Below, piece after piece: positions 1 to 33,578 of a stretch of 33,578 bases of DNA. The first letter of the stretch is position 1. Every line of letters begins with the position of its first letter. The stretch is from Phycisphaerae bacterium (GTDB lineage: Bacteria > Planctomycetota > Phycisphaerae > Sedimentisphaerales > Anaerohalosphaeraceae). The stretch is taken from assembly GCA_018052735.1 (NCBI GenBank), contig JAGPMT010000031.1, positions 1 to 33,578 of the forward strand, read 5' to 3'. The notes beneath the pieces are model-generated. The model made no database searches. It was not told where the DNA came from and saw only the letters and a list, made by a program, of their open reading frames with translations. A program made the translations under genes and the position numbers.

Positions 1-57
1 TTCGCGGGCGTCATCCTTGCCGGAACATACAGGATTTTTATTTAGTTTTTCAGCCAT
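1..57 (-). CDS. N-terminus of an unidentified leftward gene, cut by the window edge
   Basis: An ATG at 57-55 on the minus strand opens a frame that stays open to the window edge. It gives only 19 residues, beginning MAEKLNKNPVCSGKDDARE. The stretch is hydrophilic and is neither a signal peptide nor a membrane segment. The ribosome-binding site is weak (AAAGAA just upstream). The AT-rich region behind it carries two perfect palindromes, as expected of a regulated 5' region, which is the main reason to believe a gene starts here. Nineteen residues are too few to assign a family. Confidence 0.4.
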   Translation of the reverse strand, partial: MAEKLNKNPVCSGKDDARE

Positions 58-82
58 TTCTTTGTATTAAAATAATCGTTTC

Positions 83-107
83 AAACAATTGTTTCATAAC
101 ATATGTT
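83..107. promoter_or_regulatory. Two adjacent perfect palindromes, possible operator
   Basis: AAACAATTGTTT (83-94) and AACATATGTT (98-107) are both perfect palindromes separated by 3 bases. GTTTCA is also repeated directly at 78-83 and 91-96. They lie 26-50 bases upstream of the leftward start codon, between a minus-strand TTGACA (117-112) and that gene. This is a natural position for a repressor site. The protein that might bind is unknown. Confidence 0.35.
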
Positions 108-410
108 CGATTGTCAAATATTTTCCCAAAAAAACTTTTAAATGCTGCAATTTTATTTGATAACGTAAATAATTCTAATTATTGCAGGCCTTTATTGTTG
201 TAAATTATTCAGATGATACGCTGTTCCCAACTATGGAAAAATTGCTGCAATTAGCAGAGTCGGTTTGGAATATTATTGAATACTAACTCTAATAGACAGA
301 GAAACATCGCAATATAGGATAACATCCTTGCATTTTTTAACAGCGGAGACTGGCTTATATGCAGGTTCGATAATTTTCTTTCTTATCAACTAAGTTCCGA
401 TAAACTTTAT

Positions 411-428
411 GTTATCACAATAGATAAC
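411..428. promoter_or_regulatory. Inverted repeat upstream of the thioesterase gene
   Basis: GTTATC (411-416) and GATAAC (423-428) form a 6-bp inverted repeat with a 6-base spacer. It ends about 10 bases before the strong AAGGAGAT ribosome-binding site of the thioesterase gene. It could be an operator or a hairpin in the leader. In AT-rich DNA such a short repeat can also arise by chance. Confidence 0.25.
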
Positions 429-450
429 TTATTATCAAGGAGATAGAAAA

Positions 451-942
451 ATGGACCTGACTGCAAAAACACCCTCTCAAAGTGCTGTAGAAAGCCGGTA
501 TCTCGTAATGCCGCAGCATGCCAATCCCTTTGGCACTGCGTTTGGGGGAGTGATAATGAGCTGGATTGATATGGCCGCCTCAATGGCTGCCCAAAAACAC
601 TGCGGGACAGAGGTGGTTACGGCCAGCATTGATTCGCTGTCGTTTGAACAGCCCATCCGTATCGGCGATCAGGTTGTTCTGCGGGCATGTGTAAATTATG
701 TAAGCCGGACCTCAATGGAAGTCGGTGTAAAAGTTTTTCGGGAAAATCCTATTTCAAATGAATGCACTCCGGCCACAAAAGCATATTTGACTTTTGTTGC
801 AATAGATGCAAATCATCGGCCTGTTCCGGCTCCGCCGCTGATGCCGCAAACTGAGGATGAGAAACGCCGTGCGGCTAACGCAGCTCTGCGCGTAAAGTCC
901 AGAAAATGTCTGCGGCAGCAGGTAAAAACAAGAGCAGAATAA
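451..942 (+). CDS. Acyl-CoA thioesterase, hotdog fold (YciA/BACH type)
   Basis: This 163-aa protein should hydrolyse acyl-CoA to free acid and CoA in the cytoplasm. It is one hotdog domain. The diagnostic stretch near residues 20-40 (MPQHANPFGTAFGG followed by VIMSWIDMAA) matches the helix and active-site loop of YciA-like enzymes, with the conserved Asn after the His and the Asp at the start of the central helix. A strong AAGGAGAT ribosome-binding site precedes the ATG. The C-terminal 30 residues are charged and variable (EDEKRR... KSRK). It appears to be monocistronic, with 254 bases to the next gene. The family is clear; the preferred chain length cannot be read from sequence. Confidence 0.85.
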   Translation: MDLTAKTPSQSAVESRYLVMPQHANPFGTAFGGVIMSWIDMAASMAAQKHCGTEVVTASIDSLSFEQPIRIGDQVVLRACVNYVSRTSMEVGVKVFRENPISNECTPATKAYLTFVAIDANHRPVPAPPLMPQTEDEKRRAANAALRVKSRKCLRQQVKTRAE

Positions 943-1008
943 TCCACATAAAGAGATCTTTAAGTTTCCACAAGACAACCTATGTCTTGAATGTATCTAA
1001 AAAAATTA

Positions 1009-1037
1009 TTGAAAAACTATTAGAATTATATTAAAAT
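1009..1037 (+). promoter_or_regulatory. Sigma70-like promoter of the VTC/DUF4956 operon
   Basis: TTGAAA (1009-1014) and TAAAAT (1032-1037) are separated by exactly 17 bases. Each hexamer differs from consensus at one position. Transcription would start near 1044, giving a leader of about 150 bases before the polymerase gene. Confidence 0.5.
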
Positions 1038-1098
1038 AGGTATATTGATTCGGGTTTATCGCTTGTGTTATTTTAAATAGCCTAAGCGGTTTGAATTG

Positions 1099-1139
1099 GA
1101 TATCAAGATTTCACGCAGTCTTCATAGAAGATTGATATT
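1099..1139 (+). other. Possible structured leader RNA upstream of the VTC gene
   Basis: GATATCAA (1099-1106) can pair with TTGATATT (1132-1139), seven Watson-Crick pairs plus one G-U. Inside it TCTTC (1119-1123) pairs with GAAGA (1127-1131) around an ATA loop. The two helices stack on the 3' side, with a 12-base bulge on the 5' side. It lies within the predicted 5' leader. It matches no riboswitch family I recognise, and there is no U-tract. Confidence 0.25.
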
Positions 1140-1196
1140 CGATGTCGATAATCGCTTTTTTCGTGTTGAATGCAAATGGGGGATAACAAAGATTAA

Positions 1197-2126
1197 ATGG
1201 CCGCCGACGAGAAAAATGATGTGTTAAATGTTGTTCAACCGTCCTCTTCACCGCCTCTGGAGACAGTCAGGCGTAAACGGTTGAGCATGCAGGCTGAAAA
1301 CGCTTCTCTCGTCCAACAATCGATAAAGCCAAGGTTGCGGCTGGAAAAAGTTCAGCCGCCTGTTGTTGATACAACCCTGCTATGCCGTTATGAGCTTAAA
1401 TATAGAATTACGGAATCCAAAGCCCGTGCAATCGCCCAATACGTCAGTGCTTTTATTCATCCGGACCGATATGCCAAAAACAAGCCGGGTAATGAATATT
1501 TGATTTCCAGTCTTTATCTGGATACACCCGCGCTGACCCTGTGCAACGAAACACTGCAGGGCAAAAAGAACCGGTTTAAGCTGCGAATCCGCGGCTACGA
1601 CGATAATCCTCTTTCTCCCGTATTTATGGAAATCAAGCGTCGAGCGGCCAATGTCATTGTGAAAAGCCGTGTGGGTGTGGAAAAGAGGGCTTTGGGCGAT
1701 ATTTTGGCCGGCAGGTATATCCCAACTCTAACCTACGCCAAAGATCGGGATGCATTTAATCAGTTTATGATGTATGTGGCCGCCCTGAATGCAAGACCGA
1801 TCGTCTTGGTCCGTTATATGCGGCAGGCCTTTGAAGGCGATTCAGACAATCGGGTTCGCATCACTTTTGACCGGCAGCTGAGTTTCAAAACTACCCGCCA
1901 GCCTGTTGTTACAGTCAATGGTTCAGGGTGGACTTCCGTAGCAATGGATTTTGTGGTATTGGAGATAAAATTTACGTCGCGTTATCCGCTTTGGCTGAGC
2001 GAGATGGTCAAAATGTTTGACTTAAAGCAGTCGTCGATGTCCAAATACGTTTCTTCGGTTCAGCAATCCTGCCAGCTGGGTTATTGTTCGCCGGAGGCAG
2101 GTTCGATATTGTGCTATGATGAATAA
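1197..2126 (+). CDS. Polyphosphate polymerase with VTC domain
   Basis: This 309-aa protein belongs to the VTC family, whose characterised member in yeast vacuoles (Vtc4) makes polyphosphate from ATP in a tunnel lined with basic residues. After a low-complexity N-terminal tail of about 60 residues, the domain runs from about residue 65. Visible hallmarks are YELKYRI near 67-73, the basic strand RFKLRIRGYDD near 126-136, FMEIKRR near 143-149, VRITFDRQLS, and the late VVLEIKFTSRYPLWLSEMV. The basic and acidic residues expected for phosphate and metal binding are therefore present. No membrane segment is seen, so it is probably cytoplasmic and may dock on the next gene product. It overlaps the DUF4956 gene by 11 bases, indicating tight co-expression. 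The AUG lies about 13 bases after a GGGGGA, so the exact start is uncertain. Confidence 0.85.
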   Translation: MAADEKNDVLNVVQPSSSPPLETVRRKRLSMQAENASLVQQSIKPRLRLEKVQPPVVDTTLLCRYELKYRITESKARAIAQYVSAFIHPDRYAKNKPGNEYLISSLYLDTPALTLCNETLQGKKNRFKLRIRGYDDNPLSPVFMEIKRRAANVIVKSRVGVEKRALGDILAGRYIPTLTYAKDRDAFNQFMMYVAALNARPIVLVRYMRQAFEGDSDNRVRITFDRQLSFKTTRQPVVTVNGSGWTSVAMDFVVLEIKFTSRYPLWLSEMVKMFDLKQSSMSKYVSSVQQSCQLGYCSPEAGSILCYDE

Positions 2127-2817
2127 TATACTGGAAATTATAGAAAATGCTTCGGCACACAGTCTGAATTATTCAATGCAGAGCGTTCTGCTGTCGCTGC
2201 TGCTGGCATTTGTACTGGGGCAGGCCCTCGCGTGGCTGTACTATTTTACCCACAGCGGTCTGTCTTATTCGCGTTCATTCGTGCAGTCGCTTATTCTCAT
2301 TACAGTGATTGTGGCGATGGTAATGTCCACCATAGCAGGCAGCTTTGTGGTGGCCGTGGGGCTGATGGGGGCATTATCGATTATTCGTTTCCGCAATATG
2401 ATAAAAGATACGCGGGACATCGCCTTTATTTTCTGCTCGCTGGTTATTGGAATGGCCTGCGGCTCTCAGCGGTATTCCATAGCCGTTATCGGAACGGTTT
2501 GCATTGCACTGATTATTTTATATCTGCATGTATCGGATTTCGGAACCCATACACCGCATAATGCCTTTCTGCGGTTCCGCTTTAACGGCCATTTTGGCGC
2601 TGACCATCCGATTATGCGGGTACTGAAAAAATTCTGCGGCAATTTTACTCTGATTTCTGCCCAAGATGGCGATTTCGGCAATCAGGATGTCGAATATGCT
2701 TATCAGGTTATGATTAAAAACGTTTCCAAAAATGAGGCAATGCTGGCTGAACTGCAGCAGATCGAGGGCGTCAAGAACATCAGCTTGACGGTTCAGGAAC
2801 AATTGCTGGAAATTTAA
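2116..2817 (+). CDS. DUF4956 family membrane protein
   Basis: This 233-aa integral membrane protein has about four hydrophobic segments (roughly residues 20-45, 55-80, 80-100 and 105-140) and a soluble C-terminal part of about 85 residues. The family signature GALSIIRFRN, followed by DTRDIAFIF near residues 90-110, is clear. DUF4956 proteins are commonly encoded next to VTC polymerases, as here, where the genes overlap by 11 bases. Their biochemical role is not established. An inference is that the protein is the membrane partner or conduit for the polymerase product. The C-terminal domain resembles a small alpha/beta sensor-like fold. The function is unknown, but family membership is firm. 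Confidence 0.82.
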   Translation: MMNNILEIIENASAHSLNYSMQSVLLSLLLAFVLGQALAWLYYFTHSGLSYSRSFVQSLILITVIVAMVMSTIAGSFVVAVGLMGALSIIRFRNMIKDTRDIAFIFCSLVIGMACGSQRYSIAVIGTVCIALIILYLHVSDFGTHTPHNAFLRFRFNGHFGADHPIMRVLKKFCGNFTLISAQDGDFGNQDVEYAYQVMIKNVSKNEAMLAELQQIEGVKNISLTVQEQLLEI

Positions 2818-2836
2818 TGGGGGGTGTTAATGCACG

Positions 2837-3982
2837 ATGCGGCGAATTAAATCAGGACGATTATTGAATAAAACAATTCCGGTGTTTGTGTGGCTTGCGG
2901 CACTTGGCGGAGTGACAGTGTTGTTTATCCAGCAGGGAAGCCGTGTGGATTTCAACGGCATCGTTATCGGTCAGGAACAAGCCATTACGGTTGCGGAGAA
3001 CGGCTATATCAAGGCCCTTCCGGTACGGCTGTATGAAGAAGTAAAAAAGGGTGACACGCTGGCGGTTGTCCAAATCAGTACAATTGGAAATGATATGTAT
3101 GATACGACACTCATCGATGCCCGCAGGGCAACTGCACAGGCCGAGTTGGAGCGGCTCAAAGCCGAACTAAAAGCCGCAGAAGCCCAGTTGGAGGCCGAAC
3201 AGATAGACCGGCAGCGGGATATCTTCGACATACAGCGACGGCTGGCCGTCGATGTGGAGCGATCGCGAATAAGCATTCTGGAAGCCAAAACCGAACTGGA
3301 ACCCAATCGTGCTCTACTCAAAGACCTTGAATTGGAAGTCCAGATTGCCGAAGACCTTTACAAGGATAATGCCATCGAATCCTACGAAGTTCAGAAAATC
3401 AAAAGCCAATGCGAGGTGACGCGAAAAACTGTCGAGTCCTATCAGCAGCTCCTTGCACAGGCCGAGGCGGACTATGCCCAAGCACAGCTTCGCCTGGATG
3501 AGTTTATGCAGTCGGCGGCATTGCCCTCTGCAATCGCCAAAATCCTTGACCCGCTTGCCAAAGCCATCACTGTGCAGGAAAAAGTTCTCGAGGAAATTAT
3601 TCGTCCGACTGATACGGTTATTTTGACGGCACCGTTTGACGGCGTCGTGAGCAGTCTGTTCTATAAACCCGGTCAGGCAGTGATGCGGGATATTCCGATA
3701 ATGACTATCGTCAAACCCGCACCGGATTATGTCGCCGCTTGGGTACCGCAGGAAAAGATTCCCCTGCTGCATGTAGATATGCCCGTTCAAATCGTTACCC
3801 GCCGGACACCCCAGCAGGCTATTACATCCCGCATTACGCATATCAGTCCTTCGCTGGAACTGCTGCCGGAGCGGTTGTGGCAAAGCCCCACGCTTCCGGA
3901 ATGGGGACAGGTGATTATTATCCCTCTGCAACCGGGAACCAAACTTGTACCCAATGAGATTGTAGGCGTAAAAGGCCTGTGA
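2837..3982 (+). CDS. HlyD-like periplasmic adaptor (membrane fusion) protein
   Basis: This 381-aa adaptor has one N-terminal membrane anchor (about residues 12-31), a first half of the biotinyl-lipoyl-like domain (ENGYIKALPVRLYEEVKKGD), and a long coiled coil (about residues 90-230, rich in A, E, Q, L). The second lipoyl half follows (TAPFDGVVSSLFYKPGQAV, about 262-280) with a beta-barrel C-terminus. This is the layout of HlyD/EmrA adaptors that bridge an inner-membrane unit to an outer-membrane channel. A GGGGGGTG ribosome-binding site sits before the ATG at 2837; an earlier ATG at 2830 hits a stop after six codons. The gene follows DUF4956 by 19 bases and overlaps the TolC-like gene by four. 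No ABC, MFS or RND pump gene is in this operon. Confidence 0.85.
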   Translation: MRRIKSGRLLNKTIPVFVWLAALGGVTVLFIQQGSRVDFNGIVIGQEQAITVAENGYIKALPVRLYEEVKKGDTLAVVQISTIGNDMYDTTLIDARRATAQAELERLKAELKAAEAQLEAEQIDRQRDIFDIQRRLAVDVERSRISILEAKTELEPNRALLKDLELEVQIAEDLYKDNAIESYEVQKIKSQCEVTRKTVESYQQLLAQAEADYAQAQLRLDEFMQSAALPSAIAKILDPLAKAITVQEKVLEEIIRPTDTVILTAPFDGVVSSLFYKPGQAVMRDIPIMTIVKPAPDYVAAWVPQEKIPLLHVDMPVQIVTRRTPQQAITSRITHISPSLELLPERLWQSPTLPEWGQVIIIPLQPGTKLVPNEIVGVKGL

Positions 3983-5649
3983 AAGCAATTCCAGTACTAT
4001 CTGCCATAAATACACGGCACAAGGCCGGCTGGGCAGTGTTCCTGCTGACAGGAATGCTGTTGGTGTGGGGCTGCGGACCCAGCCCTGAAGAGGCCGCTTC
4101 CGCTGCGGATAAGCGAATTTACGGTGCTATTGAAAAAGCTACAAAGAAGGCGGGTTTAGAGCAGAATGACTATTACCGGCTGGATGATCCCAATCAGCGC
4201 GAGGCGGTGCGGGCTGTGCTGCCGCAGAATAGTGTTTTGACTCTTACACAGGCAGCAGCGATGGCTGTAACGTACAATCGTGACTACCTTCTTGAAAGAG
4301 ACAATTTGTTTCAGCTGGCCAGCGGGGTTACAGATATTCAGCATCTTTACGAAATCATTCCGGGCGGCAGTATTCAGGAAGACTACCTCCGTCAGGATGG
4401 GCAGGAAACCCTTGGCACTGCCGGCGGGCTGGGGCTGGGACTGCGTCAGCTGCTGGCTGCAGGGACACAGGTTGGAGCGAATCTGAGCCTCACGTGCTTT
4501 GACCTTCTTTCAGGAGGAGACGGCAGCATTAAAAGCGGCTTTGCCAGCGTTTTTTCGGCCACCGTTACCCAGCCGCTGCTGAGGGGGGCCAGCCGTAAGG
4601 CCGTGCTGGAGACCCTGACGCAGGCCGAACGCGACTTGCTCTATCAGATTCGCTATTTCAATCGCTATCGCAAGACATTCCTTGTTACTGTTCTCCAAAC
4701 CTACTATGAAACGCTTCAGTTCTACGACCAGATGAACAATGCACGCCGCTATTACCTGACGCTTGCAGAAATTCACCGGCAAACCCAAAAACAGGCCGCT
4801 GTGGGCAGAGTGCCGCTGTTTGAAGTAGAGCAGACCTATCAGGATCAGCTTGATGCGCTGAATACCTATATCGACCTCCGCAACGATTATGGTCAAATGC
4901 TGGATACATTGAAAACAATGCTGGCTATTCGCCCTGATACGGAGCTTGTGCTGGACATACAGGAACTGGAGGCCCTGAAGGCATCCGATTTTGCGGAGCT
5001 GAATTTCTCTGAAGAAGCGGCGATTCAGGCGGCCGTAAACCAGCGTCTGGATTTGGCCAACGCGGCCGACCGTGTGCTGGACGCCCAGCGTCATGTCGAA
5101 ATTGCAGCAGAAATGCTCGGAGCCGATTTGGCACTTATCGGCACAACGTCTGTTGGGTCATTTGGCGCTTCACCCGATGACTTGCGCCGCACCGAAGATA
5201 TGTACAACTTGTCGCTGCGTATGGACCTGCCTCTGGACCGCAAGGCGGAACAGAACCGCTACCGTCTGACCCTTGCCGAATTAATGCAAAACCAGCGGAC
5301 CCATCAGGGAATCACCGATCAGGTGATTCAGGAAGTCCGCTCGGCATTTCGCAATCTTCGGACAGCACATGAGCAGTACCGCTTAGCTCTGAATGCGCAG
5401 GAACTTGCCCAAAAACGGATGCACAACACCCTGCGACTCCAAAAAGTCGGACGTGCTAATATGCGTGATGTGCTGGATGCTCACGAGGATTACTATGAGG
5501 CGCAAGAAAACGCAACCGATGCTTTAGTCGAATATGCTGTTGCGGCATTGAATCTCTATCTGGCAACCGATACGCTTAAAGTCCAGCCCGATGGCCAGCT
5601 TCTAAAGAGTGCCGACAGCTTCGGCAATTCAATGCCAAACAATAATTAG
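3979..5649 (+). CDS. TolC-like outer-membrane efflux lipoprotein
   Basis: This 556-aa protein is of the outer-membrane factor family, forming a trimeric channel through the outer membrane and periplasm. A signal peptide ends in a lipobox with Cys32 (LVWGC), so it is probably lipid-anchored. Two repeats of long helices with short beta segments are visible; the TQPLLRG motif near residues 198-204 is typical of one beta-barrel entry. The GTG start at 3979 overlaps the adaptor stop (GTGA), showing translational coupling. Its adaptor and the VTC/DUF4956 pair are its only operon partners. The N-terminal 80 residues after the Cys are an extra polar extension compared with TolC itself. Confidence 0.85.
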   Translation: MKAIPVLSAINTRHKAGWAVFLLTGMLLVWGCGPSPEEAASAADKRIYGAIEKATKKAGLEQNDYYRLDDPNQREAVRAVLPQNSVLTLTQAAAMAVTYNRDYLLERDNLFQLASGVTDIQHLYEIIPGGSIQEDYLRQDGQETLGTAGGLGLGLRQLLAAGTQVGANLSLTCFDLLSGGDGSIKSGFASVFSATVTQPLLRGASRKAVLETLTQAERDLLYQIRYFNRYRKTFLVTVLQTYYETLQFYDQMNNARRYYLTLAEIHRQTQKQAAVGRVPLFEVEQTYQDQLDALNTYIDLRNDYGQMLDTLKTMLAIRPDTELVLDIQELEALKASDFAELNFSEEAAIQAAVNQRLDLANAADRVLDAQRHVEIAAEMLGADLALIGTTSVGSFGASPDDLRRTEDMYNLSLRMDLPLDRKAEQNRYRLTLAELMQNQRTHQGITDQVIQEVRSAFRNLRTAHEQYRLALNAQELAQKRMHNTLRLQKVGRANMRDVLDAHEDYYEAQENATDALVEYAVAALNLYLATDTLKVQPDGQLLKSADSFGNSMPNNN

Positions 5650-5969
5650 TCGAAAAACTGTAAACAAAACTAATTCTTGCGTTTACAGGTTTACAATCAG
5701 TGCAGTAAAAAGGATAATGCTGATAAAGTTCGCTCTTATTCCCAATGTCAGTTACAAATCCCGCTGGGAGGATACTAAGACCAAAACATCAGGCATCTTT
5801 ATTACTGTGAAGTTGTCAATCTACAAGATACATATTATCCAGATGCAATCTTGCAGAGATAGAAAATTTGTTTTTTTTATAGACATAATGAATGGAAGCT
5901 GTTATATTATTTGTCTTTGATTAAGTTTAATGATCATATTGCTGAATATAATAAGAGGAAATTAAAGAT
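5650..5969. other. Intergenic region, rpmA promoter and an inverted repeat
   Basis: This gap of 320 bases separates the TolC-like gene from rpmA. CTGTAAAC (5658-5665) and GTTTACAG (5681-5688) form an 8-bp inverted repeat right after the stop. No U-tract follows, so it is at best a weak or Rho-assisted terminator or an mRNA 3'-end structure. The rpmA promoter lies at 5880-5908. An open frame across this region is hydrophilic with no family resemblance, and I consider it chance. Confidence 0.5.
5880..5908 (+). promoter_or_regulatory. Sigma70-like promoter of rpmA
   Basis: TAGACA (5880-5885) and TATATT (5903-5908) are separated by 17 bases, and each hexamer matches consensus at five of six positions. 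Transcription would start near 5915, leaving a 55-base leader before the bL27 start codon. Confidence 0.55.
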
Positions 5970-6209
5970 ATGGCACATAAAAAAGGACAAGGTTCAACGC
6001 GAAATGGGCGTGACAGCAATCCGAAGTACCGAGGGGTAAAGCTGTTCGGCGGACAATTTGCCAAAGCAGGAGCGATTCTGGTCCGTCAGTGCGGGACAAA
6101 GTTTCATCCGGGTTTTAATGTCGGAATGGGAAAGGATTTCACATTATTTGCCAAAACAGACGGCATCGTGCAATACCGCGGTAAAAGGGTAGATATAGAT
6201 ACCAACTAA
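5970..6209 (+). CDS. rpmA: 50S ribosomal protein bL27
   Basis: This 79-aa protein is bL27 of the large ribosomal subunit, whose N-terminal tail reaches the peptidyl-transferase centre. The sequence begins [16 protein letters not shown] and continues with [20 protein letters not shown]-like and [10 protein letters not shown] segments, all family hallmarks. Length is slightly below the usual 85 because the basic C-terminal tail is short. The N-terminus lacks the cleavable extension found in Firmicutes. An AAGAGGA ribosome-binding site precedes the ATG. In many bacteria rpmA follows rplU; here it stands alone with its own promoter and terminator, so rplU must be elsewhere. Confidence 0.96.
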
Positions 6210-6255
6210 CATACCTTAACTATTCTAAGCGGTTGAAGACATTTACAGTCTCTTT

Positions 6256-6288
6256 CAGCCCTGTCCATGAAAAGTCAGGGCTGTTTTT
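6256..6288 (+). terminator. Rho-independent terminator of rpmA
   Basis: CAGCCCTG (6256-6263) pairs perfectly with CAGGGCTG (6276-6283) around a 12-base loop and is followed immediately by five T residues (6284-6288). It lies 47 bases after the rpmA stop codon. Confidence 0.85.
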
Positions 6289-6489
6289 ATAGATATTCTC
6301 TAAAAACAGTTAATTTGGAGAATTTGGATTTTTAAAAAAGCAGCTTTTGTAAAATTAACGAAAATCTTCAAGAATTTGAGTAATAATTTCTGTTTTTTCG
6401 GCATTATTATATAGAGAAGCATAGAGACGAGTTTGGAAAGACTCGAAAAAAGAGAGAAAACCGAAGAAACCGAAGAAAAGTGAGCTTTT

Positions 6490-6711
6490 ATGATTAAGTT
6501 TGATTGCATTAAATGCGGACATAGTTATCGTGTCCCCGATGAGTATGCGGGGAAACGAACTCGCTGCAAGGAATGCAGTACCATCAACATTATCCCAACC
6601 CCTGAAAAAGAAAAGGTGGGTTGCGGCGACAGCATTGCGGCCTATAACAGCCTGCTGGAAGAACTGTCGAAATATGAAAAGCAGGCGCCAGCAATTGACA
6701 GTGAGTCCTGA
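6490..6711 (+). CDS. Small zinc-ribbon protein
   Basis: This 73-aa protein has an N-terminal zinc ribbon with CIKCGHSYRVPDEYAGK followed by CKEC, giving two CxxC knuckles around residues 6-9 and 26-29. The rest is a short acidic/polar helix without known motifs. Ribbons with this VPDEYAGK pattern are common at the front of planctomycete proteins, where the rest is variable. Here almost nothing follows, so it may be an adaptor or a vestigial form. Upstream is a purine-rich tract with a tandem ACCGAAGAA repeat (6460-6477) but no clear Shine-Dalgarno match. The partner and the function are unknown. Confidence 0.65.
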   Translation: MIKFDCIKCGHSYRVPDEYAGKRTRCKECSTINIIPTPEKEKVGCGDSIAAYNSLLEELSKYEKQAPAIDSES

Positions 6712-6830
6712 ACATTCCCGAAGTGAGCAATCGAATAGATTAAAATACGGGGGGAAAGGTTTATTGTGTAAATAAACCATATGTTATCGGGCATAGAGGG
6801 GAAACAGTAATACCAAGTCATTTTTTCATA

Positions 6831-6857
6831 TGGACAAAACACTTTTTGGGCTATAGT
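6831..6857 (+). promoter_or_regulatory. Possible rsmE promoter and leader hairpin
   Basis: TGGACA (6831-6836) and TATAGT (6852-6857) each match consensus at five positions, but the spacer is only 15 bases. Just downstream GCTGAAA (6860-6866) and TTTCAGC (6884-6890) form a 7-bp inverted repeat in the short leader before rsmE. Confidence 0.35.
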
Positions 6858-6904
6858 GCGCTGAAAAAATTGCTGTCTGAGAGTTTCAGCTGGGACTATA
6901 AGTG

Positions 6905-7636
6905 ATGCGAATACCCCGTTTTTTCTGTGAATCTATTGTCGATGAATCTATCTTGGATTTACCTGAATCTGCTCACCTGTACCGCGTATTGCGCGGAAAA
7001 CCGGGAACAAGGGTTGAGCTTTTCGATGGCAAAGGCACATTGGCCGCAGGTATTGTAAGCCGCATCGAGAAAAAGCAAGTTTATGTCAGGATACAAACGA
7101 TTCATCAGATTCGACCCCGTGAAACCGGACGCATTATTTTGGCAATTAGTTACGCCAAAGGTCAGCGGTTTGACTGGCTGGTTGAAAAATGCACAGAACT
7201 CGGGGTGGACCATATTGCAGCGGTTTTGTTTGACAGAACCGTAAAGCTGGGCAGTCCAACGATCGCGGAGCGTATCGATAAAATCGCTATAGCTGCATCC
7301 AAGCAGTGCGGACGGCTCTTTTTGCCAGTTATTAGCGGACCGGCTGGGCTGAGGGAATCACTTGATTTTTTACGCACAATGTATGCAAATGCTGCTCTGT
7401 TATTCGGGGATCCTCACGGGCAGCCGTTACATCAGAACCAGTCGGATTCAGCCGGACGGGACTTCATCGTGCTGATCGGTCCGGAAGGCGGATTTACGGA
7501 AACCGAAATCGAGGTGCTTCAAAATGCCGGTGCCCTGCCGGTCTGTCTGAATCCCAATATATTACGCATTGAAACGGCTGCGGCAGCATTCTGCGCTGTT
7601 CTTGCCGCCGGCCGTCTATCCGAACCGGCTCAATAG
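6905..7636 (+). CDS. rsmE: 16S rRNA m3U1498 methyltransferase RsmE
   Basis: This 243-aa SPOUT-class methyltransferase should methylate N3 of uridine 1498 of 16S rRNA using SAM. The N-terminal PUA-like part starts MRIPRFFC and includes the HLYRVLRGKPG motif. The C-terminal trefoil-knot SAM site is clear: LIGPEGGFTETEIE, followed by the late LNPNILRIETAAAAF. Length is normal. I chose the ATG at 6905 because MRIPRFF is the usual family start; a GTG directly before it (6902) is an alternative. The gene converges on the MetX-MetW gene with a 15-base gap and no terminator between them. Confidence 0.92.
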   Translation: MRIPRFFCESIVDESILDLPESAHLYRVLRGKPGTRVELFDGKGTLAAGIVSRIEKKQVYVRIQTIHQIRPRETGRIILAISYAKGQRFDWLVEKCTELGVDHIAAVLFDRTVKLGSPTIAERIDKIAIAASKQCGRLFLPVISGPAGLRESLDFLRTMYANAALLFGDPHGQPLHQNQSDSAGRDFIVLIGPEGGFTETEIEVLQNAGALPVCLNPNILRIETAAAAFCAVLAAGRLSEPAQ

Positions 7637-7651
7637 GTCAGTGAACACACA

Positions 7652-9466
7652 TCAGGATTGGTACTTGCTGGTAACATAGACCGCTTGGGGAGCCAGCAGA
7701 TTGGGCAACAGCCGAAGCGGTAGTGTGCTTTTGCCCAGCGGAATCTTCCGCTCAATGCGAATATCCAGTTCCGCACAGAAGTGTTCAAAGTCCTTCAATG
7801 ACAAAAAGTGTATGTTGGGCGAGTTGTACCATCGGAATGGAAGCTGACGGGTTTGGGGAGCAATGCCTTTGAACATCAGCTGGACACGGCAGCGCCAGTG
7901 GGCAAAGTTGGGAAAGCTGACAATCACCCGCCGTGCGACACGATGCAGTTCCAGCAGCACCTGTTGGGGGTCGCACAGCGTTTGGATAGTCTGCGACAGC
8001 ACGGCATAATCAAACGCTTCATTCGGATACATCTCAAGGCCTCTTTCAATATCCCGGTGAATCACCGACAGTCCTCGCTGGATGCAGTGAATGACAAGGT
8101 CTTCATCCAGTTCTACCCCCTCGGCACAGGCATTTTTGGTTTGCGCCAGACGGCTCATCAGTTCCCCATCGCCGCAGCCCAAATCCAAGATGCGGCTGTT
8201 TGACTCAATCAGAGAATCAATCAGCTCATAATCCACCCGAATGCGTTTTGGATGATCGGCCATTTTCTCCTGCAGACCTGCCGGGGATTCGAACGTTTCA
8301 ATCCGGCGGGCCGAGCGTCTCTGCTGCCATGTCGAATCGACAAATCCCTGTATAATCCGCCCCAGCTTGTCCGATTCAAGAAGAAATGCATCATGGCCAT
8401 AGGTTGAATAGATATTGCAATAAGTGACATCTTTGCCTTCGGCTCCAAGGGCCTCGACAATTTCCTCGGACTGTTTAGGCGTAAAAAGCCAGTCGCTGGA
8501 AAAACTGACAATCAGAAACCGCCCGGCAGAATTGGCAAAGGCCTGACGCAATGAACCATACTCCCGCATCAGGTCAAAATAGTCCATTGCTTTGGTAATA
8601 TATAAGTAGCTGTCAGCATCGAACCGCTCGACAAATGATTGTCCCTGATAATCCAAATATGTTTCTACCGAAAATTCGGAATCAAAATCATATTTATAAT
8701 CGCTCGAATCCCGTAAATCACGGCCGAACTTGTATCGCATCGACTCTTCAGACAAATAGGTAATATGGCCGATCATCCGAGCAATAGCCAATCCCCTTGC
8801 AGGGAGTTGGTGTCCGTGATATTGACCGTCATTAAAATTCGGGTCGGCCAAGATTGCATTGCGTCCAACGGCATCAAATGCAATCGACTGGGCATTAAGC
8901 CGCGTAGTAGAAGCAATACATATTGCCGCATCTGCAAATTCCGGATAGGAAACAGCCCATTGCAGAACCTGCATCCCCCCCATTGAACCGCCAATAACCG
9001 CCAAAAGATGGGATATATTCAGCTTTTCCAAAAGAAGTTTCTGAACTTTTACCATATCTTCGATGGTTATTATCGGAAATGTTAAACCGTAGGGCTGACC
9101 GGTAGCCGGATTGATATCCGAAGGCCCTGTTGTACCGCTGCAGCCGCCTAAGACATTGGAGCAGATAACAAAATATTTGGATGTATCGATCGGTTTGCCG
9201 GGGCCAATCATAATATCCCACCAGCCGGGCTTGCGGTCATCAGGACTGTTGAAGCCGGCAGCATGGGCATCGCCGCTGAGTGCATGACAAACCAAAATAG
9301 CATTGTCTTTTTGCTCATTCAGGCAGCCGTATGTTTCATAAGCTACATCAATCGGCCCGAGCGTCTTGCCGCATACCAGCTGCAGCGGCGAATCGGCTTC
9401 AACCACACGCAGTTTTTGAGTTTGGACAATGCCTACCGAATTTTTTATGCTGCTTTCCATAACCAT
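7652..9466 (-). CDS. metX: Homoserine O-acetyltransferase fused to MetW-like methyltransferase domain
   Basis: Residues 1 to about 400 are MetX, an alpha/beta-hydrolase that acetylates L-homoserine with acetyl-CoA, the first committed step to methionine by the sulfhydrylation route. The nucleophile is Ser161 in GGSMGGMQ, with Asp325 (SSDWLFTP) and His358 (YGHDAF) completing the triad. LGGCSGTTGPSD is also a family motif. From about residue 425 comes a MetW domain with the SAM-site motif ILDLGCGDGE. MetW is normally a separate gene next to metX and is needed for full MetX activity in some bacteria. I chose the ATG at 9466; another is at 9460, and upstream frame extends to 9556 but shows no homology-like sequence. 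The matching sulfhydrylase MetY is about 22 kb away in this window. Confidence 0.9.
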   Translation of the reverse strand: MVMESSIKNSVGIVQTQKLRVVEADSPLQLVCGKTLGPIDVAYETYGCLNEQKDNAILVCHALSGDAHAAGFNSPDDRKPGWWDIMIGPGKPIDTSKYFVICSNVLGGCSGTTGPSDINPATGQPYGLTFPIITIEDMVKVQKLLLEKLNISHLLAVIGGSMGGMQVLQWAVSYPEFADAAICIASTTRLNAQSIAFDAVGRNAILADPNFNDGQYHGHQLPARGLAIARMIGHITYLSEESMRYKFGRDLRDSSDYKYDFDSEFSVETYLDYQGQSFVERFDADSYLYITKAMDYFDLMREYGSLRQAFANSAGRFLIVSFSSDWLFTPKQSEEIVEALGAEGKDVTYCNIYSTYGHDAFLLESDKLGRIIQGFVDSTWQQRRSARRIETFESPAGLQEKMADHPKRIRVDYELIDSLIESNSRILDLGCGDGELMSRLAQTKNACAEGVELDEDLVIHCIQRGLSVIHRDIERGLEMYPNEAFDYAVLSQTIQTLCDPQQVLLELHRVARRVIVSFPNFAHWRCRVQLMFKGIAPQTRQLPFRWYNSPNIHFLSLKDFEHFCAELDIRIERKIPLGKSTLPLRLLPNLLAPQAVYVTSKYQS

Positions 9467-9598
9467 AGTATACCGCCGTTTTCCAAAAAAAACAGAGGTT
9501 TTGAAGACCAAAAATTTGAGCGCTGTACCGCTAATACCATAATCTATGCTCGCCAAGCAAATGGCTCTTTTTTACGATACAATTAATCTGAAAAAGAG

Positions 9599-9627
9599 TT
9601 GACGTCTGTGTGAACTGCCCGTATGAT
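9599..9627 (+). promoter_or_regulatory. Sigma70-like promoter of the AI-2E/sulfotransferase genes
   Basis: TTGACG (9599-9604) and TATGAT (9622-9627) are spaced by exactly 17 bases, each one base from consensus. The predicted transcription start near 9634 is 34 bases upstream of the chosen start codon. Confidence 0.6.
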
Positions 9628-9667
9628 GGATAACTGAATTACCTTAATGCAAAAAACAGGATTGCTT

Positions 9668-10876
9668 ATGGGACTGGCAGAACATACAACACCTGCTTCA
9701 ACTCATTCGGGCGGGGGATTATCGGGACCAAGCCGATTTTTAATTACGGCAGCGGCATTTGTGGTTGTTATCGCCGGAATGCGTGCCGCAGCAGCTGTTA
9801 TTGTGCCGTTTCTTTTATCGGTTTTTCTGGCGATTATCAGCACGCCGGCACTGTTTTGGCTAAAAAACCGGGGAATTTCAGGAGTATGGGCTATCTTGCT
9901 GGTTTCTGGCGTTATTCTGTTGGCTGGCCTTTTGGTAGGAACTGTTTTGACGGCATCAGTTGCGGATTTTACACAAGACTTGCCGATGTATGCAGCCAAA
10001 CTAAACGATGAAGCAGCCAAATTGGAACAGAAATGGAAAGTCTGGATGGAAAAAATCCATTCCGATTTCAGCAGGCATCATCACAACAATGGACAGGAGG
10101 AAAATCCCAGTTTTAGTCAAACTGCCTCCGACAGCATATTTAATGAAGCGTCCAATTCTGACAATCCGCAGGGATTGACACAATTTCTGGATACGCGGCT
10201 GATTATCCGGCTGATGCGTGACCTGCTGGGCCAGTTGGGAAGCATAGCCGCCAACGGATTTATGATATACCTGACAACCGTTTTTATTCTGCTGGAAGCG
10301 TCAATCCTGCCCGGTAAAATCAAAACGGTGATGAAAAACAATCCCAAGGCCTTTGACAATCTGGCGTCGGCGGCCGGCGATGTTAAAAAATATTTAGCTC
10401 TTAAAACAATCATAAGTCTGGCCACCGGCATCCTGATTGCAATATGGCTGATCGTGCTGGGTGTTAAATATCCGATTGTCTGGGGGCTGATTGCTTTTTT
10501 GCTGAACTTTGTACCGAACATCGGCTCTATTGCTGCGGCCATACCGGCTTGTCTGTTAGCGCTGGTGCAGATCGGTCCTGTTTCGGCAGGACTGGCAGTA
10601 TTGGGGTATCTGGCTGTTAATATCACCATCGGCAATATCATCGAGCCGCGTGTAATGGGACAGCGGATGGGATTGTCGACACTGGTGGTCTTTCTGTCAT
10701 TGGTCTTCTGGGGGTGGGTGCTTGGACCTGTAGGGATGCTGCTGTCAGTGCCGCTGACGATGACGCTTAAAATTGTTCTGCAAAGCCACCCGGACACTTG
10801 CGCACTGGCTCTGCTGCTGGGCTCACAGAATCCTCGGTCAGAACAAACTGAAAAACTATCTGCCAAAAAGAGATAA
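9668..10876 (+). CDS. AI-2E family transporter (PerM/TqsA-like membrane protein)
   Basis: This 402-aa polytopic membrane protein belongs to the AI-2E exporter superfamily. Two hydrophobic segments lie near the N-terminus, then a hydrophilic region of about 120 residues rich in K, H, N and S, then a cluster of membrane helices. The conserved late motif is visible in LNFVPNIGSIAAAIPA and IIEPRVMGQRMGLSTLVVFLSLVFWGW. Members have been linked to autoinducer-2 or to ion export, so the substrate cannot be stated. I chose the ATG at 9668, preceded by AGGA; an ATG at 9647 lacks a ribosome-binding site. It is followed by the sulfotransferase gene after 8 bases. Confidence 0.82.
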   Translation: MGLAEHTTPASTHSGGGLSGPSRFLITAAAFVVVIAGMRAAAAVIVPFLLSVFLAIISTPALFWLKNRGISGVWAILLVSGVILLAGLLVGTVLTASVADFTQDLPMYAAKLNDEAAKLEQKWKVWMEKIHSDFSRHHHNNGQEENPSFSQTASDSIFNEASNSDNPQGLTQFLDTRLIIRLMRDLLGQLGSIAANGFMIYLTTVFILLEASILPGKIKTVMKNNPKAFDNLASAAGDVKKYLALKTIISLATGILIAIWLIVLGVKYPIVWGLIAFLLNFVPNIGSIAAAIPACLLALVQIGPVSAGLAVLGYLAVNITIGNIIEPRVMGQRMGLSTLVVFLSLVFWGWVLGPVGMLLSVPLTMTLKIVLQSHPDTCALALLLGSQNPRSEQTEKLSAKKR

Positions 10877-10884
10877 GGGTAACA

Positions 10885-11718
10885 ATGCGTTTTTGTATTA
10901 TTCTGGGGGCGATGAAAGCTGGCACAACCAGCCTATTCAGGTGTTTAGCCCAGCATCCGCAAATAGCACCCTGCAGTGTCAAGGAGCCGAGTTTCGCCAG
11001 CCGCTACTATGACAGGGGACGGGACTGGTTCTTATCACTGTGGAAAGGTCAGAATCTGGACAATAAGATTTTGCTGACAGCTTCGACCAACTGCACCAAA
11101 TATCCCGATTTTCCCGAATCAAGCTGGAATATTCTGGATTATTCTCAAAAGTTCAATGCGGCTATTAAGTTTCTTTACATTATGCGGGACCCCATCGCCC
11201 GGATAGAATCGCATTACACCTATTCCTTTGCCCGCTGGACAAGCGAACCTCTCGAAGCCCGCATCAAACCGAATGGCCATCTGGTCAACGTCTCGCGCTA
11301 TGCTCTTCAGCTCGATCAATATACGGAAAAATTTGACCGGAAGAATTTTCTCCTTCTGGATTTTGATGAGTTGAGAAATAATCCGGCTCCTGTCTTAGCC
11401 CACATCTGCAGGTTTTTGGAAATTGATGACCGTTTTCAGTTTGCCAATCTTGGAGAAGTGCACAACAAAAGCGAAGGGACCCGCATTGTCCGGCCGGTTG
11501 AACGACTCTATTTAAAATACCCGCGCATTGAGCGGGCGGCTAAAAAGATTCCTCTGGGCATCCGCAGCGCATTGGTAAAAGTCCTGTTTCGCCGGAAGAT
11601 TAAACAAAAGTTCCGGCTGACAGCCGAGCAGGAACAAAAAGTCCGGCACGCCCTCCAAGAGGATATGAACCGGCTGCGCGACACTTACGGTATAGATGTA
11701 AGCAAATGGGGATTTTAA
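10885..11718 (+). CDS. Sulfotransferase, PAPS-dependent
   Basis: This 277-aa sulfotransferase should transfer sulfate from PAPS to a hydroxyl or amine acceptor. The 5'-phosphosulfate loop is at the N-terminus (MKAGTTSLFRCL, about residues 10-21) and the 3'-phosphate-binding segment is FLYIMRDPIARIESHY near residues 94-109. It resembles the sulfotransferases that modify glycans or lipids in planctomycetes and cyanobacteria; the acceptor is unknown. There is no signal peptide, so it acts in the cytoplasm. An AAGGG ribosome-binding site lies 8 bases after the AI-2E stop, suggesting co-transcription. It converges on gcvPB with a 6-base gap. Confidence 0.82.
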   Translation: MRFCIILGAMKAGTTSLFRCLAQHPQIAPCSVKEPSFASRYYDRGRDWFLSLWKGQNLDNKILLTASTNCTKYPDFPESSWNILDYSQKFNAAIKFLYIMRDPIARIESHYTYSFARWTSEPLEARIKPNGHLVNVSRYALQLDQYTEKFDRKNFLLLDFDELRNNPAPVLAHICRFLEIDDRFQFANLGEVHNKSEGTRIVRPVERLYLKYPRIERAAKKIPLGIRSALVKVLFRRKIKQKFRLTAEQEQKVRHALQEDMNRLRDTYGIDVSKWGF

Positions 11719-11724
11719 GAACCG

Positions 11725-13173
11725 CTAAGCCAGCCAAGCAATATGCATCTGACGAGCGGCCTTGGTTTCATCCAATCGGCCGATAGGAGTCGTCTTGGGA
11801 GCGTCTTTAAGCTCCTGAGGATTTGTTTGGGCCTTTTCAGCAATCGCAATCATCGCTTCAATAAAAGCGTCGAGGGTTTCCTTGCTTTCGCATTCGGTCG
11901 GCTCAATCATCAGGGCTTCTTTAACAATCAGGGGGAAATACATTGTCGGCGGATGAAAGCCGGCATCAATCAGGCCTTTGGCGATATCGATGGCATGGAC
12001 TCCGTTTTTGGCCTGCCGGGTGGCGCTCAGGACGCATTCATGCTTGCAAAGCTGCGGATGCTCTATATCGTAATACGGGCGGAGCTTTTCTTTGATATAA
12101 TTGGCGTTGAGAACGGCGTTTTCAGCGACACGCTCCAGACCCTCTTTGCCCGCCATCAGGATATAAACATACGCCCGCAGAATGACGCCGAAATTGCCGT
12201 AGAAGGGGGCAATATACCCGATGGACTTGGGCTTGTTGTAGTCCAGTGCGAATGTGCCGTCTTCACGTTTGATGACGGTCGATATCGGCAGGTAATCGAC
12301 CAATTTTTCCACAACGCCCACAGGTCCGGCTCCAGGGCCGCCGCCGCCGTGAGGGGTGGCAAATGTTTTGTGAAGGTTCAGATGCACAATGTCAAAACCC
12401 ATGTCACCCGGCCGGACTTTTCCCACAATAGCATTGAGATTGGCCCCGTCGTAATAGGCCAATCCGTCAACCTTGTGAATGAGATCACAGATTTTGCATA
12501 TATTGGGATCAAACAGCCCCAAAGTATTGGGGTTGGTCAGCATCAATCCGGCGACATCGTCGGTCAGCATTTCTTTAAGGGCTTGGATCGACATCCAACC
12601 GTTTTCATCGCTGGGAACAGATTTGACCGTATAGCCGGCAATGGCAGCACTGGCGGGATTGGTGCCGTGGGCGCTGTCTGGAATCAGCACAACCGATTTT
12701 TTATTGCCCCTGTCGCGATGATAGGCGGCCATTATCATAATGCCGGTCAATTCTCCGTGGGCGCCGGCCATCGGCTGCATTGTAAAGGCCGCCATGCCGC
12801 AGATTTCACGCAAGAGGATGTCCATATCATAAAGCACCTGCAAGGCTCCCTGCGTGAGCATCCCGCCGCCGCGGAGCTGCGGCAGCAAGGGATGCAGATG
12901 CGCAAAGCCGGGATAGGCCGCAATACGCTCGCAGACTTTGGGATTGTATTTCATCGTGCAGGAACCTAAGGGATAAAAATTCGTATCGACGCCGAAGTTT
13001 CGCCGGGACAGCTCGGTAAAGTGCCGCACCACATCCAGCTCGCTCAATTCCGGCAAAGCGGCATCCTTATCCCGCAATAAATCCTTTCGCAAATGAATGC
13101 TTGTCGGGACATCACTTTGTGCAACCCGCAGTCCCCTCCGACCTTTGACGCTTTTTTCAAAAACCAGTTTCAT
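11725..13173 (-). CDS. gcvPB: Glycine dehydrogenase (decarboxylating) subunit 2
   Basis: This 482-aa protein is the C-terminal half of glycine decarboxylase, carrying the PLP lysine (LHKTFATPHGGGGPG, about residue 270). With GcvPA it decarboxylates glycine and loads the aminomethyl group on lipoyl-GcvH. FYPLGSCTMKYNPK near residue 60 is another family signature. Length is normal for the split form found in many anaerobes and thermophiles. A GGGAAG ribosome-binding site precedes the ATG. It is the last gene of the gcvT-gcvH-gcvPA-gcvPB operon, separated from gcvPA by 86 bases that contain a hairpin. Confidence 0.95.
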   Translation of the reverse strand: MKLVFEKSVKGRRGLRVAQSDVPTSIHLRKDLLRDKDAALPELSELDVVRHFTELSRRNFGVDTNFYPLGSCTMKYNPKVCERIAAYPGFAHLHPLLPQLRGGGMLTQGALQVLYDMDILLREICGMAAFTMQPMAGAHGELTGIMIMAAYHRDRGNKKSVVLIPDSAHGTNPASAAIAGYTVKSVPSDENGWMSIQALKEMLTDDVAGLMLTNPNTLGLFDPNICKICDLIHKVDGLAYYDGANLNAIVGKVRPGDMGFDIVHLNLHKTFATPHGGGGPGAGPVGVVEKLVDYLPISTVIKREDGTFALDYNKPKSIGYIAPFYGNFGVILRAYVYILMAGKEGLERVAENAVLNANYIKEKLRPYYDIEHPQLCKHECVLSATRQAKNGVHAIDIAKGLIDAGFHPPTMYFPLIVKEALMIEPTECESKETLDAFIEAMIAIAEKAQTNPQELKDAPKTTPIGRLDETKAARQMHIAWLA

Positions 13174-13236
13174 ATTACTTCCCTAACCAGATACTGCCGC
13201 AGATTACGACTCTTTTTTCACCCCGGGGATATGGCG

Positions 13237-13251
13237 GCAATTAGTAATTGC
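13237..13251 (-). other. Small hairpin after the gcvPA stop codon
   Basis: GCAATT and AATTGC pair perfectly around a 3-base loop, 8 bases after the gcvPA stop. The minus-strand sequence that follows has no U-tract, so it is not a standard terminator. A perfect CCCCGGGG palindrome lies a little further downstream (13228-13221). It could set relative amounts of the two subunits by RNA processing. Confidence 0.25.
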
Positions 13252-13259
13252 ATCTTTCC

Positions 13260-14591
13260 CTACAAAATCGCTTCCAGTTCCTCGGCCAGCATTCCGATTT
13301 GCTGTTTGGTGCGTTTTTCTGTGACAGCAATCAAAATAGAATTATCCATACCTTTATAGTAGCGGCTCAGCGGAAAACCGGCAGCAAAACCTTTTTCAAT
13401 CAGCTTGCCAATCACATCGGCCGCATCGCAAGGCAGGTCGAATACAAACTCATTAAATACCCACTTGCCGTGAAACCGCGGCTTGACACCCGGTATCGCT
13501 GTCAATCGCTGGTAAGCGTAGCTGGCCTTGTCGGCACAAAGCTGGGCTGTTTCCTTCAAGCCCTCTTTGCCTAAGAGAGTCAGATAGACCGTTGCTGCAA
13601 GCGCACAGAGTGCCTCATTGGAGCAGATATTGGAGGTGGCCTTGTCGCGGCGGATATGCTGCTCGCGCGTTTGCAAAGTCAATACGAATCCGCGCTTGCC
13701 GTTACCATCGGTTGTTTCGCCTACAATGCGGCCGGGCAGTTGGCGGACATACTGCCGGCGGGTAGCCATAAAACCCAGATACGGCCCGCCGAAAGACATC
13801 GGCAAGCCCAGCGACTGCCCTTCGCCTGTGGCGATATCCGCCCCCATTGCCCCGGGCGTTTTCAAGATGCCAAGAGAAATCGGGTAGCAGGAAACAATCA
13901 GCAGTGCTCCTTTGGCATGAGCAGCTTGAGCAATGTCGGTAAAATCGTCGATACAGCCGAAAAAGTTGGGATTCTGCACCATCACTGCAGCGGTGTCTTC
14001 ATCCAGCGCTTTTAGGATCGCCTCGCGGTTTGCCAAGCCCTCGTGGTTGTTTGTCTCCACCAAATCAATTTGCAGATTCTGCGTATAGGATTGAATCATC
14101 ACACGGTAAATAGGATTAACCGAATCGTCGATAATAACCTTCCTCCGCTGGGTAATCCGCAGCGCCATCATCATCGCTTCGTACAGCGCTGTTCCGCCGT
14201 CATACATAGAGGCATTGGCGGCCTCCATCTCCGTTAGACGGCATATCAGGGATTGAAACTCATAGATGGCCTGAAGCGTACCTTGTGAAATTTCCGGCTG
14301 ATAGGGTGTATAGGCCGTGTAAAATTCGCTGCGGGAAAGAATGGCATAGACAGCAGAAGGTATAAAATGGTCGTAAAAACCGCCGCCCAGAAAAAGTGTC
14401 AGATGAATATAATTCTTAGCCGCAATGGCCGCCAGCCGGTCGCGGACTTCCTGCTCGCTCATTCCGTCGGGCAGATTCAGCCCGCTGCTGCGCAGCGACG
14501 GCGGTACATCGGCAAATAAAGCTTCCGGAGTCAATCCGATGTCAGCCAGCATAGCCGCTCGCTGCTGGTCAGTATTCGCTATATAAGGCAT
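13260..14591 (-). CDS. gcvPA: Glycine dehydrogenase (decarboxylating) subunit 1
   Basis: This 443-aa protein is the N-terminal half of glycine decarboxylase and forms the alpha2beta2 enzyme with GcvPB. The start MPYIANTDQQRAAML is characteristic, as are FLGGGFYDHFIPSAV, TPYQPEISQGTLQAI, EMEAANASMYDGGTA and the later TSNICSNEALCALAA. The fold is PLP-transferase-like, but the catalytic lysine is in the partner. A GAGAGGG ribosome-binding site directly precedes the start. It lies 64 bases downstream of gcvH in the same operon. Confidence 0.95.
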   Translation of the reverse strand: MPYIANTDQQRAAMLADIGLTPEALFADVPPSLRSSGLNLPDGMSEQEVRDRLAAIAAKNYIHLTLFLGGGFYDHFIPSAVYAILSRSEFYTAYTPYQPEISQGTLQAIYEFQSLICRLTEMEAANASMYDGGTALYEAMMMALRITQRRKVIIDDSVNPIYRVMIQSYTQNLQIDLVETNNHEGLANREAILKALDEDTAAVMVQNPNFFGCIDDFTDIAQAAHAKGALLIVSCYPISLGILKTPGAMGADIATGEGQSLGLPMSFGGPYLGFMATRRQYVRQLPGRIVGETTDGNGKRGFVLTLQTREQHIRRDKATSNICSNEALCALAATVYLTLLGKEGLKETAQLCADKASYAYQRLTAIPGVKPRFHGKWVFNEFVFDLPCDAADVIGKLIEKGFAAGFPLSRYYKGMDNSILIAVTEKRTKQQIGMLAEELEAIL

Positions 14592-14655
14592 ATCCCTCTC
14601 ACCGTATTATCATTTAATAAGTAAAGAATTGCAGCCAAACCGGTTCCCGCTTGCG

Positions 14656-15045
14656 CTATGCTTCGGTTTCAAGAAACCTTCGGTAAGCATCGGCATCCAT
14701 CAGTTCATCAAATTCAGCAGGTTTTGCAGCTTCAATCTTAATCAGCCAGCCTTTGTCATACGCATCCTGCTTAAGGGTATCAGGATTGTCAGGTATTTCT
14801 GTGTTGGCAGCAACAACTCTGCCGGTCAGTGGTGCATACATGTCTGATGCGCTTTTAACCGATTCAACAATGCCAAAAGGCTGGCCTGCTGTAAGCTCTT
14901 TGCCGACCTCGGGCAGCTCCATATAAACGATATCGCCCAGCTGCTCGACGGCATAGGCCGTCAGCCCTGCCGTAAAAATGGTGCCGGTTTGCTTCTTGGC
15001 CCATTCATGGGTTTTTAAATACCTTGCCTGCGGATCAATCAACAT
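14656..15045 (-). CDS. gcvH: Glycine cleavage system H protein
   Basis: This 129-aa lipoyl carrier shuttles the aminomethyl group between the P and T proteins. The lipoylated lysine is Lys64 in ESVKSASD. The segment YLKTHEWA at the front and GDIVYMELPEVG in the middle are family hallmarks, and the length is typical. I chose the ATG at 15045 because GGAG lies 8 bases upstream of it; a TTG two codons earlier (15051) would sit only 2 bases from that site. It is between gcvT and gcvPA, with 54 bases to the gcvT stop. Confidence 0.95.
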   Translation of the reverse strand: MLIDPQARYLKTHEWAKKQTGTIFTAGLTAYAVEQLGDIVYMELPEVGKELTAGQPFGIVESVKSASDMYAPLTGRVVAANTEIPDNPDTLKQDAYDKGWLIKIEAAKPAEFDELMDADAYRRFLETEA

Positions 15046-15099
15046 CTTCAATTCTCCTGCTTTCTGACTGTGCTGTTTGGGAACTTACACTTCTTGAGC

Positions 15100-16308
15100 T
15101 TATTCAAAGACAGCTGCTGTTTGCTGTCCAAACCGGCTTTCAAGATTCTTTTTAACGATCTTTGCCTTGAGTTTTTTATCGCGTACAAGAACCTCTATGT
15201 CGGCCCCAATCGGCACATTGGGTTCAACCATGCAAAGCCCTATTGCACGCTGGGCATATTCATCTGTCCGAATGCCGTTTCGAAAAATCCAATACGGAAC
15301 CATGGTACCGCTGGTAACCCAGCCGACCGGGCGGTTCTGCCAGAAAATTTCTGCCCCTTGCCGGGCAATACCTTTATCCAGCAGACGGATTTGACGCACA
15401 ACTTTCGGCAGTGCAGCGGTATTCGAAAAATCGCTCTGTTTGTATCGCTGCCGCGCTTGAGCCTGCTGGGCAAGGGCGGGTTTGCCGATAAAAACTCGTG
15501 CGGCATCTTCAAATGAAATCGCAAATGCCGCCTGCGGGATGGCAAAAACAGGGATTTCCAGACCGTCTTTTCCGATTCCCAGTTCGTGGCCGTACAGCGG
15601 CAGGCCTGCTTCCAGACGGAGCGTATCCCTTGCCCCTAATCCAACCGGCATTGCCCCTGCATCTATTAATCTGTCCCACACCGCAGAAGCATCTGAAGCC
15701 GGAATGAACATTTCAAAACAAACTGATTCGCCGGTATAACCAGTGCGGGCAATGCATAAATCAATATTTTCTATACGGATCTTGCCGACGGCATTGCGCT
15801 TCGATTCCGGCAGCATTTCTGTCGGTGCAAGTGAATGCAGGATTGCTTCACTTTGCGGCCCCTGAAGAGCAAGCATTGCGGCCGAATTGCTGACATCTTC
15901 CATCACGACATTAGAAAAATGCTCTAATTGCATCTGTAAATGCTGCCAATCCTTATCCTTATTAGAAGCATTTACGACAAGAATATAGGCATCTGCACTC
16001 GGACGGTATAAAAAAGCATCATCAATCGCTCCTCCGTTATTATCGGCCAAAATAGTATAGTGGGCTTGTCCTGCCGGCAGCTTTTCACAATCGTTTGTTA
16101 AAACATATCGGAGGAATTTTGGGGCGCCGGGACCTGTCAGGCGAAACCTGCCCATATGCGAGACATCAAACAGCCCTGCATCTCGGCGGGTTGTCAAATG
16201 CTCTGCAACAATACCTTGCTGGTACTGTATCGGCATTTGCCAGTCGGCAAAGTCCACCATCCGTGCTCCCAGAGCAACATGCCGGCTGTAAAACGGTGTC
16301 TGTTTCAT
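15100..16308 (-). CDS. gcvT: Aminomethyltransferase, glycine cleavage T protein
   Basis: This 402-aa protein releases ammonia from the aminomethyl-lipoyl arm and transfers the one-carbon unit to tetrahydrofolate. The segments ARMVDFADWQMPIQY, RDAGLFDVSHMGRF, YTGESVCFEMF and GLGARDTLRLEAGLPLYG are all diagnostic. It is about 35 residues longer than the E. coli protein. I start at the ATG at 16308 (MKQTPFYSRH), with AAGG nearby; the longer open frame to 16392 would run into the promoter. It is the first gene of the operon. The leader of about 68 bases is too short for a tandem glycine riboswitch, and none is recognisable. Confidence 0.94.
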   Translation of the reverse strand: MKQTPFYSRHVALGARMVDFADWQMPIQYQQGIVAEHLTTRRDAGLFDVSHMGRFRLTGPGAPKFLRYVLTNDCEKLPAGQAHYTILADNNGGAIDDAFLYRPSADAYILVVNASNKDKDWQHLQMQLEHFSNVVMEDVSNSAAMLALQGPQSEAILHSLAPTEMLPESKRNAVGKIRIENIDLCIARTGYTGESVCFEMFIPASDASAVWDRLIDAGAMPVGLGARDTLRLEAGLPLYGHELGIGKDGLEIPVFAIPQAAFAISFEDAARVFIGKPALAQQAQARQRYKQSDFSNTAALPKVVRQIRLLDKGIARQGAEIFWQNRPVGWVTSGTMVPYWIFRNGIRTDEYAQRAIGLCMVEPNVPIGADIEVLVRDKKLKAKIVKKNLESRFGQQTAAVFE

Positions 16309-16382
16309 CCATAAGACCTTACAAATAAAAGATATAAGATGCAGTTTGCTTGGTCTGCCTTGATAAGCAGCAGACGGTAAAA

Positions 16383-16411
16383 ACAATAGCAAACACCAAA
16401 ATAAGTGTCAA
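16383..16411 (-). promoter_or_regulatory. Near-consensus promoter of the glycine cleavage operon
   Basis: On the minus strand TTGACA (16411-16406) is a perfect -35, followed after 17 bases by TATTGT (16388-16383). Transcription would begin near 16376, about 68 bases before gcvT. The position also argues against the longer gcvT frame that starts at 16392. Confidence 0.65.
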
Positions 16412-16510
16412 GAATATTTGAACGATTTTGCTATAAACAGAATTTAAATAGCAAGATTGTGTTAATTTGATGGTAAAGTTTTTTTTCGAAATTGCCGCAA
16501 CTTTCACTCG

Positions 16511-16546
16511 ATAAAAGAGTTATGTCATTAATTCAACGGACATAAC
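16511..16546 (-). terminator. Possible terminator of the frame-broken gene
   Basis: On the minus strand GTTATGT (16546-16540) pairs with ACATAAC (16525-16519), followed by TCTTTTAT. The loop of 14 bases contains the stop codon of the gene. The stem is AT-rich and the U-tract is interrupted, so confidence is modest. Confidence 0.35.
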
Positions 16547-16875
16547 AATAGTTTGATATCATCAATCCAGATTGTTCCTGTTCCTTCAACGACGACATTG
16601 AGTTTGATGTTGGCCGGCATCTGCCCCGCCTCGATACGAAATGGCGTTTGCACAGTCGCCCATTCGGTTATGCCGGAAATGGGCTGTTCAAGCCCGCGGG
16701 AGAAAAACTCGCCCTTGCCGGGGATATTGCACCACATCTCTAAGTACGCTTTGCCGATTGATAAATCACTTTTGAGTTTTGCCTGATAAATCAGCATCCG
16801 GTTTTCAATGTTCATCAGCCCGGTTTCAAACAATCGGATCGTTCGTTTCTCCGGCGAATCGCTTTCTATTTTCAA
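16528..16875 (-). CDS. Beta-sandwich C-terminal part of a frame-broken gene
   Basis: This 115-aa frame begins with a TTG inside the end of the upstream frame. It contains TIRLFETG, LIYQAKLKSDL, AYLEMWCNIPGKGEFFSRGL and TGTIWIDDIKLL, the pattern of a jelly-roll or carbohydrate-binding-like domain found in planctomycete membrane proteins. There is no ribosome-binding site suited to an independent start. Reading back past the TTG gives NGNGSLKIES, which continues the domain naturally and joins the upstream protein if one T is added to the T6 run at 16897-16892. It is therefore probably not an independent gene. Confidence 0.5.
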   Translation of the reverse strand: MKIESDSPEKRTIRLFETGLMNIENRMLIYQAKLKSDLSIGKAYLEMWCNIPGKGEFFSRGLEQPISGITEWATVQTPFRIEAGQMPANIKLNVVVEGTGTIWIDDIKLLLCPLN

Positions 16876-17321
16876 AGACCCATTGCCGTTGAAAAAACCG
16901 CCTCATCAATCTCTGCCTCACCTTTTGTTATTAATCCTTCCAGGGAATCCAGCGGATAGGCCTGATGAATGATTAAATCCTGCACTTTAGATTGTTCTGC
17001 ATGTGATATTTTAACGGCATGGGTAACAGGAATGAACATTAAAAGAAACAACCCGGGGATGCATAAAATGCCCAGACATGGTACCCCGATCGCGGCAACC
17101 TTGCCGGCAGGCGACTTCCAGCCGACGATGCCGAAAATAAAGGCCAATAAGCCGCATAGTAGCCCAAGAAGGATAAATGGTGCCAGTACCATGCTTAATC
17201 TTGCCCATGTAGCACTTCCCGACATGCCTACAATAATATTAAAGGCAATCGGAACAAGCGGCAGCAATATAAACAAAATCAGTGCTGCTTTACCAAATCC
17301 GGTGCGGGGTCTGGTCTGCAT
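16872..17321 (-). CDS. Membrane part of the frame-broken gene (DUF4190-like)
   Basis: This 149-aa frame has three hydrophobic segments (about residues 11-31, 39-66 and 74-97), with a GW-SPAGKVAAIGV-type loop as in DUF4190-like small membrane proteins. A short extracytoplasmic tail follows and ends VFSTAMGL at the frame break. The ATG used here (17321) is internal to a longer open frame that continues upstream to 17449 with a SHOCT-like motif but no usable start. The function is unknown. The neighbouring DUF2089 gene ends 2 bases upstream of the proposed full-length start, suggesting a two-gene unit. Confidence 0.5.
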   Translation of the reverse strand: MQTRPRTGFGKAALILFILLPLVPIAFNIIVGMSGSATWARLSMVLAPFILLGLLCGLLAFIFGIVGWKSPAGKVAAIGVPCLGILCIPGLFLLMFIPVTHAVKISHAEQSKVQDLIIHQAYPLDSLEGLITKGEAEIDEAVFSTAMGL

Positions 17322-17462
17322 GGGTTTTTCGGTTATCTCCTGCGGCTTTTCCTTTTGATGGATGGCCTCTAAAAGCTGGCGGTAGTCCTCTTCCGTAATT
17401 TTGCCTTCTTCTAATAATTGTTTGAGTTCCTGTTCACTGGTTGGTTCTATGGGTTAACATCC

Positions 17463-17825
17463 TTAAAGTTTTTCCAATCGTTTTTTGGCTTCGGCCACGT
17501 TTATATCCCCTGTGCGGAGTTTATCCAAAATGGCCTTTTTCTGTTCTTCTGATTGCATCAGGGCCTTAGTATTGGCAATGAGTTTATCCAGCCGGGTGCG
17601 GATAGCCGCATAACCTAAAGCGCTGTTTTCTTCGAGTGCTTTGATACTGAAGCCGGACAGCATATAATCCAGTAAAAACCGCTGGTCTTCGGCTGAAAGG
17701 CGGGTTAAAATTAAGTCGTCAAATGGTCCTTCGACCTTCACGCCGCAGGCGGGGCAACTCATTGCGGAGACCTTCATTGTCAGCCCGCAACAGGGACATT
17801 GAGTAGAGAGCTTAGTTCGTTCCAT
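17463..17825 (-). CDS. DUF2089 family zinc-ribbon protein
   Basis: This 120-aa protein begins with a zinc ribbon (CPCCG and CPACG, about residues 10-28) and continues with a helical domain containing LSAEDQRFLLDYMLSG and LGYAAIRTRLDKLI, which resembles a sigma-factor-like helix-turn-helix. This is the DUF2089 pattern, often suggested to regulate transcription. The C-terminal GDINVAEAKKRLEKL resembles short helical repeats seen with such proteins. I chose the ATG at 17825; the longer frame starting at 17882 would put its start codon inside the -35 hexamer. It forms a unit with the frame-broken membrane gene downstream. Confidence 0.72.
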   Translation of the reverse strand: MERTKLSTQCPCCGLTMKVSAMSCPACGVKVEGPFDDLILTRLSAEDQRFLLDYMLSGFSIKALEENSALGYAAIRTRLDKLIANTKALMQSEEQKKAILDKLRTGDINVAEAKKRLEKL

Positions 17826-17853
17826 ACTAATAATTATTATATATTCCCTGTAA

Positions 17854-17882
17854 ATAATCAAATATAATTTGGTTTTTGTCAA
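17854..17882 (-). promoter_or_regulatory. Promoter of the DUF2089 gene
   Basis: On the minus strand TTGACA (17882-17877) is a perfect -35, followed after 17 bases by GATTAT (17859-17854), four of six. Transcription would start near 17847, only about 22 bases before the ATG. Confidence 0.5.
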
Positions 17883-17917
17883 ATCTACTCAAATTTTATT
17901 TTGCTTTCAGAAATAAC

Positions 17918-17945
17918 TTGCCTAAACGCAGGTTTTCGGTAGAAT
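17918..17945 (+). promoter_or_regulatory. Promoter of tRNA-Leu
   Basis: TTGCCT (17918-17923) and TAGAAT (17940-17945) are separated by 16 bases. The predicted start near 17952 is only a few bases before the tRNA 5' end. It is divergent from the DUF2089 promoter. Confidence 0.45.
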
Positions 17946-17957
17946 CTTATATCCAAA

Positions 17958-18042
17958 GCCCAGGTGGCGGAATTGGCAGACGCGTCAGGTTGAGGGCCTG
18001 ATGCCCGTTTAGGGCGTGCTGGTTCAAATCCAGTCCTGGGCA
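17958..18042 (+). tRNA. tRNA-Leu (anticodon GAG)
   Basis: This 85-base tRNA has an acceptor stem GCCCAGG/CCTGGGC with discriminator A at 18042. The anticodon stem TCAGG/CCTGA encloses loop TTGAGGG with anticodon GAG (17992-17994), reading CUC and CUU. The long variable arm (TGCCCGTTTAGGGCG) is typical of class II tRNA-Leu, and the T arm contains GGTTCAAATCC. The 3' CCA is not encoded. No integrated element or duplicated 3' end is seen next to it. Confidence 0.96.
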
Positions 18043-18082
18043 ATCTTCCTTGATCCGCCGCATTTTATCAAATATTCTAATT

Positions 18083-18116
18083 TTTCAATTGACCATTTGA
18101 AATAATTATTTAAAAT
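18083..18116 (+). promoter_or_regulatory. Promoter and possible operator of the efflux operon
   Basis: TTGACC (18089-18094) and TAAAAT (18111-18116) are separated by 16 bases. TTTCAA (18083-18088) and TTGAAA (18097-18102) form an inverted repeat with an 8-base spacer that encloses the -35. A repressor bound there would block transcription, and the first gene is a TetR-family regulator, so autorepression is plausible. Confidence 0.4.
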
Positions 18117-18154
18117 ACTGCCTAATTAGCATTTTTTTAGGGAAAATTCCGCAG

Positions 18155-18808
18155 ATGTCAAAGCGTAAAGACGGTTTGGAACGTCGAACATTACTGTTAG
18201 ATGCCGCCACCAAAGTATTCGCAGAAAAAGGCTTTCATAATACTACTATTCATGATATCTGCAATGAAGCCCATTCCAATATTGCCTCGGTAAACTACTA
18301 TTTTCGTTCGAAAGAAAATCTCTATGCAGAGGTCTGGCACAATGCCTTTCAAAAAGCTCTTGACAAATACCCGCTGGATGGAGGGCTCGCCCCCAATGCC
18401 GGACCTGTTGAGCGGCTGAAAGCACTTATCCGCTCGCATTTGCATCGGATGCTGGATGCGGGAACGCTGGGGCATGCCGGCCAGATTCTCCTGATGGAAT
18501 TGGCCAATCCGACCGAGGCGATTGAACTGGTCAAAAATGATGCCATCAGTCCCCTCCGCGAACATATTCGCGGCATAATTCGGGATTTGCTAGGAAATGA
18601 GGCCACAGACAATAAGGTCAACTTTTGTGCCATGAGCATTATCCATCTCTGTTTCGGCATTGGCCTCAAACGCGGGAAATTTCCTGCTTTTACAGCTTCC
18701 ATGAGTAAAGAATCGCTTTTTGAAGCCCTTGTGGAGCATATCACCCTCTTTTCCTTGGGAGGCATTAATGCTGTGAAAGAGAGTCAAGATGTATTTGAGA
18801 AATCATAA
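18155..18808 (+). CDS. TetR/AcrR family regulator, CecR-like
   Basis: This 217-aa repressor-type regulator has the TetR N-terminal helix-turn-helix at about residues 13-60 (LLDAATKVFAEKGFHNTTIHDIC through NIASVNYYFRSKENLY). The C-terminal ligand domain resembles the DUF1956/CecR type (FQKALDKYPLDGG, LMELANPTEAIELV, GIGLKRG). E. coli CecR controls export-related genes. Here the efflux genes follow directly, 38 bases downstream, so it probably represses this operon in response to an unknown drug-like ligand. The start ATG at 18155 has only a weak ribosome-binding site (AGGGAAAA about 15 bases upstream). Confidence 0.86.
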   Translation: MSKRKDGLERRTLLLDAATKVFAEKGFHNTTIHDICNEAHSNIASVNYYFRSKENLYAEVWHNAFQKALDKYPLDGGLAPNAGPVERLKALIRSHLHRMLDAGTLGHAGQILLMELANPTEAIELVKNDAISPLREHIRGIIRDLLGNEATDNKVNFCAMSIIHLCFGIGLKRGKFPAFTASMSKESLFEALVEHITLFSLGGINAVKESQDVFEKS

Positions 18809-18846
18809 CAATTATAGTTTGCCTCTGTCTGACGGAGGAATAGATT

Positions 18847-20259
18847 GTGCCGATTGAGAGCATAAAGAAAGCCGTATTGCTTGTGTGGACGGCTGGGCTA
18901 CTGGGATGTGCGCCTATTGAGCCGCGAGGTTTCAAAATGCCGGCCGCTGCGCCGGAAGCGTTTTCCCGTGATGGAACCGAAGCCCTGTGCCAGCGCTGGT
19001 GGGAATCGCTGAATGACCCAAATCTGAACCGCCTAATAGAAACGGCATTGGAGAATAATTTTTCCATCCGCTCAGCGTGGGATCGTCTCAGTCAGGCCGA
19101 GCAGACAGCCCGGATTGCCGGAGCCGGCCTTTTCCCCCAAGCCGGTTACAGCACACAAGCACAGCGCAGCCGGACTGAAGCAAGCGATATTGTGAATTAT
19201 TCTTCAGCGTATTCAGCAGGGGCATCTATTTCATACGAATTGGATTTTTGGGGGCGCATTCGCTCCTTGCGTCAGGCAGCGGTTTTGGATGCCCAGGCAG
19301 CAGCAGATGACATACAGACAGCGGCAATTACGCTCAGTGCCGCCGCTGCCAAGACATGGTATCAGCTGGCAGAGGCCAAGCAGCAGGCTGGCGTCATTCA
19401 AAAACAGCTGGAGATTAATGAAAAAGTGCTGGCTATTATCTTAACCCAGTTTGCACAGGGTCTAGTCGGGGCTTCAGATGTGCTGCGGCAAAAACAGCTG
19501 GTTGAATCCAGCCGCGGACAAGCTGTTCAAAATCAGGAAACACTGGTTTTATTGCAGCATCAATTGTCTGTACTGTGCGGGGAAAAACCCGGTCTGGTAT
19601 GGACAGACACGCCAATGGAGCTGCCGGAACCGGCCGGTCTGCCGGCGATAGGACTTCCGTCGGATGTTTTACAGAGACGGCCTGATGTGCAAAAAGCTTA
19701 CAAGGCGGTACAAGCGGCAGACTTGCGGCTGGCTGCCGCTATTGCCGACCAGTATCCGTCTATCGGGTTGTTCGCCGGCGCTGAAACATCTGCCCAACAA
19801 ACGAAAGACCTGTTTGAAGACTGGCTGGCCAATCTGGCAGCCGACATCACAGGGCCGCTGTTCGATGCGGGTCTCCGCAAAGCAGAAATTGCACGCTGGC
19901 GGGCAGCGGTTTCGCAGAAACTTAACGAATACGGGCAGACAATCCTGACGGCATTAAAAGAAACAGAAGATGCGTTGGCACAGGAAGACTATCAGCGCCA
20001 ATACATGCGGAGTCTGCAGGAACAGCTACGGCTGGCCCGGCAGGTATACGAAAGAAACCGCGATAAATACCTTCAAGGTCAGATGGATTATCTGCGTGTA
20101 CTCGAATCACTGATATCGCTGCAAAGCTTGGAACGGCAGGAGTTGTCGGCAAGGCGTATTTTGCTGGAACGGAGAATCGACTTATACCGCTCAATCGCCG
20201 GCAGCTGGCCTATAGATAGACCCCAACAGACAGCCATTGTCTATGAGCAATTTGAATGA
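18847..20259 (+). CDS. Outer-membrane efflux lipoprotein (OprM/NodT type)
   Basis: This 470-aa outer-membrane factor is the exit channel of the tripartite pump. A signal peptide ends in a lipobox with Cys21 (AGLLGC), so it is probably acylated. RWWESLNDPNLNRLI followed by ENNFSIRSAWDRLSQAEQTARIAGAGLFPQ is the standard start of this family, and LPSDVLQRRPDVQKA near residue 275 is the conserved mid-protein motif. The start is GTG at 18847, with GGAGGA upstream. The order here (channel first, then adaptor and permease) is less common than adaptor-permease-channel. Confidence 0.92.
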   Translation: MPIESIKKAVLLVWTAGLLGCAPIEPRGFKMPAAAPEAFSRDGTEALCQRWWESLNDPNLNRLIETALENNFSIRSAWDRLSQAEQTARIAGAGLFPQAGYSTQAQRSRTEASDIVNYSSAYSAGASISYELDFWGRIRSLRQAAVLDAQAAADDIQTAAITLSAAAAKTWYQLAEAKQQAGVIQKQLEINEKVLAIILTQFAQGLVGASDVLRQKQLVESSRGQAVQNQETLVLLQHQLSVLCGEKPGLVWTDTPMELPEPAGLPAIGLPSDVLQRRPDVQKAYKAVQAADLRLAAAIADQYPSIGLFAGAETSAQQTKDLFEDWLANLAADITGPLFDAGLRKAEIARWRAAVSQKLNEYGQTILTALKETEDALAQEDYQRQYMRSLQEQLRLARQVYERNRDKYLQGQMDYLRVLESLISLQSLERQELSARRILLERRIDLYRSIAGSWPIDRPQQTAIVYEQFE

Positions 20260-20272
20260 GAGGAAATACACG

Positions 20273-21544
20273 ATGAATACTTCTCAATCAGCGCCGCCCG
20301 GAACGCCGAAGCATTCGCCAATCTGGAAGAATTTAGGAGACATTGCCATCCGCTATCTGATTCCTGCGGCCATTATACTTTTGGGCATCGGATTTACCAA
20401 ACACCAGATGGACACCCGTCCGCAGGCAAAACTGGAAAAACCCGCCCTGCAGGCACGGCTGGTTGATGTCCAGACTGCGCAGCTGACAAACATCACGGCT
20501 ACAGTATCTGCGATGGGCACTGTCGTCCCGGCAAAAATGACCACACTTTATCCGGAAGTGTCGGGCGTGGTTCTTTCGCTCAGCGAGGAGGTTATACCGG
20601 GAGGCCTTATTGAAGCCGGACAAACACTGATTCAAATCGATTCAAAAGATTACGAAGCTGTCGTAGCCCAGCGGCAAAGTGAACTGGCAAGGGCACAGCT
20701 GAATCTGAAATTGGAATACGGCAACCAGACTGTTGCCCGACTGGAATATAAACTGCTGGAAGAAGCCTTAGCAGAACAGGACCAGGAATTGGTGCTCCGC
20801 AAGCCGCATTTGGAGGAGGCACAAGCCGCTGTCCAAGCGGCCCGGGCGGCTCTTGATAAAGCACAATTGGATGTGCAGCGGTGCACAATCAAATCGCCGT
20901 TTAACGCCATTATCCAGAAAAAGCACATCGATCCGGGCACACGGGTTTCGCCGTCCACCCCCCTGCTGACGCTGCTGGGAACAGATGAATACTGGATTGA
21001 AATCCTTGTTCCAGTTCATCAGCTTCGCTGGATAGCAATTCCGACGGAAAATTCTCAACAGGGTTCACGGGTCATGGTATTCAACAATGCCGGTTGGGGA
21101 GAAGGGATTTTTCGGGAAGGCAGAGTTCTTCGCCTGCTGGGGCAATTAGAAGAACAGGGACGAATGGCCCAGCTGCTGGTTTCCGTCAGCAATCCGCTGG
21201 GACTGTCAGACAACGTATCAGCACTGCCGCAGCTGCTGATCGGCTCGTATGTGCGGGTTGAAATTGAAGGACGGCCGATTGAATCGGTAATTGAAGTCAG
21301 GCGGGACTGGCTGCGGGACGGCAATACGGTCTGGATTATGAATGACCAGAATAGAATGGAAATCCGGCCGGTGCAGATTATTTTCCGGAATGCGGATGCT
21401 GTTTATGCCACAGAAGGAATCAAGGCCGGAGAGCGAATTGTTACCACAGATATTTCAGCACCGGTAGAAGGAATGCCGCTCCGGCTGAACAATGATCCTG
21501 AAACTGCTGTTTTGCAAACCCCAGACAGGGAGGCCCACCTGTGA
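20273..21544 (+). CDS. RND efflux periplasmic adaptor subunit
   Basis: This 423-aa membrane fusion protein has one N-terminal membrane anchor (about residues 27-45), a lipoyl half-domain (VSGVVLSLSEEVIPGGLIEAGQ), a coiled-coil hairpin (about residues 115-195), a second lipoyl half (CTIKSPFNAIIQKKHIDPGTRV) and beta-barrel domains. It links the RND permease to the outer-membrane factor. I chose the ATG at 20273, preceded by GAGAGGAA; an in-frame ATG at 20237 lies inside the preceding gene without a ribosome site. The stop overlaps the permease start (GTGA). Confidence 0.92.
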   Translation: MNTSQSAPPGTPKHSPIWKNLGDIAIRYLIPAAIILLGIGFTKHQMDTRPQAKLEKPALQARLVDVQTAQLTNITATVSAMGTVVPAKMTTLYPEVSGVVLSLSEEVIPGGLIEAGQTLIQIDSKDYEAVVAQRQSELARAQLNLKLEYGNQTVARLEYKLLEEALAEQDQELVLRKPHLEEAQAAVQAARAALDKAQLDVQRCTIKSPFNAIIQKKHIDPGTRVSPSTPLLTLLGTDEYWIEILVPVHQLRWIAIPTENSQQGSRVMVFNNAGWGEGIFREGRVLRLLGQLEEQGRMAQLLVSVSNPLGLSDNVSALPQLLIGSYVRVEIEGRPIESVIEVRRDWLRDGNTVWIMNDQNRMEIRPVQIIFRNADAVYATEGIKAGERIVTTDISAPVEGMPLRLNNDPETAVLQTPDREAHL

Positions 21545-24500
21545 GCGAAGCATTTTCAAGCACCGAAGTCCGGCGCGGGCTGATTGGGTGGATGACCTAT
21601 AACCGCATCACGCCGAATCTGATTATGCTGATTTTCCTGATTGGCGGTGCAATTCTTGCCTTTACCATTAAGCAGGAAGTTTTTCCCGAGTTTGACCTTG
21701 ATATAGTAACCGTCCGTGTACCCTATCCGGGGTCCAGCCCGGAAGAAGTCGAACAAGGCATTATTCTATCGATTGAAGAGGCAATTCGGGGATTGGACGG
21801 TATTAAGGAGATAACTGCTGTCGCATCCGAAGGTTTTGGAACTGTCACAGCTGAACTGCTGGAAGGTGCCAACCAGCAGAAGGTTTATCAGGATATCAAG
21901 CAGGAGATTGACCGGATTACTACTTTTCCGGAGGATGCGGAAGAGCCGGAAGTAAGTCTTCTTATGCGCCGGCGGGAAGTCCTGCAGATTGATTTATACG
22001 GGGATGTCTCGGAATGGGTGCTGCGGAGTGTGGCTGAACAGGTTCGGGACAGTTTGCTTCAAAGTCCGGGGATCACACAGGTTGAGCTGGATGGTGTGCG
22101 GGAGTATGAAGTACTTGTACTGATTAATCAGGAAACATTGCGGACCTACGGATTGACGCTGCAGTCGGTAGCCGCCAAAATCAGGGCCAGTGCGATTGAA
22201 TTGCCCGGAGGATACATTGAAACTGCCGGCGGAGATATCCTTCTTCGCGTCAAGGAACGCCGCGACTGGGCAGCTGAATTTGCGCGAATTCCAATTATCA
22301 CCTCAGCAGAGGGCTCCATTCTCTATCTGGAAGATATTGCTGAGGTTAAAGATGACTTTGCAGATACCGATCAGGCCGCATTTTTTAACGGATACCGAGC
22401 CATCGGCATCGAAGTCTATCGTATCGGCAAGCAAACGCCTATCGGCGTTTCCCAGGCAGCCCGTGCAGCAATGGCGCGGATTGAAACACAGCTGCCCCCG
22501 GGAGTTCACTGGGCTATCAACAGGGATGACGCTGATGTGTATCGCCAGAGGCTGGAACTGCTGCTGAAGAATGCCTTGTGCGGTCTGATTCTGGTGATAC
22601 TCTTGCTGGGTGTTTTTCTTGAATTTAAATTGGCGATGTGGGTTACGATGGGGATTCCCATTTCTTTCTTAGGAGCGTTTTTGTTTCTGCCGGCAATGGA
22701 CGTTACCATCAATATGATCTCGATGTTTGCATTTATCATTGCACTGGGAATCGTGGTGGATGACGCCATTGTTGTCGGCGAAAACATCTATGAATACCGG
22801 AATCGCGGGATGAACTATTTCCAAGCGGCTGTTCTGGGCGCACGCGATGTGGTAATGCCGGTGGGATTCAGCATTATTACCAACATTATCGCTTTTCTGC
22901 CGCTTTATTTTATTCCGGGATTTATCGGGAAAGTCTGGAAAGTTATCCCTTTGGTGGTCATCACGATTTTTACAATCTCTTGGATAGAATCCACCTTGAT
23001 TCTCCCCTCACACTTAGCCCACGCCCTGCCCCGCAGTAAAAACGCTGTCGCAGTTTTTCTGCACAGCCGGCAGCAGGCCTTCAGCCGGCAGTTTGAATGG
23101 TTCATTCGCACTATTTTCGGCCGTTTTCTGGATTTCTGCATTCGGTACCGGCAGATTACGGTTGCTGCATCGATTGCGGTATTCTTGATTATTCTCAGCT
23201 ATGTCTTAAGCGGACGCATTGGTATGATTTTAATGCCTCGTGTTGAATCCGATGTCTCGGTGGTAACAGCTGTTCTTCCATTCGGCAGTCCAATGTCAAA
23301 AGTAAAGGCTGTCAGCGACCTGCTGGCACAAAAAGCCGAAGGCATTATTGCTGAAAACGGCGGAGCGTTTTTAAGTAAGGGCATTTACAGCAGTATTACT
23401 GAAAACCAGGCACAGGTGCGTATCTATCTGACCGAACCGGAAGTCCGTCCAATCAGTACAAGCCGGCTGACACAGCTTTGGCGTGAAGCCGTCGGGCAGA
23501 TACCGGGTCTTGAATCGCTGCGGTTTGAATCCGACCGCGGCGGATTAGGTTCAGGAGCCGCTTTAACTGTCGAATTAAGTCATCGGGATATCACTATTCT
23601 GGATAAAGCCAGCTCTGAATTGGCTGATTTGCTGAGCAATTTTCCGAATGTCAAAGATATCGACGATGGCTATACGCCCGGCAAGGAACAGCTGAATTTC
23701 AAAATCAAGCCTGAAGGGCAGGCACTGGGGTTAACAGCCCAGGAAATCGCCCGTCAGGTGCGCAATGCCTTCTATGGCGCTGAAGCCCTGCGGCAGCAGC
23801 GTGGACGCAACGAAATACGGGTTCGTGTAAAGCTTCCGCCTGCCCAGCGCAGAAGTGAATATGATATAGAAACTCTGCTGATACGGACACCATCGGGTAA
23901 AGATGTCCCTCTCATGCAGGCAGCAGAAGTTGCACGCGGCCGTTCCTATACGAGCATTCAGCGGCGGAACGGCCGGCGTATCGTAACCGTAACCGCTAAT
24001 GTCGAACCGATTGATGACACCAATCAGGTCAAGGAAACGCTGGAAAGCAAAATTCTGCCGAATCTGTTAAAAGATTATCCCGGCTTAAGCTATGCATGGG
24101 AAGGACGGCAGCAGGATCTGAGCGAAGGAATGCAAAGCCTTAATATCGGCTTTCTATTTGCTTTGCTGGGTATTTATGCAATGCTGGCCATTCCTTTCAG
24201 AAGCTACTTTCAGCCAATTATCGTGATGATTGCAATCCCCTTCGGCATTATTGGAGCCATTATCGGTCATCTGCTGATGGGCTATTCGCTTAGTATGATG
24301 AGTATGATGGGCATCGTGGCACTGTCCGGCGTGGTGGTTAACGATTCTTTGGTGTTGATTGATTACGCCAACCGTCTGCGCAGCAGCGAAAACTTGCCTG
24401 CTATAGAGGCGATCCATCAAGCCGGGGTCCGGCGGTTTCGTCCTATTCTGCTGACGACACTGACGACTTTTGGAGGATTAGCACCGATGATTTTTGAAAC

Positions 24501-24657
24501 ATCGCGGCAGGCACGCTTTATGATTCCAATGGCAATTTCATTGGGGTTCGGTATTCTTTTTGCCACAGGAATTTCGTTGGTGCTTGTTCCCTGTCTTTAC
24601 ATCTACCTCGAAGATATTAAAACCATAATAAAGAAATTCTCAAATTCTTTCAATTAG
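21541..24657 (+). CDS. RND efflux permease subunit (AcrB-like)
   Basis: This 1038-aa inner-membrane proton-driven pump exports drugs or similar compounds. The first helix lies near residues 25-43, followed by a periplasmic loop of about 290 residues. Next comes a block of helices with the proton-relay pair Asp407-Asp408 in GIVVDDAIVVGENIYEY. A second loop and helix block repeat this layout, with GVVVNDSLVLIDYANRL in the position of AcrB helix 10; the lysine AcrB uses there is not evident, as in many RND proteins outside the HAE-1 group. The GTG start at 21541 overlaps the adaptor stop. The substrate cannot be predicted. Confidence 0.93.
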   Translation: MSEAFSSTEVRRGLIGWMTYNRITPNLIMLIFLIGGAILAFTIKQEVFPEFDLDIVTVRVPYPGSSPEEVEQGIILSIEEAIRGLDGIKEITAVASEGFGTVTAELLEGANQQKVYQDIKQEIDRITTFPEDAEEPEVSLLMRRREVLQIDLYGDVSEWVLRSVAEQVRDSLLQSPGITQVELDGVREYEVLVLINQETLRTYGLTLQSVAAKIRASAIELPGGYIETAGGDILLRVKERRDWAAEFARIPIITSAEGSILYLEDIAEVKDDFADTDQAAFFNGYRAIGIEVYRIGKQTPIGVSQAARAAMARIETQLPPGVHWAINRDDADVYRQRLELLLKNALCGLILVILLLGVFLEFKLAMWVTMGIPISFLGAFLFLPAMDVTINMISMFAFIIALGIVVDDAIVVGENIYEYRNRGMNYFQAAVLGARDVVMPVGFSIITNIIAFLPLYFIPGFIGKVWKVIPLVVITIFTISWIESTLILPSHLAHALPRSKNAVAVFLHSRQQAFSRQFEWFIRTIFGRFLDFCIRYRQITVAASIAVFLIILSYVLSGRIGMILMPRVESDVSVVTAVLPFGSPMSKVKAVSDLLAQKAEGIIAENGGAFLSKGIYSSITENQAQVRIYLTEPEVRPISTSRLTQLWREAVGQIPGLESLRFESDRGGLGSGAALTVELSHRDITILDKASSELADLLSNFPNVKDIDDGYTPGKEQLNFKIKPEGQALGLTAQEIARQVRNAFYGAEALRQQRGRNEIRVRVKLPPAQRRSEYDIETLLIRTPSGKDVPLMQAAEVARGRSYTSIQRRNGRRIVTVTANVEPIDDTNQVKETLESKILPNLLKDYPGLSYAWEGRQQDLSEGMQSLNIGFLFALLGIYAMLAIPFRSYFQPIIVMIAIPFGIIGAIIGHLLMGYSLSMMSMMGIVALSGVVVNDSLVLIDYANRLRSSENLPAIEAIHQAGVRRFRPILLTTLTTFGGLAPMIFETSRQARFMIPMAISLGFGILFATGISLVLVPCLYIYLEDIKTIIKKFSNSFN

Positions 24658-24722
24658 ACATACAAGACCTGCTTTGTACTATAAATCTTTTTGTTTTATT
24701 GTTATTATTTTCACATATTTTA

Positions 24723-24751
24723 TTGACATTTATTAGTTTATTACATATATT
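24723..24751 (+). promoter_or_regulatory. Strong sigma70-like promoter of the hyd operon
   Basis: TTGACA (24723-24728) is a perfect -35, followed after exactly 17 bases by TATATT (24746-24751), five of six. Transcription would start near 24758, giving a leader of about 84 bases before hydG. Confidence 0.65.
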
Positions 24752-24841
24752 TATTCTGTTAACGTTCTTTTTTATGCATAAAAATTTTCCTGTTTTCAAG
24801 CAAAAGCAGGATGTCCTGTTTCGTATCAAGGAAAATATAAA

Positions 24842-26242
24842 ATGGCAGATAAAACTGCATCAATCATCAAAGATGAGGCCATCGAAACGACCCTCAAACA
24901 AACCTCCTCTATACTGGATGCTTCGGCTGTATATGATATTCTTTCAAAGGCTTCTCAGGCAAAAGGATTGGATTTTTATGAAGTCGCTGTTCTAAGCAAC
25001 ATTAGCGATCCGGAGCTACTGGGCGAGCTGTTTAATACCGCCAAGCGTGTCAAAGAGACCATTTACGGGCGGCGGTTGGTTTTGTTTGCCCCGCTGTATA
25101 TCTCTAATATGTGCAAGAATGAATGCCTTTATTGCGCTTTTCGGGCCAAAAATAAGGCCATCAAACGGCGGGCATTAACACAGGAAGAAATCGCCCAAGA
25201 AGTAAAAATCCTCGAAAATCAAGGCCACAAACGCATTTTGCTGGTTGCAGGTGAATCGTATCCCAAGCAGGGCTTTCAATACATATTGGATGCTATTGAA
25301 ACCGTTTACACAACCAAAAGCGGCAAAGGTGAAATCCGCCGGGTCAATGTCAATATTGCCCCGCTGACAGTGGATGAATTTCGACAGCTGAAAGCCGCCA
25401 ATATTGGAACTTACCAGCTATTTCAGGAAACATACCACCGGCAAACTTATAAAAGCGTGCATATAGGGGGCAAAAAGACAGATTATGACTGGCGGCTGGA
25501 AGCCATTGACCGCGCAATGGAAGCAGGCATTGACGATGTGGGCATAGGCGTGCTGTTCGGACTATGCGACTGGCGGTTTGAACTGCTGGCTTTGATGCAG
25601 CATATTCGCCATCTGGAAGAACGGTTCGGAGTTGGTCCGCATACCATCAGCGTGCCTCGGCTGGAGCCGGCGACAGGCTCAGACATGGCATCCCACCCGC
25701 CTAAGCCAGTCAGTGATATCGATTTTCGCAAGATTGTGGCGATTCTGCGTCTGGCCGTACCTTATACAGGCATTATTATGTCTACCCGTGAAACCCCGAA
25801 GATGCGGCGGGAAACCTTTGCATTGGGAGTTTCTCAGATCTCCGCCGGCAGCCGAACAAATCCGGGCGGCTATACAGAAGGTCAGGATGTACTGAATGAG
25901 GCACAATTCTGTCTCGGCGATCACCGCTCGCTGGATGAGGTTATTTACGATGCTGCAAGTCTGGGTTATATCCCTTCGTTTTGTACAGGATGCTACCGCC
26001 TCGGCCGTACCGGTCAGGATTTTATGGATTTAGCTAAGCCGGGACTTATTAAAGAACACTGTGACCCAAATGCCCTTTCAACATTTCTTGAATACCTGCT
26101 GGATTACGGTTCAGACAAGACTCGCCATTTGGGAGAAACTCTAATTGCCAACGTGCTGGCTGAGATGGATCCAGTACCCAGACAACGCAGCGAGGCAATG
26201 CTGGCCAAGGTTCGTCAAGGGCGACGGGATGTTTTTTGCTGA
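24842..26242 (+). CDS. hydG: [FeFe]-hydrogenase maturase HydG (tyrosine lyase)
   Basis: This 466-aa radical-SAM enzyme cleaves tyrosine to p-cresol, CO and cyanide and loads the CO and CN ligands onto iron for the H-cluster. The radical-SAM motif CX3CX2C is at Cys91, Cys95 and Cys98 (MCKNECLYC). The second, HydG-specific cluster motif CX2CX22C is present at Cys381, Cys384 and Cys407. This separates it from the thiamine enzyme ThiH, which lacks that C-terminal site. An AAGGA ribosome-binding site precedes the ATG. It is the first gene of the hydG-methyltransferase-hydF-hydE operon. Confidence 0.95.
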   Translation: MADKTASIIKDEAIETTLKQTSSILDASAVYDILSKASQAKGLDFYEVAVLSNISDPELLGELFNTAKRVKETIYGRRLVLFAPLYISNMCKNECLYCAFRAKNKAIKRRALTQEEIAQEVKILENQGHKRILLVAGESYPKQGFQYILDAIETVYTTKSGKGEIRRVNVNIAPLTVDEFRQLKAANIGTYQLFQETYHRQTYKSVHIGGKKTDYDWRLEAIDRAMEAGIDDVGIGVLFGLCDWRFELLALMQHIRHLEERFGVGPHTISVPRLEPATGSDMASHPPKPVSDIDFRKIVAILRLAVPYTGIIMSTRETPKMRRETFALGVSQISAGSRTNPGGYTEGQDVLNEAQFCLGDHRSLDEVIYDAASLGYIPSFCTGCYRLGRTGQDFMDLAKPGLIKEHCDPNALSTFLEYLLDYGSDKTRHLGETLIANVLAEMDPVPRQRSEAMLAKVRQGRRDVFC

Positions 26243-26280
26243 TTATTCAGCAGTTTATAACAAGGACGCAAGAGGCTGAA

Positions 26281-27045
26281 ATGAGCAGCAAGCAATGGTA
26301 TCAAAAACTGTTTGAAAACTACGGGCGCTCCTACGACAGCGAACCGTATATTAACGGAACAACAGGCGAATGCGATTTTATTGAACGGGAAATCAGCTGC
26401 AATAAGTCTGTAAAAATTCTCGATATCGGCTGCGGGACTGGACGGCACAGCATCGAACTTGCCAAACGCGGTTATCACGTAACAGGGATTGATTTGTCCG
26501 AATCGATGCTTGCGGCAGCAAAAGAGAAAGCCGCCAAGCTGGGGCTGACAATCGATTTTATGCTCCGTGATGCACGGCAGCTTTGCTATACAGCCGAGTT
26601 CGGGCTGGCTATTATGCTTTGCGGGGGTGGTTTCCCCTTGATGGAAACAGACGAAATGAACTACCAGATACTCAGAAATGCAACGCATGCTGTCAAAACC
26701 GGCGGCAAGTTCATCTTTACTACTCTCAACGGCCTGTTCCCTCTGTTTCATTCGGTCAAAGAGTATATCGCTTCCGGCGGCAATGCAGTAAGCGGCGGGA
26801 TGGACAGCAGTTTTGACCTTTTGACTTTCCGATATTATACCACATTTGAGAGTATCGACGATAACGGCAATAAACGGATCATAAAAGCCAATGAACGCTA
26901 CTATGCGCCCTGCGAAATTACCTGGCTCCTTCAGTCTCTCGGATGGTCAAAAATAGAACTATTCGGAGCTAAACTGGGGGCTTTTTCCCGAAATGACAAA
27001 CTGACAACCGAAGATTTCGAAATGCTGGTTGTAGCAGAGAAATAA
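26281..27045 (+). CDS. Class I SAM-dependent methyltransferase in the hyd operon
   Basis: This 254-aa protein has a Rossmann methyltransferase fold. Motif I is ILDIGCGTG at residues 46-54, followed by the acidic end of strand 2 (VTGIDLSESM) and a DARQL segment for adenine. The substrate region after residue 140 is not family-specific. The start at 26281 is preceded by AAGAGG; the longer frame from 26236 adds 15 residues unlikely to be real. It sits 38 bases after hydG and 4 bases before hydF, so it is firmly inside the maturation operon. It is not one of the standard maturases, and its target is unknown. Confidence 0.78.
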   Translation: MSSKQWYQKLFENYGRSYDSEPYINGTTGECDFIEREISCNKSVKILDIGCGTGRHSIELAKRGYHVTGIDLSESMLAAAKEKAAKLGLTIDFMLRDARQLCYTAEFGLAIMLCGGGFPLMETDEMNYQILRNATHAVKTGGKFIFTTLNGLFPLFHSVKEYIASGGNAVSGGMDSSFDLLTFRYYTTFESIDDNGNKRIIKANERYYAPCEITWLLQSLGWSKIELFGAKLGAFSRNDKLTTEDFEMLVVAEK

Positions 27046-27049
27046 AACG

Positions 27050-28294
27050 ATGACACAGGCAACTCCCAAAGGATTCAGACTGCATATCGGGCTGTTTGGC
27101 AGGCGAAATGTGGGCAAGTCAAGTCTGCTGAATGCCATCGTGCGTCAGCAGGTTTCAATCGTCTCCGACCAAGCCGGCACCACTACAGATCCGGTTGAAA
27201 AACCAATGGAGTTTCTGCCCATCGGGCCTGTACTATTTATCGATACAGCCGGCATTGATGATGAGGGAGCATTGGGACAGCTTCGCATCAAGAAAACCCG
27301 CAAGACGCTTGACCGGGTCGATTTAGGAGTACTCGTTACCGACAGCAACTGGACGGAATTCGAAACAAAACTGCTGAGCGAACTAATCGGACGCAATGTC
27401 CCTGTTATGGCTGTATTTAATAAAAGTGATGCGGCTTTGCCCAATCCAGAGATTCTGGAGCAATTGGCAAAAGCCAAAGTGCCAACGGTTATCGTATCTT
27501 GTCTGAAAAATGAAGGCATTGCGGATTTTCGACAGGCGCTTCTGGAGACCGTTCCGGCCGAATTCATTGAAAGCCCAGTTATTATCGGTGATATTGTCGG
27601 GCCGGGTCAGACGGCCGTTCTTGTTATACCGATTGACAAGGAAGCTCCTAAAGGCCGGCTGATTCTTCCGCAGGTCCAGACCATTCGCGATCTGCTGGAT
27701 CACGAAGCGGCGTGTATAGTTGTTACAGATAACCAGCTGCGTGCGGCCCTGAACAACCTCAAACAGCCGCCTCGGCTGGTTGTAACCGATTCACAGGCCT
27801 TTTCAAGGGTTGCGGCGGAGACACCGCCGGAGATAATGATGACAGGTTTTTCGATTCTTTATTCGCGTCTGAAAGGCGACCTTGTGACCCAAACGCTCGG
27901 GGCTATGGCAATCGAACGTCTTAAGCCGGGGGATGCCGTGCTGGTGGCTGAGGCATGCAGTCATCATCCGATAGGAGACGATATTGGACGTGTTAAAATC
28001 CCTAACTGGCTGAATCACTATGTCGGGGGCGACCTTCACTTTACAACCGTTCAGGGGCAGGATTTTCCAGAAGATGTATCCCCCTACAAGCTGGTTATCC
28101 ATTGCGGGGCATGCATGTGGAATCGGCGGACAATGCTGAGCCGGATTCTGCAATGCCGGAAGGCAAGTGTTCCGATTACCAATTATGGTCTGGTTATCGC
28201 ATACAGTCTGGGTATTTTTGAGCGGGCATTGCAGCCTTTTCCGGCGGCGCTGGAAGCCTACAGAAACTGCCGCCAAAAATGCGTGAACGAATGA
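27050..28294 (+). CDS. hydF: [FeFe]-hydrogenase maturation GTPase HydF
   Basis: This 414-aa scaffold receives the di-iron subcluster precursor and delivers it to the hydrogenase. The G domain has its P-loop at residues 17-24 (GRRNVGKS), followed by TTTDPV, DTAG and FNKSDA (the NKxD motif). After a dimerisation domain comes the cluster-binding domain with the diagnostic CxHx46CxxC motif: Cys303, His305, Cys352 and Cys355. Length is typical. The stop overlaps the hydE start by four bases. It is separated from the upstream methyltransferase by 4 bases. Confidence 0.96.
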   Translation: MTQATPKGFRLHIGLFGRRNVGKSSLLNAIVRQQVSIVSDQAGTTTDPVEKPMEFLPIGPVLFIDTAGIDDEGALGQLRIKKTRKTLDRVDLGVLVTDSNWTEFETKLLSELIGRNVPVMAVFNKSDAALPNPEILEQLAKAKVPTVIVSCLKNEGIADFRQALLETVPAEFIESPVIIGDIVGPGQTAVLVIPIDKEAPKGRLILPQVQTIRDLLDHEAACIVVTDNQLRAALNNLKQPPRLVVTDSQAFSRVAAETPPEIMMTGFSILYSRLKGDLVTQTLGAMAIERLKPGDAVLVAEACSHHPIGDDIGRVKIPNWLNHYVGGDLHFTTVQGQDFPEDVSPYKLVIHCGACMWNRRTMLSRILQCRKASVPITNYGLVIAYSLGIFERALQPFPAALEAYRNCRQKCVNE

Positions 28295-29352
28295 CAGATA
28301 TTTCTTCTTCATTGTCGGCCGAAGAAATCATAACATGGCTGCGTCAAACAGATGAACATAAGCTGGAATCACTGTGGGCAGCTGCCGATGCCGTGCGCCG
28401 CCAATATGTAGGAGATGCGGTGCATCTGCGAGGGCTGATTGAAATCAGCAACTATTGTGTGCGCCGCTGTGCTTACTGCGGCTTATCAGCAGAAAACAGG
28501 CAGCTTGTGCGCTATCGAATGAATGCAGATGAAATCTTTTCCTGTGCAGAAGAAGCAGCCGCCTATGGATACGGTACGGTCGTGATGCAGGCCGGCGAGG
28601 ATTACGGCATAGAGGCCGATTGGCTGGCTGGCATTATTAAACGCATTAAATCACACCTGCCGCTGGCTGTAACGCTGAGTCTGGGCGAACGCTCACGGGA
28701 AGAGCTGCAGCAATGGAGAGAGGCCGGAGCTGACCGTTATCTTCTGCGGTTTGAAACCTCCGACAGAGATCTGTATAACCGGATACACCCACCGCTGGGG
28801 CCCCAATCCAAGAACCGCTTTGATATTCTGCGGCAGCTGAAGGCGTTAGGGTACGAAACAGGCTCAGGCGTCATGATCGGCATACCCGGACAAACATACC
28901 ATACGCTGGCCAAAGATATTGAATTATTCCGGCAGCTGGATCTGGATATGATTGGCGTTGGACCCTATATCCCGCACCCGCATACACCGCTGGGACGGGG
29001 CGAAATGGACATCCGTATCGACCCAAATGAGCAGGTCCCCAATACCGAACAGATGACCTACAAAGTTATTGCCCTCAGCCGCTTAGTCTGTCCGCAGGCC
29101 AATATACCCAGCACGACGGCACTGGCAACCGTCAACCGCGACAGCGGCAGAGAACTTGGGTTGATGCGAGGGGCCAATATTGTGATGCCGAACGTTACCC
29201 CCGCAGCATACCGCATTAACTACGAAATTTATCCCGGCAAGGCCTGTGTGAATGAAACCGCCCAGCAATGTCAAGGATGCCTTAAAGCCCGTATCGCTGC
29301 CATCGGAAGAACAGTGGGCCGCGGCCCCGGCTCCCGGAGGCGATGTCTGTAA
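28291..29352 (+). CDS. hydE: [FeFe]-hydrogenase maturase HydE (radical SAM)
   Basis: This 353-aa radical-SAM enzyme acts on the HydG product during assembly of the di-iron subcluster. The radical-SAM cysteines are Cys56, Cys60 and Cys63 (NYCVRRCAYCG). Near the C-terminus CVNETAQQCQGC carries the second, dispensable cluster site seen in some HydE proteins, with cysteines spaced +8 and +3. I chose the ATG at 28291, which forms an ATGA overlap with hydF; an in-frame ATG at 28279 is an alternative. The gene converges on nifS with a 5-base gap. Confidence 0.94.
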   Translation: MTDISSSLSAEEIITWLRQTDEHKLESLWAAADAVRRQYVGDAVHLRGLIEISNYCVRRCAYCGLSAENRQLVRYRMNADEIFSCAEEAAAYGYGTVVMQAGEDYGIEADWLAGIIKRIKSHLPLAVTLSLGERSREELQQWREAGADRYLLRFETSDRDLYNRIHPPLGPQSKNRFDILRQLKALGYETGSGVMIGIPGQTYHTLAKDIELFRQLDLDMIGVGPYIPHPHTPLGRGEMDIRIDPNEQVPNTEQMTYKVIALSRLVCPQANIPSTTALATVNRDSGRELGLMRGANIVMPNVTPAAYRINYEIYPGKACVNETAQQCQGCLKARIAAIGRTVGRGPGSRRRCL

Positions 29353-29357
29353 CACAA

Positions 29358-30518
29358 TCAGGTTTTTACAAACGGGCTCAGTTCCCGAAGGCGTCTGACA
29401 ATGCCGGGCATCTTTTCTATAACAAAATCGACTTCGGCTTCGGTATTATAGCGGCTTAAGCTGAATCGGATAGAGCCGTGAGCAGCAGTAAAAGGCACAC
29501 CCATCGCACGAAGGACATGCGACGGCTCCAGTGAGCCGGATGTGCAGGCCGAACCGGAACTGGCGCAGATGCCGAACTGGTCAAGCATCATCAGAATAGA
29601 TTCCCCCTCAATGAATTCAAAGCTGATATTGGTGGTATTGGGAAGACGATTGCGGCGATCGCCGTTGACAAAGCAGTCCGGGCAGGAACTGAGAATGCCT
29701 TTTTCCAGCTTGTCCCGAAGTGCCTTAACGCGCGTGTTTTCTTCTTCGAGATGTTCAAGAGCCAGCTGGCAGGCCTTGCCCAGAGCGATAATCCCCGGGA
29801 CATTTTCGGTGCCCCCGCGCCGGCCGGACTCCTGATGGCCGCCATGCATAAATGTACCCAGCCGCGTGCCCCGCCGGACATAGAGAACTCCGATGCCTTT
29901 GGGGGCGTGAATCTTGTGACCGGACAGGCTCAACAGATGAATAGCGCTGTTTTTCAGATTGATGGGGATCTTGCCGACCGCTTGAACCGCATCGGTATGA
30001 AAAACAATGCCCCGCGCCGCCGCCAGCTGGGCAACTTGCTCGACCGGGAAAATTACACCGGTTTCATTGTTGGCATACATCACAGACACAATAGCAGTGT
30101 TGTCGTCAAGCCGAAATCCCAGCTCGTCAAGATCCAAATTGCCTTGTCGGTCAACACCGATTTCGCTGACGCTGAATCCGTGACGCTCCAGTTCCCGGCA
30201 GGTAGTCAGCACGGCCGGATGCTCCACACGAGTGGTCACAACCTTTCTCCGCTGGGGATACATTTCAAGTGTGCCTTTGATAGCGGTGTTGTCGCTTTCG
30301 GTGCCGCAGCTTGTAAAGACAATTTCATCCGGCTTACATCCAAGCAGCGCGGCGACCTGTTCTCTGGCCCATGCAATTTTTTTGGCTACCTGCCCCCCGA
30401 ATGTATGCATGCTGGACGGATTACCATACTTGTCCCGCAGGTAGGGCATCATTTCTTCGATGACTTCGTCGGCCACTTTGGTGGTCGCATTGTTATCCAT
30501 ATATACAACAGCAGCCAT
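29358..30518 (-). CDS. nifS: Cysteine desulfurase NifS/IscS family
   Basis: This 386-aa PLP enzyme takes sulfur from cysteine for iron-sulfur assembly. The start YMDNNATTKV is characteristic, the PLP lysine is Lys202 (SGHKIHAPKG) and the persulfide cysteine is Cys325 (GSACTSGS). The NNATT start and short active loop match group I (NifS/IscS) rather than SufS. A GGGAG ribosome-binding site lies 8 bases before the ATG. It is the last gene of the nadA-metY-nifU-nifS set and follows nifU by 25 bases. Its role could be housekeeping; no nitrogenase gene is in the window. Confidence 0.92.
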   Translation of the reverse strand: MAAVVYMDNNATTKVADEVIEEMMPYLRDKYGNPSSMHTFGGQVAKKIAWAREQVAALLGCKPDEIVFTSCGTESDNTAIKGTLEMYPQRRKVVTTRVEHPAVLTTCRELERHGFSVSEIGVDRQGNLDLDELGFRLDDNTAIVSVMYANNETGVIFPVEQVAQLAAARGIVFHTDAVQAVGKIPINLKNSAIHLLSLSGHKIHAPKGIGVLYVRRGTRLGTFMHGGHQESGRRGGTENVPGIIALGKACQLALEHLEEENTRVKALRDKLEKGILSSCPDCFVNGDRRNRLPNTTNISFEFIEGESILMMLDQFGICASSGSACTSGSLEPSHVLRAMGVPFTAAHGSIRFSLSRYNTEAEVDFVIEKMPGIVRRLRELSPFVKT

Positions 30519-30543
30519 AAGCAGTGCTCCCGGAAATTTGCTT

Positions 30544-31395
30544 TTAGTCTTTCATTTCTTCAACATACAAATCGCCGCTGACATATTCTTTAAGCCGCGC
30601 CTCGACCACATCTTTCATCGTATATTCGGCCATTCTGCACTGGGCACACATCCCGCGGAAGGCCACAATGACCTTATTGCCTTCCACATCAATCAGGTCA
30701 ATGTCGCCCCCGTCAGCTCTCAGAGCAGGACGGATCTGCTCATTGATAGTCTGCTGAATGAGCTGGATTTTCTGAATATTGGTTAATCGGGCCGGCTTGG
30801 CAGGAGACATCGGCGGCAAGGGACGTTCTCCGCGGACTTCCTGAATCAGTTCGGCTATCCGTTCTCGGCATCCTCCGCAGCCCCCGCCGGCCTTGCAGTA
30901 GTTGGTTACATCCTCGACGGTTATCAGATTGTTCTGCCGTACCACTTTTTTGATTTCTTCATCGGTTACTCCGAAGCAGGTACAGACGATGGTCCCTTTC
31001 TTCGCCTCCGGTGCTTTTCCGCCTTTGCGCTTGTAATAATCCTGAATCGCCGCTTCAAGGGCTTCCTGCCCCATAACCGAACAATGCATTTTTTGACTGG
31101 GCAGCCCGCCGAGACGTTCTACAATATCCTTATTGGTCACCCGTGAGGCCTCCTCAAGGGTCATTCCCTTAATCATTTCGGTCAGCACCGAAGAAGAAGC
31201 AATCGCGCTGGCACAGCCGAAGGTTTGAAACTTGACATCTTTAATCCGACCGTTTTCGTCCAGCTTAAACATCAGACGAAGTGCATCGCCGCAGGCAATT
31301 GAACCAACCTCGCCCACTCCGTCAGGGTCATCCAGCCTGCCGACATTCTGCGGATTTCGGAAATGATCGATCACCTTGTTTGTATAATCCCACAT
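30544..31395 (-). CDS. nifU: Three-domain iron-sulfur scaffold NifU
   Basis: This 283-aa scaffold has the complete NifU layout. The IscU-like domain (about residues 1-125) has its three ligand cysteines in SIACGDAL, FGCASAI and MHCSVMG. A central [2Fe-2S] domain (about 135-185) has CTCFG and CKAGGGCGGC. The C-terminal Nfu domain has its CxxC in GMCAQCRM. All cluster ligands are present. It receives sulfur from the adjacent NifS. In non-diazotrophs NifU/NifS can be the general assembly system, which fits the local context with NadA and the Hyd maturases. GGA precedes the ATG at 31395. Confidence 0.93.
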   Translation of the reverse strand: MWDYTNKVIDHFRNPQNVGRLDDPDGVGEVGSIACGDALRLMFKLDENGRIKDVKFQTFGCASAIASSSVLTEMIKGMTLEEASRVTNKDIVERLGGLPSQKMHCSVMGQEALEAAIQDYYKRKGGKAPEAKKGTIVCTCFGVTDEEIKKVVRQNNLITVEDVTNYCKAGGGCGGCRERIAELIQEVRGERPLPPMSPAKPARLTNIQKIQLIQQTINEQIRPALRADGGDIDLIDVEGNKVIVAFRGMCAQCRMAEYTMKDVVEARLKEYVSGDLYVEEMKD

Positions 31396-31418
31396 AACCG
31401 TATTCCTATAAGGATATG

Positions 31419-32708
31419 TTATCGCTGACTGGCCCTTAGGGCCTGTTCAAAATCGTCAATAATATCATCAATATGCTCAGTCCCAACGGACACACGAATG
31501 AAATCGGGCGTAACGCCGGCAGCACGCTGCTGACTTTCGGTCAGCTGCTGGTGTGTCGTGCTGGCCGGGTGAATGACCAGCGTCTTGCTGTCCAGCACAT
31601 TGGCCAGATGGCTGGCCAGTTTGACATTCTCGATAAATTTCTTTCCACTTTCGATGCCGCCTTGGATGCCGAAACCGAGAATTGCCCCCTGCCCTTTCGG
31701 CAGATATTGCTGAGCCAGTTTATAATTGGGATGCGACGGCAGGCCCGGATAATTTACCCAGCTGACAGCCGGATGCTTTTCCAGAAACCGTGCCAACGCC
31801 AAGGCATTTTCGCAATGCCGGGGCACTCGTAGGTGCAATGTCTCGATTCCCTGAAGCAGCAGAAACGCATTAAAGGGCGATAAGCATGCCCCGGTATCCC
31901 GCAAAATATGGGTACGAATTTTGACAATATAAGCCAGCGCACCAAAGACCTCATAATATTTCAAACCGTGATAGCTGGGGTCCGGCTTGGTCAGACCGGC
32001 AAACTTGCCGTTATCCCATTTGAATTTCCCGGAATCAACTACAATCCCGCCGATGCTTGTACCATGTCCCCCGATCATTTTGGTACAGGAATGAACCACA
32101 ATATCGATGCCGTGCTCAATAGGGCGAAACAGCATCGGAGATGTGACTGTATTGTCGCAAATCAGCGGCAGACCATTCCGATGAGCCATTGCCGCAATGG
32201 CTTCATAATCCAGCACATCATTCTTAGGATTTCCGATGCTCTCAATGTAAATAAGCTTGGTATTATGCTGAATCGCCCGCTCAAAATTATCCGGGCTTCC
32301 GGGGTCAACAAGGGTAAACTCGATGCCCATTTGAGGCAGGGTATGTGTAAACAGCGTAAAGGTTCCGCCGTAAAGCGAACTGGAAGCAACCACATGCGAC
32401 CCAGCCGGGGCAATATTGAGGATGGCAGCAGTAATTGCCGCCATACCGGAGCTGAAGGCGCAGGCCCCGATGCCCCCTTCCAACGCGGCAATCCGCTTTT
32501 CCAGAACATCGGTCGTAGGATTCATCAGCCGGGTATAAATGTTGCCGAATTCTTTCAGCGCAAACAGATTGGCCGCATGGTCAGCATTTTCAAATACGTA
32601 GCTGGTGGTTTGGTATATCGGCACCGCCCGACTTCGTGTTGTTTGTTCGATTTCCTGGCCGGCATGCAGAGCCAATGTATCCAATTGATATTTTTTTGCA
32701 TTGTCCAT
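31419..32708 (-). CDS. metY: O-acetylhomoserine (thiol)-lyase, MetY type
   Basis: This 429-aa PLP enzyme of the Cys/Met metabolism family should make homocysteine from O-acetylhomoserine and sulfide. The start [10 protein letters not shown], followed by [23 protein letters not shown], is typical of MetY rather than MetB or MetZ. The PLP lysine is in [16 protein letters not shown], about residue 210. Length is that of the long MetY type. It complements the MetX-MetW fusion at 7652-9466, which makes the substrate, although the two are unlinked. It lies between nadA (29 bases upstream) and nifU (23 bases downstream). Confidence 0.93.
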
Positions 32709-32737
32709 TTGGCAGCTTTCTTTTTACAACGTCGTTA

Positions 32738-33578
32738 TTATGGAGTTACTTCGAGCATCCGATCCAAAGCTTTTTTAGCTTCTGCCCGGATAGATGCCGG
32801 CACGGTTATCTGATATTGCATATCCTCCAAAGCCCAGACCACTTTTTCGAGGGTAATCTTTTTCATATTGGGACAAACTGCTTTCTGCGATACAGCATAA
32901 AACCGCTTATCTGGATTTTCCTTGCGCAACGTATGCAGAATCCCTTTTTCCGTGGCGATGATAAATTCCTGTGCGGAACTGGCCTTTGCAAATTTAAGCA
33001 TCTGACCGGTACTGAGAAGCTCATCTGCAGCAGCACGGACCTGCGGGGTGCATTCCGGATGAGCCAAAACTACCGCCGCTGGATGTTCTCGGCGTGCCAT
33101 TATCACATCTTCAGGCAGGATGCATACGTGCGTTGAGCAATAACCGGGCCACAAAATCAAAGGGCGTCCTGTTTTTTCTGCAACGAATCCGCCGAGATTT
33201 TTATCAGGCACAAAAATAATGTCGCGGTCTTCCGGAAGAGAACGCACCAGCTGAAGCGCATTGCTGCTGGTACAGCAGTAGTCGCTGAGGGCTTTAACTT
33301 CGGCCGTCGAATTTACATAACAGACAACCAAAGCTCCGGGATACTGGGCTTTTAACTGGCGAAGCTGAGTGGCATCGATCATATCGGCCATTGGACAGCC
33401 GGCGTCTTGGGCCGGCAGCAGCACCGTCTTATCAGGCGACAACACAGCCGCTGTTTCAGCCATAAACCGTACACCGCAGAAAACAATAACCTCCGCATCC
33501 GTTTTGGCCGCCTCGATGCTTAATCCCAGCGAATCTCCGGTAAAATCAGCAATATCCTGTATGGCTCCGGGCTGATAA
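32738..33578 (-). CDS. nadA: Quinolinate synthase NadA, 5' end cut by the window edge
   Basis: NadA condenses iminoaspartate and dihydroxyacetone phosphate to quinolinate for NAD synthesis, using a [4Fe-4S] cluster. The frame runs from the window edge, where YQPGAIQDIADFTGDSLGL is read, through VFCGVRFMAETA, LLPAQDAGCPMADMI, HPECTPQV and CPNMKKITLEKV. The three expected cluster cysteines are visible in FCGVRF, HPECTP and AVCPNM. An ATG at 33463 is internal, because family sequence continues upstream of it. About 280 residues are in the window. It is the first visible gene of the nadA-metY-nifU-nifS set. Confidence 0.93.
   Translation of the reverse strand, partial: YQPGAIQDIADFTGDSLGLSIEAAKTDAEVIVFCGVRFMAETAAVLSPDKTVLLPAQDAGCPMADMIDATQLRQLKAQYPGALVVCYVNSTAEVKALSDYCCTSSNALQLVRSLPEDRDIIFVPDKNLGGFVAEKTGRPLILWPGYCSTHVCILPEDVIMARREHPAAVVLAHPECTPQVRAAADELLSTGQMLKFAKASSAQEFIIATEKGILHTLRKENPDKRFYAVSQKAVCPNMKKITLEKVVWALEDMQYQITVPASIRAEAKKALDRMLEVTP

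Follow-up and report, generated by a model that had tools for sequence, protein, structure and literature searches.

Gene content of the locus

The window, meaning the whole 33,578-nucleotide stretch of Phycisphaerae DNA that was analyzed, carries four tightly packed genes on its + strand. The first encodes a soluble VTC-domain polyphosphate polymerase with a TTM fold (1197-2126; PF09359, 142.5 bits versus a cut-off of 23). It is followed by a DUF4956 inner-membrane protein with four to five helices and a C-terminal ACT-like domain (2116-2817; PF16316, 55.6 bits versus a cut-off of 30.6), an EmrA/HlyD-like periplasmic adaptor, or membrane fusion protein (MFP; 2837-3982; HlyD_D23, 54.2 bits), and a TolC-like outer-membrane channel that is probably a lipoprotein (3979-5649; OEP, 86.2 bits). 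The open reading frames overlap by 11 and 4 bases and leave a single gap of 19. An ORF check reproduced exactly the coordinates and spacings given in a sequence-only reading of the same DNA, and its four gene identities were borne out by Pfam. Because the 5′ neighbor, an acyl-CoA thioesterase gene (451-942), lies 254 bases off, and because the genes 3′ of the operon are not co-oriented neighbors of a related kind, we consider the operon to consist of these four genes only.

A Pfam scan of the four proteins found no ABC, MFS or RND pump inside the operon. The earlier statement that no pump is present is therefore correct as far as the operon goes; elsewhere in the window, however, a complete RND tripartite set occupies 18155-24657 (a TetR/CecR-like regulator at 18155, a NodT-type OMF at 18847, an MFP at 20237 and an AcrB-like pump at 21541-24657, assigned by Pfam and NCBIfam). 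We rejected this pump as the partner of the operon's adaptor and channel, because an adaptor and a channel of its own lie beside it. Elsewhere in the window, on the − strand (7652-9556), a 634-aa frame apparently joins a homoserine acetyltransferase (MetX) to a MetW-like methyltransferase, as judged by eye only.

The polymerase and its putative membrane partner

A search with the VTC profile finds yeast Vtc4 (3g3q) at 1.6e-19, and zero transmembrane segments are predicted in the window's VTC protein. When residues were mapped by hand, applying an offset derived from full-length Vtc4 (185), the window's K68, R130, R132, K147 and R209 aligned with Vtc4 K200, R264, R266, K281 and R361, while R221, E256, K258, S282 and K283 aligned with Vtc4 R373, E426, K428, S457 and K458. 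In Vtc4, these residues form the tunnel site. The ten tunnel and catalytic residues are invariant or nearly so across 35 aligned sequences; Vtc4 R253 is not conserved and corresponds to T119 in the window's protein. Such an intact active site suggests that the VTC protein polymerizes phosphate. PPK1 was not found in the window's genome (96% complete), and the VTC protein is consequently that genome's main candidate for a polyphosphate polymerase, with PPK2 lying outside that search.

The TTM polymerase domains of the operon's polymerase and of the yeast VTC complex (Vtc4/Vtc3/Vtc1) are homologous and agree in these tunnel residues. Unlike the yeast complex, however, the four operon proteins contain neither an SPX domain nor the PF02656 transmembrane domain (hmmscan, E 0.001), and the membrane partner is a DUF4956 protein, which has no sequence match to PF02656. 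Its AF2 model (mean pLDDT 82) consists of four to five membrane helices and the C-terminal ACT-like domain. Foldseek matched the C-terminal part to ACT domains and to the MgtC C-terminal domains 7qa5 and 2lqj, many ferredoxin-like folds scoring alike. The membrane part received no useful fold match, as the match list was filled by ferredoxin-like domains on the C-terminal part, and PDB sequence searches using either the single sequence or the profile returned nothing useful.

A helical membrane part combined with a C-terminal ACT-like domain resembles the MgtC/SapB family, as do a weak match to a YhiD-type NCBIfam model and a PF02308 score of 26.2 bits, although this score falls below the family's cut-off of 31.4 and DUF4956 carries an RFRxxxKD motif of its own. 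Within the family's aligned sequences, R91-F92-R93 is invariant (41 diverse sequences). If the ACT-like domain is cytoplasmic, the RFRxxxKD segment would also face the cytoplasm. We propose that DUF4956 is an inner-membrane channel, occupying the place of the pump in a tripartite system; MgtC itself is not known to work with an adaptor.

The likeness to MgtC, a regulatory membrane protein, could instead indicate that the set works inwards, or that it is a phosphate or polyphosphate sensor or valve and not an exporter. We regard this as very improbable, given that the known roles of EmrA-like adaptors and TolC-like channels lie in export. The yeast VTC enzyme, moreover, pushes its polymer away from the cytosol (PMC12526157).

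An adaptor and channel linked to DUF4956

The adaptor has one N-terminal transmembrane helix and a long coiled coil (AF2 pLDDT 86), and its best fold matches are EmrA 8zal and 4tko. A search with the channel profile picks out E. coli TolC (2e-10), and the channel's lipobox Cys32 is invariant across 26 aligned sequences. The operon therefore has the periplasmic adaptor and TolC-like channel of a tripartite system. It resembles the EmrAB-TolC and HlyBD-TolC exporters in its EmrA-like adaptor fold and its TolC-like channel, but differs from them in that no MFS, ABC or RND protein lies within it or is conserved beside it, DUF4956 standing in the pump's place.

DUF4956 is present in 54 of 98 related genomes. 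Their loci were fetched and the genes mapped with profiles built in this analysis, two genes being counted as linked when co-oriented and no more than 3 kb apart. At the 68 DUF4956 places of the Sedimentisphaerales, VTC is linked at 67, the adaptor at 48 and the channel at 39 (locus counts include overlaps, as several contigs entered both as named Planctomycetota loci and among the other loci fetched; identical sequences were removed for the tree only). The HlyD_D23-type adaptor domain is rare, with five matches in the window's 2.9 Mb genome, three of them additional and outside the window, and yet the adaptor occurs at 48 of the 68 places; the arrangement is thus far above chance. The pairing of VTC with DUF4956, which the sequence-only reading had called known, is upheld throughout the order, and the continuation into adaptor and channel, which it had considered unusual, is not confined to one genome. 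Unusually long frames were searched by profile for proteins in which DUF4956 is fused to VTC, adaptor or CotH, and none matched two of the profiles.

Of the order's DUF4956 places without an adaptor, several sit at the end of a contig, and most of the remainder have a second architecture, CotH-VTC-DUF4956. This adaptor-less architecture (L089-L097 and others) carries a distinct group of DUF4956 proteins and coexists with the export-type operon in the same genomes. When the adaptor profile was run against 246 Planctomycetota genomes, it matched 24 places, 21 of which adjoin DUF4956. Planctomycetota outside the order frequently carry VTC-DUF4956-MFP with no adjoining channel gene. At L049, L053, L060 and L062, from two genera, a secretin-family gene follows VTC-DUF4956-adaptor on the same strand instead of a TolC-like gene; the secretin is possibly a replacement for the outer-membrane channel, or possibly a chance neighbor.

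Conservation across phyla and the missing pump

Among 80 named DUF4956 loci, a DUF4956-adaptor pair, mostly followed by a TolC-like gene, was found in Bacteroidota, Balneolota, Acidobacteriota, Spirochaetota, Fibrobacterota, Delongbacteria and Thermodesulfobacteriota. DUF4956-adaptor-channel sets are therefore present in at least eight phyla, that is, seven besides Planctomycetota, although the channel assignment is less certain than in Planctomycetota for the distant phyla, where its basis is an OEP match for L142, a marginal OEP match for L140, a profile-profile match (88%) and a weak match to a PDB outer-membrane efflux channel. The genes also appear in other orders, including DUF4956-MFP-OMF-VTC (L140, L146, L148), CotH-MFP-OMF-VTC-DUF4956 (L139) and VTC-DUF4956-MFP-OMF-CotH, and such variation points to function, and not inertia, as the reason for their linkage. 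Outside Planctomycetota, the adaptor is found at 18 of the 31 diderm loci but at none of the 22 from monoderms (Fisher P=3.7e-6, a value that is indicative only, because the sequences are related). Many diderms carry VTC-DUF4956-CotH without any adaptor.

On a 180-sequence DUF4956 tree (FastTree, midpoint-rooted for inspection, no support values quoted), adaptor linkage switches 6 times (97 sequences with, 83 without) and CotH linkage switches 30 times; one large adaptor-linked grouping covers several phyla. Within five genes of the 97 adaptor-linked DUF4956 genes there is no conserved polytopic, ABC, MFS or RND neighbor. Scattered polytopic or ABC genes do occur near 12 of these loci, but mostly on the opposite strand, indicating that no pump travels with the set. 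Consistent co-occurrence with a separate pump, the finding that the sequence-only reading had named as counting against itself, is thus not seen among the neighboring genes. Its suggestion that the adaptor and channel have DUF4956 as their inner-membrane partner is well supported by the conserved linkage and by the lack of a conserved pump, while a physical complex of DUF4956 and adaptor is hypothetical.

A TolC-like channel commonly works with pumps encoded elsewhere in the genome. The adaptor and channel might accordingly serve an ordinary pump encoded elsewhere, their place behind VTC-DUF4956 reflecting co-regulation only (for example, under phosphate stress), and the genome does contain the RND set as well as the three adaptor-domain matches that lie outside the window. 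We find this explanation unlikely: the nearby RND pump is already equipped, and the operon's adaptor is a dedicated subfamily tied to DUF4956, a tie that persists across many phyla and through reordering with no linked pump.

The cargo presents a harder choice. In L159, L163, L164, L166, L167, L173 and L183, all from Bacteroidota or Balneolota, DUF4956-adaptor-channel forms a three-gene unit without an adjacent VTC, and no VTC was found anywhere in three of these seven genomes, which are drafts. The cargo may therefore not always be polyphosphate. DUF4956, adaptor and channel could form a general pump-less conduit for another anion or polymer, with VTC a frequent regulator or phosphate supplier, and the ACT-like domain of DUF4956 suggests regulation by a small molecule. 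Against this stand the proximity of VTC at all but one of the order's 68 loci and in nearly all other phyla, the intact polymerase site, and the draft state of the VTC-lacking Bacteroidota genomes. We consider a non-polyphosphate cargo possible, though somewhat doubtful. The earlier proposal that polyphosphate is made and exported is strengthened on the side of synthesis by the intact VTC site and by the failure to find PPK1, and weakened by the three conduit-bearing genomes without VTC; export would be a prediction from gene content.

A proposed synthesis-driven export mechanism

In yeast, the VTC tunnel has its exit at the mouth of a membrane channel, and translocation of the polymer is coupled to its synthesis (PMC12526157). 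By analogy, the four-gene set most likely joins VTC-type, synthesis-coupled translocation to a tripartite conduit. In the mechanism that we propose, VTC would first make a phosphate chain from ATP at the cytoplasmic face, as its intact active site suggests. The growing polyanion would then be threaded into the MgtC-like DUF4956, with the RFRxxxKD motif presumably at the cytoplasmic mouth of the conduit, and polymerization would supply the driving force, as it does in the yeast VTC complex. In a third step, DUF4956 would dock to the EmrA-like adaptor and the TolC-like lipoprotein, a partnership to which the conserved linkage points, and these would carry the polymer through the periplasm and the outer membrane. 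Finally, and more speculatively, polymer outside the inner membrane would probably serve secreted CotH kinases, either as a phosphate donor or as a polyanionic matrix. The core of the proposal is the first three steps, namely synthesis by VTC, threading through DUF4956 and passage through adaptor and channel.

We give even odds (a probability of about 0.5) to the reading that the four genes form a dedicated, pump-less tripartite export machine, in which VTC drives a phosphate polymer through a DUF4956 conduit, perhaps to the benefit of CotH. A DUF4956 conduit driven by synthesis would explain both the absent pump and the dedicated adaptor subfamily. Likewise, the yeast principle with DUF4956 as the channel, extended in diderms, would explain why monoderms have VTC-DUF4956 without an adaptor. 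As in yeast, a membrane partner would move the polymer away from the cytosol (PMC12526157 for yeast), but the operon adds a periplasmic adaptor and an outer-membrane channel that the yeast complex does not have. The VTC-DUF4956-CotH sets of Gram-positive pel clusters share the same polymerase, DUF4956 and often CotH, whereas their hosts are monoderm and they have no adaptor or outer-membrane channel (PMC7112168).

In the open-access library searched, three papers name DUF4956 and none covers it together with VTC; we found there neither a report of bacterial polyphosphate export via a tripartite system nor a laboratory test of the four-gene set. On the proposed mechanism, DUF4956, a widespread membrane family, gains a testable role, and bacterial VTC enzymes gain a destination for their product. 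Adaptor-channel conduits may then be served by something besides ABC, MFS and RND pumps, and a pump-less mechanism, if proven, would constitute a new class of exporter.

CotH kinases as candidate users of the polymer

The commonest extra partner of VTC-DUF4956 loci is a CotH kinase, with CotH genes at 35 of the 68 loci of the order. There, the CotH proteins are often giant, with LTD, Fn3-associated or LamG domains. The loci analyzed carry 118 CotH ORFs, of which 100 have a hydrophobic N-terminus, versus 36% of other ORFs, and we conclude that CotH proteins are mostly exported in a Sec-like manner or anchored in the membrane on the outside. In Bacillus, CotH multiply phosphorylates a coat protein (PMC7821199), and Gram-positive pel clusters are accompanied by CotH, a polyphosphate polymerase and DUF4956 (PMC7112168).

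There is little ATP outside the cell for a secreted CotH kinase. If the proposed mechanism is true, it would give polyphosphate a dedicated route to the outside of the cell and might supply these kinases with phosphate. The full form of the proposal, a synthesis-driven polyphosphate exporter working through an MgtC/DUF4956-type channel and an EmrA/TolC-like conduit, whose polymer is used by extracellular CotH kinases, is offered tentatively.

The frequency of CotH genes at the loci, and the size of CotH proteins, would also fit a type I-like arrangement, in which the adaptor and channel secrete large CotH/LTD proteins and the phosphate for modifying them comes from VTC-DUF4956. This we disfavor as quite unlikely. 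With their mostly Sec-type N-termini, the CotH proteins can do without a type I pathway. The set also contains no ABC protein, and CotH lies beside VTC-DUF4956 in monoderms that have no adaptor or channel.

The linked, secreted CotH kinases, which lie outside the window, were missed by the sequence-only reading. The window's own genome has five CotH frames of 1398-2156 aa, on contigs C60, C40, C62, C29 and C46 (L099-L103), none of them near the operon.
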